Shown here piece after piece: positions 1 to 64,000 of a stretch of 64,000 nt of DNA; position 1 is the stretch's first letter, and the number at the start of each line of letters is the position of its first letter. Origin of the DNA: Corynebacterium jeikeium (lineage in GTDB: Bacteria > Actinomycetota > Actinomycetes > Mycobacteriales > Mycobacteriaceae); NCBI GenBank assembly GCA_003955985.1, contig CP033784.1, forward strand, positions 2,046,001 to 2,110,000. The letters run 5' to 3'. The notes under the pieces are model-generated. The model saw only the letters and a list, made by a program, of their open reading frames with translations, had not been told where the DNA came from and did no database searches. Made by a program: the position numbers and the translations under genes.

Positions 1-1179
1 CAAGAGGGCGTTGTTTCCCTCGGCCTCTACTCCCAGATTTTCTTCCGAAACACCCAGGCTTCTGGTGTTATTCCACAGATCTCCCTGATCATGGGCGCCT
101 GCGCTGGTGGCCACGTCTACTCCCCGGCTCTGACCGACTTCATTGTCATGGTCGATGGCACTTCCAAGATGTTCATCACCGGCCCGGACGTTATTAAGAC
201 CGTCACTGGCGAAGAGGTCACACAGGAAGAGCTGGGTGGCGCTGGTACTCACATGAGCACCTCCGGTACTTCGCACTACACCGCCGCTGATGACGAAGAC
301 GCTCTGACTTTCGTTCAGGAATTAGTCAGCTACCTGCCGTCCAACAACCGCGCTGAGGCTCCTCGCATGGAGGCTGAGCCGTTCGAGGGCTCCATCGCTG
401 ACAACATCACTGAGACTGACCTCGAGCTCGACACGCTGATTCCGGACTCCCCAAACCAGCCGTACGACATCAAGGACGTCATCACCCGTCTGGTCGACGA
501 CGAGGACTTCCTGGAAATTCAGGAGGACTACGCACAGAACGTGGTCATCGGCTTCGGTCGCGTGGAGGGTCGCTCGGTCGGTTTCGTCGCCAACCAGCCG
601 ATTCAGTTCGCTGGCTGCCTCGACATCAAGGCATCCGAGAAGGCGGCTCGCTTCGTCCGCACCTGTGACGCCTTCAACATTCCGATCATCATGCTGGTTG
701 ACGTTCCAGGCTTCCTGCCGGGCACCAACCAAGAGTTCGACGGCATCATCCGCCGTGGCGCCAAGCTGCTGTACGCATATGCTGAGGCCACCGTCCCGAA
801 GATTACCGTCATCACCCGTAAGGCCTACGGCGGAGCTTACTGTGTGATGGGCTCCAAGGACATGGGCGCTGACATCAACCTGGCATGGCCGACCGCTCAG
901 ATTGCGGTCATGGGTGCTTCCGGCGCTGTCGGCTTCATCTACCGCAAGGAGCTCAAGGCTGCTGCGGCCGAGGGCAAGGATGTCGTCGCACTGCAGAAGG
1001 AGTACGAGGCAGAGTACGAGGCCACCCTGGTCAACCCGTACATGGCTGCTGAGCGCGGCTTCATCGACGCCGTTATCCCGCCGAGCGAGACCCGCGGCCA
1101 GATCATCGAGGGTCTGCGTCTACTGGATCGCAAGGTTGTTAACGTACCCGCCAAGAAGCATGGGAACATTCCGCTGTGA
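1..1179 (+). CDS. accD1: Acyl-CoA carboxylase beta (carboxyltransferase) subunit, 5' partial
   Basis: The reading frame is already open at base 1, so the N-terminus lies outside the window; about 392 residues are visible of a family usually near 510-540. The product is the carboxyltransferase subunit that moves CO2 from carboxybiotin to acetyl-CoA or propionyl-CoA in the cytosol. Both crotonase-like halves show: the end of the N-half with its oxyanion-hole stretch [11 protein letters not shown], and the C-half with VDVPGFLPG and a second oxyanion region around [13 protein letters not shown]. Its stop overlaps the start of the epsilon subunit gene by four bases (GTGA), which implies translational coupling. 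In C. glutamicum the gene in this position is dtsR1/accD1, which works with AccBC, here 4.7 kb downstream. Choosing AccD1 over AccD2 or PccB is inference; the family is secure. Confidence 0.9.
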
Positions 1180-1436
1180 CCGATTCCAAAAACACCCCAG
1201 CAACCGAAGACAAGGACGCCGCTACAGCCCCGGCTGCACCGTTCATGTCCGTCCTCAAGGGCAACCCGTCTGACGCTGAAACTGCCACGCTCGCGCTTTT
1301 GTTCGCAGGTATGGCAGCAGCCGGCGGCGCCCCAGAGGACCGCGGCCCGCGCAACAACTGGGGTCGGCTGGAAGAGGGTTTCCACCAGCCGCACCAGCAC
1401 GTACCGGGCACGTTCCGCAACGTCCATTTCTACTAG
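1176..1436 (+). CDS. accE: Acyl-CoA carboxylase epsilon subunit
   Basis: A small 86-residue protein that starts on GTG inside the stop codon of the beta subunit. The acidic/alanine-rich N-terminus is followed by [20 protein letters not shown], the typical epsilon core (a short beta strand and then a helix), and by a tail with W-N and HVPGTFRN. In actinobacteria epsilon subunits bind AccD-type beta subunits and raise the activity of the alpha-beta complex. Position, overlap and sequence agree. A strong hairpin terminator follows at 1497, so this is probably the last gene of its transcript. Confidence 0.88.
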
Positions 1437-1496
1437 TACAGCTACCGCTTAGCGCGTAGTCGTTACCGCACGCTAGCTGCGTCGATTCGCTAGCAC

Positions 1497-1540
1497 AAAG
1501 CGCCACCATCGGGTTTTCCGATGGTGGCGCTTTGGTTTTT
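1497..1540 (+). terminator. Rho-independent terminator after accE
   Basis: A perfect 16-bp stem (1497-1512 with 1518-1533) around a five-base GTTTT loop, followed by a T-rich run. The A-rich 5' edge means it could also work for the minus-strand gene that ends at 1573. Confidence 0.92.
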
Positions 1541-1572
1541 GTTACTGCCTTAGCCTTGACCACTGCTTATTA

Positions 1573-2115
1573 CTAGCGTTGTTCACCCAGCGACTCGCCA
1601 TCAAACTCGTCATCGAGCTCCCGGTCCAGCCGACGCTGATCACGGTTGCGAGCTACCGGCCACACCACCTTGAACAGGAAATACACAAACGCCAGACCGA
1701 TGGCAGCACCCACCACAGCGCCGGCAATGAATCCCCACGATTCCGATAGTGCCCCACCAGCGCTTGCCTCAGAGAGCAATTGCACTCTGATAAAACCAAT
1801 CAGCCACAGCCCAATGACGGCTACGAGTGCTGCAATCTCGCCTTTTGTAAGACCATTAATCTTCGGCATTGGCACTTGACGTCGCAACCACCGCTGCGAA
1901 AACAAGAGTCCAACCAGCGGCATCAAGATGATTGCCACTGTCACGCCCACCATCTTTGGCTCTGGAATGAGCCAAATCAGTACCGTTGCAAGCACGTAGT
2001 TAGCCCACATCATCATTGTGAACCCGTACGTGTAGGACTTATGCAGCAACATCTGCTGATACTCATCGTCCACCGTGGCGCTGTTGCGTTCAATTACGAC
2101 ATCCGCATAGGACAT
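1573..2115 (-). CDS. Four-helix membrane protein paired with an XRE-type regulator
   Basis: A 180-residue integral membrane protein. After a hydrophilic N-terminus of about 30 residues come four hydrophobic stretches (about 31-50, 57-73, 92-112 and 126-148) and then a strongly charged C-terminal tail (RDQRRLDRELDDEFD). It starts two bases after the stop of the small HTH regulator, so the two are co-transcribed. This arrangement of a small Cro/C1-like regulator with a multi-pass membrane protein is common in Gram-positive bacteria, where the membrane protein is often a DUF2178-like protein of unknown function. A second such pair occurs at 20422-21257. I cannot assign a biochemical function; a role in signal sensing for the regulator is a guess. 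Confidence 0.75.
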   Translation of the reverse strand: MSYADVVIERNSATVDDEYQQMLLHKSYTYGFTMMMWANYVLATVLIWLIPEPKMVGVTVAIILMPLVGLLFSQRWLRRQVPMPKINGLTKGEIAALVAVIGLWLIGFIRVQLLSEASAGGALSESWGFIAGAVVGAAIGLAFVYFLFKVVWPVARNRDQRRLDRELDDEFDGESLGEQR

Positions 2116-2117
2116 TG

Positions 2118-2330
2118 TCAGTATCCTTCCTCACCAAAAATTTCTTCGACTGTTTTTCCCAGGACCTTGCAGATACGCAACGCCAAATACACCGAAGGCG
2201 AGTAATTTCCCCGCTCGATATTTGCAATGGTTTGCCGCGAGACCTCCACCTGCGCGGCTAAATCCGCTTGGCTCAGCTCCAACCAGCGTCGGTATCTCCT
2301 GACCTGGTTCGAACGTTCTTCCCCACTCAT
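2118..2330 (-). CDS. Small XRE/Cro-C1 family transcriptional regulator
   Basis: A 70-residue protein that is almost entirely one helix-turn-helix domain: RRWLELSQADLAAQVEVSRQTIANIERG followed by YSPSVYLALRICKVLG. This matches the YgzD-like group of minimal regulators (compare the Q-x-IGxLExG core). It has no ligand or oligomerisation domain beyond the C-terminal TVEEIFGEE helix, so control probably comes from the membrane protein encoded directly downstream. A 24-bp dyad (TGATGT...ACATCA, 2350-2373) lies just ahead of the start and could be an autoregulatory operator. Confidence 0.85.
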   Translation of the reverse strand: MSGEERSNQVRRYRRWLELSQADLAAQVEVSRQTIANIERGNYSPSVYLALRICKVLGKTVEEIFGEEGY

Positions 2331-2349
2331 CTGTGTACTTTCTTTAACT

Positions 2350-2373
2350 TGATGTCCACTTTACTTTACATCA
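2350..2373. promoter_or_regulatory. Inverted repeat upstream of the XRE regulator, candidate operator
   Basis: TGATGT and ACATCA half-sites separated by 12 bases, about 20 bases upstream of the regulator's ATG, in an AT-rich stretch that also offers TAAAGT as a -10 for the minus strand. The operator role is inferred only from position and symmetry. Confidence 0.35.
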
Positions 2374-2489
2374 CTAGAAGGCAGCTGCCATCTAAAAAAA
2401 TCTGCCTGTTCTTACAATCGGGCCAACCCCACGCATGTTTGCCACAAAAATTAGGCTTTACGATTCCGCCCTCACTAAAATCACTAACT

Positions 2490-3092
2490 ATGAGCAGCCC
2501 CCGAATCGTCTTGGCTTCCACTTCCCCTTCGCGACTGCACATTCTCCGCTCTGCAGGCATCGAGCCCATCACAGTAGCGCCCAACGTCGACGAGGATGCC
2601 GTAATCACAGCCCTTCCGGACGCATCGCCGGTACGCATCGTCGAGGAACTCGCGCAGGCCAAGGCACACGCTGCCTCTCCGGCCTACCCCAATGACATTG
2701 TCATTGGCGGGGATTCAATGCTGCTTCTCGACGGGCAGTTGCAGGGCAAGCCCCACACGGAAGAAAAGACCATTGAGCGCTGGCATCAACAGAGTGGCCG
2801 GACGGCTGAGCTGATTACTGGTCACTGTGTCGTGACACCAAAGGGCGAGCACCTTGAGGTGGCGATTACTTCCCTCGATTTCGCTGAAGTCCCAGAAGAG
2901 GACATCCGTGCCTACGCTGCGACGGGCGAGCCGCTGAAGTGCGCTGGCGCGTTTACTTTGGAGGCTCTAGGCGGCTGGTTTGTCGATGGCATCAATGGCG
3001 ACTCATCCAGTGTGATCGGACTGTCGCTACCTGTCGTGCGCCGAGCTCTGTATCGCTACGGCTATTCGGTCTCCCAGTTCTGGAATCGGTAG
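2490..3092 (+). CDS. maf: Maf-type nucleoside triphosphate pyrophosphatase
   Basis: A 200-residue Maf/Ham1-superfamily enzyme that hydrolyses non-canonical or methylated NTPs to the monophosphate and pyrophosphate, probably as house-cleaning. The N-terminus has the diagnostic ASTSPSRLHILRSAGI, followed by EELAQAKA and then GGDSMLLLDGQLQGKP (the family D-T/S-x-V/L motif). The C-terminal half has the AGAFTLEALGGWFVDGINGD region with the conserved glycines and the GLSLPVVRRALYRYGY tail. The ATG at 2490 is chosen because the family begins directly with the (L)ASTSP strand; the longer upstream reading has no resemblance to the family. In corynebacteria maf commonly sits in this acyl-CoA carboxylase neighbourhood. 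Confidence 0.9.
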   Translation: MSSPRIVLASTSPSRLHILRSAGIEPITVAPNVDEDAVITALPDASPVRIVEELAQAKAHAASPAYPNDIVIGGDSMLLLDGQLQGKPHTEEKTIERWHQQSGRTAELITGHCVVTPKGEHLEVAITSLDFAEVPEEDIRAYAATGEPLKCAGAFTLEALGGWFVDGINGDSSSVIGLSLPVVRRALYRYGYSVSQFWNR

Positions 3093-3116
3093 GCATCGCA
3101 AGAACCGTCGAAAAGC

Positions 3117-3144
3117 AAAAACCGCACCAATTTGGTGCGGTTTT
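3117..3144. terminator. Bidirectional terminator between maf and the ATP-grasp-like gene
   Basis: AAAACCGCACC, a five-base loop, then GGTGCGGTTTT: an 11-bp perfect stem with A and T runs on either side. It lies between two convergent genes and suits both. Confidence 0.9.
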
Positions 3145-3158
3145 CCTAGCTGTTGAGA

Positions 3159-4217
3159 CTACTTGTTAGCAGCCTCAACGCGCTTGATGGCCTCCTGAGC
3201 AACAAGCTCCTGGATACCCATATCCAGCTCGGAGGTGAAGCCAACACAGGAGCAGTTGATCTCGCCGAGAACGTAGGTGTCCTCGCCGTTCTCGCCGTCT
3301 GCCAGCATGAAATCAGCGGTCCAGATTAGCGGGATATTGTCGCCACCGAGGTTCTCGGCAATGACCGGGCGAGCCTCAGCAAACATGTCGATGAGGTCCT
3401 GCCACTCTTCCGGCTTGTTGTAGGTGTACTTCGCGCCAGAGAACAAGGTTGCGGAGAAAGCGTCGCCGCCCTCGGCCGGCTTCTTGTGAACCACGAAGAC
3501 CGGGTGCGGGCCGACCAGCAGAATGCGAATTTCGCCTTCGGTGATGCGCGGCATGAAGCGCATGTCCACGAGCATGCCGTTATCGCCGATGATGTACTGG
3601 TCGCAGAAATCCATGAACTCGCCGAGCTCACGAGTCTCAGTGTGATTGTCCACGGCCTCGGTGCACTTCAGCTTGGTGTTTAGCGGCAGCGGGGTGCCCG
3701 GCTCAACGTTCTTAGCAACCTCTTCGTCAGCGATGCGCACGCGCCAGATGCCGGATCCGGTGGAGCCACGGTTCTGCTTAAGGACGCGCTCGCCGTAGGA
3801 CAGGGAGGTCGGGAAAGTGCTGTGGAATGCCTCGACGTCGTAGTAAGCAGCGGTGTCAGACGGAACCAGGTCAGTATCCTTGAGCTTGACCAGTGCGTCC
3901 TTTGCGCCGTAGGCCATCATCTCGCCCGGGGTGGACATACCAACCAAACCAGCGACCGAGAGACTGGTCAGAAGCTCGAAGTAGCCCCTCTCACCACCCG
4001 GGATGTTGCCCGGGTTTACGCGGGAGATGTAGCCGTCGAAGTTCTGGGAGACGTAGTCGTACAGGTCGTCCTTCCACTCCGGTCGGTAGTAGACGACCTC
4101 AGCGGACCAACCGGCTTCGCGGATAGCGTTGACGATTGGCATGGTGTCCTTGCGGTGTCCGTCGAAGTACTTGTCCGAGCCGCCCTCGATCTCGAATACA
4201 ACAATGTTCTTGTGCAC
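3159..4217 (-). CDS. Cj0069-like ATP-grasp family protein
   Basis: A 352-residue soluble protein. The GTG at 4217 is chosen because AAGGAG lies five bases ahead and the protein then begins VHKNIVVFEIEGG. Visible landmarks are a Rossmann-like N-terminal part (to about 95), PGEMMAYGAKDALVKLK, the glycine-rich LKQNRGSTGSGIWRV near 160-175 that resembles an ATP-grasp nucleotide loop, RFMPRI followed by GEIRILLVG, and near the C-terminus LGEINCSCVGFTSEL, where E and N would be metal ligands. It resembles the uncharacterised Cj0069 family. Members are probably carboxylate-amine/thiol ligases, but the substrate is unknown. It is transcribed alone and ends at a shared terminator. Confidence 0.7.
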   Translation of the reverse strand: MHKNIVVFEIEGGSDKYFDGHRKDTMPIVNAIREAGWSAEVVYYRPEWKDDLYDYVSQNFDGYISRVNPGNIPGGERGYFELLTSLSVAGLVGMSTPGEMMAYGAKDALVKLKDTDLVPSDTAAYYDVEAFHSTFPTSLSYGERVLKQNRGSTGSGIWRVRIADEEVAKNVEPGTPLPLNTKLKCTEAVDNHTETRELGEFMDFCDQYIIGDNGMLVDMRFMPRITEGEIRILLVGPHPVFVVHKKPAEGGDAFSATLFSGAKYTYNKPEEWQDLIDMFAEARPVIAENLGGDNIPLIWTADFMLADGENGEDTYVLGEINCSCVGFTSELDMGIQELVAQEAIKRVEAANK

Positions 4218-4570
4218 AGGCACTCCTTTTAAGAAAATACATGGACTTCCGGCACTCAATTGTCTCCGTAACGCAGCGAATACCCAGGCAGATAGCCCAT
4301 TTCAGCCCATTTTCCAGTGATACGAATCAACACAGTTTTTGCGCTAACTCTCAGCTAAATTTTAGGGCACTACCTGGACTCCAAGCGCGCTGAAAACACT
4401 GCTTTTACCCCCAACTGTGAGGCGTATCCCAGGGTGGCCGCGGACGCAATTGTTGCCGTCGGAAAGCGCTCACACTGGGGACTATTCCGCCGTTCGCCAC
4501 GCGACCCGTAAACTAGATATGCAATTGACGATAAACGTCAGAAAGTCCCACCCACCCAACTTGCGCCAAG
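4218..4570. other. Intergenic region between divergent genes
   Basis: About 350 bases separate two divergently transcribed genes, so promoters for both should lie here. The only structure I see is a short dyad TGACG-ATAAA-CGTCA at 4526-4540, some 40 bases before the sseA start. No RNA gene or credible ORF was found. Confidence 0.6.
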
Positions 4571-4580
4571 GGAGTATCCG

Positions 4581-5465
4581 ATGGCTGTTCCGCACGACCC
4601 GCACCCCCAGTTCCAGCAGTACGCCCACCCTGAGCGCCTCGTCTCTAGCTCCTGGCTTGCTGCCCGACTGGGCTCTCCCGGTCTGCGCGTTGTTGAATCC
4701 GACGAGGACTCACTGCTCTACGACATTGGACATATTCCGGGCGCGGTTCGCATCGACTGGCATCACGACCTTAACGATCCCGTGCGCCGCGACTATATCG
4801 ACGCCGAAGGCTTTGCCGAGCTCATGCGCGAGAAGGGCATCTCGCGCGATGACACCGTCGTAATCTACGGCGACAAGTCCAACTGGTGGGCCGCCTACAC
4901 ACTCTGGGTCTTCGAGCTTTTTGGGCATCCCGACGTGCGCCTGCTTAACGGTGGCCGCGATGCCTGGATGACTGAAGAACGAGACACGAGCTTCGAGGTC
5001 CCCAATTACCCACGCACTGACTACCCTGTCGTCGAGCGCGACGACAAGACACTGCGCGCCTACTTCAGCGATACACGTGAGCTCATTGGAAAGGCTCCGA
5101 TTATCGACGTGCGCACTCCGGAGGAGTATGCCGGTGCACGAACCCACATGGTCGATTACCCACAGGAAGGCGTCCTGCGTGGTGGCCACATTCCAACCGC
5201 GGTAAACATTCCATGGAATCAGTCCGTTCACCCGAACTCGCGTTTCCGCGATCGCGAAGAGCTCGAGCAGATTTACGCGCACGTCCAATTTGAAGATGAG
5301 GCGATTGTCTACTGCCGCATCGGCGAGCGCTCCGCGCACACCTGGTTTGTACTGCACCACCTGCTCGGCCACGAGAATGTTCGCAACTACGACGGCTCGT
5401 GGGTTGAGTGGGGCAATATGATTGGCATGCCCATTGCCCACGGTTCGGAGCCGGGAAGCCTGTAG
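4581..5465 (+). CDS. sseA: Thiosulfate sulfurtransferase (two-domain rhodanese)
   Basis: A 294-residue tandem rhodanese. The first domain (about 20-140) is the inactive structural half, with [10 protein letters not shown] and [12 protein letters not shown]. The second domain (about 160-285) carries [23 protein letters not shown] and the active-site loop [12 protein letters not shown], whose cysteine accepts sulfane sulfur from thiosulfate. AGGGAG lies six bases ahead of the ATG. In corynebacteria and mycobacteria sseA/thtR is the gene next to the acyl-CoA carboxylase alpha subunit gene, as here; the reason for that linkage is not established. A terminator follows at 5480. Confidence 0.9.
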
Positions 5466-5479
5466 GCGATCGACGCAAC

Positions 5480-5505
5480 CGGTGGGCGCTTCCCCCACCG
5501 TTTTT
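5480..5505 (+). terminator. Terminator after sseA
   Basis: CGGTGGG, a seven-base loop, CCCACCG and then five T residues. A second 9-bp GC hairpin (5551-5559 with 5566-5574) follows about 50 bases on, without a clear T run. Confidence 0.8.
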
Positions 5506-5727
5506 CCAGCGTCAGCGGCTGACGCTACACCGGAGATTTAGTTTCCCCCTGCCGCCCCCAATCAAGGGGGCGGCTCTTGCACTCTTGGGTGATAATTTTA
5601 ACCACAAACCTAGGTTTTTGGGCGGAAAATAGCCACTTCAGCTGCCCCCATGACCACTTGAACGCTGCTCAAGACCACAATCCCTACCCCCTTATGTAGC
5701 GAGCAAAAAGAGGTTGCTTACCGCACC

Positions 5728-5755
5728 TGTGACACAATGGAGACATTGGGTCACA
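5728..5755 (+). promoter_or_regulatory. First dyad in the accBC leader
   Basis: TGTGACACAATG, GAGA, CATTGGGTCACA: 12-bp arms with one mismatch and a four-base centre, about 145 bases before the accBC start. It may be an operator or an RNA hairpin. TetR-type FasR controls accBC in C. glutamicum, but I cannot confirm that this is its site. Confidence 0.5.
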
Positions 5756-5771
5756 CGCTGTTAGCTACCGC

Positions 5772-5798
5772 GTGGTGAACCGCATTGCGGTTCACCAC
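5772..5798 (+). promoter_or_regulatory. Second, perfect dyad in the accBC leader
   Basis: GTGGTGAACCGCA, one T, then TGCGGTTCACCAC: perfect 13-bp arms around a single central base. The near-zero loop argues for a protein-binding operator rather than an RNA hairpin. It lies 100 bases before the GTG start of accBC and 17 bases after the first dyad. Confidence 0.6.
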
Positions 5799-5851
5799 TC
5801 AGTTAACTGCAGTGCTGCTTGTGATTCCTACAAATGACTGTCGCAACCTTG

Positions 5852-5873
5852 CCCCGAGGGCCAATTCTCGGGG
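5852..5873 (+). promoter_or_regulatory. Hairpin just ahead of the accBC ribosome-binding site
   Basis: CCCCGAG, eight bases, CTCGGGG. It ends about 15 bases before the GGAGG of accBC, so as RNA it could influence initiation. It has no T run and is not a terminator. Confidence 0.45.
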
Positions 5874-5897
5874 TGCCCACGAAAAATGGAGGATTTC

Positions 5898-7673
5898 GTG
5901 TCCGAGCAGACCACTGAAAAAATCACGAAGGTTCTCGTCGCCAACCGTGGCGAGATTGCCGTTCGCGTTATTCGCGCTGCGAAGGACGCCGGCATTCCTT
6001 CCGTCGCCGTTTACGCTGAGCCGGATGCGGACGCTCCTTTCGTGACCATGGCGGATGAGGCTTTTGCTCTCGGTGGCACCACTTCCGCTGAGTCCTACCT
6101 AGTTTTCGACAAGATTCTGGACGCCGCAAAGAAGTCCGGCGCTAATGCCATCCACCCGGGATACGGCTTCCTGTCGGAGAACGGCGACTTCGCTGAGGCT
6201 GTTGAGAACGCTGGCCTGATCTGGATTGGCCCGTCACCAGAGTCCATCCGCGCCCTGGGCGACAAGGTCACCGCTCGTCACATCGCGCTGAAGGCTGACG
6301 CTCCAATGGCTCCAGGCACCAAGGAGCCAGTTAAGGATGCAGACGAGGTCGTCGCGTTCGCTAAGGAGCACGGTCTGCCAATCGCCATTAAGGCCGCTTT
6401 CGGTGGCGGTGGCCGCGGCATGAAGGTCGCACACAAGATGGAAGAGGTCGCCGACCTCTACGAGTCCGCTACCCGTGAGGCCGTTGCGGCCTTCGGTCGC
6501 GGTGAGTGCTTCGTAGAGCGCTACCTGGACAAGGCACGCCACGTCGAGTGCCAGGTTCTCGCTGATAAGCACGGCAACGTCGTTGTCGCCTCCACCCGTG
6601 ACTGCTCGCTACAGCGTCGTTTCCAGAAGCTCGTCGAGGAAGCACCCGCTCCGTTCCTGACCCCAGAGCAGGATGAGCGCCTGCGCCAGTCCGCTAAGGA
6701 CATCTGCCGCGAGGCTGGCTACTACGGTGCGGGCACCGTTGAGTACCTGGTTGGCGCTGACGGTCTGATTAACTTCCTCGAGGTCAACACTCGTCTACAG
6801 GTGGAGCACCCGGTCACCGAGGAAATTACCGGCCTCGATCTGGTCCGCGAGCAGTTCCGCATTGCTGAAGGCAAGGAACTGTCCATCAAGGAAGACCCGG
6901 AGATGCGCGGTCACGCTTTCGAGTTCCGCATCAACGGCGAGGACGCCGGCAGCAACTTCATGCCGGCTCCGGGCACCATCACCAAGTACGTCGAACCGTC
7001 CGGCCCGGGTGTCCGCATGGACACCGGCATCAAGGAGGGCGACGTCATCGGCGGCCAGTTCGACTCCATGCTGGCCAAGCTGATTGTTTGGGGCGAGACC
7101 CGCGAAGAGGCCCTACGCCGCTCCGCTCGTGCTCTGTCCGAGTACCAGGTTGAGGGCCTGGCAACGGTCATTCCGTTCCACCGCCACATTGTGGAGAACC
7201 CGGCGTTTGTCGGCGATGGCGAGAAGTTTGACGTCTACACCAAGTGGATTGAAGAGGAATGGGACAACCCGATTGCTCCGTACGACGGTGACTCCGACGC
7301 TGACACCGACACCGTTCCGGCTCAGAAGGTTGTCGTCGAGATCGACGGTCGCCGCGTCGAGGTAGCCCTGCCGGGCGACCTGGCTCTGGGCGGCGGCAAC
7401 GCTGGTGCCAAGAAGAAGAGCAAGAAGAAGCGCGCTGGCGGTTCCAAGAAGGCCGCTTCCGGTGACGCTGTGGTTGCTCCGATGCAGGGCACCGTCATCA
7501 AGGTCAACGTCGAAGAGGGCCAGGAAGTCTCCGAGGGTGACACCGTGGTTGTCCTTGAGGCCATGAAGATGGAAAACCCAGTCAAGGCTCACAAGGACGG
7601 CGTTGTCACGGGTCTGGCTACCGAGGCTGGCTCAGGTGTCGGCAAGGGCGATGTCCTGATGGAACTGAAGTAG
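5898..7673 (+). CDS. accBC: Acyl-CoA carboxylase alpha subunit: biotin carboxylase plus biotin carrier
   Basis: A 591-residue fused subunit. The biotin carboxylase part (1 to about 450) has [27 protein letters not shown], the glycine-rich ATP loop FGGGGRGMK, and [16 protein letters not shown] with the catalytic Glu/Asn/Arg. A Lys/Gly/Ala-rich linker near 485-510 leads to the carrier domain with EAMKMENPV, where Lys at about 557 takes biotin. It carboxylates biotin with ATP and bicarbonate and serves the AccD subunits. The GTG at 5898 is chosen because GGAGG sits five bases ahead; the in-frame ATG at 5886 overlaps that Shine-Dalgarno itself. The leader carries three dyads. A terminator follows at 7686. 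Confidence 0.96.
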
Positions 7674-7685
7674 TTCTAAAGCTCT

Positions 7686-7736
7686 AAGCGGGGCTGGTTG
7701 CGATGGGATTCGCAGCCAGCCCCGCTTGATTCTTTT
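7686..7736 (+). terminator. Terminator after accBC
   Basis: An 18-bp stem with one G-T pair (7686-7703 with 7710-7727), a six-base loop and a downstream T-rich stretch. Confidence 0.9.
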
Positions 7737-7790
7737 CAGCCCCTCCCCCGGCGCCCTTAAACACTGTTCAGGACGTCTAGAGTGGACGGT

Positions 7791-8192
7791 ATGGAACCCA
7801 TGGAAGTAAATGCCGGCCGCTTCTACTGCCGTCCGCTGCGCCACGATTCCCGCGTCGATGACGCCCCGGTCGCAACCCAATTACTCACAGAATTGGCCCC
7901 TGACTCCGTCGCCGAGTTCCTTCGGAACTCCACCACCGAGTGGGAAAACGACACCGCCTACCGCTTTGCGGTTGCTGAGCAGACGAACGTCGAGATGCTC
8001 GCACTAGCAACCGTCGAGGTCATCAATGCCGACCACGTCAGCATCACCGTCCGTCCCGCAGGCGATCCCGCACGCGTGTTGCCTAACGACGATCAGGTCC
8101 TCACCAAGGTAACCGTCGCCGACGGCGTCGAAGCCGCCGAAAAAGCCCTCCACCGATGGGCAGAGGGCTTCTTGGGCAAGAAAGTCAGCTAG
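7791..8192 (+). CDS. Hypothetical protein
   Basis: A 133-residue cytosolic protein of mixed composition with no motif I recognise. The N-terminal part is rich in aromatic and basic residues (GRFYCRPLRHDSRV); the middle has alternating hydrophobics that suggest a small alpha/beta fold; the end is basic (GFLGKKVS). The start is uncertain. GTG at 7782 has AGGA eight bases ahead, while ATG at 7791 lies eight bases after TAGAGT, which would fit a leaderless transcript. It stands between the accBC terminator and convergent cobF. It is probably a real gene because the frame is long and its codon use resembles that of its neighbours. Confidence 0.6.
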   Translation: MEPMEVNAGRFYCRPLRHDSRVDDAPVATQLLTELAPDSVAEFLRNSTTEWENDTAYRFAVAEQTNVEMLALATVEVINADHVSITVRPAGDPARVLPNDDQVLTKVTVADGVEAAEKALHRWAEGFLGKKVS

Positions 8193-8222
8193 CCGAACTG
8201 GCACCGCTGCGACTGCTCAGTC

Positions 8223-9071
8223 CTAGGCGCCGGAACGCAGCAGGTAGATATCCATAATCCAACCGTGCTCCGCACGGAGCTTCTTTTTCAGCTCCGCAAT
8301 CTCTTCGCCGACGTCGCCAACGCGACCACGGCGGAGCGTCTCCAGCTCCGTTCCCAGGAATGCACCCCAGAGAATCTCTTCCTCCGGGTCCGCGTGCTCG
8401 AGCCAGGCTGCACCGCCATCGAGCATCACCACCGCATCCATGCCAGGCGCACGCTCCCCCAGGCGCCGACCAGTGGTAATCAATACCGGCTTACCAATCT
8501 GGTTCAGGCACTCTCCATGCGCTGCGGTCAGCGCGGAAATCGCCGTCACACTGGGGATAACTCGCGAGCGCACGTCCAGCCCAAGGTCGCGGACGCGCTG
8601 CAAAATCCGCAATGTTGAGTCATACAAGGAGGGGTCACCCCAGACCAAGAACGCACCGCGGCGCTTGCCCTCTCGTCCGAGGTGAGCGACGAAGGCGTCG
8701 GCAAGCAGCTCTGCACGGCGCTGATGCCAGTCACGGACGACTGCGCCGTAGTTATCGGGCGTGCGGTCACGTGGCGGGTCGGGAACGGTAACGAGTTCGA
8801 CATGCGGCGCATGCTTATCGACGATCGCCTGTCGCGCAGCCAACAAGTCCGCTTTGGCATCACCCTTGTCGAGAGCAAAAACTACGTCGACATCAGCAAG
8901 AGCGCCGATAGCCTCGAGCGTAATGTGGCTCGGACTACCGGCGCCGATTCCGATGACGTCTACATCGACATATCCGCTGTATACAGGGCTCTCGGCCTGA
9001 GTGCGGGCGGCGTCGTTTCGACTAGTGATTGGTCGGATCTCCCTCGTAACCGAACTGTTCAGCCATCTCAT
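8223..9071 (-). CDS. cobF: Precorrin-6A synthase (deacetylating), CobF-like
   Basis: A SAM-dependent methyltransferase of the tetrapyrrole methylase superfamily. The GIGAGSPSHITLEA motif near residue 42 is the family N-terminal glycine loop, VWGDPSLYDSTLRIL is the central substrate/SAM loop, and SRVIPSVTAISALTAAHG follows. In the aerobic cobalamin pathway CobF makes precorrin-6A, with C1 methylation and loss of acetate. No other corrin-ring gene is in the window. The start is unresolved: the only conventional in-frame start (ATG 9071) lies 50 bases inside the upstream gene and adds about 37 residues before the family's usual N-terminus, with no Shine-Dalgarno. A divergent role or an incomplete pathway is possible. 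Confidence 0.8.
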   Translation of the reverse strand: MRWLNSSVTREIRPITSRNDAARTQAESPVYSGYVDVDVIGIGAGSPSHITLEAIGALADVDVVFALDKGDAKADLLAARQAIVDKHAPHVELVTVPDPPRDRTPDNYGAVVRDWHQRRAELLADAFVAHLGREGKRRGAFLVWGDPSLYDSTLRILQRVRDLGLDVRSRVIPSVTAISALTAAHGECLNQIGKPVLITTGRRLGERAPGMDAVVMLDGGAAWLEHADPEEEILWGAFLGTELETLRRGRVGDVGEEIAELKKKLRAEHGWIMDIYLLRSGA

Positions 9072-9303
9072 CTGGAGACAGGCCAGCCATCGAACCCTGG
9101 AGGTTAGCCGAAGCGGCCTGCTTCAAGTAAATCTCGCAAGCGTTGGCCATGTACTTGGAGTCGTACACGTTCATCTCCAGAATCGGAGTCAAAGAGCCAT
9201 CATCTTCCATGCGCGAAACCAAAAGGTGCGGCTTGTCCGAGTCCGTGGTCATGGAGCACTTAATCTTGACACCGTTGACATCCGTGAAAGTTGGCTTAAT
9301 CAT
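9022..9303 (-). CDS. Small conserved-looking hypothetical protein
   Basis: A 93-residue protein starting MIKPTFTDVNGVKIKC. The ATG at 9303 has GGAGGA seven bases ahead, so the longer upstream reading is rejected. It is acidic with alternating hydrophobics in the first half (LLVSRMEDD, ILEMNVYDS) and a helical second half (ANACEIYLKQAA, LSPDEMAEQFG). No signal peptide or membrane segment is visible. Its 3' end overlaps the annotated start of cobF by 50 bases in another frame. I do not recognise the family. Confidence 0.65.
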   Translation of the reverse strand: MIKPTFTDVNGVKIKCSMTTDSDKPHLLVSRMEDDGSLTPILEMNVYDSKYMANACEIYLKQAASANLQGSMAGLSPDEMAEQFGYEGDPTNH

Positions 9304-9578
9304 ATTGTCATCCTCCTCCAAAACAGCGACCGGAAAATAAGTAGCGCTGTTGCGACCGCAAGCGCAAGAAAGTCGCTCGTTATAAACCATGTTAGCCAGA
9401 TTCCGGGCGGCACCGCCGAGCACAAAAGCACATGGGGGTAATAGCGAGCTTCCTGCATGTTTGCGTGTCAGGTCGAGGACCCAATTGCCACTAGAGCTCG
9501 CAGATGCGTTAAAGTGATGAAGTAATTTTCCGGCCGCCGAGAATGTGTTTTCACGGCTGTTTTACCCGGAAGATGATT

Positions 9579-9651
9579 GCCCTAGTAGCTCAGTGGATAG
9601 AGCACGGCTCTCCTAAAGCCGGTGTCGGAGGTTCGATTCCTCTCTGGGGCA
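9579..9651 (+). tRNA. tRNA-Arg (anticodon CCT)
   Basis: A complete 73-base cloverleaf: acceptor GCCCTAG with CTGGGGC (one T-G pair), a D arm, an anticodon stem CGGCT/AGCCG around loop CTCCTAA (anticodon CCT, reading AGG), and a T arm GGAGG-TTCGATT-CCTCT. CCA is not encoded. It stands alone, and an ACCCTCG...CGAGGGT hairpin follows at about 9656-9690. Confidence 0.97.
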
Positions 9652-9763
9652 CAAATACCCTCGTGACCTTTTACATATAGGGCGCGAGGGTTCTTTGTTT
9701 TTCTCACGACCGGCCACTACGCCCCCTCCTGAGAACGCATCACCCAGCAATTTCCAGAAACAC

Positions 9764-9782
9764 TTGTGTTAGGCTTACCTAA
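9764..9782 (+). promoter_or_regulatory. DtxR-type iron box upstream of the siderophore-interacting protein
   Basis: The core TTAGGCTTACCTAA (9769-9782) is a 14-bp near-palindrome that fits the right-hand part of the DtxR/IdeR consensus TWAGGTTAGSCTAACCTWA with one mismatch; the left five bases fit less well. It lies about 67 bases ahead of the downstream gene, so iron-dependent repression is likely. This is established for the regulator family and inferred for this site. Confidence 0.75.
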
Positions 9783-9848
9783 TCACGTGGCGTGTAGACT
9801 TCCGCCAGTACAAAACAGCCCAAGACTTGTTGAAGGACAGTGACAACT

Positions 9849-10709
9849 ATGGCTGGCCTAGCTAAAGCAGCAGCACCGAAGCGTAAGCCCCGTAAGGCAC
9901 ACGAGGCAACAGTTACTGGACGTCGCCAGATTTCCCCAGACCTTGTTCGTTTGAGCATGAACTCGCCTGCATTTGTGGGCAAGGAGCTGGAGTTTACCGA
10001 CCATTACATCAAATTATTGTTTGTGCCAGAGGACGCTGATTACTCCTGGCCGTTCGATATTGCGAAAATTCGCGCCGAACAGCCGCGAGACAAACTGCCA
10101 ATCACCCGCACATACACTCTGATTAATGTGGACTCCGAAACCGGCGACTTTGACGTCGACTTCGTCACCCACGGCGATTCCGGCCTGGCTGGACCGTGGG
10201 CACGCGTAGCCGAAATCGGAGACAAGCGTGGCTTCTTAGGGCCAGGAGGCGCATGGGGACCTGCAGCAGAATATGAACACTTTGTACTCGCCGGAGACGA
10301 GTCCGCAGCGCCAGCTATCAGCGCCGGACTGAAGCACCTCCCAGCAGGCACGACCGCAACCGCATACATCGAAATCGAGTCCGAAGATCGGAAGTTTGAG
10401 CTCCCAACCCGAGAGGGTGTGGAAGTCCATTGGGTCCTCCGCAACGGCGCAACCCACGGCACAGAGCTATCCCGCGCAGTGCGCGAGGCGGGCATTCCAG
10501 AAGGTAAGAAAACTAGCTGGTTCATCCACGGTGTCGCCGAGATGATCAAGGAATTGCGCCGCTTCCTCTTCGTCGAATCTGAGATCCCGAAGAAAGACGT
10601 TTCCATTTCTGGCTACTGGCGTATCGGTATGACCGAAGACCAGTGGCAGTCTTCTAAACGAGAATTCAACGCTGAGGTTGAGGCCGAGGAGGAAAGAGCC
10701 AGGGCCTGA
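9849..10709 (+). CDS. Siderophore-interacting (ferric-siderophore reductase) family protein
   Basis: A 286-residue flavoprotein of the ViuB/SIP family that reduces and releases iron from imported ferric siderophores using NAD(P)H. The FAD-binding part carries ITRTYTLINVD (the R-x-Y-S/T-like motif, about residues 84-94), VDFVTHGDSGLAGPWA and GPGGAW. The C-terminal NAD(P)H domain has HFVLAGDESAAPAISA and SWFIHGVAEMIKELRRFLF, then SGYWRIGMTEDQW near the end. The ATG at 9849 is preferred, with AAGGA about 11 bases upstream; GTG at 9840 is possible. The DtxR-like box upstream supports iron regulation. Confidence 0.9.
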   Translation: MAGLAKAAAPKRKPRKAHEATVTGRRQISPDLVRLSMNSPAFVGKELEFTDHYIKLLFVPEDADYSWPFDIAKIRAEQPRDKLPITRTYTLINVDSETGDFDVDFVTHGDSGLAGPWARVAEIGDKRGFLGPGGAWGPAAEYEHFVLAGDESAAPAISAGLKHLPAGTTATAYIEIESEDRKFELPTREGVEVHWVLRNGATHGTELSRAVREAGIPEGKKTSWFIHGVAEMIKELRRFLFVESEIPKKDVSISGYWRIGMTEDQWQSSKREFNAEVEAEEERARA

Positions 10710-10723
10710 CGCTTGCTCGAACG

Positions 10724-11308
10724 TTAGCGCTCGCTACGCCTTTCAACAACGACGCGTTTTCCTGCCAACCAGTCGAATGGGTGCCAGCGGCAAACAGCAA
10801 CCCAAATCATCAGGACACCAAAAAACAGTTCAACGTTTGGCTCAAAACCCGTAGGCAAGAAAATCAGCGACAATAGGTAACAATTACGTACCGCTGCCCG
10901 CCAACCTCTGTGCCAAGAATCGTCTCCTGATTCGAGCTCCGATGTTCCCTCTGGCTGAGCGACTTCGAACGGAGTTGCCCCAGAGTCTGCTTTCCGCGCT
11001 GGAACAACGTGTAGCAAAAATGCGCTTTTACCAAACGTCTGTTCACCGCGAGCCTCTGCAACCACGCGCACAAAGAAAAAGACAGCTGGGAATATGACAC
11101 CATACAAAATCCTGAACTCTGGCGGACTCGGCAGCGCCCAGTTCGCCATGGCTGCTTCCCACGCAAGTTTGCCAAGTGCCATAATGATGGCAACAAAGAT
11201 TCCTACAAGGAACGAATCCAGTATCCACGCGCCACTGCGCCGAGCGAACAAATCCGCATTACTCTTTACGGGGAATCGATTCGGGGTGCGCCGATACATG
11301 GGACACAC
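10724..11308 (-). CDS. RDD family membrane protein
   Basis: A 194-residue membrane protein with the RDD signature: ARRSGAWILDSFLVGI at the first helix (conserved Arg and Asp) and PFDWLAGKRVVVERR at the C-terminus (conserved Asp). Three or four hydrophobic segments are visible at about 30-47, 68-83 and 140-165. Between helices two and three is a hydrophilic loop rich in Ser, Glu and Gly. RDD proteins are poorly understood; some act as ion or proton exchangers or as accessory transporters. It is convergent with the siderophore-interacting protein gene. Confidence 0.75.
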   Translation of the reverse strand: MCPMYRRTPNRFPVKSNADLFARRSGAWILDSFLVGIFVAIIMALGKLAWEAAMANWALPSPPEFRILYGVIFPAVFFFVRVVAEARGEQTFGKSAFLLHVVPARKADSGATPFEVAQPEGTSELESGDDSWHRGWRAAVRNCYLLSLIFLPTGFEPNVELFFGVLMIWVAVCRWHPFDWLAGKRVVVERRSER

Positions 11309-11580
11309 GCTATCAAAACCACTTATGACTTCACAGACGAATTGCCTTTCCCTACCGCACCCGTTCTGCCACGATTAGAAGCATCCAGTATGCAAATCGA
11401 AAAGTTGACTGTATAGTTGCCGGTTGAATCAACCTATCTATTGGGTGTCAGCAACTACCTTGCCAATAACTTGGCAAGTTCCCCTATAGCTGGCACCCCC
11501 AGTGGTTTTTCAGGAGACGCCGCCCCAGAAAGCCGAGAATTAAACCACGCGACGCAGGCCCGAGAAGCCCAGAAAGTGAG
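11309..11580. other. Divergent intergenic region with a small inverted repeat
   Basis: The main structure is CTTGCCAA-TAAC-TTGGCAAG (11459-11478), an 8-bp perfect dyad, preceded by a GGTTGA/TCAACC dyad near 11421-11433. Either may be an operator for the lipoprotein gene or the divergent RDD gene. No ORF was found. Confidence 0.4.
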
Positions 11581-12216
11581 ATGGATGTGAATACGCGAAC
11601 TCAGCTGTCAGCCGTACAGCACCCTAAACTCACTGCCGTCCGGCGCAAGAACCGCCGGCAGCTGGCGCTGGCCTGCTGCTTCCTCACCTTCGCAGCCACG
11701 GCCACCAGCTGCGCCAACAGCGAAAGCGAGGAGGTTGCCGCGACGCAAACCTCGTCGTCAAGCCAACTTACTACGGTGTCGACGACGAGTTCGCCGACGA
11801 CGACCGGACCAAAGGTTCGAGAAGGCGGTACGCCGCGCATCGGGCAGCTGTGCCCGAACCAGACCGGGGAAATACGAATGAGCGCCAACGGCCAGAATCT
11901 TGAATGCGCACAAGTCGGCGAGCAGGAAGTATGGACGGTGCTGCAGCAAACCCCCGCGAACCCGACATCGCAGCAAATGTGGATTTCCACTACTCCGACG
12001 ACCACTGAGCCACTGCCTCAGGAACCTGAGCCGACGACTCCGAGCGAGAGCACAACGGAGACAAGTGAGACGGAGAGCTCGACGACCTCTGATACTTCCA
12101 CGCCGCCCGATACTTCAACGACTCCGACAACCTCCGGCGAGCCGACAGAATCGGAATCGGAGCAGGAAGAGCAGCCAAGCGAAGATAATCATGGGCTCAC
12201 CGGCCTGTTCCGCTAG
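11581..12216 (+). CDS. Putative lipoprotein with Ser/Thr/Glu-rich tail
   Basis: A 211-residue secreted lipoprotein. A basic N-terminus (RRKNRRQ) precedes a hydrophobic stretch LALACCFLTFAATA and a lipobox ATSC near residues 41-44. The central part has LCPNQTGEIRMSANGQNLECAQ, whose two cysteines could form a disulfide within a small compact domain. Residues from about 140 on are a low-complexity S/T/P/E repeat region, probably a flexible cell-wall spacer or glycosylation region. I do not know the function. Confidence 0.7.
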   Translation: MDVNTRTQLSAVQHPKLTAVRRKNRRQLALACCFLTFAATATSCANSESEEVAATQTSSSSQLTTVSTTSSPTTTGPKVREGGTPRIGQLCPNQTGEIRMSANGQNLECAQVGEQEVWTVLQQTPANPTSQQMWISTTPTTTEPLPQEPEPTTPSESTTETSETESSTTSDTSTPPDTSTTPTTSGEPTESESEQEEQPSEDNHGLTGLFR

Positions 12217-12290
12217 GTTCGTCTCTGGCTGCGAGGTTCGTCGGCTCGGGACTTAGTTAGGTAAGGTGCGCTAGCTCGCCCTAAAAACCA

Positions 12291-12324
12291 AAATCCGCTG
12301 CAACAATACTGCAGCGGATTTTTT
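12291..12324 (+). terminator. Terminator between the lipoprotein gene and gcvT
   Basis: AAATCCGCTGCA, a seven-base loop, TGCAGCGGATTT and further T residues: a 12-bp perfect stem, plausible for both convergent genes. Confidence 0.9.
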
Positions 12325-12401
12325 ATTTACCCAACAGATACGAAGAGACGAACCTGAACAGATCTGAGCCCGCCACAATGCGGCGGAGCACCCGCGCTCC
12401 C

Positions 12402-13574
12402 CTACTTGCGGTGACGGCGATTGTAGAACGGCGTCGGAACGACGGTGGCGGTAATGTCGGCGCCTTCAACGGTCAGCTCCGTGCCAGTGGAGGACTGCCA
12501 ACGCTGAACGTATGCAAAACCGATGGGGTGCCCCAAAGTCGGCGACACCTTGGCGGAAGTCAGCACGCCAACCTCGTTACCTTCCGCATCAATGAGCTTG
12601 GTGCCACGCTTGGGAGCTTCATCACCGGAGAAACGCAGACCAACCAGTAGCTCCTTCGACTGCGGACGATTAATCAGTGCGTTGCGACCAATAAACTGCC
12701 CCTTGGTCGGCCCCATGATGGACTTCAGGCCGGCCTCCAGCGGAGTGCGGTCGCGAGTCAGCTCGTAGCCATAGAGCGGCATACCAGCCTCAAGACGCAG
12801 GGTGTCGCGGCAGGCCAGACCACACGGCAGCAGGCCGAGGTCAGCGCCGTTGTCAGCCGGATCCTCCGGGTTTTCCACCTTGCCACCTGCTGCAATGATT
12901 GCACGCCAGACCTCGACGGCGCGGTCAGCCGGCGGGAAGATCTCGAAGCCGTCCTCACCGGTGTAGCCGGTTCGGGCAACAATCATTTCCACACCTGCGA
13001 CCTCGAGCAGAGTGCAAGAGTAGTAGTTCATGCCATCGAGAGTCGCGTGCAGATCCTGTGGCAACAGACGGCGCAGAAGCTTCGCAGCCTTCGGCCCTTG
13101 AATGGCCAGGAGCACATTCTTGTCATTCATGCGCTCAACCTCGACGTTGTAGCCACCAACGCGCTCGCGCAGCGTCGAGTACACATCTTCAGCGGCTGCG
13201 GCATTCTGCACCAGCATGAATTCGTGACTACCGAGGCGGTAAATGATGAGGTCATCAATAATGCCGCCGTCTTCCTGCACAATCATGGTGTACTTGGCAC
13301 GACCCAACGCCAGCGGCTTGATTGCCGAAATCAGGGAGTGTGCAAGGAACGCCGCCGCATCCTCACCAGTGACGCGGATGATACCCATCAGCGACAGGTC
13401 GAAAACACCAACGGCCTCACGCACTGCGTTGTGCTCTGCAATTTCCGAAGAGTAGCGGAACGGCACTTCGTAGCCACCAACATTGCGCATTTCTGCGCCA
13501 AGGCTTACGTGCTCATCATGCAGGGCGCTACGGAAAGAATTGTTGTTCTCAGAAGCGCCAGAATTGTCAGTCAT
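12402..13574 (-). CDS. gcvT: Aminomethyltransferase (glycine cleavage T protein)
   Basis: A 390-residue tetrahydrofolate-dependent T protein, which releases ammonia from the aminomethyl-lipoyl H protein and makes methylene-THF. Visible motifs are LGAEMRNVGGYEVPFRYSS, REAVGVFDLSLMG, ALAIQGP-like LLAIQGPKAAKLL, ARTGYTGEDGFEIF, and the C-terminal LGHPIGFAYV. The ATG at 13574 is chosen because GGAG lies five bases ahead and the family begins about 20 residues before 'H-x-x-LGA'. No gcvP or gcvH lies in the window. An isolated gcvT may serve a glycine cleavage system encoded elsewhere or a YgfZ-like role, but the full length and conserved core favour true GcvT. Confidence 0.9.
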   Translation of the reverse strand: MTDNSGASENNNSFRSALHDEHVSLGAEMRNVGGYEVPFRYSSEIAEHNAVREAVGVFDLSLMGIIRVTGEDAAAFLAHSLISAIKPLALGRAKYTMIVQEDGGIIDDLIIYRLGSHEFMLVQNAAAAEDVYSTLRERVGGYNVEVERMNDKNVLLAIQGPKAAKLLRRLLPQDLHATLDGMNYYSCTLLEVAGVEMIVARTGYTGEDGFEIFPPADRAVEVWRAIIAAGGKVENPEDPADNGADLGLLPCGLACRDTLRLEAGMPLYGYELTRDRTPLEAGLKSIMGPTKGQFIGRNALINRPQSKELLVGLRFSGDEAPKRGTKLIDAEGNEVGVLTSAKVSPTLGHPIGFAYVQRWQSSTGTELTVEGADITATVVPTPFYNRRHRK

Positions 13575-13743
13575 ACACACTCCAATTATTGCGGTGGGGC
13601 AAACCAGATTGTTACCTTCCCACCTTATATCTAAGACTCCGTGCTCGCTTCCGCGAGCCCCTGCGGATCCAGGGCAACAGGCCCGTCCATTAACTATCAT
13701 GCACTGATTCGCACATGCTTGACGACGACCCCGCGCCCACCAC

Positions 13744-13782
13744 AAAGGCCCCGCTACCAGTGACGATAACGGGGCTTTTGCA
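13744..13782. terminator. Terminator downstream of mctC
   Basis: AAAGGCCCCG, a loop of about 16 bases, then CGGGGCTTTT, pairing over ten positions with one G-T. It lies between gcvT and the 3' end of mctC. The A-rich 5' arm gives a T run on the minus strand, as mctC needs. Confidence 0.7.
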
Positions 13783-13853
13783 TTTGTCTATTCAGTTAAT
13801 TGAGTTTGGCCGAGCTGTTCGGACAGCGTTGCCAGCCAAAGGCTCAGTGGTTA

Positions 13854-15506
13854 TTAGTGATCAACCGCAGCCTCGGTACCAACACCGGTCAGGGAGCGAA
13901 CTTCCATCTCAGCTGCCAGGTCATCGAAGTTATCCGGCTTACCCATGTAGGTGGCGATGATGCCAGCCAGGAACGCCAGCGGGATTGCGAGCAGACCCGG
14001 CGAGGTCAGCGGGAACCAGGAGAAGTCAACGGACGGAATCATCGAGGACTCAGCGCCGGAGACTGCCGGGGAGAAGATAATCAGAACCAGCGAGGCGATG
14101 ACACCGGTGTACATGGAGGCAACTGCGCCTGCGGTGTTGAAGCGCTTCCAGAACAGGGACATCAGGATGGTCGGCACGTTTGCGGATGCTGCCACTGCGA
14201 AGGCCAGCGACACCAGGAAGGCGACGTTCTGCCCCATGGCCAGGATGCCGAGGATAATGGCGACAACACCCAGCACGATAACGGTAATGCGGGAGACACG
14301 AACCTGCTCGGCTTCCGTGGCCTGTCCCTTGCGAATCACGGCCTGGTAGAGGTCCTGGCCGACAGACGCGGAAGCGGTAATTGCCAGACCAGCGACCACG
14401 GCCAGCACGGTAGCGAACGCCACTGCGGAAATCACAGCCATGAAGATGGAGCCACCGATTTCGAAGGCCAGCAGCGGAGCTGCAGCGTTGGCCCCGCCCG
14501 GCGCGGCCATGATGCGGTCCGGGCCGACGAGTGCAGCAGCACCGTAGCCGAGCACCAGGGTCAGCAGGTAGAAACCACCGATGAGGATGATTGCCCAAGT
14601 CACGGACTTACGAGCTTCCTTTGCGGTCGGCACCGTGTAGAAGCGCATGAGCACGTGTGGCAGACCAGCAACACCGAGGACCAGTGCCAGGCCCAGAGAG
14701 ATGAAGTCCAGCTGCTGGACGAAGGAGCCGCCGTACTTCAGACCCGGCTCAAGAATGGCGGAGGCTTCGTAGCCCTTCTCGGCGATGTAATCCGAGCTTG
14801 CGTGCATGTCCACTGCGTCCTGCAGGAGCTGGGAGAAGTTGCCCTTAACGCCAACCAGGATGATCAGGGTCATGATGATGACAGCACCGACCAGCAGGAC
14901 GGCCTTAATCATCTGCACGTAAGTCGTGCCCTTCATACCACCGATGAGGACGTAGGCAACCATGATGATGCCGACGACTGCGACAACGATGGACTGCTGA
15001 GTGGAGTCGTGGATGTTGAGCAGCACGGCGACCAGGGAACCTGCACCGGCCATCTGCGCGATGAGGTAGAACAGGGTCACCGCGAGGGTCGAGATAGCAG
15101 CCGCAGTACGTACCGGGCGCTGCTTAAGACGGAAGGACAGCACGTCGGCCATGGTGAACTTACCGACGTTTCGCAGCGGCTCTGCAACCAACAGCAGCGC
15201 GACCAGCCAGGCTACGAAGAAGCCGATGGAGTAAAGGAATCCGTCGTAACCAGTCAGCGCGATGGCGCCGACGATACCGAGGAAGGAAGCCGCCGAGAGG
15301 TAGTCACCCGCAATGGCAAGACCGTTTTGGGTACCGGAGAACTGTGCGCCACCGGTGTAAAAGTCTGATGCTCCCTTGTTTCCGCCCTTGCCCACTCGAG
15401 TAACGATGAACATGGTCGCAACAATGAAGGCGACGAAGACCGCGATGTTGAGAATCGGGTTACCTGCTGCTGCAGTGTCATCTGCAGCAAAGAAACTAGT
15501 CAGCAT
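13854..15506 (-). CDS. mctC: Monocarboxylate/acetate:cation symporter, MctC/ActP type
   Basis: A 550-residue sodium:solute symporter with about 13 membrane segments. The N-terminus is periplasmic, followed by SDFYTGGAQFSGTQNGLAIAGDYLSAASFLG, the characteristic SSS first-helix/unwound region, then ISTLAVTLFYLIAQMAGAG and YVLIGGMKGTTYVQMIKAVLL. Its small partner gene lies directly upstream with a two-base gap. In C. glutamicum MctC imports acetate, propionate and pyruvate and is controlled by RamA, whose homologue is at 54509 here. The ATG at 15506 begins MLTSFFAADD. The long plus-strand ORF opposite it is a shadow. Confidence 0.9.
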   Translation of the reverse strand: MLTSFFAADDTAAAGNPILNIAVFVAFIVATMFIVTRVGKGGNKGASDFYTGGAQFSGTQNGLAIAGDYLSAASFLGIVGAIALTGYDGFLYSIGFFVAWLVALLLVAEPLRNVGKFTMADVLSFRLKQRPVRTAAAISTLAVTLFYLIAQMAGAGSLVAVLLNIHDSTQQSIVVAVVGIIMVAYVLIGGMKGTTYVQMIKAVLLVGAVIIMTLIILVGVKGNFSQLLQDAVDMHASSDYIAEKGYEASAILEPGLKYGGSFVQQLDFISLGLALVLGVAGLPHVLMRFYTVPTAKEARKSVTWAIILIGGFYLLTLVLGYGAAALVGPDRIMAAPGGANAAAPLLAFEIGGSIFMAVISAVAFATVLAVVAGLAITASASVGQDLYQAVIRKGQATEAEQVRVSRITVIVLGVVAIILGILAMGQNVAFLVSLAFAVAASANVPTILMSLFWKRFNTAGAVASMYTGVIASLVLIIFSPAVSGAESSMIPSVDFSWFPLTSPGLLAIPLAFLAGIIATYMGKPDNFDDLAAEMEVRSLTGVGTEAAVDH

Positions 15507-15508
15507 GC

Positions 15509-15886
15509 CTATGCCTCCTTCTTTGCGACGATTTCAGCGATTTCTCCGCTTTCCAGTGCCTCGCGCAGCTCTGCCTGCATCGGCTCGAGCTTCTTGTTGG
15601 CGAAGTTGATGTACACCCAGGTGATGGCGAAGGTGGTCACGAACTGAAGCAGACCAAGGACGATGCCCAGGTTGATATTGCCCAGTACGGGAGTCGCCAT
15701 GAGGTCTGGCGCGAACGTCGCAAACAGAACGAATGCGATGTACCACACCAGACCTGCGACGGTCATCGGGATGGCGAAAGAACGGAATGTAGAGCGGAGC
15801 TCTTGGAACTGCGCTGAGTTTTGCACGTAGCGGTACTCGGCCGCCTGTGGCTTATGCCGGTCTGCCGGCAAGGGAGTTGCGGACAC
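15509..15886 (-). CDS. mctB: DUF485 family small membrane partner of MctC
   Basis: A 125-residue protein with two membrane helices (about 38-60 and 70-93) and an amphipathic charged C-terminus ending IVAKKEA. The N-half VQNSAQFQELRSTFRSFAIPMTVAGLVWYIAFV is the usual DUF485 signature (F-x-x-L-...-R-x-F-x-x-P). DUF485 proteins are encoded next to acetate permeases (yjcH-actP in E. coli, mctB-mctC in corynebacteria), and an accessory role is assumed. A candidate GlxR site lies 67 bases ahead of the start. Confidence 0.85.
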   Translation of the reverse strand: MSATPLPADRHKPQAAEYRYVQNSAQFQELRSTFRSFAIPMTVAGLVWYIAFVLFATFAPDLMATPVLGNINLGIVLGLLQFVTTFAITWVYINFANKKLEPMQAELREALESGEIAEIVAKKEA

Positions 15887-15952
15887 GGGCTAATCCTTTC
15901 CAGGAAGTTATGCAGGTGTTCGTAATGAGGTCCAGCACAGCCACCCCGAGGG

Positions 15953-15968
15953 TGTGCCATGCACCACA
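15953..15968 (-). promoter_or_regulatory. Candidate GlxR (cAMP-receptor type) site upstream of mctBC
   Basis: TGTGCCATGCACCACA fits the TGTG-N8-CACA outline of GlxR sites, 67 bases before mctB. The fuller consensus TGTGA-N6-TCACA is not met at the inner positions. ACCCC-type runs (RamA-like half-motifs) occur near 15942 and 16060. Confidence 0.45.
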
Positions 15969-16064
15969 TTTTTCATTATGTGTGGAAACAAAGTTACCTG
16001 GAACACAGTTAGCAAAGAAGTTAAATGCGGCTAACTACTTCTCAGCGAGCCTTAAGGCACCCCC

Positions 16065-16101
16065 AAAAACGCCATTACCTGCATACTTAGGCGCCGTTTT
16101 T
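16065..16101 (-). terminator. Probable terminator of the P-type ATPase gene
   Basis: AAAAACG...CGTTTTT with a further GCC/GGC pairing one bulge inside. On the minus strand it ends in a T run and lies just after the ATPase stop at 16113. Confidence 0.5.
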
Positions 16102-16112
16102 ACTACCCCCAT

Positions 16113-18566
16113 TTACGCCGTTGTACTCGTGTTCTCCGCTTCTTCCGGCAATGGCTTACTCTGACGCCACCACCACAGCGCTTCGATAATGCCCGCACCG
16201 ATGGCTCCCACAATCAGCGCGGGAATCAACAGCTCCCGCCCTACCCAGTACAGATTAAGCACTGTGGCCACTGAACGAACCGAGAAGATGAACAGGTAGG
16301 CTCCTGCCGATACCGCCAGCAACAGAACCTTCCACCAGGTGTATGGCCTAGCCACGACCACCAAAACCCAAAATGCCGAAACAATCAGCACAATGAGGGT
16401 CGCAGTAGACGCCTCCCCTCGTGCCGCATCGCTGGCGTCGACTCCCGGGTTTGCCCACAACCAAAACATGAAGGTCAACAACCCCACCGTGATGCCCGCC
16501 GGTATCGCTAAGCGCAACACGCGCCGTACGAAACCATCGCGCGCACGCTCCAAGTTAGGAGCCAACGACAGCACGAAGGCCGGGATTCCAATCGTGAACC
16601 ATCCCGTAATGGTCACATGAATCGGCTCGAATGGATAATCCATCCCCCACAGCCCCACAGCCAGCGCCAGCACCACCGAGTAGATAGTCTTCGTCAAGAA
16701 GAGGTTGGCCACGCGCTCGATATTGCCAATGACGCGACGCCCCTCCGCCACAATCATCGGCATCACGGCGAAGCGATTATCCAACAGCACCAACTGCGCA
16801 ACCGAACGTGTCGCCGGCGCCCCATCGCCCATAGCCACGCCCAGGTTCGCCGCTTTTAGCGCCAGCACATCATTGACACCATCACCGGTCATCGCCACAT
16901 GATGCCCCCGCGACTGCAGCGCATCAACCATATCGCGCTTATTCTCGGCCGTGACACGGCCGAAGATCTGCCGCGACTCCACAATGTCTGCGAACTCGTT
17001 GCGGATCTCGGTGGGCTTGGCTTCGCTATTCTCATCGCGGCTGACCGGAAGCTCAGACGCATCGACAGGATTGTTAGCCCCCTCCATTTCCAGCTCACGT
17101 GCAACAGCCCCCACGGAGCGGTCATTGTCACCAGAAATGACCTTGACCTCGACGCCTTCTTCATAGAAGTAGGCCACCGTGTCCGCCGCATCTGAACGCA
17201 CCTTCTGCCCCAGCACGACAAGTGCGACTGGCTCCAACTCCACCTCGCCACTCTTCCGCAGCGCACCGCCGGGCAGGTCATCTGCCCCAACTGATGTCCG
17301 CGCGAGCAGGAGCACACGAAGTCCTTCCTCCATAAGCTGCCGAGCTTTCTGCATGCCGACCGCGGAGTCGTCGACAAGCACATCGGGCGCGCCGAAAACC
17401 CACGTCGCACCGCCGTGATACGTCAGCGCCGACCACTTATTCGCCGAGGCAAAGGGGCGGGTTCTGGCTTGTTCATGCTTTACGACGTCCCCTGCGTCCG
17501 CAAGCCCATCGAGCAGTGCACGAGCCGTTGCGTTGGGACGATCGTCGAGCTTGCACAGATCGATGAGTGCGGAGTCGACCTCATCGCGGGAGGTACCGTC
17601 ACCCGATACGATGTCGACTTCCACTAGCTGCATCGCATTTTCGGTGAGCGTGCCAGTTTTGTCGACACACACGGTGTCGACACGCGCGAGACCTTCGATG
17701 GCGGGCAACTCATTGACCAGCACTCGATGTCGCCCCAAGCGCACCACCCCAAGGGCAAATGCGATGGTGGTCATGAGGACAAGCCCCTCAGGGACCATGG
17801 GCACCAGCGTGGCGACCATCCCCAGCAGCGCATCGTTGAAATCATCGCCGGCGACAAAGAGCTGCGTATAGATTGCCAGGGCGCCGACGGGAATGAGAAT
17901 CCAGGAAATGTAGGTCAGGATCTTGTTGATGCCGCGGAAGAGCTGGGAATCAGTCAGCGTGAATTTGTTGGCCTCAGCTGCGAGCTTGGCGGCGTAAGCC
18001 TCCTTGCCCACTTTGGTGGCCTGATATCGCGCCGACCCCACCACGACCGAGGAACCCGAGTAGACCATGTCCCCAACGCTCTTATCGACGGCATCGGATT
18101 CACCGGTGAGAGAGGACTCATCGACAGCCACGTCAGAGGCGTAGCGGAGAATACCGTCAACGACGATTTGGTCACCGGGACCAACCTCGATGAGATCGTC
18201 GAGGACGACGGACTCGCGGTCGATCTCGCGAGCAGGCTCCCCGTCGCGAATGACCATGGGTTTTGCACGGCCGACAATGGAAAGCTTGTCCAGTGTGCGC
18301 TTGGCACGCAGTTCTTGGATGATGCCGACGATAGAGTTGGCGATAATCAGCAGACCAAAGGCACCGTTGACGATTGAGCCGGTATAGAGCACGACTGCGA
18401 ATAACACAGCGAGAATACCGTTAATCCGGGTAAACACATTGGCACGGATAATGTCCCACACACTGCGCCCGGATGTTGGCGGCAGCTCGTTGACGTGCCC
18501 CAACTCGATGCGTTGCTGGACCTGCTGTTGAGTAAGACCACTGTCGGGAGTTTTCCACGAGCCCAT
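16113..18566 (-). CDS. Cation-translocating P-type ATPase, CtpE-like
   Basis: An 817-residue P-type ATPase. The actuator domain has TGES near 154-157. The phosphorylation motif DKTGTLT has its Asp at about 302, and the nucleotide/hinge region has TGDGVND. The membrane motif before the phosphorylation domain is PMVPEGL (256-262), unlike the CPC of heavy-metal pumps or PEGL with upstream Asp of classical P2 pumps, and there are no N-terminal metal-binding Cys motifs. Ten membrane segments are plausible. M. tuberculosis CtpE, implicated in calcium uptake, has this architecture and is my best comparison; the ion is inferred. A gap of about 41 bases separates it from the upstream enoyl-CoA hydratase stop at 18608. 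Confidence 0.85.
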   Translation of the reverse strand: MGSWKTPDSGLTQQQVQQRIELGHVNELPPTSGRSVWDIIRANVFTRINGILAVLFAVVLYTGSIVNGAFGLLIIANSIVGIIQELRAKRTLDKLSIVGRAKPMVIRDGEPAREIDRESVVLDDLIEVGPGDQIVVDGILRYASDVAVDESSLTGESDAVDKSVGDMVYSGSSVVVGSARYQATKVGKEAYAAKLAAEANKFTLTDSQLFRGINKILTYISWILIPVGALAIYTQLFVAGDDFNDALLGMVATLVPMVPEGLVLMTTIAFALGVVRLGRHRVLVNELPAIEGLARVDTVCVDKTGTLTENAMQLVEVDIVSGDGTSRDEVDSALIDLCKLDDRPNATARALLDGLADAGDVVKHEQARTRPFASANKWSALTYHGGATWVFGAPDVLVDDSAVGMQKARQLMEEGLRVLLLARTSVGADDLPGGALRKSGEVELEPVALVVLGQKVRSDAADTVAYFYEEGVEVKVISGDNDRSVGAVARELEMEGANNPVDASELPVSRDENSEAKPTEIRNEFADIVESRQIFGRVTAENKRDMVDALQSRGHHVAMTGDGVNDVLALKAANLGVAMGDGAPATRSVAQLVLLDNRFAVMPMIVAEGRRVIGNIERVANLFLTKTIYSVVLALAVGLWGMDYPFEPIHVTITGWFTIGIPAFVLSLAPNLERARDGFVRRVLRLAIPAGITVGLLTFMFWLWANPGVDASDAARGEASTATLIVLIVSAFWVLVVVARPYTWWKVLLLAVSAGAYLFIFSVRSVATVLNLYWVGRELLIPALIVGAIGAGIIEALWWWRQSKPLPEEAENTSTTA

Positions 18567-18607
18567 GCCTGCCTACCCTATTCGCCTAATTGCTGAACCT
18601 ATTCGAC

Positions 18608-19360
18608 CTATTTGCCAATGAAATTTGGTTCGCGCTTTTCGGCTCGCGCCTTCGATGCCTCCGCAGCATCCTCGGAAGCCCACACCGTGTCGTAGAGCTC
18701 CTGCTGGTAGTCCTTCAACGGGCTATGTGTCTCATCGTCGTTGAGCACTGCCTTGTGGTAGGCCAGCGACAGGGGCGCGTAGGTGGCGATACGAAGCGCT
18801 ACCTCCTCCGCCTTGTCCGGACCACCAAGGTAGGAAGCCAGACCACAACCGCGGGCGGCTTCCTGATCCATGCGCTCGGCCGCCAACAAAATAGTGCGGG
18901 CGCGGGCACCGCCGACGAGTACGCGTACGCGGCGAATTGTCCAGGCATCGACAGCGATACCGAGCTTGACCGGCGGAATCATAAACCAGCCGCGCTCACC
19001 CACGACGCGCAAATCGGCCGCCATCGCCAGCTGCATCCCAGCGCCGACAGCCGGCCCCTGCACATCCGCTATAACCACCAGACGGCTGGCCTCGATTGTG
19101 CGCAGCATTCGACGGAGCTGTTCGTGGAAGGAATCTTCATGGTGCTGGCCACTCAGGTCGGCGCCCGCACAGAAAGCGCGGCCTTCGCCGCGCAGCAGGA
19201 TAACGCGCTGCTCTGGAACCTCAGCGGCAGCTTCCACCGCATCGGCGATGTCACGACACACGTCGGCAGTCAGGGAGTTGCGCTTATGATCTCGGTCGAT
19301 GGTGATAGTGACAATTGCGCCGTCGGCTTCGACGCGGATTTCAGATGCTGGGTTCGTCAT
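18608..19360 (-). CDS. Enoyl-CoA hydratase/isomerase family protein
   Basis: A 250-residue crotonase-fold enzyme. RDHKRNSLTADV is the CoA-binding start, GRAFCAGADLSG gives the first oxyanion glycine region, and VQGPAVGAGMQLAMAADLRV gives the second. The usual catalytic Glu positions after this (about 110-140) read MIPPVKLGIAVDAWTIRRV, with no Glu at the common E-x-x-x-G-x-x-P position, so hydratase activity is uncertain. Mycobacterial EchA6, which binds fatty acyl-CoA without hydratase activity, resembles this pattern, but I have no alignment. It lies upstream of the ATPase gene on the same strand. Confidence 0.8.
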   Translation of the reverse strand: MTNPASEIRVEADGAIVTITIDRDHKRNSLTADVCRDIADAVEAAAEVPEQRVILLRGEGRAFCAGADLSGQHHEDSFHEQLRRMLRTIEASRLVVIADVQGPAVGAGMQLAMAADLRVVGERGWFMIPPVKLGIAVDAWTIRRVRVLVGGARARTILLAAERMDQEAARGCGLASYLGGPDKAEEVALRIATYAPLSLAYHKAVLNDDETHSPLKDYQQELYDTVWASEDAAEASKARAEKREPNFIGK

Positions 19361-19421
19361 AGCATTTAGGCTACCCGCGAAACACCAATAGTGATGGGGC
19401 TATAAGCAAATCTAAATTCGC

Positions 19422-20288
19422 TTATTCGTTGCCGAATACCCGCGGGTCGCCACTCAGGCGCCCGTCGGCACGCGCCATCGACGCAATCGTTTCCATGTCC
19501 TCGTCGGTGAGCTCAAAGTCGGTGACCTGAAAGTTCTCCTTGATGCGCGACGGCGTGCCCGACTTCGGGATGGCCACGATGCCACGCTGAAGGTGCCAGC
19601 GGATAGCAACTTGGGCGGGAGTTTTACCCAGGCGATCTGCGATTTCAGCAATCGGCGAGCCCTCAAAGTACTTCGCGCGCCCCAACGGCGACCAAGCCTG
19701 CGTGACAATACCGCGACGACGATCGTCTTCAACCTGCTCATTCTGCGGGAACTGCGGATGCAGCTCAATCTGGTTGACCACCGGAGTCTCCGAGAGCTGG
19801 TCGAGCACCTCTGGGTAAAAGTTCGCCACACCAACCGAGCGAATCAGCCCCTCACGATTGAGCTCTTGCAGCGTATCGAAACACTGCCCAAACGTCCCCT
19901 GCTTCTCCACCGGCCAGTGCACAAGCACCAGGTCAACGTAGTCAAGGCTGAGCCGTTCTAAAGATGCCCGCACGGACTCGCGCGTCGCCGCCGACCCCTG
20001 CGCATCGTTCCAGACCTTCGTGGTCACGAAGATATCTTCACGCTTTACGACGTTCGCAGCGACCGCATCAGCAATACCCTGCCCAACCCCTCGCTCATTG
20101 CGATAGAGCGATGCGGTGTCGATGTGGCGGTAGCCGATTTCCAGGGCGTAGCGCACGGATTCGCGCGCCTGCTCATCGTCAAGCTTGTAGGTACCGAACC
20201 CCAGAATCGGGATGGCGTTGCCATCGACCATTTCCACGTTGGCAATTCCGGTTGTCGCTGCATCGTACTTCAGATTGAGTGTGGTCAT
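19422..20288 (-). CDS. Aldo/keto reductase (2,5-diketogluconate reductase type)
   Basis: A 288-residue NADPH-dependent oxidoreductase with a TIM-barrel fold. The full catalytic tetrad is visible: Asp in YRHIDTASLY, Tyr at the end of the same motif (SLYRNE), Lys in FVTTKVW and His in LVHWP. The cofactor phosphate loop is AIPKSGTPSRIKENFQ near the C-terminus. The substrate is unknown; relatives reduce diketogluconate, methylglyoxal and other small carbonyls. It is monocistronic or first in a run with the gene at 18608, and divergent from the HTH gene at 20422. Confidence 0.9.
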   Translation of the reverse strand: MTTLNLKYDAATTGIANVEMVDGNAIPILGFGTYKLDDEQARESVRYALEIGYRHIDTASLYRNERGVGQGIADAVAANVVKREDIFVTTKVWNDAQGSAATRESVRASLERLSLDYVDLVLVHWPVEKQGTFGQCFDTLQELNREGLIRSVGVANFYPEVLDQLSETPVVNQIELHPQFPQNEQVEDDRRRGIVTQAWSPLGRAKYFEGSPIAEIADRLGKTPAQVAIRWHLQRGIVAIPKSGTPSRIKENFQVTDFELTDEDMETIASMARADGRLSGDPRVFGNE

Positions 20289-20398
20289 GCCAACCGAGTG
20301 TACGGACTGAAAATTTTTTAGATTTTTTCTACCCCGCTGACCTGCGGTTTAGAAAGGTGAGTGCGCTTCATTTTGTTGCGAACAGTTGACGTAGCGTT

Positions 20399-20413
20399 GT
20401 GTTTATATAACAC
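20399..20413 (+). promoter_or_regulatory. Palindrome ahead of the second HTH gene
   Basis: GTGTTTATATAACAC is a 15-bp dyad (GTGTT/AACAC) overlapping TATAAC, which could be a -10 element; TTGACG lies at 20386. It ends 8 bases before the HTH start and may be an autoregulatory operator. Confidence 0.4.
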
Positions 20414-20421
20414 TTTGGAGT

Positions 20422-20685
20422 GTGTCCCCAAAGATTAAACCCAAAGAACCGATATTCAACAGAATTTCAGTGCTGCGGGCAGAACACGGACTCAGCCGAG
20501 CCGAACTAGCCAAACAAGTAGAGGTCAATCCTCAAACGATTGGCGCGTTGGAGCGAGGTGACCACTACCCCAGCTTGGATCTGGCATTTCGCATCTGCGC
20601 GGTGTTCGATCTCCCCGTTGAGGCGGTGTTTTCTCGCGAGGAATTCAAGCCCATGTCCTCTGCCCTATACCGAAAGGAAAGCTAA
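20422..20685 (+). CDS. Small XRE-type regulator (second HTH/membrane module)
   Basis: An 87-residue protein dominated by one HTH domain: RISVLRAEHGLSRAELAKQVEVNPQTIGALERGDHYPSLDLAFRICAVFDLPVEAVFSRE. It belongs to the same minimal family as the regulator at 2118, with which it shares the SR/SQ-AxLAxQVEV and ERGxYxPS blocks. The GTG start has GGAG only one base ahead, which is poor spacing, so the true start could differ by a few codons. The stop is followed two bases later by the ATG of the membrane protein, giving one operon with it and the ABC exporter. Confidence 0.82.
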   Translation: MSPKIKPKEPIFNRISVLRAEHGLSRAELAKQVEVNPQTIGALERGDHYPSLDLAFRICAVFDLPVEAVFSREEFKPMSSALYRKES

Positions 20686-20687
20686 CG

Positions 20688-21257
20688 ATGCCAGCTATTC
20701 GGACTGAAGACGCAACACCGAACTTTTTCGAAAAGCTAGAAGCCCGGCGCGAAGCGAAGTACACAAAGCGTGTCGAGCAGATGTCGAGCTGGTTGCCCAA
20801 GTGGCGCAACCAGGCGGCGCGGCGGAAGCTGGTCATCGCATTCGAGGTGTGCCTTGTGCTGATGCTGCTGAGCGGCATCGCGCTTCTCGGTAGCCTGACC
20901 GATATTTTCCCGGGATGGCTTTCTCTGCTCTGGCCAGTGATTTCCCTCATTATGGTCGTCGTCTGGACCAGCCTCAACATCACAGTCGACATGGTTGACA
21001 GCGCACCGACCTCGCTACTGGACGAATACCAGCAGGAACAGATTCTGAACCTGCGGGGGCTGACATATCGCTGCTTCACCTACTTCGGCTTGGTGGCCTT
21101 CCTTGCTCTCGTTCTGGTGGGCACCTATGTCCTGAACGCGCAACCTGACTGGGGACGCTACATTCCGTACAGCTTCGGAATCTTCGGAATTATCGCTTTC
21201 CTCTACATTTCCACGCTGCCCACCGTCGTCTACGCCTGGAATCTGCGCGACGACTAG
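20688..21257 (+). CDS. Four-helix membrane protein of the HTH/ABC operon
   Basis: A 189-residue membrane protein. A basic N-terminal region of about 55 residues (RREAKYTKRVEQ, RNQAARRK) precedes four hydrophobic stretches at about 60-80, 86-105, 133-152 and 162-182. SLLDEYQQEQILNLRGLTYRC between helices two and three closely resembles the DDEYQQMLLHKSYTY segment of the protein at 1573, so the two are probably homologous although the helices have diverged. The function is unknown. Its place between a regulator and an ABC exporter suggests a sensing or accessory role. Confidence 0.72.
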   Translation: MPAIRTEDATPNFFEKLEARREAKYTKRVEQMSSWLPKWRNQAARRKLVIAFEVCLVLMLLSGIALLGSLTDIFPGWLSLLWPVISLIMVVVWTSLNITVDMVDSAPTSLLDEYQQEQILNLRGLTYRCFTYFGLVAFLALVLVGTYVLNAQPDWGRYIPYSFGIFGIIAFLYISTLPTVVYAWNLRDD

Positions 21258-21316
21258 TACGGGCTCAAAAACTCATATCCCTCCTCTGCCCTTCACTCCT
21301 CAATCTAAGGATCACC

Positions 21317-22222
21317 ATGAACAGCCTCATTATTGACGGGCTTGAGAAGTCCTACGGAGACCTGCAGGTTCTCCGTGGCATGAGCTTCCAAGTTCACCCT
21401 GGAGAAATCTACGGCTTCGTCGGCTCTAACGGTGCCGGCAAGACCACCACTATGCGCATTGCCCTGGGCGTGCTGGCCACCGATAAAGGCGAGGTGCGCA
21501 TCGGCGATACCCCGATGAATGACTCGCTGCGCCGCACGATTGGCTACATGCCAGAAGAACGCGGCCTCTACCCCAAGGCTGAAGTCCGCAAGCAGCTGAT
21601 TTACTTTGCTCGCCTACACGGTGTGCCCACCAAGCGCGCGGAATCCAATGCCGACAACTTGTTGGAGCGCCTCGGTCTCACCGAGCGTGCCAACGACAAG
21701 GTCGACACGCTCTCGCTCGGCAATCAGCAGCGCGTGCAGCTGGCAGCCTCCCTCGTCCACGACCCAGAAATACTAGTCCTCGACGAGCCCTTCTCTGGTC
21801 TCGACCCAGTTGCGGTCAAGGTGATGAGCTCCGTACTCAAGGAGTACGCCGACCGCGGCACCCCGATTGTGTTCTCTTCCCACCAGCTCGACCTTGTCGA
21901 GCGCATGTGTGACCGCGTCGGCATCATCCGCGACGGCCGCATGCTCGTGGAAGGCACTGTTGATGAGCTGCGAGCACGGGGCCCACGGGCTTTCGTCGTC
22001 AAGCTCGATGGTGCGCCCCAGGATTGGGCGACCTCCGTCGAGGGCGTGACAAGCGTGGAGCGTGATACCCATGGTGCCACCGTCGTTCACCTCGATTCCA
22101 ACGCCCCCGCCGACACCGACCAGAAGCTGCTACACAGCGCGATGGCAGCGGGAACGGTCCGTTCGTTTGGACCTCTGCAAATTCCACTTACCGAGCTCTA
22201 CCAGGAGGCCGTACAGCAATGA
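21317..22222 (+). CDS. ABC transporter ATP-binding protein, NatA/drug-exporter type
   Basis: A 301-residue ATPase. Walker A is GSNGAGKTTT (about 36-45), the Q-loop region is YMPEERGLYPK, the signature is LSLGNQQR, Walker B is ILVLDEPFSGLDP and the switch His is in FSSHQLD. The C-terminal 80 residues form the DUF4162-like extension found in NatA-type exporter ATPases. AAGGATCACC precedes the ATG. It overlaps the permease gene by four bases. Probable role: powering export of a small molecule, peptide or ion with the permease encoded next. Confidence 0.92.
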   Translation: MNSLIIDGLEKSYGDLQVLRGMSFQVHPGEIYGFVGSNGAGKTTTMRIALGVLATDKGEVRIGDTPMNDSLRRTIGYMPEERGLYPKAEVRKQLIYFARLHGVPTKRAESNADNLLERLGLTERANDKVDTLSLGNQQRVQLAASLVHDPEILVLDEPFSGLDPVAVKVMSSVLKEYADRGTPIVFSSHQLDLVERMCDRVGIIRDGRMLVEGTVDELRARGPRAFVVKLDGAPQDWATSVEGVTSVERDTHGATVVHLDSNAPADTDQKLLHSAMAAGTVRSFGPLQIPLTELYQEAVQQ

Positions 22223-23649
22223 GCACCAACACTTACAACGCCTCAACGGCCGTCAAGACTGTTTTCGTCCGCGAACTCCGCGAGCATCTGCTGAAGAAAA
22301 GCTCGCTAATCACGCTCATCATCATGGCAGTGGCGGCCGTCGGCGGTATCTTCGTTGCCGACTACATGACCTCCAAGTCCGATAATGACACCGTAAAAAT
22401 CGCGGTCGTCGGAGAAGCGCCGTTCGCGGACTCTCTCGCCGACGCTACCGCCGAAATAAAGGATGCTGAAGGCGCGGATGCCGCAGCCGGCGCATTTGCC
22501 ACAGCATCGCTCTCACCGTTGGAGATTACGTCCGCGGCAGACGACAAGGCCGCTCGCGCTGCCGTCACCGACGGCGACGCCGACGCCGCTCTCGTCCCCG
22601 ACACCGCAGAAGGCAAGGAGGGCTCGTGGAAGCTGCTTGCCGACGACGCCCCATCCTGGCTGGCCCCAATGCTGCAGGAATCGCTGCAGAAACAAAATGA
22701 AGCCATGCTGCTCAGCGAAAACGGAATCAACCCCAGCGAGTTTTTCTCCAAGACTCAAAGCGCAGCCGTGTCGGTGGAGTCGCTGGATGAAGCCAAAGAC
22801 GAGAAGATGCCCGCAGTGGTCATCACACTGATTGGTGTGATGGTCATGATGACCGCCATCCTCGTCTTCGGCGGCGCGGTGGCCACCAGCGTCATCGAGG
22901 AGAAGTCCTCCCGCGTCATCGAGATCATTCTCTCGACCGTTCGCCCGGCGCACCTGCTGGCTGGCAAGATCCTCGGCGCCGGTCTGGCTGGCATCATCAT
23001 GATGAGCGTGCTGACCGCCAGCGCCGCAGTTGCCCTCATGATTACCGGATTGGCGGAGAGCTTCGATGTGCCGTGGTCCGCAGTCTGGCTGCTGGTCCCG
23101 TGCTTCATCCTCGGTTACTTCTTCTTCGCCGCGCTGTATGCAGCCTCCGCATCCTTGGTCAGCCGTATGGAAGATTTCCAGGGCGCACAGATGCCGGTAC
23201 TGGTGTTCTCGCTGATCACGATGTATGTTCCGCTGTTTGGCTGGAGCAAGCTGGACTCTACCGTCATGCAGATTGCAGCGTGGATTCCACCGGTTTCCAT
23301 CACCACTGCCCCGATGCAGTACGCCGTTGGCAACTTCTCCGCACTCCAGTTGGCGGCTTCGCTGCTAATCATGGTTGTGGGAGTAGCCGCAGTCATCGCA
23401 CTCGCCGCCTGGATCTACCCGCGCAATGTCCTGCGCACCGGTGCCGCGGTCAGCTGGAAGAAGGCTCTGACAGCCAAGAGCTGGCCCCAGCCCTGCCCAA
23501 AAGAGCGTGACTCCTTCGGCCACGGTCACCTAAAACCGAATAATCGTCAATCGCGTAGTTTGCTCAGCGCACCTTATAGGCCTTTGCGCAGCGCACCTTA
23601 TAGACCATGGTCCGCCGCAAACTGCGCGATTTTTCCTGTCTCGCCATAG
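22219..23649 (+). CDS. ABC-2 type permease, NatB-like
   Basis: A 476-residue permease. One helix near residues 30-50 is followed by a large extracytoplasmic domain (about 55-195, rich in Ala and Asp), then five or six helices from about 198 to 400. EEKSSRVIEIILSTVRPAHLLAGKI is the diagnostic NatB/YhaP motif. It pairs with the ATPase encoded upstream. The last 55 residues or so (from SWPQP) look unlike the family, contain a tandem SAPYRP repeat, and run 52 bases over the 3' end of the convergent kinase gene. This suggests the original stop was lost or the reading frame altered near 23490. Confidence 0.88.
   Translation: MSTNTYNASTAVKTVFVRELREHLLKKSSLITLIIMAVAAVGGIFVADYMTSKSDNDTVKIAVVGEAPFADSLADATAEIKDAEGADAAAGAFATASLSPLEITSAADDKAARAAVTDGDADAALVPDTAEGKEGSWKLLADDAPSWLAPMLQESLQKQNEAMLLSENGINPSEFFSKTQSAAVSVESLDEAKDEKMPAVVITLIGVMVMMTAILVFGGAVATSVIEEKSSRVIEIILSTVRPAHLLAGKILGAGLAGIIMMSVLTASAAVALMITGLAESFDVPWSAVWLLVPCFILGYFFFAALYAASASLVSRMEDFQGAQMPVLVFSLITMYVPLFGWSKLDSTVMQIAAWIPPVSITTAPMQYAVGNFSALQLAASLLIMVVGVAAVIALAAWIYPRNVLRTGAAVSWKKALTAKSWPQPCPKERDSFGHGHLKPNNRQSRSLLSAPYRPLRSAPYRPWSAANCAIFPVSP
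23559..23603 (+). repeat. Tandem repeat at the 3' ends of two convergent genes
   Basis: Two 21-base copies (23559-23579 and 23583-23603) differing at one base, with a 24-base period, core GCAGCGCACCTTATAG. The period is eight codons, so the permease tail reads SAPYRP twice. The second copy covers the stop codon of the kinase gene on the other strand. Confidence 0.8.
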
Positions 23650-24584
23650 GAGGTCTGCGCCCCCACGCCTGTCGCCGCATGAGCCGAGACCACCGCCGCA
23701 AGACGAGCTGCCGTCACCACATCATCGCCCGCGGCCAACGCGGTGAGGACCGTACCCATGTACGCATCACCGCAGCCCGTGGTGTCCACGACCTCGATGG
23801 GCAGCGCTGGAATGCGAGTGACTGCCACCTCGCTTTCCGACGTCCTCAAGACCGCAGACCCCTCCCCGCCAAGTGTGACAATGGCCGTGGAAATCCCGTG
23901 TTCGTCGGCAAGCGCGCGCCCAACCGCATCCCACTGACCGTGCTCGCAACCGGCGACCGCGCGCTCGGAGCCGATGATGGCTGCGAGTTCGTGCTCGTTG
24001 ACAATGAGGACATCGACCAGCGCGAGCAGATCCTCACTGACCGCCCGAATCGGCGACAGGTTGAACACCACCGGCACACCCGCATCGTGGGCAATCTGTG
24101 CGGCGGCCAGGACAGCCTCATCACAAATCTCCAGACACAGACCGAGGCACCCAGCCCGCTGAATCTTGTCCGCATGACTGCGCACCATCTCAGCATCGAC
24201 TTCACCATTGGCGCCAGCGGAGATGACAATGAAATTCTCCGCCGCATCATCAACGACAATCATGGCTGTACCAGTGGCAGAGTCGACGGTCTCAACTGCA
24301 GAGATGTCCACGTGAGCGTCGGTAAGCGCGTCGCGCAGCAACTGCGCATTGGGATCCGAACCGACCGCGCCGACCAGTTCCACGGCCGCGCCCAGTCTTC
24401 CAGCCGTCGCCGCCTGATTCGCCGACTTACCGCCCGGCAGAATGCGCAGAGGACTGCCCTCGATAGTCTCGCCACCATGCGGCAGGCGCTTCACGGTGAC
24501 GGTCAGGTCTGCGTTGATGGAACCGACGACACATACGTTTGGCCTCTGTTCAGCCAGCTCGGTGAGGCGCTCAGTAATCGGCAT
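23598..24584 (-). CDS. rbsK: PfkB-family sugar kinase, ribokinase-like
   Basis: A 328-residue carbohydrate kinase. The N-terminus CVVGSINADLTVTVKRLPHGGETIEG and GGKSANQAATAGRLGA form PfkB signature 1 and the ribokinase substrate site. IVNEHELAAIIG follows in the middle. DTTGCGDAYMGTVLTAL near the C-terminus is signature 2 with the catalytic Asp, although ribokinase usually has DTTGAGD. The ATG at 24584 is chosen because GAGGAG lies seven bases ahead. It phosphorylates ribose or a related sugar or nucleoside; there is no transporter beside it to settle which. Its 3' end overlaps the convergent permease ORF. Confidence 0.85.
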   Translation of the reverse strand: MPITERLTELAEQRPNVCVVGSINADLTVTVKRLPHGGETIEGSPLRILPGGKSANQAATAGRLGAAVELVGAVGSDPNAQLLRDALTDAHVDISAVETVDSATGTAMIVVDDAAENFIVISAGANGEVDAEMVRSHADKIQRAGCLGLCLEICDEAVLAAAQIAHDAGVPVVFNLSPIRAVSEDLLALVDVLIVNEHELAAIIGSERAVAGCEHGQWDAVGRALADEHGISTAIVTLGGEGSAVLRTSESEVAVTRIPALPIEVVDTTGCGDAYMGTVLTALAAGDDVVTAARLAAVVSAHAATGVGAQTSYGETGKIAQFAADHGL

Positions 24585-24692
24585 TGGTTCGACTCCTCGG
24601 TAGTGCGGACACGTTTTTTCCGACAATAGCGCTACCCCTTTCCGCCCACCATCAACTAAGCCGGTTTACCCCTTGTTTACTACCGTGGAGGT

Positions 24693-26174
24693 ATGGCTAG
24701 AATCAGCGCCCAACAAGTAATAGATACCGTCCTCGACCACGGAAGTTTCACATCCTGGGACGGCGCGCCCGAGCACGGCAACATCGACGAGGCCTACCGC
24801 GGCACACTGTCCCGCGCCGCTGAGAAAACCGGTCTCGATGAGGCCGTTATCACCGGCGAAGGCACCGTCGGCGGCAAGCGCGTCGCCGTCATCTGTTCTG
24901 AGTTCGGCTTCCTCGGCGGTTCTATCGGCGCCGCAACCGCTCGTCGTATTATTCGCAGCATCGAGCGCGCGACTGCGGAGCAGCTGCCCCTGTTGCTCTC
25001 CCCGACCTCGGGCGGCACTCGCATGCAGGAGGGCACTGCGGCGTTCGCGCTCATGATCTCTATTACCACCGCAGTGGCGCGCCACAAGGATTCTCACTTG
25101 CCATTCCTGGTGTACCTGCGCAATCCCACCACCGGTGGTGTCATGGCGTCGTGGGGGTCGGCAGGCCACTTCACCTTCGCAGAGCCCGGCGCACTTCTCG
25201 GCTTCCTCGGCCCGCGCGTCGTCGAGCTCGCTACCGGCGAACCCATGCCCGAAGGCGTTCAGACCTCCGAGAACCTGTTCAAGCAGGGCATTATCGACGG
25301 CATCATTCCGCTCGAAGGTCTGCGCGGCGCTGTCCGCCGCACCATCGACGTGCTTGCCGACGGAGACCCCAGCGAACCCACCCCACCGCCAGTAGCAGCC
25401 ATTGACGGTCGCGATACCTGGGAAGCTATCCTGCGCACCCGCGATACTTCTCGTCCAGGTGGCGGCGATATTATCGATGCCCTTGTCGACTGCTCCGTGC
25501 CAATCTCCGGCACCGGCGATGGCCACAAGTCGCTGTCGGTTCGGGCTCGCCTGGCGCGGATTGGTGAGCGGCCGGTGATTCTGGTCGCCCAGGATCGCCA
25601 TAACCAGCCGCCGCTGGGCACGCATCCAATGGGGCCGGGCTCACTGCGTTTTGCCCGCCGTGCGATGCGCATCGCGGAAAGCCTGAACATTCCGCTGGTC
25701 ACGGTCATTGACACCCCAGGCGCTGAGTTGACCAAGGACGCCGAGGAAAATGCCATGGCCGGCGAGATTGCCCGCACCTTGACCACGCTGGTGAACTTGA
25801 AGGTTCCGACCGTGTCACTCATTCTCGGCCAGGGCTGCGGTGGCGGTGCGCTGGCCATGCTGCCCTCTGACCGCGTGCTGGCAATGCACGATGCCTGGAT
25901 GTCTCCGTTGCCGCCGGAGGGTGCTTCGGCGATTATCTACCGAGACACCGAGCATGCCCCGGAAATGATGGAGGAGCAGGGCGTTGGCGCCGAGACCATG
26001 CTGAAGACCGGGGTTATCGACGAGATTGTGGCCGAACCTGAGAATCCGGCCGAACTGCCCCGCCGTGCTCTGAGTGCTATCGAGCACGCCCTCTGGGAGC
26101 TAGAGAAGAATCCGGCTCGCGTTGGCCGTGAGCAGCGTTTCGACCACTACCGTCGCTTCGCGCTGAGCGAGTAA
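24693..26174 (+). CDS. accDA: Fused acetyl-CoA carboxylase carboxyltransferase (AccD-AccA type)
   Basis: A 493-residue protein with two crotonase-like domains. The N-half (to about 230) resembles AccD: VAVICSEFGFLGGSIGAATARRI, LLLSPTSGGTRMQEG, FLVYLRNPTTGGVMASW. The C-half resembles AccA: GPGSLRFARRAMRIAESLNIPLVTVIDTPGAE and LILGQGCGGGALAM. It lacks the N-terminal four-cysteine zinc ribbon of bacterial AccD. It should transfer CO2 to an acyl-CoA in the cytosol, with AccBC as the likely biotin donor. AccDA-type fusions are found in some corynebacteria and relatives. It stands alone, and GGAGGT precedes the ATG. It is distinct from the beta subunit at 1-1179. Confidence 0.85.
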   Translation: MARISAQQVIDTVLDHGSFTSWDGAPEHGNIDEAYRGTLSRAAEKTGLDEAVITGEGTVGGKRVAVICSEFGFLGGSIGAATARRIIRSIERATAEQLPLLLSPTSGGTRMQEGTAAFALMISITTAVARHKDSHLPFLVYLRNPTTGGVMASWGSAGHFTFAEPGALLGFLGPRVVELATGEPMPEGVQTSENLFKQGIIDGIIPLEGLRGAVRRTIDVLADGDPSEPTPPPVAAIDGRDTWEAILRTRDTSRPGGGDIIDALVDCSVPISGTGDGHKSLSVRARLARIGERPVILVAQDRHNQPPLGTHPMGPGSLRFARRAMRIAESLNIPLVTVIDTPGAELTKDAEENAMAGEIARTLTTLVNLKVPTVSLILGQGCGGGALAMLPSDRVLAMHDAWMSPLPPEGASAIIYRDTEHAPEMMEEQGVGAETMLKTGVIDEIVAEPENPAELPRRALSAIEHALWELEKNPARVGREQRFDHYRRFALSE

Positions 26175-26237
26175 GGGGGCTGGGGCCTGGTGTGGGGCTG
26201 GTTTGGGCCTTCAGTCCCCACCCCAACCTCAGAAAGC

Positions 26238-26312
26238 AAGAAAGTGACTGAGTTTATGACACTTTTGGGCAATTTTTCACGCCTGAAGTGTCATAAACGC
26301 AGTCACTTTCTT
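26238..26312. repeat. Dispersed palindromic element, copy A
   Basis: Two 27-base arms (26238-26264, 26286-26312) with a single mismatch around a 21-base centre, containing GTTTATGACACTT and its complement. It lies between the convergent genes accDA and the FKBP gene. In inverted orientation it matches copies B (39531) and C (62844) over the arms and much of the centre, including ATTTTTC and TGTCATAAACGCAGTCACT. Confidence 0.85.
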
Positions 26313-26406
26313 CGCCGGAAATCCTGCAAACCGCCGACGGAGGGATGAGCAGGAACCGCGAAGCGGAGCGAAGCTCAGCCGGCCAACAGAGCTAGCATGC
26401 GGACTT

Positions 26407-26766
26407 CTACTTAACGTCCAACAGGTCGATGACGAAGACCAGGGTCTTACCAGACAGGAAGTGTCCTGCACCAGCCGGGCCGTAAGCTTTCTCCGGAGGG
26501 CAAATCAGCTCGCGACGACCGCCGACCTTCATGCCCGGAATGCCTTCCTGCCAACCGGCAATCAGGCCGTTCAGCGGGAACTCGATGGACTGGCCACGGT
26601 TCCAGGAAGAGTCGAACTCTTCACCGGTTTCGTAGTCAACACCCACGTAGTGGACCTCGACACGAGCACCCGGGGTGGCCTCCTTGCCGTCACCGACAGT
26701 GAGGTCGTTGATGACGAGTTCCGTCGGAGCCGGACCGGACTTAGCAGTGAGTTCTGGCTTGGACAA
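26407..26766 (-). CDS. fkpA: FKBP-type peptidyl-prolyl cis-trans isomerase
   Basis: A 119-residue single-domain FKBP. The fold is clear: VEVHYVGVDYETGEEFDSSWNRGQSIEFPLNGLIAGWQEGIPGMKVGGRRELICPPEKAYGPAGAG, with the conserved Tyr, Asp, Phe and Trp of the proline pocket and a final strand LVFVIDLLDV. There is no signal peptide, so it acts in the cytosol on proline peptide bonds. GGAG precedes the ATG. It is located after citrate synthase on the same strand but separated from it by a terminator. Confidence 0.95.
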   Translation of the reverse strand: MSKPELTAKSGPAPTELVINDLTVGDGKEATPGARVEVHYVGVDYETGEEFDSSWNRGQSIEFPLNGLIAGWQEGIPGMKVGGRRELICPPEKAYGPAGAGHFLSGKTLVFVIDLLDVK

Positions 26767-26864
26767 GACAATCTCCTATCACGGTTGGCTTTTTCACAGT
26801 TGGTATTCAGCCCAACGTAAATGGACCCAACTTAAATGGGGTTTCTTAGAATTCTAGGAAAAAT

Positions 26865-26907
26865 AAAAGGCGCGTACCAACCTTTCGAAGGCTAGTACGC
26901 GCCTTTT
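26865..26907 (-). terminator. Terminator of citrate synthase
   Basis: AAAAGGCGCGTAC, a 17-base loop, then GTACGCGCCTTTT: 13 perfect pairs with an A-rich upstream side that gives a T run on the minus strand. Confidence 0.88.
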
Positions 26908-26982
26908 CGCGTTTTCAACGCTGGACTTTTCTATGCTGGGTTACCTGCGAGAAACTCCTACGCGGTAATCGCTAGAAAATCC

Positions 26983-28278
26983 TTAGCGCTGGTCGCGCGG
27001 AACGAAGTCACGCTCGGTCTCGCCGGTGTAAATCTGGCGAGGACGGTTGATCTTCGATGCCGGGTCAGTGACCTGCTCGTTGAACTGAGCGATCCAGCCC
27101 GGGAGGCGGCCGATGGCGAACAGGACGGTGAAGAAGTCCGTCGGGAAGCCCATGGCGCGGTAAATCAGACCGGTGTAGAAGTCAACGTTCGGGTAGAGCT
27201 TGCGGGAGACGAAGTAGTCATCAGCCAGTGCAATCTCTTCCAGCTTCATAGCCAGATCCAGCAGCTCGTCGCCGCCGAGGTGCTGGAGCACCTCGTGAGC
27301 GGTCTTCTTAGCGATAGCTGCACGCGGGTCGTAGGACTTGTAGACGCGGTGACCGAAGCCCATCAGGCGGACGCCCGGCTCCTTGTTCTTCACGCGGTTC
27401 ATGAACTCGGTTGCGTCGCCACCGTGGTTCTGCTGGATGTCCTCGAGCATCTCCAGAACAGCCTGGTTAGCGCCACCGTGCAGCGGGCCAGACAGAGCGT
27501 TGATACCAGCAGCGATGGAGACGAACATGGAAGCGCCGGAGGAAGCGACCATGCGGACGGTGGAGGTGGAGCAGTTCTGCTCATGGTCAGCGTGCAGGAT
27601 GAGCAGCTTGTCCAGAGCGTCAACCACTACCGGGTCAACCTCGTAGTCAGCGGTCGGGTAACCGAACATCATGCGCAGGAAGTTCTCGCGAGCGTTCAGG
27701 TTGTTGTCCGGGTACATGTACGGCTCACCCTTGGATGCGCGGTAAGCGTATGCAGCCAGCATCGGGACCTTAGCCATCAGGCGAACCGCAGCCAGGTTGC
27801 GCTGCTCTTCGTTCAGCGGATCCAGCTCGTCCTGGTAGTAGGAAGCCAGAATGTTGACCGAGGAAGCCAGGGTCTGCATCGGGTGTGCGCCACGCGGGAA
27901 GATGCTGAATGCGCGACGGAAGTCCTCGTCCAGCAGGGTGTGGTGACGAATGTCGTGGTTGAACTGCGCAAGCTCTTCCTCAGACGGAAGGTGGCCGTGA
28001 ATCAGCAGGTAGGAAACCTCGTTGAAGGTAGCCTTCTCAGCCAGCTGCTCAATCGGGTAACCGCGGTAGCGCAGAATGCCGTTACCGCCGTCGATGTAAG
28101 TGATCTTGGACTCGGTAGAACCGGTGGCGGTGTAGCCTGGGTCAAAGGTGGTCAGTCCAGTTTCCTGGAGCATCTTGCCCAGTGCGATACCGTCGTTACC
28201 CTCGGTTGCCTTGACGATGTCCATCTCGAACTCGCCGCCCGGGTAGTGGAGTACAGCTTTGCCGTCTTTAGTAGCCAC
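26983..28278 (-). CDS. gltA: Citrate synthase
   Basis: A 431-residue type II-like citrate synthase that condenses oxaloacetate and acetyl-CoA in the TCA cycle. The catalytic residues are visible: His in SGPLHGGANQAVLEML, His in MGFGHRVYKSYDPRA and Asp in DFYTGLIYRAMGFP. GILRYRGYPIEQLAE near residue 67 and FTVLFAIGRLPGWIAQFNEQ near the C-terminus are family blocks. AAGGGAAG lies ahead of the ATG. The upstream intergenic region of about 700 bases contains a strong RamB-like motif, fitting the known RamB/GlxR control of gltA in C. glutamicum, although here the motif is nearer serC. Confidence 0.97.
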   Translation of the reverse strand: MATKDGKAVLHYPGGEFEMDIVKATEGNDGIALGKMLQETGLTTFDPGYTATGSTESKITYIDGGNGILRYRGYPIEQLAEKATFNEVSYLLIHGHLPSEEELAQFNHDIRHHTLLDEDFRRAFSIFPRGAHPMQTLASSVNILASYYQDELDPLNEEQRNLAAVRLMAKVPMLAAYAYRASKGEPYMYPDNNLNARENFLRMMFGYPTADYEVDPVVVDALDKLLILHADHEQNCSTSTVRMVASSGASMFVSIAAGINALSGPLHGGANQAVLEMLEDIQQNHGGDATEFMNRVKNKEPGVRLMGFGHRVYKSYDPRAAIAKKTAHEVLQHLGGDELLDLAMKLEEIALADDYFVSRKLYPNVDFYTGLIYRAMGFPTDFFTVLFAIGRLPGWIAQFNEQVTDPASKINRPRQIYTGETERDFVPRDQR

Positions 28279-30140
<1,862 letters not shown>

Positions 30141-30166
30141 CAGCCAAATACCGGCCTCAGCCGCAT

Positions 30167-30223
30167 AACTCCCGCGCCACGCGCAAGGGCATTGCCCCAT
30201 TTGTCCGTGACGCGGGAGTTTTG
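30167..30223 (+). terminator. Terminator after serC
   Basis: AACTCCCGCG and CGCGGGAGTT pair perfectly around a 34-base loop with its own partial pairing, then TTGT. Confidence 0.75.
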
Positions 30224-30281
30224 TCGTTTACCATGATTAGTGAGCATTACTTATAACGTCGACCAACAAGGAGGTTCTCGC

Positions 30282-31409
30282 ATGAGGGAGCTGAAGCCCG
30301 TTCTGGACGGCGATGTGACCGATTCACTGATTCTCGTTCCCGCCGATATCACCGAGCAGGAACGGCAGGAGGGACTTCGCTTCACGCTGCCTCTCGACGA
30401 GAACCTGCGCACTTTCCTGGTCGAGCACTTCGAGCTCGCCGATGCCACTGGTTCCCCTGCTGTAGCTGATTCCGCATCGCTTGCCGACGGATCCAGCGCC
30501 GCCACCGCCACTGCCAGCGGTAGCTCTGGGGAGAGTGCTACCGCAGAGAGGGGCTCCACCGACGGAAGTTCCACTAGTGGCAGCACAGCGGAAGCCACCA
30601 CCGCAAGCGGCGACGCGGCCGAAGGCAGCGAGGCGGCCGGCAACTCCGCTACGGCAGGCGGGGCACCGAAGAAGACTCCAACGGCACCGAAGCCAGTTCT
30701 GGAAGAGCCCCGCGTAGTTTTGTCGCCGCGCGAAATCCAGGATCGCATTCGCAGCGGCCAGACGGTGGAGGAGCTCATTGAGTACAGCGGCATGCAGCCG
30801 CGCAAGATTGAGTCCTTCGCCTACCCGGTGCTTGCGGAGCGCGCACGTATTGCGGAGCTCGGCAAGCAGTCGAAGCCACGTCGCATTGATGGCCCGGCCA
30901 AGTTGTCCCTGTGGGAGATTCTCGCCACCGCTTTTGCCGCCCGTGGCCAGGAACTCGCCGATGCCTCGTGGGACGCCTACCGCGACCCGAGTGGACAGTG
31001 GATTGTGACGGTTACTTGGAATGTCGGCCACACCACCAACGTAGCTGAGTGGAGTTACCAGGCGGAGGGACTTTCCGCGCTCACCATTGCTCGCAATGAG
31101 CTGGCAGCAGAGCTGATTGACCCCGACTTTGCCCGCCGCAACCGAGACTTGGCTCCGCAGGCCAATCGAGCTGCTGATACCGCGGATACCTCTGAGATGC
31201 CAGCCGCATGGCAGTCTTCGGCGGAGCCGCAGCGAGGCCACGGGGAGCAGGATGTTCCGTCGCAAAGCGATGCCGCCGACGACGATATTGACGAGGCGGA
31301 GTTCTTGCAGCACCCGGACGCGGAGCAGCCGAAGCGCAAGAAGAAGACTGTCATGCCGTCGTGGGAGGATGTGCTACTCGGCGTACGTCCGAACGGCCCG
31401 AAGAAGTAG
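30282..31409 (+). CDS. sepH: Septation protein SepH
   Basis: A 375-residue cell division protein. The N-terminal DUF3071 domain begins MRELKPVLDGDVTDSLILVP and includes FTLPLDENLRTFL. A Ser/Ala/Gly/Thr-rich linker of about 80 residues splits this from the helix-turn-helix part, VVLSPREIQDRIRSGQTVEELIEYSGMQPRKIESFAYPVLAERAR, and a C-terminal tail ends PKRKKKTVMPSWEDVLLG. In Streptomyces and mycobacteria SepH binds FtsZ and promotes its assembly. AAGGAGG sits seven bases before the ATG at 30282, which excludes the longer reading. The linker is unusually long within the DUF3071 part. Confidence 0.92.
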   Translation: MRELKPVLDGDVTDSLILVPADITEQERQEGLRFTLPLDENLRTFLVEHFELADATGSPAVADSASLADGSSAATATASGSSGESATAERGSTDGSSTSGSTAEATTASGDAAEGSEAAGNSATAGGAPKKTPTAPKPVLEEPRVVLSPREIQDRIRSGQTVEELIEYSGMQPRKIESFAYPVLAERARIAELGKQSKPRRIDGPAKLSLWEILATAFAARGQELADASWDAYRDPSGQWIVTVTWNVGHTTNVAEWSYQAEGLSALTIARNELAAELIDPDFARRNRDLAPQANRAADTADTSEMPAAWQSSAEPQRGHGEQDVPSQSDAADDDIDEAEFLQHPDAEQPKRKKKTVMPSWEDVLLGVRPNGPKK

Positions 31410-31424
31410 GAGTTTCCCTCGACA

Positions 31425-32330
31425 ATGAGCTCCATGACCAGTGGCAACGCTTCTGATTTCGAATTCTCCGCGATTCGCCGCGGTGTAGTCACGATTTGGT
31501 TTATCAGCACCAATGACCCTGCTGCGACCCTGGAGACAGGTGTTCAGCATGACCGCGGTTTCGGGCGTCGTTTCCTAGCTCTCTATGACTCGACGTTGCC
31601 GGTAACACCGATTGGTGATTTCCCGCTCAACCGCTCGGCGGAAACCGGTGACGGTGAATACTACATCGGTGGATTTGAGGGCGTTGCCGTACTGCAGACG
31701 GTTCTCGATGATGTCTCGCAGCTGTCCAAGCTGTCGCCTCGTCTGCGCCAGGAGATTGCCGCCACGGACGTCTACGCGAGTGTGTCGAATAAATCCACGG
31801 GCTTCGGTGCCTTTGCGCATTGGCACGATGGTGAGCTCAAGCGTGCTTTCTCCGCTACTCGCTACCGCACACTGGAAGACATCGGTCTTCCCTGCCCCGC
31901 AGAGGGCAGCTTCTGGGCGGGCAAGCACCGCCCGCTGCCCGATGCTTTCGAAGGTACGGGTTCACGTCCACGCGAGGGGGTCGGTTTGCCGTTCGTTCCG
32001 GCAGAGCTTGCCGACGCCGTCATCACCGACTGGCTCGGATTCGACCCGCATTCGCCCGCTACCGATATCCCTGTTAGTGGTTTTGCGGTGGATGGCCGTC
32101 GTGCGGCTCCCGGGGCTTCGTATTCGACGTCTCGTAGTCCACGCGGGCTAATGGGTGAGCCGGGTTCGTCCGAGTCTGGCGCAGAGCTTGACCGCGCCTA
32201 CGACGACTACGAAGTTCACAACGCAGAGCCGAACCGAGACTTTCTGGAGGAGCTCAGTCGCTTTGGGGCTAAGGCCAAGAACTTCGCTGGCCGCACCTGG
32301 CAGCGGGCGCGAGGCAAGTTCGGGAAATAG
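31425..32330 (+). CDS. Uncharacterised protein downstream of sepH (DUF6928-like)
   Basis: A 301-residue soluble protein. The N-terminal half has a conserved-looking core: VVTIWFISTNDPAATLETG, LNPxWP-like PLNRSAETGDGEYYIGGFEGVAVLQTVL, and DVYASVSNKSTGFGAFAHWHDGELKRAFSATRYRTLEDIGLPCPAEGSFWAGKHR. This reads like the actinobacterial DUF6928 family of unknown function. The C-terminal third is disordered (Ser/Gly/Arg/Asp), ending in a basic helix RFGAKAKNFAGRTWQRARGKF. It starts 15 bases after sepH and is co-transcribed, so a link to division or the cell envelope is conceivable but unproved. Confidence 0.65.
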   Translation: MSSMTSGNASDFEFSAIRRGVVTIWFISTNDPAATLETGVQHDRGFGRRFLALYDSTLPVTPIGDFPLNRSAETGDGEYYIGGFEGVAVLQTVLDDVSQLSKLSPRLRQEIAATDVYASVSNKSTGFGAFAHWHDGELKRAFSATRYRTLEDIGLPCPAEGSFWAGKHRPLPDAFEGTGSRPREGVGLPFVPAELADAVITDWLGFDPHSPATDIPVSGFAVDGRRAAPGASYSTSRSPRGLMGEPGSSESGAELDRAYDDYEVHNAEPNRDFLEELSRFGAKAKNFAGRTWQRARGKFGK

Positions 32331-32333
32331 TTT

Positions 32334-33206
32334 CTACCGCCCTGCGCGCTGCGACTGAACGCGCAGTCGCTCGTAGAACGCGATCGCCGCGGAGGTAGCC
32401 ACATTCAGGCTGTCAGTTCCCGGTGACATGGGAATGCGAGCACGCACATCGGTGGCTGCCATCGCGTGCTCGGTAAGCCCCTGCCCCTCAGCGCCAACGA
32501 GAATCGCGACCTTGTCCGTGTCCATGGCATCCCACAGGTCCACCGTGCCCGCAGGGGTCATCGACACCACGCGGAAGCCCTGCTCTTTGAGCTGGTCCAG
32601 GCTTCGCTGCCAGGTGGTCGTAGTACCGGGCAGAGTCGCAAATGAGACTGTCAGCACATGCCCCATGGAAACGCGCACGCTGCGGCGATACAGCGGATCG
32701 GCGCAGGCCGCGCCGAAGACGACCCCATCCACGCCCATGCCCGCCGCGTTACGGAACAGGGCTCCGATGTTCTCGTGGTCACCGACTCCCTCCATCACGG
32801 CCAAGGTGGTGGCTCCGCTCAGAACTTGGTCCACCGATAGCTCCGGCGCGCGGTCAGCGGTGGCCAGAAGGCCGCGGTGAAGATCAAATCCGGCCGCTGC
32901 GGCCAGAACCTCGCGGTCGAGTTCAAACCAGGGCACCGTTTCCGCAATAGCGGCCTCGCTCGCGGTCAGTCCGTCGGCAAGCGATGCGAGCTTCTGGCGA
33001 GTACCAAAGACTGCGCGGAGCGGAAAGCGTGAGCGCACTAACCGCGGCACAATGAGCGTGCCTTCGGCGATGACCAGCCCCTTCCCACCGGGCAAATCGG
33101 GGCGGGAATCGGACTTGTTGAGGTTGCGGATGTCATCGAGACGGCTGTCGGCGGGATCGTCGACGACGATGGGCGCAAAGCGTTCGAGGGATGTGGTGGT
33201 ACTCAT
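32334..33206 (-). CDS. TrmH/SpoU family RNA methyltransferase
   Basis: A 290-residue SPOUT-fold rRNA or tRNA 2'-O-methyltransferase. The N-terminal substrate-binding part includes GGKGLVIAEGTLIVPRLVRS. The three SPOUT motifs are present: GVGDHENIGALFRNAAGMG with catalytic Arg and Asn (motif 1), LVGAEGQGL (motif 2) and IPMSPGTDSLNVATSAAIAFYE (motif 3, the trefoil knot). The target nucleotide is unknown. It lies nine bases downstream of the NCS2 permease gene on the same strand. Confidence 0.92.
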   Translation of the reverse strand: MSTTTSLERFAPIVVDDPADSRLDDIRNLNKSDSRPDLPGGKGLVIAEGTLIVPRLVRSRFPLRAVFGTRQKLASLADGLTASEAAIAETVPWFELDREVLAAAAGFDLHRGLLATADRAPELSVDQVLSGATTLAVMEGVGDHENIGALFRNAAGMGVDGVVFGAACADPLYRRSVRVSMGHVLTVSFATLPGTTTTWQRSLDQLKEQGFRVVSMTPAGTVDLWDAMDTDKVAILVGAEGQGLTEHAMAATDVRARIPMSPGTDSLNVATSAAIAFYERLRVQSQRAGR

Positions 33207-33215
33207 GGAAACTCT

Positions 33216-34730
33216 TTAGCCGCCCAGCAGAGCGGTGAACGGATCGGCGGCGAAGTAGATGATGAACAGGCCGGAGACAATCCACATCAGCGGATGTACG
33301 GACTTGGCACGACCCGAGAAGATAGCCATCGCAGCAAAGGTGATGAAACCGATGCCGATACCATTTGCAATCGAGTAGGTAAACGGCATGGTGACAATAG
33401 TCAAAAATGCCGGCAGTGCGATGTCGAAACGGGTGAAATCAATCTCGGTAATCTGCCCGATCATCATGGCACCGACGATGACCAGCACTGGCGCGGCAGC
33501 CTCGATGGGCACGATTTCATAGAGCGGGGTGAAAAACATCGCTGCCAGAAAGAGGATGCCGGTGACAATGTTGGCAAGGCCAGTGCGTGCACCATCGGCG
33601 ATGCCCGCTGCGGAGTCCACAAAGACGGTGTTCGACGAGGAGCTGACTGCACCACCGACAATGGCACCGGTGCCTTCGACAACCAGTGCGCGCTTCATGT
33701 CCGGCAGCACACCGTCTTCATCGACAAGTGCGGCCTGCTTGCCCAGACCAGTCATCGTGCCCATGGCATCGAAGAAGTTCGCCAGGACCAAGGTAAACAG
33801 CAGCATGGTGGCGCTGAGGGCACCGACGCGGGCAAAGGATCCGAAAAGATCCACAGCTCCAACGAGGGACAAGTCCGGCATGCCGCCTACGCGGTCCGGC
33901 AGAGTCGGTACCGCAAGATTCCAACCGGTCGGCACTGGCTTGCCATCAGCGAAGGAGGGGCCCGCATCCGTCAAGGCCTCGACTGCGAGCGCAATGATGG
34001 TATTCAGCACGATGCCGATGAACAGGCCACCTGGAATATTGCGGACAACCATGATGCCGCAGATAATCAGCCCGAGGACGAACACGGCGGTCGGCCACGA
34101 GGCAATCTGACCATTGATGCCGAGCTGCACCGGAACAGTCGTGTCAGCGGCATCGGGAATACGGCGAACCAGGCCACCGTCGACCAGACCAATCATGGCA
34201 ATGAATAGGCCGATACCCACACTCATCGCGGCCTTCATATCGGACGGAATCGCGTGGAAGACAGCTGTGCGGAATCCGGTCAGCGCCAGCAGCACGATAA
34301 TCACGCCGTCCAGCACGACCAGGCCCATCGCTTCTTCCCAGGCCAGCCCCTCGTTAGCAACGAATGTCACGGCAACCAGGGTGTTGATGCCCAGGCCCGT
34401 CGCAATGCCGAAGGGGTACTTGGCAAAGAGACCAAAAGTAATGGTCATGACACCCGCGGCGAGCGCGGTGACAGCGGCGACCTGTGGTATCCCCAGGCTA
34501 TTGCCGTTGACATCCTCGATATTGCCGAGGATCAGCGGGTTGAGCAGAATGATGTAGGCCATCGCGAAGAAGGTCACTACGCCACCGCGAATCTCGGTCA
34601 CGGTCGTCGAACCGCGCTCCGTGATGTGAAAATAGCGGTCCACTGCCGAAAGATGGCTCCCCTTCCGTGCAGGCTTGGAGTCCTTCGCCTCATCTGAGGA
34701 TGTTGCAGAGGTGGACGTACCTTTGTCCAT
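33216..34730 (-). CDS. NCS2-family purine/uracil permease (AzgA-like)
   Basis: A 504-residue nucleobase transporter with 12-14 helices. SAVDRYFHITERGSTTVTEIRGGVVTFFAMAYIILLNP is the AzgA/PbuG-type N-terminus. GVIIVLLALTGFRTAVFHAIPSDMKAAMSVGIGLFIAMIGL and NFFDAMGTMTGLGKQA (the substrate-site helix) follow, then VVGGAVSSSSNTVFVDSAAGIADGARTGLANIVTG. This branch carries adenine, guanine or hypoxanthine by proton symport. No purine riboswitch is evident in the short leader. It is probably in an operon with the methyltransferase. Confidence 0.92.
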   Translation of the reverse strand: MDKGTSTSATSSDEAKDSKPARKGSHLSAVDRYFHITERGSTTVTEIRGGVVTFFAMAYIILLNPLILGNIEDVNGNSLGIPQVAAVTALAAGVMTITFGLFAKYPFGIATGLGINTLVAVTFVANEGLAWEEAMGLVVLDGVIIVLLALTGFRTAVFHAIPSDMKAAMSVGIGLFIAMIGLVDGGLVRRIPDAADTTVPVQLGINGQIASWPTAVFVLGLIICGIMVVRNIPGGLFIGIVLNTIIALAVEALTDAGPSFADGKPVPTGWNLAVPTLPDRVGGMPDLSLVGAVDLFGSFARVGALSATMLLFTLVLANFFDAMGTMTGLGKQAALVDEDGVLPDMKRALVVEGTGAIVGGAVSSSSNTVFVDSAAGIADGARTGLANIVTGILFLAAMFFTPLYEIVPIEAAAPVLVIVGAMMIGQITEIDFTRFDIALPAFLTIVTMPFTYSIANGIGIGFITFAAMAIFSGRAKSVHPLMWIVSGLFIIYFAADPFTALLGG

Positions 34731-34816
34731 TTTTTATGCCTCTCTAGAGTCTCTTTACTATCCGTGTCACGTGTTTATCCGTGTCAGAGCGGAATTTTTG
34801 TGCCGAAAACCGTAAC

Positions 34817-34856
34817 GGTGCAGTCTCTGGGGCCACGGTGGCGTCGAAACTGCACC
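34817..34856 (-). terminator. Possible terminator of the DUF3027 gene
   Basis: GGTGCAGT and ACTGCACC pair perfectly around a 24-base loop, 33 bases after the DUF3027 stop on the minus strand. The T run is weak, so this is tentative. Confidence 0.4.
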
Positions 34857-34888
34857 TTCTTCGTCATCGCGTTTGCCTAGGTGGAAAG

Positions 34889-35581
34889 CTACAGGTGGGA
34901 ATCCTGGTAGGGTTCCGCCACCGGTGCACCCTGCCCCGTTACTTCCGGGATAGCTGAGTGAGCACCGCAGCCGTGGTCAAAGCTTACGGCCGTGGCATCG
35001 AATGTCCATTCGTTAACGCACACGCCCCAGTTCTTACCGAGCGGCCCGGTCAGCGGGACCATAAAGGCGCAGGTTCGGCAACGGTGCAATGCTTCCCGAG
35101 CAAAGTCACTCTCGGGGCCGGTATCGCCCTCTTCCCAACGCTGCTCGGTGTCTTCCACACCACGCGCCGACAAGGTGCGGGTCTGCAAGTCATCGCCGTC
35201 GAGTCGCTCATCTCCCACTGCAGCCGGCAACAAATCGCGTGGACCGAGGTCACCGGGGCGCAGCCGCTCCTCGTAGGGCACCCATTCAGGCGCCTGCAGC
35301 GCGGTTTCGCCAGGGACAAGAGCCACTTCACTGACCGTCGCCTGTTGAGTGCCCGGCGCGCACGCGACCACCACATGCCACTCCCAGCCCCTGTATCCGG
35401 GCAGGTCAGCCGCAAAACGATGCACCGCAACGCCCTCGCCTACGACACTTACACCGGTGTGCGCGCCGGCAGGCCCCTCCCCGAGCTCTTCAATAGCGGT
35501 ACGGGCAGTGTCGACCGCCTGGTGATTCATCACCTTCCCCCGTCGGCGGCTGTTTCGGGAACGTCGTCGATTTTCAGTCAC
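34889..35581 (-). CDS. DUF3027 family protein
   Basis: A 230-residue soluble protein. Visible blocks: YRGWEWHVVVACAPG, VALVPGETALQAPEWVPYEERLRPGDLGPRDLLP, and near the C-terminus CRTCAFMVPLTGPLGKNWGVCVNEW...FDHGCGAHSA, where several cysteines and a histidine could bind zinc. This fits the actinobacterial DUF3027 family, whose biochemical role is unknown. The GTG at 35581 has AGGAAA ahead of it. It is divergent from the lipoprotein at 35605. DUF3027, a glutaminyl cyclase-like lipoprotein, DUF2771 and a cold-shock protein form a conserved corynebacterial neighbourhood. Confidence 0.78.
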   Translation of the reverse strand: MTENRRRSRNSRRRGKVMNHQAVDTARTAIEELGEGPAGAHTGVSVVGEGVAVHRFAADLPGYRGWEWHVVVACAPGTQQATVSEVALVPGETALQAPEWVPYEERLRPGDLGPRDLLPAAVGDERLDGDDLQTRTLSARGVEDTEQRWEEGDTGPESDFAREALHRCRTCAFMVPLTGPLGKNWGVCVNEWTFDATAVSFDHGCGAHSAIPEVTGQGAPVAEPYQDSHL

Positions 35582-35604
35582 GTTTCCTATCCTAGAGTGA
35601 AGCT

Positions 35605-36765
35605 ATGGACAGATTCCCGTCGGGCGATGCAAAACTCGCCCGCCCTTTCCACTCATCACGCTTTACGACGGTCCGAGCTGCCATCCTCTCCGTGGCAACT
35701 GCCGCCCTATTGGCCGGCTGTGCGGCTGAAACTGGTTCAGGTGGCGATCCCTCAGGCGAGGCCCCTTCTAGTGGAGCTAGTGCGGACTCGAACTCCGGCA
35801 CCGCCCCAAGGTCGACTTCGGCATCGGTTAATCCCTCCGAGCTGGTCGGTGCCGATAAGGTGCCGGGGCTCGGTGACGTTCCGACACTGAAACTGGCCAT
35901 CGAGCAGTCCTATCCTGTCTTGGCTCCACCACTTCCCACGGAGAAGAATGTCGCTGCGCCTTTTGTCCAGGGCCTTGAGTTCGAACCCGATGGTTCTTTG
36001 TTGATGGGCACCGGCCTCTACGGTGAGTCCCAGATTTACCGATTACCGCAGTGGCTCGACAACTCTGCAGCCGAGCCGACCAACGTGGAAGATTTACAGC
36101 CTGAACTCTTCGGCGAGGGGATTACCCGTCATGGAGATACCGTGTGGCAGCTGACGTGGAAGGAAGGACGCGCCATTGAACGCGACGCGGCTACTCTCAA
36201 GCAGCGTCGCGAGGTTCCCTTCGACACCGAAGGCTGGGGCGCGTGCTCCTTCGAGGACACCATCGTGACCTCCGACGGCAGTGGCACCCTCACTTTCCGC
36301 GCCCCCGATGACCTCTCTTCCCAGCGTCAACTGCCCGTCACTGCAGCAGGTACAGAGACAACGTGGCTCAACGAACTCGAGTGCGTCACTGTCGACACCG
36401 ACATAGCCCCGGACGCAGCTCCGGACGAAGCACCAGCGGACACGAGCGATTCAAACAACCAGAGCAACGCGGACGGACCAAACTCCCCGCAATCGCACCG
36501 CGAGATTTGGGCCAACGTCTGGCAGAGTCCATTCATCTACCGCATCAACCCGGAAGACGGAAAGGTCACAGGCATCGTCGATGCCACCGAGCTCTTCCGC
36601 GACTTGTACGCGCAGCTCTCCCCGGCAGAGCAAAACAGTATTGATGTGCTCAACGGCATTGCTCTATTGCCGGATTCTTCCTCTACCTCCCCCAATGGCC
36701 CCCGCCAGTTCCTGCTCACAGGGAAGAAATGGCCCACGGCCTACCGTGTTACCGTGAGTGAATAG
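35605..36765 (+). CDS. Glutaminyl-peptide cyclotransferase-like lipoprotein
   Basis: A 386-residue exported lipoprotein. The lipobox LAGC is near residue 40 after ILSVATAALLAGC, and a Ser/Gly/Pro spacer extends to about 80. The domain shows the bacterial glutamine cyclotransferase (five-bladed propeller) motifs in order: FVQGLEFEPDGSLLMGTGLYGES, GEGITRHGDTVWQLTWKEG, EGWGACSF, WLNELECV, WANVWQSPFIYRINPEDGKVTGIVD, VLNGIAL and LTGKKWPTAYRV. It should form N-terminal pyroglutamate on secreted peptides. A Ser/Asn/Asp-rich insertion (about 272-302) interrupts a late blade. The start lies 23 bases from divergent DUF3027. Confidence 0.85.
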   Translation: MDRFPSGDAKLARPFHSSRFTTVRAAILSVATAALLAGCAAETGSGGDPSGEAPSSGASADSNSGTAPRSTSASVNPSELVGADKVPGLGDVPTLKLAIEQSYPVLAPPLPTEKNVAAPFVQGLEFEPDGSLLMGTGLYGESQIYRLPQWLDNSAAEPTNVEDLQPELFGEGITRHGDTVWQLTWKEGRAIERDAATLKQRREVPFDTEGWGACSFEDTIVTSDGSGTLTFRAPDDLSSQRQLPVTAAGTETTWLNELECVTVDTDIAPDAAPDEAPADTSDSNNQSNADGPNSPQSHREIWANVWQSPFIYRINPEDGKVTGIVDATELFRDLYAQLSPAEQNSIDVLNGIALLPDSSSTSPNGPRQFLLTGKKWPTAYRVTVSE

Positions 36766-36842
36766 CAGTATCTAGCCCGAGAACGGCTAGTGTGACTGAA
36801 CGTAGCTTCAATTCCGTTACGAATGTCGGGAAGTGAGAGTTG

Positions 36843-37382
36843 ATGGGATCGAGTAGGCGCCGCTGGCAACAGAATAGTAAGGCGTTCATGGTTGTCGGCG
36901 CTATTGTCGTGGTGGGTCTTGTCGTCACCGGCATTGTCCTTGCCGTCAATAAGTGGACCAACCAGGCAATCGACGACCCGCACGCGCTGTCCATCGAGGT
37001 CATTCAGGACGGCGAAACCACAGAGGTTCTTCCCTACCGTGTCTGCGACCTCTTTGAGAAGAATGCCTGCACCACGACTGAGGCCAACGCCGCCAAGATC
37101 TCCCTGGGCGAGCAGGAGACAGCTGAGGTTAACGTCGGCTCCACTGTTGGCTCTAACTCTTGGACTCTGCAGCGTTTCTTCTCCGACGATGCGGTCAACT
37201 CCACCTCTCGCAAGGATCCGGGCGAAGCCACGACCGAGACCATCGCCGGCTCCGCAGCTGTTGCCGGCAAACGCACCCCACTCGGGGTCGTGGAGGTTTC
37301 CACCGCGCTCATCGGAAAGAACTCCGAGGGTGAAGAGACCACCTACGGTATTACTTGGTCGATCGTCAACGAACAGTCGTAA
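36843..37382 (+). CDS. DUF2771-like membrane-anchored protein
   Basis: A 179-residue protein with one N-terminal membrane helix (about 16-37, MVVGAIVVVGLVVTGIVLAV) after a basic cytoplasmic start, and an exported domain of about 140 residues with two cysteines (RVCDLFEKNACTT) that may pair. LPYRVCDLF and LQRFFSD match my recollection of the corynebacterial DUF2771 family. The function is unknown. It follows the glutaminyl cyclase-like gene by 77 bases. A terminator follows at 37391. Confidence 0.72.
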   Translation: MGSSRRRWQQNSKAFMVVGAIVVVGLVVTGIVLAVNKWTNQAIDDPHALSIEVIQDGETTEVLPYRVCDLFEKNACTTTEANAAKISLGEQETAEVNVGSTVGSNSWTLQRFFSDDAVNSTSRKDPGEATTETIAGSAAVAGKRTPLGVVEVSTALIGKNSEGEETTYGITWSIVNEQS

Positions 37383-37390
37383 AGCACAGC

Positions 37391-37438
37391 AAAACGCCCG
37401 CTCACTGAGGTTATCCACCTTCGTGAGCGGGCGTTTTT
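37391..37438. terminator. Bidirectional terminator between the DUF2771 and cold-shock genes
   Basis: AAAACGCCCGCTCAC pairs with GTGAGCGGGCGTTTT around a loop of about 17 bases, with T residues on both strands. Confidence 0.92.
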
Positions 37439-37454
37439 CACATCTTCTACCGAC

Positions 37455-37886
37455 TTACGAGTCCAGCTCGCGCGCGACCGCACGCAGGACTTCAGCCATC
37501 TGGTGGCCGTCCTTACGCTCCGGGTAACGCCCGGCGCGCAGGTCACGCTGCACCGTCGACTCCAGCATGGAAATCATGTCCGAAATCATGCCGTTGAGAT
37601 CGCTGGGGCTGTGCTTCTTTGCTTGACGACGGGCTCCTGCGCCCCCACCTGCCCCGCCACGGCGGTGACGGGCACCGCGCGGTCCCTCGTCGAGCACCTT
37701 GATCCGGAGAGCCTGCGGGCCTGGGCGGCCGTCAGCGTAGTCGTACTCCAGGCGCTGACCAGTTACGAGTTCTTCCACGCCTTTCGGCAGCACGTTCCTG
37801 CCGATGTAGACATCTTCACCGTCCGGATTCGAAACGAAGCCAAAACCGCGATCCTTGTCGTACCACCTGACCTTACCGATGGGCAC
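37455..37886 (-). CDS. cspA: Cold-shock domain protein with helical C-terminal extension
   Basis: A 143-residue protein. The N-terminal 65 residues are a cold-shock domain: GKVRWYDKDRGFGFVSNPDGEDVYIGRNVLP holds RNP1-like (RGFGFV) and RNP2-like (DVYIG) strands for single-stranded nucleic acid binding. A basic Gly/Arg/Lys linker (RGARHRRGGAGGGAGARRQAKKH) follows, then a C-terminal helical segment about 55 residues long. This long form matches the corynebacterial/mycobacterial CspB-type proteins rather than the 67-residue CspA. GTG at 37886 is preferred because the domain starts there and GGTGGAAA precedes it. Confidence 0.88.
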   Translation of the reverse strand: MPIGKVRWYDKDRGFGFVSNPDGEDVYIGRNVLPKGVEELVTGQRLEYDYADGRPGPQALRIKVLDEGPRGARHRRGGAGGGAGARRQAKKHSPSDLNGMISDMISMLESTVQRDLRAGRYPERKDGHQMAEVLRAVARELDS

Positions 37887-38288
37887 TTTCCACCTAACCT
37901 TCCCGTGCCCTGTGACTGGGGGCACTCAACCTCGTTCCCCTTGTGCAGCGGTGACTGCCCTTCGGGGTCTTCGGATCGGAGATGCAATTCTTCCGCATTT
38001 GCCACCGTCCTCGCACGCACAAATGGCCAGAGTTAGAGGCTCGCTCGGGGCGAGCTTGGCCAGACAGGACCGCGAGGATATGCCAGGCCGGGTGCTGTCT
38101 TAATGGTGTTCCTTTAATTAAGGTGCGACCAAAACAGGACGCACTCCAACCGGGAACACATTATTTATTACTGCTTACTAGTGCGAAGTGGCGGCAGCGG
38201 TAGCGGCGTGCATGTGCACGTCACCTCCGATTACCTAAAGAACTCAATTATACCCATAGATGGGGACATAAAGGGAAGACGGATCTGT
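37887..38288. other. Intergenic region ahead of the short lipoprotein
   Basis: About 400 bases with no convincing gene. It contains the promoter of the cold-shock gene on the minus strand and presumably that of the small lipoprotein. ORFs here read as shadows and have no family character. Confidence 0.5.
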
Positions 38289-38414
38289 GTGAAGCGAGCA
38301 CTCTCGCGGATTGACGCACCGAGACGGCAACTAACTGCCAGCGTTGGTTCTTTATGGCTATCTCTTATGGCCATCCTTCTCAGTGCATGCGGCGCGCCAA
38401 AACCGGAAAAATAA
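38289..38414 (+). CDS. Very short putative lipoprotein
   Basis: A 41-residue ORF that looks like an isolated lipoprotein signal peptide: a basic start (MKRALSRIDAPRRQ), a hydrophobic core (SLWLSLMAILL) and the lipobox LSAC, with Cys at about residue 34. Only CGAPKPEK would remain after cleavage. GTG at 38289 has AAGGGAAG some 12 bases upstream. It may be a micro-lipoprotein similar in design to lysis/release lipoproteins or cpp-type peptide precursors, a regulatory leader, or the remnant of a longer gene. No further coding sequence follows in any frame. Confidence 0.4.
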   Translation: MKRALSRIDAPRRQLTASVGSLWLSLMAILLSACGAPKPEK

Positions 38415-39377
<963 letters not shown>

Positions 39378-39403
39378 GACTTTCGAGCTAGCCAGCTCAT
39401 CAC

Positions 39404-39440
39404 AGTAGCCCCGAGGGTAATCCCCTCGGGGCTACTTTTT
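39404..39440 (+). terminator. Terminator after rpf
   Basis: AGTAGCCCCGAGGG and CCCTCGGGGCTACT form a 14-bp stem with a five-base loop, followed by TTTTT. Confidence 0.93.
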
Positions 39441-39471
39441 GCCTTCCGCAGATTGGCGGTGCCGACCCAAT

Positions 39472-39619
39472 GCGAGTTAGTGACTGCGTGAATTACTGTC
39501 TGCGTTTATGGCTGGCAACGGCGTGCCAACGCGAGTTAGTGACTGCGTTTATGACAAAAATGGCCCGAAAAATGGCTTGAAAGTGTCATAAACTTACACA
39601 GTTTCACATTTGCAGCCCG
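39472..39619 (+). repeat. Dispersed palindromic element, copy B, with an upstream half-copy
   Basis: The 89-base unit (39531-39619) begins GCGAGTTAGTGACTGCG and ends TTTGCAGCCCG, with internal arms GTTTATGACA (39547) and TGTCATAAAC (39584). It aligns without gaps to copy C (62844-62932) with about seven differences. A half-copy of the left end (39472-39489) precedes it, as also happens at copy C. It lies between convergent genes. Confidence 0.85.
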
Positions 39620-39741
39620 CATCCATGGGGCCATTCCGGTGGATTAACCGGAAACGGGCTTGAATAAGCCCCCGCCCACTTCAAGCCCCCACTTCAAGCG
39701 CCCCTACTCAAGCCCCCGCCCCGAGGCCACAGATGTGAAAA
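39620..39741. other. Degenerate CAAGCCCC-rich tract
   Basis: After copy B, 39658-39722 contains several imperfect repeats of ACTTCAAGCCCCC. I see no gene; these are simple low-complexity repeats. Confidence 0.5.
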
Positions 39742-39779
39742 CCCGCAGCCATGACTGAACTAGCAGTCACGGCTGCGGG
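39742..39779 (-). terminator. Terminator of the small minus-strand gene
   Basis: CCCGCAGCCATGACTG pairs with CAGTCACGGCTGCGGG apart from one mismatch, with a six-base loop; the A-run before it becomes a T-run on the minus strand. Confidence 0.8.
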
Positions 39780-39816
39780 CCTCCAGCAGATGTAGCTCTG
39801 CTAAGAACCTAAAAGA

Positions 39817-40005
39817 TTACTTGTTAATCACCGTGGTCGGGTGCACGTAACCCAGAGTCTCCGGATCAACCGGGAACTCAATGTCGCCGAAAGGCGAATC
39901 TGCACCAGCGTGGTGAGCAATCAGTTCAGTAACAGCGTGCTGACCAGGCTCGAGGTCCTTCGGCCAGCCGGGATCGACATAGGATTTCTTTGCAACGTTA
40001 GCCAT
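39817..40005 (-). CDS. Small hypothetical protein
   Basis: A 62-residue soluble protein, MANVAKKSYVDPGWPKDLEPG..., with PFGDIEFPVDPETLGYVHPTTVINK at the C-terminus. It is proline-rich, has no cysteines or membrane segment, and I do not recognise a family. It has its own terminator and lies divergent to the helicase-partner gene, separated by about 74 bases, which supports its being real. Confidence 0.6.
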   Translation of the reverse strand: MANVAKKSYVDPGWPKDLEPGQHAVTELIAHHAGADSPFGDIEFPVDPETLGYVHPTTVINK

Positions 40006-40079
40006 GCTGAGATTATCCCAAAAATTTTCTCCCCAGTCACCTTCTCCCCTCCTTAAATCTCACTAAAGTGGGGATTGTC

Positions 40080-42596
40080 ATGACTAGCACCACCCCCTTT
40101 GCACTCTTTTCCGACTGGCTGGCAGGTCAACCAGACCAATTTGTGGGCACTATCCTCAGCAATCGCCCCGATGCGCTGTCGCCACCGCCGAAGTCTTCCC
40201 AGGTGCTAGCGGCAAGGCTCCAGCTCCGCGCTTCTGTCTCCCGCGCGCTGACCAGACTGCCCGCACTGGAGCTCGCCTGCATTGAGGCCGCCGCCGACCT
40301 CGGTGCTGACGCCGAACCCGTCACTGCGGACGCCCTCATCGACTACATTCTCGACTTACTCTCTCGAGCAGAGGTTCCCGCCAATCAACGGCCCACGGCC
40401 ACGCATATTCGGACAAGCCTCGATACCCTGCGCGAATACGGACTCATCTGGGGCAACGGTCCCGGCCCCCGCGGCACCTTCACCGGCAAGTCCACCCGCA
40501 AGAAGCCTCTGCCCTGGCAGGACTACTTCTGCCTCAGCGATGAGGTCGCCACCTCGTTGCCACCTGGCTGGTATCTTCTGCCCAATCCCGATGGCCCCAG
40601 CCGCAGCCAGCTACGCACGGCACTCACCGAGGTCACAGACAGGCAGCAGCGTCTCCTGGATACCCTCGCCAACTCCGGAGGGCTCGGCGTCACAAAGGAC
40701 GCTCATCCGGATGCCGACCCTTCACTGCCGGTCCCAGCGCTCATCAACGCCGGCCTGCTCGAACGCATCGACGAGGGCACCGTCCGCCTGCCCGCCACCG
40801 TTCGCGCGCTTATGCGTGGAGTCGGGCTTGCCGACGACGACGTCCCCCTGCGCCCCGAAACCCCCGCTACCCACGCGATCGCCAGCGGTAACGACCGTGC
40901 TGCCGCCACTGCCTGGGAAACTTTGCGACAGGCGACTGACCTGCTGGACTTGCTGGGAACCGACCCCGCGCCGACCTTGAAAAACGGTGTCATCGGAGTG
41001 CGGGAAACCCGCAGTCTCATCGAGGAGCTCGGCGTCGACATCTCGGAGTTGGCTCGCGGCGTGGCTAATCTCAGTGCAGCGGGCCTGGTTCATGTCGGTA
41101 CTCCACATCCGCTGCCACTGCACGACAGCGGTGGTGACTATTTCGCCCCCACGCTGGCAGCCGACGGCTTCCTCGACGCCGACCTGGTTGACCGGTGGGT
41201 GAGTTTGACGGTCGGCACTCGCACTAGCGACGCAGCTCCCTGGCGGGTCGACCAGCTCAATGAGGAAGGCAAGCGCATTGCTCTACTCTCCCCACAAGCT
41301 CGGCTCTCCGGGGTACCGTCAATCCGGGAAATGGTGCTGGCCTGCTGTGCGCAGGTGGCGTCGTCGGCAAGCGACAACGACATCGTTGCTCTGACTGACC
41401 TGCGTGAATGCGCCGCCTACTACTACCCGATTACCAACGCGAGGTGCACGGACGAGACGCTCAGTGGCGTGGTCGACGAGCTGGTCGCCCTCGGCATCGT
41501 CGTGCGGGACCCGGGCGTGGAAACGATTTCCGTCGGCCTTAGCGAGGTCGGCAAAGCCATGGTCGCGCTCATCGAATCCGGTACCGCCGAGGCCTTCGAC
41601 GATCTGCGTGCCGCCTGTAACAACCTCTTGCCGCCGAACGCCTCGTACCTGATGGTTCAGGCGGACAACACCATCGTCGTACCGGGCCCCGCATCCCCGG
41701 AGATGGAACGCATGCTCAGTTCGATTGCGCAGCTGGAATCTCCCGGCCTCGCCAGCGTCTACCGCGTGACCGAAGACAGCCTTCGCGATGCCCTCGACGC
41801 CGGCATCAATGCCGCCGATATCTCGGAGTTTCTTTCGCGCTACGCCGTCGGCGAGGTGCCGCAGTCCATTACCTATTTGCTTGACGACGTCGCCCGCCGC
41901 CACGGTCGTCTCCGCGGTGGCCCCGCAGCTTCGTTTATCCGCTGTGACGACCCGGCCCTGCTGGCCTCATTCCAGAGTCACCAAGCTGGACAAAGCCTGG
42001 CGTTGCGGAAGATTGCCGAAACGGTGCTAATTAGCCAGGCCCCGCTTGCCCAGGTGATTGAGACCGCTAGAAATGCGGGCTTTTCCATCATCGCCGAAGA
42101 TGCAGAGGGTTTGGTGCTGGATCTCGGTCTCGCTCCCTGCCGCATTGAGGCGCCAGCTCCGGTGCCCACTGCGCGTACAACGATGCCCGAACCGGAACGC
42201 ATCAGCCAGGCGTTGACGGCTATTGCCGATGGCAACCGTGCTGCTGAGCACGCCGGTAGTTCCAGTGGCGCTACGGCCAGTGGCAGCACTGCTGGGGTCT
42301 CTGACTCGGCTGCGGATTCGACGACAGGTACGGGCACAGCTGCCGGTGCCAGCACTAGCACCGGTGGCACGAGCGACTACGCCTCCGGCACCGAAGCATT
42401 CAAGCTCCTGCAGCGCGCGGCTCGCCACGGTGACGACCTGTATTTGAGCTACGTTGACCGCAACGGCAAACCCGGCCGCAAGCGCGTGCGCCCAGTCACA
42501 GTCTCCGGTGGGCAGGTCGATGCAATCGACCCGGCCACCAGCCAAGTGCTGCGCTTCCTGCTGCATCGCATTACCGAAGTACATCCTGTCGACTAG
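40080..42596 (+). CDS. Helicase-associated protein, XPB partner (Rv0862c-like)
   Basis: An 838-residue protein of the actinobacterial family encoded directly before the XPB helicase. The N-terminal 500 residues are helical, with repeated winged-helix-like units (for example VTKDAHPDADPSLPVPALINAGLLERIDEGTVRLPATVRALM). A conserved core resembling the 'helicase C-terminal-3/XPB-Ssl2-like' domain begins near YLMVQADNTIVVPGP (about 522) and runs to the LVLDLGLAPCRIEAP strand. An S/T/G/A linker (about 720-770) leads to a WYL-like end, LLQRAARHGDDLYLSYVDRNGKPGRKRVRPVTVSGGQVDAID. The ATG at 40080 has GGGGA upstream. It probably acts with the helicase in DNA repair; this is inferred from linkage. Confidence 0.8.
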   Translation: MTSTTPFALFSDWLAGQPDQFVGTILSNRPDALSPPPKSSQVLAARLQLRASVSRALTRLPALELACIEAAADLGADAEPVTADALIDYILDLLSRAEVPANQRPTATHIRTSLDTLREYGLIWGNGPGPRGTFTGKSTRKKPLPWQDYFCLSDEVATSLPPGWYLLPNPDGPSRSQLRTALTEVTDRQQRLLDTLANSGGLGVTKDAHPDADPSLPVPALINAGLLERIDEGTVRLPATVRALMRGVGLADDDVPLRPETPATHAIASGNDRAAATAWETLRQATDLLDLLGTDPAPTLKNGVIGVRETRSLIEELGVDISELARGVANLSAAGLVHVGTPHPLPLHDSGGDYFAPTLAADGFLDADLVDRWVSLTVGTRTSDAAPWRVDQLNEEGKRIALLSPQARLSGVPSIREMVLACCAQVASSASDNDIVALTDLRECAAYYYPITNARCTDETLSGVVDELVALGIVVRDPGVETISVGLSEVGKAMVALIESGTAEAFDDLRAACNNLLPPNASYLMVQADNTIVVPGPASPEMERMLSSIAQLESPGLASVYRVTEDSLRDALDAGINAADISEFLSRYAVGEVPQSITYLLDDVARRHGRLRGGPAASFIRCDDPALLASFQSHQAGQSLALRKIAETVLISQAPLAQVIETARNAGFSIIAEDAEGLVLDLGLAPCRIEAPAPVPTARTTMPEPERISQALTAIADGNRAAEHAGSSSGATASGSTAGVSDSAADSTTGTGTAAGASTSTGGTSDYASGTEAFKLLQRAARHGDDLYLSYVDRNGKPGRKRVRPVTVSGGQVDAIDPATSQVLRFLLHRITEVHPVD

Positions 42597-42744
42597 GCGG
42601 CGGGCGCGCGGACCGTCGTAAAGCGATGCAGAAGCGAATGTGGCGGTTCGGGATGATTCGAGCCCGTGCCGCATCTTCTGCGTAATCGTGGCAGAATTGA
42701 CCTTTAGCTTATTTTTGGTCGAATGTCTGCGAGGCGAGGAAATA

Positions 42745-44448
42745 ATGGGTTTCGGTACGGGTCCGCTGATCGTCCAATCGGACAAGACGGTGCTGCTGGA
42801 GGTCGATAATCCGGAGGCGGATGCGGCACGCGCGGCGCTGGCACCGTTCGCGGAGCTCGAACGTGCTCCTGAACATGTGCACACCTACCGCATCACCCCG
42901 CTGGCGCTGTGGAATGCTCGCGCCGCCGGTCACGACGCGGAGCAGGTGGTCGATGTCCTCGAGCGCTTCTCCAAGTTCCCCGTCCCACAGCCGCTGCTTA
43001 TCGACGTCGCGGAGACCATGGACCGCTATGGTCGCCTGAGCCTGACCAAGCATCCAGCTCACGGCCTTATTCTGGTCTCACACGACCCTGCGGTACTGGC
43101 CGAGGTGACCAAGCACAAAAAGATACGTCCGATGCTCGGTGAGCAAATCGATGCCGACACCTGGACCGTGCACCCCTCCGAGCGAGGCCGTATCAAACAG
43201 GAGCTGCTGAAGGTCGGCTGGCCGGCCAATGACACCGCCGGATACATCGACGGTGAGGCACACGCCATCGCTTGGCAGGATCAGGGCACCGGAGGCCACG
43301 ACACCTGGGAACTGCGCGACTACCAGCGCATGGCGGCTGATTCCTTCCGCGAAGGTGGCTCCGGCGTCGTGGTGCTGCCCTGTGGCGCAGGCAAGACAAT
43401 CGTCGGTGCGGCGGCCATGGTAGACGCGCAGCGCACCACTTTGATTCTGGTCACCAACACCGTCGCCGGCAGGCAGTGGCGCGACGAGCTGCTGCGACGC
43501 ACCTCGCTGACCGAGGACGAAATCGGCGAGTACTCCGGCGAAAAGAAGGAAATTCGCCCCGTCACCATTGCGACCTACCAAGTGGTCACGCGCAAGACTA
43601 AGGGAGAATACCGCGCACTCGAGCTATTCGATTCCCGCGACTGGGGCCTCATCATCTATGACGAGGTCCACCTCCTGCCCGCTCCTGTGTTCCGAATGAG
43701 TGCGGATCTGCAGTCGCGCCGTCGACTGGGGCTCACCGCTACCCTGGTGCGCGAAGATGGCCGCGAGGGCGATGTCTTCAGCCTGATTGGCCCGAAGCGC
43801 TACGATGCCCCGTGGAAGGACATCGAAGCCCAGGGCTGGATCGCACCGGCTGACTGCGTTGAGGTCCGCGTGACCCCGACCGAGTCCGAGCGCATGCTCT
43901 ACGCCACGGCTGAGGCCTCCGACAGGTATCGTCTGGCCGCAACGACGCCGACGAAGATTCCCGTCGTCAAGCAAATCCTTGCCCGACACGAGGGCGAACC
44001 CGCTCTGGTGATTGGTGCCTACCTGGATCAGCTCGAAGAGATCGGCGAAGAGCTCGGCGTCGACGTCATCGAAGGAAAGACGTCCAACGCCAAACGCGAG
44101 GAGCTCTTTGGGAAGTTCCGGCGCGGCGAGATCAACACGCTGGTGGTCTCCAAGGTTGCGAACTTTTCCATCGACCTTCCCGAAGCCTCTGTCGCCGTGC
44201 AAATCTCCGGCACCTTCGGTTCCCGACAGGAGGAGGCACAGCGCCTGGGGCGTCTCCTGCGCCCGAAGTCCGATGGTGGTGGCGCCGTCTTTTACTCGGT
44301 GGTGACTCGCGATACGCTCGATACCGAATACGCAGCTCACCGCCAGCGTTTCCTGGCGGAACAGGGCTACGCCTACCGAATCGTCGACGCAGACGAGTAC
44401 CTCGGGCCCTCCCTGCCCGGTGATTCCACCGCTAGCTCGGAATCCTAG
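42745..44448 (+). CDS. XPB/Ssl2-type DNA repair helicase
   Basis: A 567-residue superfamily 2 helicase. An N-terminal damage-recognition-like region (to about 190) is followed by the Q-motif region ELRDYQRMAADSF, Walker A LPCGAGKTIVG, motif II YDEVHLLPA (DEVH), motif III LTATLVREDGREGD, which also contains the XPB RED motif, and the C-terminal RecA fold with VQISGTFGSRQEEAQRLGRLLRPK (motif VI). Mycobacterial XPB is a 3'-5' helicase. The ATG at 42745 is preferred, with GAGGAAAT ahead of it. It lies 148 bases after its partner gene and 25 bases before the next membrane protein gene. Confidence 0.94.
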   Translation: MGFGTGPLIVQSDKTVLLEVDNPEADAARAALAPFAELERAPEHVHTYRITPLALWNARAAGHDAEQVVDVLERFSKFPVPQPLLIDVAETMDRYGRLSLTKHPAHGLILVSHDPAVLAEVTKHKKIRPMLGEQIDADTWTVHPSERGRIKQELLKVGWPANDTAGYIDGEAHAIAWQDQGTGGHDTWELRDYQRMAADSFREGGSGVVVLPCGAGKTIVGAAAMVDAQRTTLILVTNTVAGRQWRDELLRRTSLTEDEIGEYSGEKKEIRPVTIATYQVVTRKTKGEYRALELFDSRDWGLIIYDEVHLLPAPVFRMSADLQSRRRLGLTATLVREDGREGDVFSLIGPKRYDAPWKDIEAQGWIAPADCVEVRVTPTESERMLYATAEASDRYRLAATTPTKIPVVKQILARHEGEPALVIGAYLDQLEEIGEELGVDVIEGKTSNAKREELFGKFRRGEINTLVVSKVANFSIDLPEASVAVQISGTFGSRQEEAQRLGRLLRPKSDGGGAVFYSVVTRDTLDTEYAAHRQRFLAEQGYAYRIVDADEYLGPSLPGDSTASSES

Positions 44449-44473
44449 AAAACTGGATAACTAAAGGACTGCC

Positions 44474-45115
44474 ATGAACTTTCACTTCCCCGTCAACCGC
44501 GAGCACACCAACGCCAACAACGAGTACTACCGCGATGCCCGCCGACTGCTCATCTCCTCCGGCATTTTCTCTGCTCTGCTGCTCGTCGGCGCTGTGCTGG
44601 TTCTAATAGTTTTCGACCGCACGCCGTTTGTTATCGGCAGCGCGGTTATGCTTTTCGCCCTCGCAGCTCTCTACGTCGGCGTTACCTTCCAGGTGCGACG
44701 CGCAATTAAGGATCCGCAAGAGCTTTACGACGAATCCCCGCTGGTTCCGGCCATGATTGCGCGTGTGGATGAGCGAACCATGGTGCTGATGACCTTGGTG
44801 GACATGCGTAAAGACCCCTCCGATGGCGAGCCCGTCCCGGCCCTGGCTACACGAACTGTCACCACGATTTCCGGGGTTCCCCGCCGTGTGGGCGCGAAGG
44901 TGCCAGCTGTTGCTGTGGCCGGTACGCACAAGAGCCGCACCGAGTTCTACGACGAGATCACCCCAGTGCCGCTCGCGTGGTCCACTCCAGACAAGTCAGT
45001 CATTGCCCAAGCCCAGCGCAATATTCCGGTCAACGATTGGAATGTGCTCGAACGCAACATCGACCGGGTGGAAGAGGTACACGCAACGAAGCGCAATCTC
45101 CTGCCGCTGCACTAG
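44474..45115 (+). CDS. DUF3239-like membrane protein
   Basis: A 213-residue protein. A hydrophilic N-terminus (HFPVNREHTNANNEYYRDARR) is followed by two membrane helices (about 25-48 and 52-72) and a globular C-terminal domain with VPAMIARVDERTMVLMTLVDM, VPRRVGAKVPAVAVAGTHKSRTEFYDEITPVPLAWST and VNDWNVLERNIDRVEEV. It resembles the corynebacterial DUF3239 family, of unknown function. It starts 25 bases after the XPB gene and is probably transcribed with it. Confidence 0.7.
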   Translation: MNFHFPVNREHTNANNEYYRDARRLLISSGIFSALLLVGAVLVLIVFDRTPFVIGSAVMLFALAALYVGVTFQVRRAIKDPQELYDESPLVPAMIARVDERTMVLMTLVDMRKDPSDGEPVPALATRTVTTISGVPRRVGAKVPAVAVAGTHKSRTEFYDEITPVPLAWSTPDKSVIAQAQRNIPVNDWNVLERNIDRVEEVHATKRNLLPLH

Positions 45116-45246
45116 TCGGGGGCTGTTAGCCCCGACCTTTTGGCACTGAGCTGTTCTAGCCCCGCCCCCGATTTCCCTTAGCAGCGCTCCCCTCCGCGGT
45201 GCTCACATGCACAGCGAGAGCGCCATTAGGAACTGAAACGGGTTGA

Positions 45247-46389
45247 CTAGCTCTTACCCCAGGACTCTTCGTTCTGCCGGTCAATCGCTTCCTTATCGTA
45301 TTCACCTGCCGGGTCCTCTGGCAGCTCACGTTCCGTGTGAGTGGCCTCTAGAATGAACCGCGCCGCGTCCGTAATCTGCTCTCGCTGAACCTTTGGAACC
45401 GCAATCTGGTGAGTCGCCAAGAATACCGCCTGAGTGGCGTCTCCACCTGCCTCCTCGACCTTCTTCAGGTACTCGGTAGCTGGCCGAACAACAGTATCGC
45501 GGGAGGCCGCCTGAACGTGGACACGCATGCTTCGCGACGGCTCATGCAATCCCGGTGACACTTCCTTTGCCGAATCATCAGAGGTGCCGAAGAATGCCTG
45601 CAACCACACCGCAGGAGCACCACGCAGGTCTAGAGCCGGGGCAACGAGCAACAGAGCAACCGGAGTGTCTTGACTAATCTGGTCTACCGCGGAAACAACG
45701 TTGTGGCCGCCTGAAGAGACACCATAAAGAACTAACGGGTTCTGATCACTGATGGGCATTGCACCCAATTTTTGAAGCTGCAACGAATCATCTGCGACAG
45801 ATGCGACTACCCGCGCAATGTCATAGACGGCCTCAGATACCTTATTCTCTGGTGCGAGCCGGTAATCCACGTCCACAACAATTGCGCCCGATCGGGCTGC
45901 CAGGGCAGCCATATTTGGGCCGAAGGAATTCTCACGCAGACTGCCGTCGCCCATCCAGAAAGCGCCGCCGTGTGCGGCAACTACCACAGACCCGGTTGGA
46001 TCCTGTGGGACAAAAACCCGCACCGGAACGCTAGGACTATCCCCCACCGTCGTATCCGTCACCTCTACTTTGCCGTCGGCATACGCAAGGTATGGCGAGG
46101 AATGGTTGACGGCCGCCCCCAGGACCATCATTGAACCGTGAATGATGGCGTCTGGCATACGAGCGCCGCGGTCATTGACTGAAGCACGAGCCTTCTTAAT
46201 GTCTTCCTCAGAGGCACCCAAGGGGACAACCTCGCTCAAGTAGGAATAGGCCGAGACGTGTTCTTCGAGCCATTCAATAAGCTGTTGTAGCTTACCTTCT
46301 TCGGTCGTTACGGGAGTGAAGTTGTCTTGAGCCTCGTCCTCAGAAGAAGCGAGGTTAACCACATCGGAGTTAGGTGTCTGATTAGTCAT
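45247..46389 (-). CDS. Alpha/beta hydrolase, HSL/esterase type
   Basis: A 380-residue esterase or lipase without a signal peptide. The oxyanion motif HGGAFWMGDGS and VDYRLAPENKV are the hormone-sensitive-lipase family signatures. GVSSGGHN holds the nucleophile Ser (G-x-S-x-G). RDTVV probably supplies the acid, and THQIAVP the His. The N-terminal 50 residues are acidic and look disordered, and the C-terminus is also acidic. The substrate is unknown. It is transcribed alone, next to the rRNA operon terminator. Confidence 0.85.
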   Translation of the reverse strand: MTNQTPNSDVVNLASSEDEAQDNFTPVTTEEGKLQQLIEWLEEHVSAYSYLSEVVPLGASEEDIKKARASVNDRGARMPDAIIHGSMMVLGAAVNHSSPYLAYADGKVEVTDTTVGDSPSVPVRVFVPQDPTGSVVVAAHGGAFWMGDGSLRENSFGPNMAALAARSGAIVVDVDYRLAPENKVSEAVYDIARVVASVADDSLQLQKLGAMPISDQNPLVLYGVSSGGHNVVSAVDQISQDTPVALLLVAPALDLRGAPAVWLQAFFGTSDDSAKEVSPGLHEPSRSMRVHVQAASRDTVVRPATEYLKKVEEAGGDATQAVFLATHQIAVPKVQREQITDAARFILEATHTERELPEDPAGEYDKEAIDRQNEESWGKS

Positions 46390-46483
46390 AGAGACAGTCT
46401 GCCACAGAGAGCCAACGAGGATTCACCAAAAGAGGAAACCGAGGATCCGATCGACGCTTAGTTAATTCCGTTTACCTGTGGGT

Positions 46484-46541
46484 AAAACAAAAGTGGGCCG
46501 CAGCACCCAACCCCACACGGGAACTGGCTACCACGACCCAC
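46484..46541 (-). terminator. Terminator of the rRNA operon
   Basis: On the minus strand GTGGGTCG...CGGCCCAC (46534-46541 with 46493-46500) with a long internal loop is followed by TTTTGTTTT. It lies about 16 bases past the 5S gene. Confidence 0.75.
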
Positions 46542-46556
46542 AACAATAAACTTTTT

Positions 46557-46674
46557 ATGCCGGCGGCGACCTACTCTCCCACACCCTCCCGAGTGCAGTA
46601 CCATCGGCGCTGGTGGACTTAGCTTCCGGGTTCGGAATGGGACCGGGCGTGACCCCACCGCTAACACCACCGAC
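46557..46674 (-). rRNA. rrf: 5S ribosomal RNA
   Basis: About 118 bases. On the minus strand it begins near GTCGGTGGTGTTAGCGGTGG, contains the loop sequence CCCGGTCCCATTCCGAACCC, and ends GGTCGCCGCCGGCAT, so the ends pair as in 5S rRNA. It is the last gene of the operon. Ends are accurate to a few bases. Confidence 0.95.
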
Positions 46675-46776
46675 AAAAACCAGGCAACAACCCATCCCCA
46701 CCACAACAGGTGGGTGGTGTCATGCCAGACACTGAATAACGGACGCGAGCAAAAACCCTGTAATTCACACTTTGCG

Positions 46777-51776
<5,000 letters not shown>

Positions 51777-52527
51777 CCCTTCAAATCAGAAGAATCAAAA
51801 AACAATGAAAGGCCCAAAAACCTGACAAAAACAGACAAACAACCACCACACACCAAAAACAGTGCGCGGCCTGGCCGTTATCCAAAAATAAAACGTTCTC
51901 CCCTTCGAACCGACGAGGCCAAAAAAGAAGAGAACAACCATGATCTTTCCCACAAATGAAAAAACCACGCGAAAAGCACCCAAACAAAGGCGCCGCCACG
52001 CAATCCATCACCCGCAAGCACAAAAGGACCCAAAACAAACAAAGGCCCCCGGCACCCACCAGCAACACACACGCAAACGACAACCAAACAAGCACTTTCC
52101 CAAAAAAGTATTAGTTAGTACATCGGCACACTATTGAGTTCTCACACAACACACACCCACGAAGACAACCACCCCAACCAGGGCAACCACCACGTGAGCA
52201 GCGAGAGAAAACATTAACAAACAATTAACCAGAAAGTCAAACCAACGACTCCCAGCGGCTAACCGCACGAAAACATTTCCCCCACATCAACCAACCAAAC
52301 ACATAAACTGCCTGGCCACGCTGACCTCCAGATACATTACACACACCCCACCCAAAGACACAAAACCCCAGGTAAAATAGCGAAAACCACCACAAGCCAC
52401 CACAGGAGAATCACTCCTTACGGTTCTGAAGCATCCAGAACCGAAGACTTGCGATGGTTTTCCGCACCGCGCGTTTAACTAGCACCGTGCGCTTAGCCGT
52501 TAGCCATTGACCAGAGGCCAACAATCA
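51777..52527 (-). promoter_or_regulatory. rRNA operon leader and promoter region
   Basis: About 750 bases between murA and 16S. A likely promoter is TTGACT (52235-52240) with an 18-base spacer to TAATGT (52211-52216) on the minus strand. A boxA follows at 52131-52151. Further upstream promoters between 52330 and 52420 are possible but not resolved. The remainder is A/C-rich spacer without an ORF that resembles a protein. Confidence 0.65.
52131..52151 (-). promoter_or_regulatory. boxA antitermination element in the rRNA leader
   Basis: On the minus strand the core is GTGTGAGAACTCAATAG, about 60 bases downstream of the proposed -10 and matching the mycobacterial rrn boxA. A second copy is in the 16S-23S spacer. 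Confidence 0.75.
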
Positions 52528-53808
52528 CTAGCTAACCCGTTCAACAGAAGCGCCAAGAGAATTGAGTGTCTCTACGAAGCCCGGGTAGCCACGGTCGATG
52601 TGATAGACATCGTGCACCTCAGTGACGTCACCTTCTTCAGTACACAGCCCAGCAAGCACTAGTCCCGCTCCGGCGCGAATGTCCGAAGACCACACAGGTG
52701 CGGAACTCAGCGTTTTCTTTCCGCGAATCATCACGTGGTGGCCATCGATAGTCGCGTCCGTGCCGAGGCGAATCATCTCGTCGACAAACCGGAAGCGCGA
52801 CTCAAAAACGTTCTCGGTAAGCACTGACGTCCCTTCGGACACCGCGGACAGAGCAATGGCCATGGGCTGCATGTCCGTCGGAAAGCCTGGGTATGGCAGC
52901 GTTTGATAGTTCACACCCTGCGGACGCCTGTCCATACGCACGCGGAAGCCCTGCGGGTAGGTCTCGACCTGAGCGCCTGCGTTCTTCAGTTTTTCCAGAG
53001 GAAGGTGCAGGTACTTAGGGTTAATGCCAACGACCGTAATATCGCCGCCGGTCATCGCTGCAGCATAAGCCCAGGTCCCTGCGATAATTCGGTCGCCGAC
53101 AACCTTGTGCTCAGTCGGGTGCAGCTTCTCTACGCCCTCAACCGTGATGGTGTTAGATCCCGCACCCGAAATCTTGGCGCCCATCTCCACGAGCATCTCG
53201 CACAGGTCGACAATTTCGGGCTCACGGGCGGCGTTATCCAGCACAGTCGTACCTTCCGCTAGTACGGCCGCGGTCAGAATATTCTCGGTCGCGCCGACGG
53301 ACGGGAAGTCCAGCTTGATGTTCGCCCCCTTGAGTCGCCCCGCCTCAGCCACCACGCAACCGTGGTGAATATAGGTGCGTGCTCCCAATTTCTCCAGGCC
53401 AGCCTGATGCATGTCCAGCGGGCGGGAACCAATAGCGTCACCACCGGGCAGTGCGACAATCGCGTTACGGGTACGCGCCGTCAGCGGCCCGAGCACACAG
53501 ACCGAAGCGCGGAACTGGCGCACGGCATCGAAGTCAGCGTGATGCGAGAGTTCTTCGGGCACCGTGATTTCAATCCGGTCGCCCTCGCGCGTCACGGAGC
53601 AGCCGAGACCTTCGAGGACTTTTTGCATCAATGGCACGTCGTCAATTTCAGGGCAGTTCGTCAGTACTGTCGTGCCCTCGGCGAGAAGCGCCGCACCCAT
53701 CAGTTTCAGAACCGAGTTCTTCGCCCCGGAAATCTGAACCTGACCATTTAGCGTCGCTCCGCCTTTAACCAGAAATCGCTCATTTCCCACTCCCCCAGCC
53801 AACCACAT
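52528..53808 (-). CDS. murA: UDP-N-acetylglucosamine 1-carboxyvinyltransferase
   Basis: A 426-residue (or 420 from GTG 53790) enzyme for the first committed step of peptidoglycan synthesis, transferring enolpyruvate from PEP to UDP-GlcNAc. It shows [31 protein letters not shown], then [37 protein letters not shown]. In the active-site loop the usual Cys is Asp (PGGDAIG, Asp118 counting from GTG), as in mycobacterial MurA, which is known to confer fosfomycin resistance. GTG 53790 gives the family N-terminus ([10 protein letters not shown]), but neither start has a well-spaced ribosome site. The murA-rrn linkage is conserved in Corynebacteriales. Confidence 0.95.
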
Positions 53809-53837
53809 TTCGCAATATCGCGCTTAGGCTTGAAGCT

Positions 53838-54437
53838 ATGAGCGTTCATCTAACTCGCATTTACACTCGCACCGGCGACGACGGCACCACTGGATTATCC
53901 GATTTCAGCCGCGTTCCCAAGGATGATTCTCGCCTTATCGCCTACGCCACGTGCGAGGAGGCCAACGCCGCACTCGGCCAGGCGCTCAGTTTCGGCACGC
54001 TTGACGACGAAATCTCGGCTGTCATTCGCTACGTGCAGAATGACCTATTTGATGCCGGAGCCGACCTGGCAACACCTATTGAAGAAAACCCGAAGTACCC
54101 GCCGTTGCGTATCGAGCCGGATTACATCGAGCGACTCGAGCACTGGTGCGACCAATTCAATGAACAACTGCCGAAACTGGATTCCTTCATCCTCCCGGGA
54201 GGCACACCAGCCGCAGCACTGCTACACACAGCTCGGGTGATTACTCGCCGAGCCGAGCGTGCAGCATGGGCTGCCTGCCGCGAATTTCCCGAAACCACCT
54301 CAGTCCTACCGGCGAAGTATCTCAATCGCCTGTCTGACCTGTTGTTTATTCTTTCGAGAGTGGCCAATGACGGAAACGACGTTAAGTGGATCCCCGGTGG
54401 TGAGCGCGAAGCCCAGCGGCAAGCAGGGGGTAAGTAG
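53838..54437 (+). CDS. Cob(I)alamin adenosyltransferase, PduO type
   Basis: A 199-residue ATP:cob(I)alamin adenosyltransferase that makes adenosylcobalamin. Motifs: RIYTRTGDDGTTGL (ATP loop) at the N-terminus, YVQNDLFDAGADLAT, FILPGGTPAAALLHTARVITRRAERAA (the R-x-x-x-R-x-x-E helix) and YLNRLSDLLFILSRVAN. It starts 29 bases from divergent murA, as in mycobacteria. Its presence implies use of adenosylcobalamin. It fits with the cobalt importer and riboswitches within 5 kb. Confidence 0.94.
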   Translation: MSVHLTRIYTRTGDDGTTGLSDFSRVPKDDSRLIAYATCEEANAALGQALSFGTLDDEISAVIRYVQNDLFDAGADLATPIEENPKYPPLRIEPDYIERLEHWCDQFNEQLPKLDSFILPGGTPAAALLHTARVITRRAERAAWAACREFPETTSVLPAKYLNRLSDLLFILSRVANDGNDVKWIPGGEREAQRQAGGK

Positions 54438-54508
54438 CGGAGCAAGTAGCAGAACTGACTACCCCAATACCCGCGGGTTTGGGCGCAAAGGAACCGTCGT
54501 CAAGCGGT

Positions 54509-55345
54509 TTACGGCAGTGCGCCGATGCGACGGGCCGCGTTGACGGCCTCGTAGCGAGTATGGGCGCCCAGCTTGCGCATTACGGAGCGGAGGTAGGACT
54601 TAACCGTCTCGGCACCGATGCCCATTTCCTCTGCGGCCTCGACGTTGGTGTGACCGAGGGCGACACAGGCGAGAACATCGAGCTCACGAGCCGACAGCTT
54701 GGTGGTCTGCTTGACGCGAACCGGGGTGACCATCTGGTCACAGAGCACCTCGAGTTCCTGGCGCAGCTTCTCGTCATCCACACGGTTAGCGAGCATGCGC
54801 AGCTTGGAGTGCGTGGAACGAACCTGCTCCCACTCAGCGCCATTCATGATGCGGCCGCCCTTACCGTTGCCAGAACGATCCATGTTGCGGCAGGCATCGA
54901 CGACAGCGAGGTCCTGCTCCAGGCAACGGGCGGTCATTGTGACCTCTTCAAGAACCTTGTCCCCCAGGCGCACCGAGGAGTGCACGCCACCGTAGAGCAC
55001 GCCACGGACAAGACGCGAAACGATCACCGGCACGGCGACCAGCGAGTGCAGGCCTTCGTCACGAATCTTGTCGTCATACTCATGGGTAATAACCTTGGCG
55101 CGCAGGTAGTCACTGACACCCACCGGGCGGCGCGTGGCCAACACGCGACCACCGACACCCGCACCCGATTCCACAGTCAGATTCTGCAGGGCCGGAGTAC
55201 GCAGGCCAACCCAGTTGTTGATCTGCATCTTAGAGTTATCGGTGACTTCCGCATACATTGTGACCGGAATACCAGTCGCATTCTTTAGGGCGACCAAGGA
55301 CGACTTAATAACCTCATTGTCGTCCAGAATGCGGTGGGGATCCAT
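54509..55345 (-). CDS. ramA: RamA-type LuxR-family regulator of acetate metabolism
   Basis: A 278-residue regulator. An N-terminal GAF-like domain (about 10-145: VALKNATGIPVTMYAEV, GAGVGGRVLATRRPVGVSDY, ALHSLVAVPVIV-like block) is followed by helices and a C-terminal LuxR HTH (LSARELDVLACVALGHTNVEAAEEMGIGAETVKSYLRSVMRKLGAHTRYEAV, about 212-262). The architecture and length match C. glutamicum RamA, which controls acetate uptake and activation, the glyoxylate cycle and rpf. ATG 55345 is chosen because GGAGGAC lies five bases ahead. CAGGGGGT-type runs upstream (55644) fit RamA autoregulatory motifs. Confidence 0.92.
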   Translation of the reverse strand: MDPHRILDDNEVIKSSLVALKNATGIPVTMYAEVTDNSKMQINNWVGLRTPALQNLTVESGAGVGGRVLATRRPVGVSDYLRAKVITHEYDDKIRDEGLHSLVAVPVIVSRLVRGVLYGGVHSSVRLGDKVLEEVTMTARCLEQDLAVVDACRNMDRSGNGKGGRIMNGAEWEQVRSTHSKLRMLANRVDDEKLRQELEVLCDQMVTPVRVKQTTKLSARELDVLACVALGHTNVEAAEEMGIGAETVKSYLRSVMRKLGAHTRYEAVNAARRIGALP

Positions 55346-55814
55346 CTCGCGTCCTCCTGCGTAACGGGCAAATTGCTTCACTGGCACCCACAGAGGCACC
55401 ATCAGCCTGTGACTTCGCGCCGACTTACACTCCTACGAAATGGCCAACTACCGCTCAGCGGCCACTGACCCTTTCGGGGGCTGTAAACCGTACAAAGTAG
55501 ATAGTACCCTCCGAACGGGTACACCTGCATTAAGGCATCCGTCACACAATCTTAGGAAACAACTAGGTTTCTCTACAAGTACGTAAAGAAAATACCAGGA
55601 TAAATCCTGTCATTAGCCCCGCCTCGGCCGAATAAATACAAGGCAGGGGGTAGCTATTTTTCCGCTAACAAACTGCGTGAATGTTGATAACAGAGGGTAA
55701 TGAACGGCGTTTTACCCCCAATGCGGACATTTTCGAAAAAGACCTTCGCTTATTTTGCATCGTGCGCTATTGTCATACATGCAACAGGTTTTGTTGAGTT
55801 CCACTTTCAATGCT
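55346..55814. promoter_or_regulatory. Upstream region of ramA and of the plus-strand riboswitch
   Basis: About 470 bases without a gene. It must contain the ramA promoter (minus) and a promoter for the cobalamin riboswitch transcript (plus). G-runs at 55475 and 55644-55651 are RamA-like half-motifs. An AT-rich segment at 55730-55790 with TTGCAT and CATACAT may be the riboswitch promoter; the spacing is not ideal. Confidence 0.4.
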
Positions 55815-56062
55815 ACGTCCTCCACGTGGTTGTCCGAAGGTGGTGCACAGCAAACGCAAGAGGGAATCCGGTGCAATTCCGGAACTGTCCCGCAGCGGTA
55901 ATCTGGAACAAAATTCGCCAACGGCACTGAGGTTATTTCAACCTTGGGAAGCGGCGAAAAGTAGGAAAATTGATAATAAGGATCTGCACGTAAGCATTGA
56001 AGCTTGCGGCAGTCGTCATCCCCTTATTGTCGGTCACGCCAGAAAGTCCGAATACCTGCCTG
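55815..56062 (+). ncRNA. Cobalamin riboswitch without a downstream gene
   Basis: A canonical AdoCbl-type aptamer. The core AGGGAATCCGGTGCAATTCC followed by GGAACTGTCCCGCAGCGGT (55860-55899) matches the conserved B12 core, and AGTCCGAATACCTGCC (56045-56060) matches the 3' B12 box. A GGCACT-GCAA-AGTGCC hairpin (56073-56088) may be part of the expression platform. No plus-strand protein gene follows: the next 3.6 kb are the minus-strand cbi genes. It is therefore an orphan, possibly controlling a small RNA or an antisense transcript to cbiO. Confidence 0.9.
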
Positions 56063-56188
56063 ATGCGCCGAGGGCACTGCAAAGTGCCACGGCCACGGAG
56101 ATCGCCCGCGGACAGGTGTGACGTGAAATGGAAGCGAAGAAATGCGACAGCTTCGCCTATATTTCTAGGCCTATTTTCATAGGCATTA

Positions 56189-56212
56189 CGCCCTGCCCGC
56201 GGGCGCTTTTCT
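56189..56212 (+). terminator. Possible terminator of the riboswitch transcript
   Basis: CGCCC-TGCCCGC-GGGCG, then CTTTTCTCATTTTT. The stem is only five bases, but the T-rich tail is good. It lies 130 bases after the aptamer and 60 before the cbiO stop codon, so stopping here would yield an RNA of about 400 bases. Confidence 0.5.
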
Positions 56213-56272
56213 CATTTTTAGCGTGGTTTAGCTGCACATATCGATGAGCTATTCACCAACCAAACCGCTCGC

Positions 56273-57097
56273 CTAAACATCCTCTGGATGCCACACATCT
56301 CGCCCAATCGCCTTGGAGACCACGGGCGCCCAGGGCAAAGCCAATCGAGCATGTTCGACCAACCGTCGATCGGCCAAAATTTCCTCTTTGGAGCCAACTC
56401 GCAGTTTGCCGTCGGCAAGCACTGCTGCCCTATCGGCGAAATTCCACGCGAAGTCGATGTCGTGCGTGGCGACGACGACGGCAGTGCTCTGATCGCGCAA
56501 TTGATTGAGCGTGTGTGCAAGCTTTCGGGTCGCCTGCGGATCGAGGCCGGCGGAGGGCTCGTCGAGAAGCAGCACACGCGGATGCATCGCCAGCGCACCA
56601 GCGAGAGCGACGCGCTTGCGCTGACCATAGGAAAGCTGGTGCGGAACGCGTTCGGCGAGATCGGTGATCTCGGCGGTACCTAGAGCCTGCCGGACGCGCC
56701 GTTCGACTTCCTCGTTCTTAAGCCCCAGGTTGACGGGACCGAACGAGACGTCTGCAAACACGCTAGCCGCGAAGATTTGCTCATCCGGATCCTGCGTGAC
56801 CATCTGCACTGAGCGACGGACCGCATTGCGGCCGTGCCGGGAGTACGTGTAGACGGTGCCGTCAAGGCGGACCTCACCACTATTGGGCTTAGACGCTCCC
56901 GCGAGCATACGCAACAGCGTGGACTTGCCAGAACCGTTTGCCCCCAACAGCGCTAGGCGCTCGCCACCCGAAATTGCCAGATCCACGCCTTTCAGAACGT
57001 GGGTTTCGTCGTAAGCGTATGTAACTGCAGCCGCTTCGACAATGACACCGTTGGCACCATGTACGTGATCAGCGCGATTTTTCCTGCTGCTCGACAT
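56273..57097 (-). CDS. cbiO: Cobalt ECF transporter ATP-binding protein
   Basis: A 274-residue ABC ATPase of the energy-coupling-factor cobalt importer. Walker A is GANGSGKSTLL, the Q-loop is TQDPDEQIF (the ECF type Q-DPDxQIF), the signature is LSYGQRKRVALAGAL, Walker B is VLLLDEPSAGLDP and the switch His is in VATHDIDF. The ATG at 57097 is preferred (two bases after the cbiQ stop, AGGG ahead); ATG 57112 would overlap cbiQ. The 473-residue reading continuing upstream is an artefact of the cbiQ antisense frame. It is the last gene of the cbiMNQO operon. Confidence 0.92.
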   Translation of the reverse strand: MSSSRKNRADHVHGANGVIVEAAAVTYAYDETHVLKGVDLAISGGERLALLGANGSGKSTLLRMLAGASKPNSGEVRLDGTVYTYSRHGRNAVRRSVQMVTQDPDEQIFAASVFADVSFGPVNLGLKNEEVERRVRQALGTAEITDLAERVPHQLSYGQRKRVALAGALAMHPRVLLLDEPSAGLDPQATRKLAHTLNQLRDQSTAVVVATHDIDFAWNFADRAAVLADGKLRVGSKEEILADRRLVEHARLALPWAPVVSKAIGRDVWHPEDV

Positions 57098-57099
57098 CC

Positions 57100-57837
57100 C
57101 TATACACCCCATTTCAGCAGCGCCCAGGCCGCAATCAACGACAAAAGTAATGCACTGGATATCGCGATGAACTTCGGCTGCCTGGGCCGCGAAATCACCA
57201 GTACTTTCATTGCGCTCGGATCGGCGCGCAGCTCGATTCCCTCTTGCATCTTGCGCGCGCGGGTAAAGGCAATTACAAAGAGGCTGGCGGACTGTGCCGC
57301 TACATCTCGGATCATCGCCCGGCGCGTGGAGTGTCCCAAGCGTCGTGCTTGCGCTTCCGTCATCGAGTGTGCGGAGTGAATCAGCACGCCGGTCATCCGG
57401 TAAATCACCTCGGCGAGGTACGTCAAGTATCGCGGCAAGCCGTGCTTGTCGAGCCAGGCAATGAGCTCCGAAATCGGAGTGGTCAGCGCAAAGACCATCG
57501 TGCAGCTGATACCCGCAAACGAACGCATCACAACCTGCGCCATTCGCTGCGGGCCATCCGGCGACCACGCGAGACCGTCGGGAGTAAGCGCTACCAAAAG
57601 CGGAAACGCGCCGACGAGCACAAAAGCCGCCGGTGCCAGCACCATTGCCACATACAGCTTGCGGGGCACTCGGGCTATGTACGCAATAGACCAAGCAATG
57701 ACCGCAATGACAGGCGCAAAGGGAATTGGCGGTAGCGCAACCGCCAGAATCAGCAGCCCACCGAGCAGCAGAATCTTTTCACCCACGTTGCGGCGTGCCC
57801 AAGCGCTGCGCGCCGCTGCAGCTTCTAGCGCATTCAC
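57100..57837 (-). CDS. cbiQ: Cobalt ECF transporter transmembrane protein
   Basis: A 245-residue T-component with about five helices. The coupling motifs that touch the ATPase are visible: ARRLGHSTRRAMIRDVA and FTRARKMQEGIELRADP (the family A-R-G/x motifs). It starts within the stop region of cbiN (overlap ATGA) and ends two bases before cbiO. It couples ATP hydrolysis by CbiO to cobalt uptake by CbiMN. Confidence 0.9.
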   Translation of the reverse strand: MNALEAAAARSAWARRNVGEKILLLGGLLILAVALPPIPFAPVIAVIAWSIAYIARVPRKLYVAMVLAPAAFVLVGAFPLLVALTPDGLAWSPDGPQRMAQVVMRSFAGISCTMVFALTTPISELIAWLDKHGLPRYLTYLAEVIYRMTGVLIHSAHSMTEAQARRLGHSTRRAMIRDVAAQSASLFVIAFTRARKMQEGIELRADPSAMKVLVISRPRQPKFIAISSALLLSLIAAWALLKWGV

Positions 57838-58211
57838 TGCTCTTTCTCGCGCTTGTCCGAACGCGCAGCAGCCTTCCCTCGGTAGAAGCCAATAACGTAG
57901 AACAGGACGCCAGCACCGATAACGGCCTGGAGCGCGAACAGACCCGACTCGACCTCACCCGGCAGCTCGCCGACGAGTGGCTCGAACCACGGCTCGTAGT
58001 TCGGGTCGATTTCCTGAATTGTCTCCGTAGCGGTGGCATCAGTGCCGGCGAACGGCTCCTCGGCGTCGTCGTCCCCGTAGTTGAAGAACAGCGGGAACAT
58101 GGCAATTACGACTACCAGGACAATGAGACCAACGCTGACCCACACGGAGTTCTTCTTCGGCTGGCTAGCTGCCTGTGCGTCGACAATCTGCGCGTTGTTT
58201 TTTGCATTCAT
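57834..58211 (-). CDS. cbiN: Cobalt transport accessory protein
   Basis: A 125-residue protein with two membrane helices (about 21-38 and 88-107) around an extracytoplasmic loop rich in acidic residues (YGDDDAEEPFAGTDATATETIQEIDPNYEPWFEPL). The loop contains the typical CbiN P-N-Y-x-P-W-F-E-P-L and PGEVESGLFALQAVIGAGVLFYVIGF motifs. It helps CbiM take up Co2+. Four bases overlap with cbiQ. Confidence 0.92.
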   Translation of the reverse strand: MNAKNNAQIVDAQAASQPKKNSVWVSVGLIVLVVVIAMFPLFFNYGDDDAEEPFAGTDATATETIQEIDPNYEPWFEPLVGELPGEVESGLFALQAVIGAGVLFYVIGFYRGKAAARSDKREKEQ

Positions 58212-58249
58212 AATCGTGCTCTCTTTCGCTTCTTTTCGCTTGACGACGG

Positions 58250-59032
58250 CTACTGCTTCTGGCCAGATACGGATGCAGCTGCCGCATTCTGCGAAGTGAC
58301 AGATCCTGCAACAGCGTCAGCCGTGGCTTCTGCAGCTTTCGCCTCCAGCGCCGGTGCTGGCGCATCACCGAAGCGGGACAGGAAGCCGAGATCGAGGAGC
58401 TCAGAATGTGCCACGGCCAGCAGGGTGCGCATGAGAATGACGGTGACCAGAGCCTCGATGATTGCCAGCGGAATCTGCGTGATAGCGAACAGGCCGAGGA
58501 ATGTAGCCAGAGCGCCGCCGACACCGCCCGGGTTTGCCGGGTGTGCAAGAGCGAGCTGCACGGAGGTCACAACATAGGTGGAGAGGTCAGCGAAGAACGC
58601 TGCCATAAACACACCTGGTAGTAGGCCTCCGCCGAGCTTTCGAGTCAATACGTAGAAGGCGTAGCCAACCCACGGGCCGACGATTGCCATGGAGAAGATG
58701 TTCGCACCGAGCGTCGTAATGCCGCCGTGAGCGAGCAAGATTGCTTGGAAGAGCAACACGATGGAGCCAAGCAGCGCCATCACCGGAGGTTTGAAGATTA
58801 CAGCACCAAAACCTGTACCTGTCGGGTGCGAAGTGGAACCCGTCACAGATGGAATCTTGATTGCGGAGAGCACGAAGGTAAACGCACCAGCAGCACCGAG
58901 CAGCATGCCGCTACCGGGATGTTCTTTCATAGTGCGCTTGACTTGAATTGCGCCGTGAATGACAAAGGGAGCGGCAGCTACACCCCACCCAATGCAATGA
59001 GTGACTGGGAGAAATCCCTCAGCAATATGCAT
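58250..59032 (-). CDS. cbiM: Cobalt substrate-binding membrane protein
   Basis: A 260-residue S-component with about seven helices. The start is set at the ATG giving MHIAEGFLP because CbiM/NikM need His at position 2, whose amide and side chain coordinate the metal; the upstream ATG at 59044 would add IYIM and bury this end. [30 protein letters not shown] is the conserved second metal loop. The C-terminus has an Ala-rich tail of about 40 residues not needed by the fold. It is the first gene of the operon, behind a B12-box leader. Confidence 0.92.
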
Positions 59033-59104
59033 GATGTAAATCATCTTTCTACGGCGCTATTCACCTCGACAGCACCGCTCGACCGCCAATCCGCGGACGC
59101 GAAT

Positions 59105-59300
59105 TGGATGATTTACAGTCGGTCTCCTGGCTGATGGGCTGAGGAAAGCTTCACACTTCTATTAATGCCTCGCCTCCTTCCCCAAAGGTTTGAGTCCCTC
59201 TGAGTGGCTTCGACGAAGCACCGCAATCGCTGAGTCCATTGTCTGCGTTTTTCGGTTATCACATATAACCGCTGTGCAGATAAGGGCCACAATCGCACCC
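59105..59300 (-). ncRNA. B12-box leader upstream of cbiM, atypical cobalamin riboswitch
   Basis: On the minus strand AGCCAGGAGACCGACTG (about 59118-59134) matches the 3' B12 box (AGYCMGGAGACCKGCC type) and lies about 75 bases before the cbiM start. Farther 5' the region is G-rich and structured (TTTGGGGAAGGAGGCGAGG), but I do not find the standard GGTG-N-TCCGG/CCCGC core seen at 55861. It may be a divergent subclass or a degenerate aptamer. Control of cbiMNQO by cobalamin is typical. Confidence 0.6.
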
Positions 59301-59671
59301 AATCACAGTGGCGAGGGCCGCTGCCTATTCACAAGGCATTCCCGTGCACTGTAAATCACGTCTCAGAATAGTGGATTCTAAGAAACTTTAATGCTCTTTA
59401 CCCTCACAATGGAGGTAAGGACGAGCGAGGCAATGAGACAGCGTTAACGTGGCAATAGCAGGGGCATTGCGAAAATAGCGGTGCGACTGCGACGGCGCCG
59501 GCCGCGGCGACTATGACGGTGGCGGCACCGGAACTGACAGCTTCCACTTCCCTACGCAAGCCATAAAATAGACGAACTGGTCTGTACTAATTGCAGGATC
59601 AGGCGTACACTACGGCTACACGCGAAAACTCATTAGGAAGTCCTCTGTGATTTCCGGAATGGATAAGATTA
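59301..59671. other. Intergenic region ahead of cysK
   Basis: About 370 bases with no ORF. A GC-rich stretch at 59480-59535 has partial mirror pairing. The notable site is the McbR-like operator at 59569. TACACT at about 59606 may be the -10 for cysK. Confidence 0.5.
59569..59584 (+). promoter_or_regulatory. McbR-type operator upstream of cysK
   Basis: TAGACGAACTGGTCTG fits the McbR consensus TAGAC-N6-GTCTA at 9 of 10 fixed positions. It lies 88 bases before cysK. McbR represses methionine and cysteine genes, cysK included, in C. glutamicum. Confidence 0.7.
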
Positions 59672-60604
59672 ATGACTATTTATAACGATGTCACTGAACT
59701 GATCGGCAACACCCCGCTGGTTAAGCTCAACCGTGTTACCGAGGGCCTGCCGGGCAACGTGATTGCCAAGCTGGAGTTTTACAACCCTGCCAACTCGGTC
59801 AAGGACCGCATCGGCAACGCAATTATCGATGCCGCCGAGCGCTCTGGCGAGCTCAAGCCGGGCGGAACCATCGTCGAGGGTACCTCGGGCAACACCGGTA
59901 TCGCGCTGGCAATGGTCGGCGCAGCCCGCGGTTACAAGGTCATTCTCACTATGCCGGACACCATGAGCCAGGAGCGCCGCGTCGTTCTGCGCGCATTTGG
60001 CGCTGAGCTTGTACTCACCCCGGGCGCGGATGGCATGCGCGGCGCTGTCGATAAGGCCAACGAAATCGTGGCTAACACCGACAATGCAATCCTGGCTTCC
60101 CAGTTCGCCAACCCGGCCAACCCGGCTATCCACGAGGCAACCACTGGTGAAGAAATCTGGGAAGCTACCGACGGCAAGGTTGATTACTTCGTGGCTGGTG
60201 TCGGCACCGGCGGCACCATTACCGGTGCTGGTCGCACGCTGAAGAAGCACAACTCGGACATCAAGCTGGTTGCCGTTGAGCCGAAGGCCTCCCCGCTGCT
60301 GACCGAGGGCACCGCCGGCCCGCACAAGATTCAGGGTCTGGGCGCAAACTTCGTCCCAGAGGTTCTCGATCAGGAGCTTCTCGACGAGATCATTGCGGTT
60401 ACCAACGAGGACGCTATTGAGGTCTCCCGCAAGGTCGCTGCAGCCGAGGGCATCCTCGGCGGCATTTCTGCCGGTGCAAACATCAAGGCTGCTCTCGAGA
60501 TTGCAGCCCGCCCGGAGTCCGAGGGCAAGAACATCGTCGTGATTGTTCCTGACTTCGGCGAGCGCTACGTCTCCTCCATCCTGTACGAGGATCTGCGCGA
60601 CTAA
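59672..60604 (+). CDS. cysK: Cysteine synthase A (O-acetylserine sulfhydrylase)
   Basis: A 310-residue PLP enzyme that makes cysteine from O-acetylserine and sulfide. NSVKDRIG holds the PLP lysine at residue 44. [12 protein letters not shown] binds the cofactor phosphate or substrate, and [12 protein letters not shown] and LGGISAGA follow. The start ATG has GGATAAG upstream. It is followed by a terminator and then cysE, the enzyme supplying its substrate, in the same orientation. Confidence 0.97.
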
Positions 60605-60641
60605 GACCAAGCGCTATAAACGCCCGTAACCTTCTCTGCAG

Positions 60642-60682
60642 AGCCCGCTAGCTGGCACTTTCCGTCGGCAAGCGGGTTTTTT
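60642..60682 (+). terminator. Terminator between cysK and cysE
   Basis: CCCGCT...AGCGGG with additional inner GGC/GCC pairing, then TTTTTTC. Confidence 0.75.
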
Positions 60683-60705
60683 CATTGCCCACACTTCCGA
60701 CCAGA

Positions 60706-60711
60706 TAGAAT
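60706..60711 (+). promoter_or_regulatory. -10 element for a probably leaderless cysE transcript
   Basis: TAGAAT ends eight bases before the cysE ATG, and no Shine-Dalgarno is present, so transcription should begin at or next to the start codon. A -35 is not clear. Confidence 0.5.
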
Positions 60712-60719
60712 TGACGCCC

Positions 60720-61313
60720 ATGAGTGACTTTTTCCGAATCCTCAAAGAGGATCTGGACAATGCCCGCGCGCACGACCCAGCTGCGCGCAGTGATGTAGAA
60801 AATGCCATTGTCTACTCCGGCCTACACGCAATCTGGATTCACCGATTCTCGCACCGCCTCTGGAAACGAGGCGGGATTTCCAAGGGCATTGCACGAGTAC
60901 TCGCACAGTTTTCCCGTTGGCTGACTGGTATTGAGATTCACCCGGGCGCTCAAATTGGCCGAAGGTTCTTCATCGACCACGGTATGGGCATCGTCATTGG
61001 CGAAACCGCAGAAATCGGTGACGGCTGCATGCTCTACCACGGCGTGACGCTTGGCGGCCGCTCACTGGAGAAGGTAAAACGCCACCCCACCCTGGAGGAC
61101 AACGTCACCGTCGGAGCAGGTGCGAAAGTCCTTGGCCCCATCACAATTGGTGCAGGCTCATCAGTCGGCGCCAACTCCGTGGTCACCCACAGCTGTCCAC
61201 CCGATTCCATCGTGATAGGAATTCCGGGCCGCGTACGCCCTGCCAAGCCCGACGAGCACAAGCCGTTGTGCGATCCGGCGGTGTACGTCCAAGGTGACGG
61301 GGACTTCATCTAG
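60720..61313 (+). CDS. cysE: Serine O-acetyltransferase
   Basis: A 197-residue acetyltransferase (short actinobacterial form). The N-terminal helical part has [24 protein letters not shown] and [11 protein letters not shown]. The left-handed beta-helix starts at [43 protein letters not shown], containing the catalytic His residues, and continues with [24 protein letters not shown]. It makes O-acetylserine from serine and acetyl-CoA for CysK encoded upstream. ATG 60720 is chosen; TTG 60711 is inside the -10 element. Confidence 0.95.
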
Positions 61314-61343
61314 CCCCGCCCTAAAACTAGCTCTACATACAAA

Positions 61344-61393
61344 AGCCGGCCGGCTGCTCTTCCTATCGTGAGCAGCCGGCCGGCTGCTTTGTG
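61344..61393. terminator. Terminator after cysE
   Basis: AGCCGGCCGGCTGCTC pairs with GAGCAGCCGGCCGGCT over 16 bases with a ten-base loop; short T-rich DNA follows on the plus strand and an A-run precedes it, so it may also serve the minus-strand gene. Confidence 0.85.
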
Positions 61394-61413
61394 CGTTCTT
61401 TGCCCTTCAGCGA

Positions 61414-61695
61414 CTAGTCAGCCAGTAGATCCTGGTATTCCGGGTTTTTCTCCACGAAGTTGGCAACAGCGGAGCAGCTGGTGCGAATCTTTCGGTTGTT
61501 CTTCCGAACATCATCCAACGCGCCTGCGATAAGCGGCTTGGACAGGCCTTGTCCACGGAACTTGCCATCTACAACCGTGTGGTCAAAGTCCAGGGCACCT
61601 TCCACCGGGGTGTAAGCGGCAAAGCCGGCCTCTTCTCCCTCTACGGTGAGAACGTAGCGCTGACCGGCCTCATCATGCGAAATAGTGTGTGCCAT
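61414..61695 (-). CDS. Small GNAT-like N-acetyltransferase (YjdJ/NATD1 type)
   Basis: A 93-residue single-domain protein. ISHDEAGQRYVLTVEGEEAGFAAYTPVEGALDFDHTVVDGKFRGQGLSKPLIAGALDDVRKNNRKIRTSCSAVANFVEKNPEYQDLL has the short GNAT pattern: R/Q-G-x-G (FRGQGLSKPL) for acetyl-CoA and the C-terminal SCSAVANFVEKNPEY helix. Typical relatives are about 90-100 residues; the substrate is unknown. ATG 61695 follows GGGAAG by 11 bases. Confidence 0.82.
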   Translation of the reverse strand: MAHTISHDEAGQRYVLTVEGEEAGFAAYTPVEGALDFDHTVVDGKFRGQGLSKPLIAGALDDVRKNNRKIRTSCSAVANFVEKNPEYQDLLAD

Positions 61696-61802
61696 TTTCG
61701 GAATCACTTCCCTCTCATGGTTGTGAAGCGTCGTCATTGCAAACGACTCTTAGGATGTAACCCAGATAACAGCTCTCGCTTCGGATTAATTCCGAATCCC
61801 GG

Positions 61803-62258
61803 CTAGTTCTGCACTAGCGGGGGTTCGCCCGGGTGCTCGTCGGCACGCCCGACAGCGACACGGCACGGGACATCGCCCTTCGCGACCTTAGTCGCAGCCT
61901 CCCCCTCTGCCCACCCCGGGCTGACGGCCTCAGCGAGCGGGCCTGCCAGATCCGCCATTTCGCAGTGAGACAGCCCCGGAGCCACCACACTGATGCGGTA
62001 ACGCTTCCGATCCCCCGGATCCATGCCCGGGTTGGCCTCCGCCCACAAATCAGCGAGCGAAGAGGTGCGCCCCACATCGGGCATGACATCCTCGTAGACG
62101 TTGACTTCCTGATCCGGAATCAGTTCCGCGAGCACCCCACGAACCTTCTCAGCAGCCGATTGGCTGCCCTCAGCATCCGTGTAGACGAAGATGCGCACGA
62201 CCCACGGCAGCGTCTTATCGTGGGACAGCGTTCCTGCTGAGGCGAATTCCTTACTCAT
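61803..62258 (-). CDS. Hypothetical protein
   Basis: A 151-residue soluble protein beginning MSKEFASAGTLSHDKTLPWVVRIFVYTDAEGSQ. It has an alpha/beta look: VVRIFVYTD, KVRGVLAELIPDQEVNVYEDVMPD, RYRISVVAPGLSHCEMADLAGPLAEAV, CRVAVGRADE. No motif is recognised. ATG 62258 is preferred (AGGA eight bases ahead). It is monocistronic and lies near the tRNA terminator. Confidence 0.6.
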   Translation of the reverse strand: MSKEFASAGTLSHDKTLPWVVRIFVYTDAEGSQSAAEKVRGVLAELIPDQEVNVYEDVMPDVGRTSSLADLWAEANPGMDPGDRKRYRISVVAPGLSHCEMADLAGPLAEAVSPGWAEGEAATKVAKGDVPCRVAVGRADEHPGEPPLVQN

Positions 62259-62389
62259 GCACAACATCCTATCCGCTAGGGTGTGTACGCGGTTTAATTT
62301 CCCCCACTTTAAGGCTTTCGCACGGCTCGATGCACTGTGCTTTACGACGATCCCCGCGACAAACACCTGGTAAAACAAAGAATCCCCAG

Positions 62390-62410
62390 CCCGTTTCCGG
62401 ACTGGGGATT
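62390..62410 (-). terminator. Terminator of the tRNA-Asp/tRNA-Phe transcript
   Basis: AATCCCCAG and CTGGGGATT with further CCG/CGG pairing inside. On the minus strand it is followed by CTTTGTTTT. Confidence 0.85.
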
Positions 62411-62415
62411 AATTG

Positions 62416-62488
62416 TGGCCAGAAGCGGGATCGAACCGCTGACCTTCCACTTTTCAGGCGGACGCTCTACCGACTGAGCTATCTGGCC
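62416..62488 (-). tRNA. tRNA-Phe (anticodon GAA)
   Basis: A 73-base cloverleaf: acceptor GGCCAGA with TCTGGCC, anticodon loop CTGAAAA reading GAA, T arm with GGTTCGATCCC. CCA is not encoded. It is 22 bases after tRNA-Asp, probably on one transcript. Confidence 0.97.
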
Positions 62489-62510
62489 AGACTTGAATTT
62501 AATCAAGTGG

Positions 62511-62584
62511 CGACCCTGACGGGACTTGAACCCGCGACCTCCGCCGTGACAGGGCGGCGCGCTAACCAACTGCGCCACAGGGCC
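62511..62584 (-). tRNA. tRNA-Asp (anticodon GTC)
   Basis: A 74-base cloverleaf: acceptor GGCCCTG with CAGGGTC, anticodon stem CCGCC/GGCGG around CTGTCAC (anticodon GTC), T loop GGGTTCAAGTCCC. The 3' CCA is encoded directly after the discriminator G (62508-62510). Confidence 0.97.
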
Positions 62585-62800
62585 TTAAATGCCGTGCTCA
62601 ACTTTCTGGATTACCAGCGCTGTGCACGAGTTGTTACTCTACAGAACAGCGCTGAACATAAGCAAATCGCCAGTTCATGGCAGATATTTTAAGTTGAAAA
62701 CTGACATCCAGCCCCGGGTCTCGGGGCATCCTAGACTGTGGCAAAAGCTCTCCCCACCAAACCCGGGTAAAGCCCCCCCCTCTCCCCCAGTGACACCGAT

Positions 62801-62932
62801 GCGAGTTACTGACTACGTTTATGACTGGCGGCGTTGGGGCGATGCAAGTTACTGACTACGTTTATGACAAAAATAGCCCGAAAAATGGCCTGAAAGTGTC
62901 ATAAACTCATACAGTTTCACATTTGCAGCCCG
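62801..62932 (+). repeat. Dispersed palindromic element, copy C, with an upstream half-copy
   Basis: The 89-base unit (62844-62932) is the same length as copy B and differs at about seven positions. The half-copy 62801-62825 (GCGAGTTACTGACTACG then TTTATGAC) precedes it. It lies between the tRNA genes and the IS element. Confidence 0.85.
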
Positions 62933-62971
62933 TAGTTTTTGGCTTCTCACCAGTCACCATCTTGAGAGTCA

Positions 62972-63028
62972 GACACACTTTTTGTCCATTACCCACGCCG
63001 ACGCGGGTTAAGTAAAGAAAAGTGTGTC
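62972..63028. repeat. Inverted repeat at the left side of the IS element
   Basis: GACACACTTTTT (62972-62983) and GAAAAGTGTGTC (63017-63028) form arms of 12 with one mismatch, separated by 33 bases. This may include the left terminal repeat of the downstream IS; the right end is outside the window. Confidence 0.45.
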
Positions 63029-63156
63029 CGCATGCCACCATAACCCCAGACCACACACCACAAATCACCAAAGAATAGCTCCCCGAAAGCTATTACCCAC
63101 ACCATCCCGCACCTCCGGCCACATTTGTGCTAACCGCACACCGGTTGGATTAAAGG

Positions 63157-64000
63157 ATGACCACCAACCGCCCCAGCTGCCCACTATGCGGCAACAACAC
63201 AAAAAAAACGGCACCACCAGCAAATCAACCACCCGTTGGCGCTGCACCCACTGCGGACACTCCTTTACCCGCAACACCCAAACCCACAACAAAAACACCG
63301 CCACCATGGCTTTGTTCATCCAATGGGCCACCGGCACCCAATCTCTAACCACCTTCGCCGCACACCATGGCGTAACCAGGCAAACCATGCACCACCGATT
63401 CCGATGGTGCTGGTGGATCATCCCCACACCCACCATCGACTCATTCCGCATCCATGACCAAATCTTCCTCGACGCGACCTATCTAAAGTCCGGATGCCTC
63501 CTGATCGCAGCCAGTAAAACCCACGTCATCAACTGGACCTGGGCCAGACACGAAACCACCGCCGCCTACACCGAACTCCTACGCCCCATTGCCGCACCAC
63601 TAATCGCAGTCACAGACGGCGGACAAGGTGCCCAATCAGCCATCCACCACTGCTGGCCAACAACACGCATCCAACGCTGCCTCGTCCACGCCCAACGAAC
63701 AGTCCGCCGCCACACCACCAGCAACCCCCGCACCGATGCCGGCAAAACCCTCTACCGCCTAGCCCTGAAACTCACTCGCATCACCGACCTTGACCAAGCA
63801 TCCACATGGGTCGCCCACCTGCACGAATTCGACCACACCTACCGGGAATGGATGAACGAGAAAACCACCATCAAAGACCCCGTTACCGGCGCCTACACCA
63901 AGGTCTACACCCACCAACGCGTCCGAGCGGCCTATCAATCATTGCTATCTCTGCACCGCAGAGACCTGCTGTTTACCTACCTGCAACCCCCACCAACAAC
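63157..64000 (+). mobile_element. IS1249-like transposase (IS256 group), frameshifted and cut by the window edge
   Basis: The ORF starts MTTNRPSCPLCGNNTKK, a zinc-ribbon half, then meets an eight-A run at 63201-63208. In the frame entered before the run it soon becomes meaningless and stops at 63348. One base out, the sequence reads NGTTSKSTTRWRCTHCGHSF, completing the second CxxC, and stays open to base 64000. Further blocks are FLDATYLKSGCLLIAASKTH (first DDE Asp) and AVTDGGQG (second Asp), as in IS1249-type transposases of corynebacteria. Nine A residues would keep one frame. So this is a one-base deletion (pseudogene), a sequencing error, or slippage-dependent expression. Confidence 0.8.

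Follow-up and report, generated by a model that had tools for sequence, protein, structure and literature searches.

The question raised by this locus is what a cobalamin riboswitch is doing on a strand where no gene follows it. In the window, that is, the whole stretch of 64,000 nucleotides that was analyzed, the order is murA, a pduO-type adenosyltransferase gene (a match to Pfam Cob_adeno_trans), ramA on the minus strand, the orphan riboswitch on the plus strand, cbiO, cbiQ, cbiN and cbiM on the minus strand, a second cobalamin riboswitch on the minus strand, cysK and cysE; apart from those tested against Pfam, these gene names are our own presumptive assignments. The gene divergent from the orphan (54509..55402, minus strand) encodes a LuxR-type regulator with GerE and GAF matches in Pfam, which, in keeping with synteny, we take to be RamA; it shares 100% identity with its counterpart in G101 and 99.7% with that in G034, two of the related genomes. 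The cbiO gene (56273..57100, minus strand, with its stop at 56273 and an approximate start) converges with the orphan, and beyond it lie the genes that we take, from their sequences, to be cbiQ, cbiN and cbiM (57100..59044, minus strand). The ordinary cobalamin riboswitch of the cbiMNQO operon is located before cbiM (59100..59368, minus strand; RF00174, 53.3 bits).

As the preliminary description of this DNA had stated, no plus-strand gene follows the orphan: the minus-strand cbiO comes next, and the plus strand has no gene for 3.4 kb, until cysK at 59672. The orphan converges on a gene of related function, cbiO of the cobalt transporter, and lacks a sense gene. The genome has three RF00174 elements, the orphan, the one before cbiM and one before metE, a gene that is kept elsewhere with this riboswitch of its own. 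The idea that the two riboswitches at this locus form an inverted repeat was rejected, there being no long match between them. Two readings had been offered, a B12-controlled RNA facing cbiO and the deletion of an original gene; each proved to be partly right, and they do not exclude one another.

The element had been called a canonical B12 aptamer, and the covariance search that had been proposed as a check bore this out. The RF00174 match on the plus strand (55807-56077, cmscan) covered the full model, 1-189, with 72.3 bits against a gathering score of 31.5 and an E-value of 6.8e-16, and the core (55860-55899) and the 3' box (56045-56060) were located where they had been placed. By the covariance model, the orphan is a real cobalamin riboswitch aptamer; corrinoid binding is predicted. 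The aptamer occupies 55781..56077 of the plus strand, its first base being that of the P1 5' strand, GCAACAGG, at 55781. A -10 element, TATTGT (55768..55773, plus strand), ends 7 nt before this base. Fifteen loci were examined for such an element; G162 had no recognizable P1 start, and in the remaining 14 a TANNNT hexamer was present 7-8 nt upstream of P1 in every case, compared with a mean of 3% at control positions. A sigma-70 consensus scan of 55400-57200 reported no promoter. The L5 loop, UCCCG (55888..55892, plus strand), which forms one half of the kissing loop, was found in 14/14 loci scored and is identical to the L5 consensus in the accessible part of the published description. The L13 motif, CG-N-GGA, was invariant in 14 aligned P13 segments (G180 was not among them). 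By eye, L13 is complementary to L5 when one base is omitted, the third base of CGCGGA in the window; L5 is invariant, hence there is no covariation signal for this contact.

The element occurs in the same setting in seven genomes, designated clade A: G000 (the genome of the window), G101, G098, G034, G153, G001 and G056. In each of them it is flanked by ramA on one side and by the 3' end of cbiO on the other; the cbiM riboswitch also occurs in all seven, that of G056 scoring below the cut-off. The promoter, the aptamer and a 110-nt platform behind the aptamer persist in 7/7 members, while the flanking spacers resemble shuffled sequence. Between the window and G001 or G056, respectively, 72 and 68% of the aptamer and 81 and 79% of the platform were identical. 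The 150 bases upstream were 40 and 44% identical, compared with 44 and 47% for shuffled sequence, and the spacer to cbiO, 44 and 42%. Four-fold sites in the same comparisons were 25-41% identical in cbiO/cbiQ and 60-61% identical in cysK, so that not every gene is saturated. Codon comparisons of ramA that involved G001 and G056 were set aside as an artifact of the codon alignment. Compensatory changes were found in 29 of the 133 predicted pairs of the aptamer and platform among the seven orphans, four of which are near-identical, so that they represent about four independent lineages. A model of the platform, R1, matched 8/242 congeners, the seven orphans and G039, in a search with strict filters in which weak matches are lost. 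The DNA of the element matched 30/201 congeners, mostly in the aptamer core only. The conserved promoter, aptamer and platform, set against spacers that look shuffled, and the compensatory changes argue that the orphan is not a dead remnant. Judged from these comparisons, the orphan has been kept under selection after the loss of its gene, probably as a B12-responsive noncoding RNA facing the transporter operon.

What the lost gene may have been is indicated by three relatives in which metE stands behind a leader of this type. In G174, the leader precedes a complete metE of 790 aa with both MetE domains, and cbiOQNM comes next, facing metE. G039 has the leader and then the MetE N-terminal domain alone (378 aa; L066 3421-4557), the catalytic domain being missing, and cbiOQNM is again next and facing it. 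In G079, the N-terminal frame of metE is interrupted by an in-frame stop, and cysK is next, with no cbi genes there. The metE start region of the mycobacterial type of metE leader is present only in these three and is absent at the clade A locus. R1 gave 62.7 bits for the G039 leader and 18.6 bits (E 0.14) for that of G174; the G079 leader was unlisted. The leaders of G174 and G079 were 82 and 80% identical in the aptamer over about 80 nt, and their kinship with the orphan is suggested by the aptamer, the P13/L13 segment and the position. About 5 kb separate ramA from the leader in G174. Folding of the three metE-type leaders gave no clear switch at the Shine-Dalgarno (SD) sequence.

The frame murA-pduO-ramA...cysK-cysE was found in 18/20 regions; in G163 and G112, which make up the remainder, the contig breaks off ahead of cysK. 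A midpoint-rooted tree constructed from PduO, RamA, CysK and CysE placed clade A together (support 100), next to G174/G163/G112 (86), with G039/G079 outside. The synteny in relatives supports the earlier suggestion that an original gene had been deleted, and the orphan is most likely the leftover leader of metE. The simplest history would be that the leader served metE at this locus and that the stem lineage of clade A then lost metE from it. The preliminary description had taken a recently deleted gene to speak against a function; what was found is an old deletion followed by retention, by which a function is not refuted. The locus offers a traceable case of a regulatory RNA that has outlived its gene, since metE is intact, truncated, broken or absent with its leader left behind, all among living relatives at one syntenic locus. 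G188, G123 and G172 have cbiOQNM after ramA and no RF00174 match facing it. A record labelled C. vitaeruminis, NZ_JVVM01000032.1, carries an element like that of C. amycolatum, and its species label may be wrong.

The RNA behind the aptamer was predicted to fold into one long hairpin (-55.2 kcal/mol, z -3.4) with a 3' arm running into a U-tract. The arms of this long terminator helix lie at 56097..56116 and 56192..56205 of the plus strand, and the U-rich tail follows at 56206..56219, also on the plus strand; the first bases of the 5' arm, 56097-56101, pair with the U-tract. The first 10 bases of the tail include 6 T in the window, 5-8 T across the 11 orphans scored and likewise 6 T in the metE leader of G174. 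Two structures had been noted earlier in this part. The hairpin at 56073 was again seen by eye. A weak terminator at 56189 corresponds to a stem that the scan did report at 56189-56205, but this stem alone is near chance, there being four terminator-like sites in the 1801 bases scanned compared with 2.0 expected, and it is a corner of the longer conserved helix, in which its 3' half also pairs with 56097-56116. An internal hairpin (56134..56156, plus strand) has an 11-nt loop, AAAUGCGACAG (56140-56150), which is identical in all seven clade A orphans. The GACAG of this loop could pair with CUGUC of L5 and would then be a possible second kissing partner.

A small hairpin (56102..56119, plus strand) inside the 5' arm of the long helix is predicted to be P13, with L13, CGCGGA, at 56107-56112. 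Both helices were scored by pair counts. The count for the long helix comprised 8/15 loci, from clade A, a second group of orphans designated clade B, and one metE-domain leader; it omitted G101, G098 and G056 as near-duplicates and G162, G180, G174 and G079 for bulges or lack of a simple match. In these, 95.5% of the cells were paired and nine cells were changed on both sides; 0/500 shuffles came up to this, and slid controls gave 28-49%. For P13, counted in 14/15 loci (alignment A7, G180 out, 10 distinct rows), 86% of the cells were paired and five cells were changed on both sides, which 2/500 shuffles reached. Of the five measures, the number of pairs with both partners changed and that of further pair types were not above shuffles in these counts. 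A C..G pair of clade A is replaced by U..A in most of clade B in P13 and the long helix alike, as expected of mutually exclusive helices that share one strand; G199 breaks P13. The comparison supports the view that P13 and the long terminator helix, which share bases and are both backed by the pair counts, would exclude each other. In the window the fold with the long helix has an energy of -54 kcal/mol, compared with -28 kcal/mol without the 5' arm, and P13 alone contributes -3 to -6 kcal/mol (about -1 in G199). The long helix is so much more stable than P13 that any effect of B12 would have to be kinetic, the choice being made during transcription.

A protein product was considered and rejected because no reading frame is common to all seven clade A orphans; a frame of 27-39 aa starting at 56128 is present in 5/7, without a strong SD sequence. 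No Rfam family matched the post-aptamer RNA of the window (55700-56400, E up to 1), nor that of 11 loci at E up to 1, where five chance-level matches fell elsewhere, nor that of 10 loci at E up to 0.5. The platform was also sought outside the genus by pattern. Eleven matches were found in 201 genomes of the family, two of them in Corynebacterium; the other nine were dismissed as chance because they had no RF00174 match at the gathering score and a reversed control pattern matched seven places.

The model that we favor, which as a whole is possible though short of probable, combines a metE-leader origin, a retained noncoding unit, a two-state switch and a B12-dependent antisense brake on cbiO. 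An ancestral metE would have stood between ramA and cbiO under a B12-sensing leader and would have disappeared from it in the common ancestor of the C. amycolatum / C. lactis clade. The leader would have been retained as an independent noncoding unit, with a promoter, an aptamer and a platform ending in a U-tract about 50-80 nt before the end of cbiO. To this extent the aptamer, the synteny, the metE origin, the conservation and the two exclusive helices are supported by sequence comparison. Without B12, the long helix would form and RNA polymerase would stop, giving an RNA of about 430 nt. The RNA so terminated is predicted not to reach the stop codon of cbiO; measured in five clade A genomes, the distance between the last cbiO codon and the terminator stem is 50-79 nt. 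With B12, the L5-L13 kissing loop would stabilize P13, which would hold the 5' arm of the helix, weaken termination and allow more polymerase to run antisense into cbiO. This would provide a second B12-dependent brake on cobalt uptake, beside the riboswitch before cbiM. Transcription of the element, its response to B12 and the sign of that response, and the antisense effect on cbiO are what we infer; the predicted sign, a stop without B12 and read-through with it, follows from an arrangement of P13 and terminator like that of the activating cobT riboswitch.

The comparison with known systems is instructive for both the layout and the sign. The antisense-acting riboswitches include the cobalamin riboswitch of Listeria pocR and the SAM riboswitch of C. 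acetobutylicum ubiG, and 292 cases have been predicted, the table in the accessible text listing 190 cobalamin cases (PMC9943018). Like these, the orphan sits at the 3' end of a gene of related function, on the opposite strand, and the layout fits the comparison with pocR that had been drawn earlier. The sign does not: synthesis of PocR is inhibited when B12 is absent (PMC9943018, accessible text), whereas the orphan, which appears to descend from a metE leader, has a platform that predicts B12-dependent read-through, the opposite sign. The main text of PMC9943018 contains none of the words coryne, cbi and orphan. A mechanistic parallel is the cobT riboswitch of Alkalihalobacillus halodurans, an activating corrinoid riboswitch in which, according to the accessible part of PMC10653944, P13 is an antiterminator exclusive of the terminator. 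P13 and the terminator share bases and the kissing loop is formed by L5 and L13, as in the orphan. The cobT riboswitch, however, regulates a coding gene and is responsive to cobinamide (PMC10653944), whereas no gene follows the orphan, nearly all of whose P13 lies inside the 5' arm of a terminator with a loop of about 75 nt.

The ancestry of the platform looks like that of the mycobacterial metE platform. In the metE riboswitch of Mycobacterium tuberculosis (PMC11260477, as far as its text was accessible), L13 shares bases with an arm of a long apo helix, as it does in the orphan; the partner of that arm is about 60 nt away, and the kissing loop blocks the helix. There the freed partner covers the metE start region, a translational OFF switch, while the orphan has neither start region nor gene and ends in a U-tract. 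It is conceivable that the loss of metE, together with a U-tract following the former apo helix, made a terminator of what had been an anti-sequestering helix. That the orphan is a natural sign-inverted, B12-activated riboswitch evolved from an OFF-type metE leader, producing, upon induction by B12, an antisense RNA to the cobalt transporter as one of several riboswitch-headed noncoding RNAs arising in Corynebacterium, is a doubtful proposition when all its parts are taken together. Should the predicted sign be true, the orphan would join the published one as another natural riboswitch activated by a corrinoid, and the cobalt uptake operon would have a B12 switch at both ends, with a bearing on how C. 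amycolatum limits cobalt entry.

Riboswitch-headed small RNAs include Rli55 and SreA of Listeria. The orphan resembles them in consisting of an aptamer, a noncoding RNA and a terminator, and differs in that its post-aptamer RNA has no Rfam match and that no trans target was found for the one 11-nt seed tried in five genomes. Among the literature matches listed, mostly without subscription papers, there was no description of the orphan or of any corynebacterial antisense B12 riboswitch, and the accessible text held no mention that one of the three RF00174 elements is gene-less. An RNA-seq study of C. diphtheriae, in its accessible text, listed two cobalamin riboswitches, one of which was not observed. 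C. amycolatum has been described, again in accessible text, as a cobamide producer of the skin, in which the cob genes tested were constitutively expressed, and the species is reported to be resistant to foreign DNA. The orphan is a real and conserved element of likely metE origin and would be a variant form of antisense-acting riboswitch, for which a sign-inverted mechanism is plausible.

Clade B comprises G023, G162, G180, G149 and G199, on the other side of the tree, with orphans that also follow ramA. The helix and the L13 motif are present in four of them and, by eye, only loosely in G180, and the internal part is longer. The folds are not always better than shuffled sequence, z being -2.8 in G023 and -0.6 in G149. 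The orphan is faced by cbiO in 3/5 of these loci, the downstream gene being instead of the integrase type in G149 and cysK in G199, and in G162 and G180 another terminator-like hairpin was seen by eye between the orphan and cbiO. Cis-antisense cannot be the whole story in clade B. The G149 gene, of the rve type (L071 3697-5070), occupies the position at which cbiO stands in relatives. In G199, the orphan (L070 3206-3347) and cysK share a strand, with the orphan about 530 nt upstream, so that it might control cysK.

The weak point of the antisense model is the state in which P13 holds the 5' arm. Two-state folding covered 11 of the 12 clade A and clade B orphans, all but G180, and with the 5' arm removed, a hairpin at or no more than 3 nt from the U-tract was possible in 11/11 (-3.3 to -18.1 kcal/mol). 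In the window it is the local hairpin CGCCC/GGGCG (-7.8 kcal/mol); the 5-bp stem at 56189-56205 is confined to G000, G101, G098 and G034, and the remaining seven folded orphans form local hairpins that vary in shape. Because of these residual hairpins, B12 may not free the polymerase and a stop would be possible in both states, in which case the RNA would be a B12-sensing noncoding RNA and not a valve for antisense transcription. A stand-alone RNA of about 430 nt that ends at the U-tract in either state and acts in trans or by a B12-dependent shape, its position opposite cbiO being incidental, is a possibility that we hold to be somewhat doubtful. The hairpins common to both states speak for it, as do the persistence of the clade B orphan in G149 and G199 without cbiO downstream, the extra hairpins before cbiO in G162 and G180, the invariance of the AAAUGCGACAG loop in clade A and the other long noncoding stretches behind RF00174 within the genus. 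It is opposed by the cbiO-facing position, which is kept in 7/7 clade A members, and by the distribution of the complement of the 11-nt loop, which occurs in five genomes only at the element and at three scattered sites in two of them; for this one seed, tried in these five genomes, there was no shared trans target site. The same local hairpins could also act with the opposite sign, B12 causing termination when P13 holds the 5' arm and low B12 giving antisense read-through, as in Listeria pocR. CGCCC/GGGCG could serve in this way in four close relatives, and repression would be the common rule, given that PMC10653944 calls its activating switch the first of its sign in the accessible text. That version is nevertheless unlikely: the shapes of the local hairpins differ between lineages, the U-tract is abutted by the long helix in all 11 folded orphans, and the competing state ends in the same U-tract and would thus be a poor antiterminator.

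There are two further explanations. The well supported loss of metE at the locus would be compatible with a vestigial, functionless leader that has not yet been erased, a reading already disfavored and very improbable in view of an aptamer and platform conserved far above the flanking spacers, the compensatory changes and the kept promoter. It could also be that the hairpin alone matters, as a shared terminator of cbiMNQO and the orphan, with the riboswitch as a passenger. The helix is nearly palindromic, R1 also matches the reverse strand in G001 and G056, and the scan found no minus-strand terminator-like site between the cbiO stop and the element. A shared terminator would not, however, preserve the promoter, the pairing of the aptamer and L5/L13, and by eye the minus strand has no U-tract after the helix, which leaves this explanation with hardly any likelihood. 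The B12-dependent antisense brake on cbiO remains the reading that we prefer.

RF00174 was matched in 62 of the 201 congeners searched (of 242), and the neighborhoods of 105 matches in 54 genomes were extracted. By inspection, at least eight further matches have no evident plus-strand gene behind them and, after several hundred nt, a terminator-like hairpin. One is in G081 (L046). Three others, group C (L102, L103 and L104, in G173, G068 and G043), share a gene-less stretch of 563-564 nt that is 77-92% identical and closes with a terminator-like hairpin that is strong and symmetric; the gene converging on it is of the GAPDH type (Pfam, tested in G068). Group D (L034, L038, L039 and L040, in G118, G135, G026 and G164) has gene-less stretches of 482-515 nt, 53-89% identical and without an Rfam match, with an inner hairpin around GGUGAAU and a long terminator-like hairpin at the end; in G026, the convergent gene encodes a GNAT acetyltransferase.
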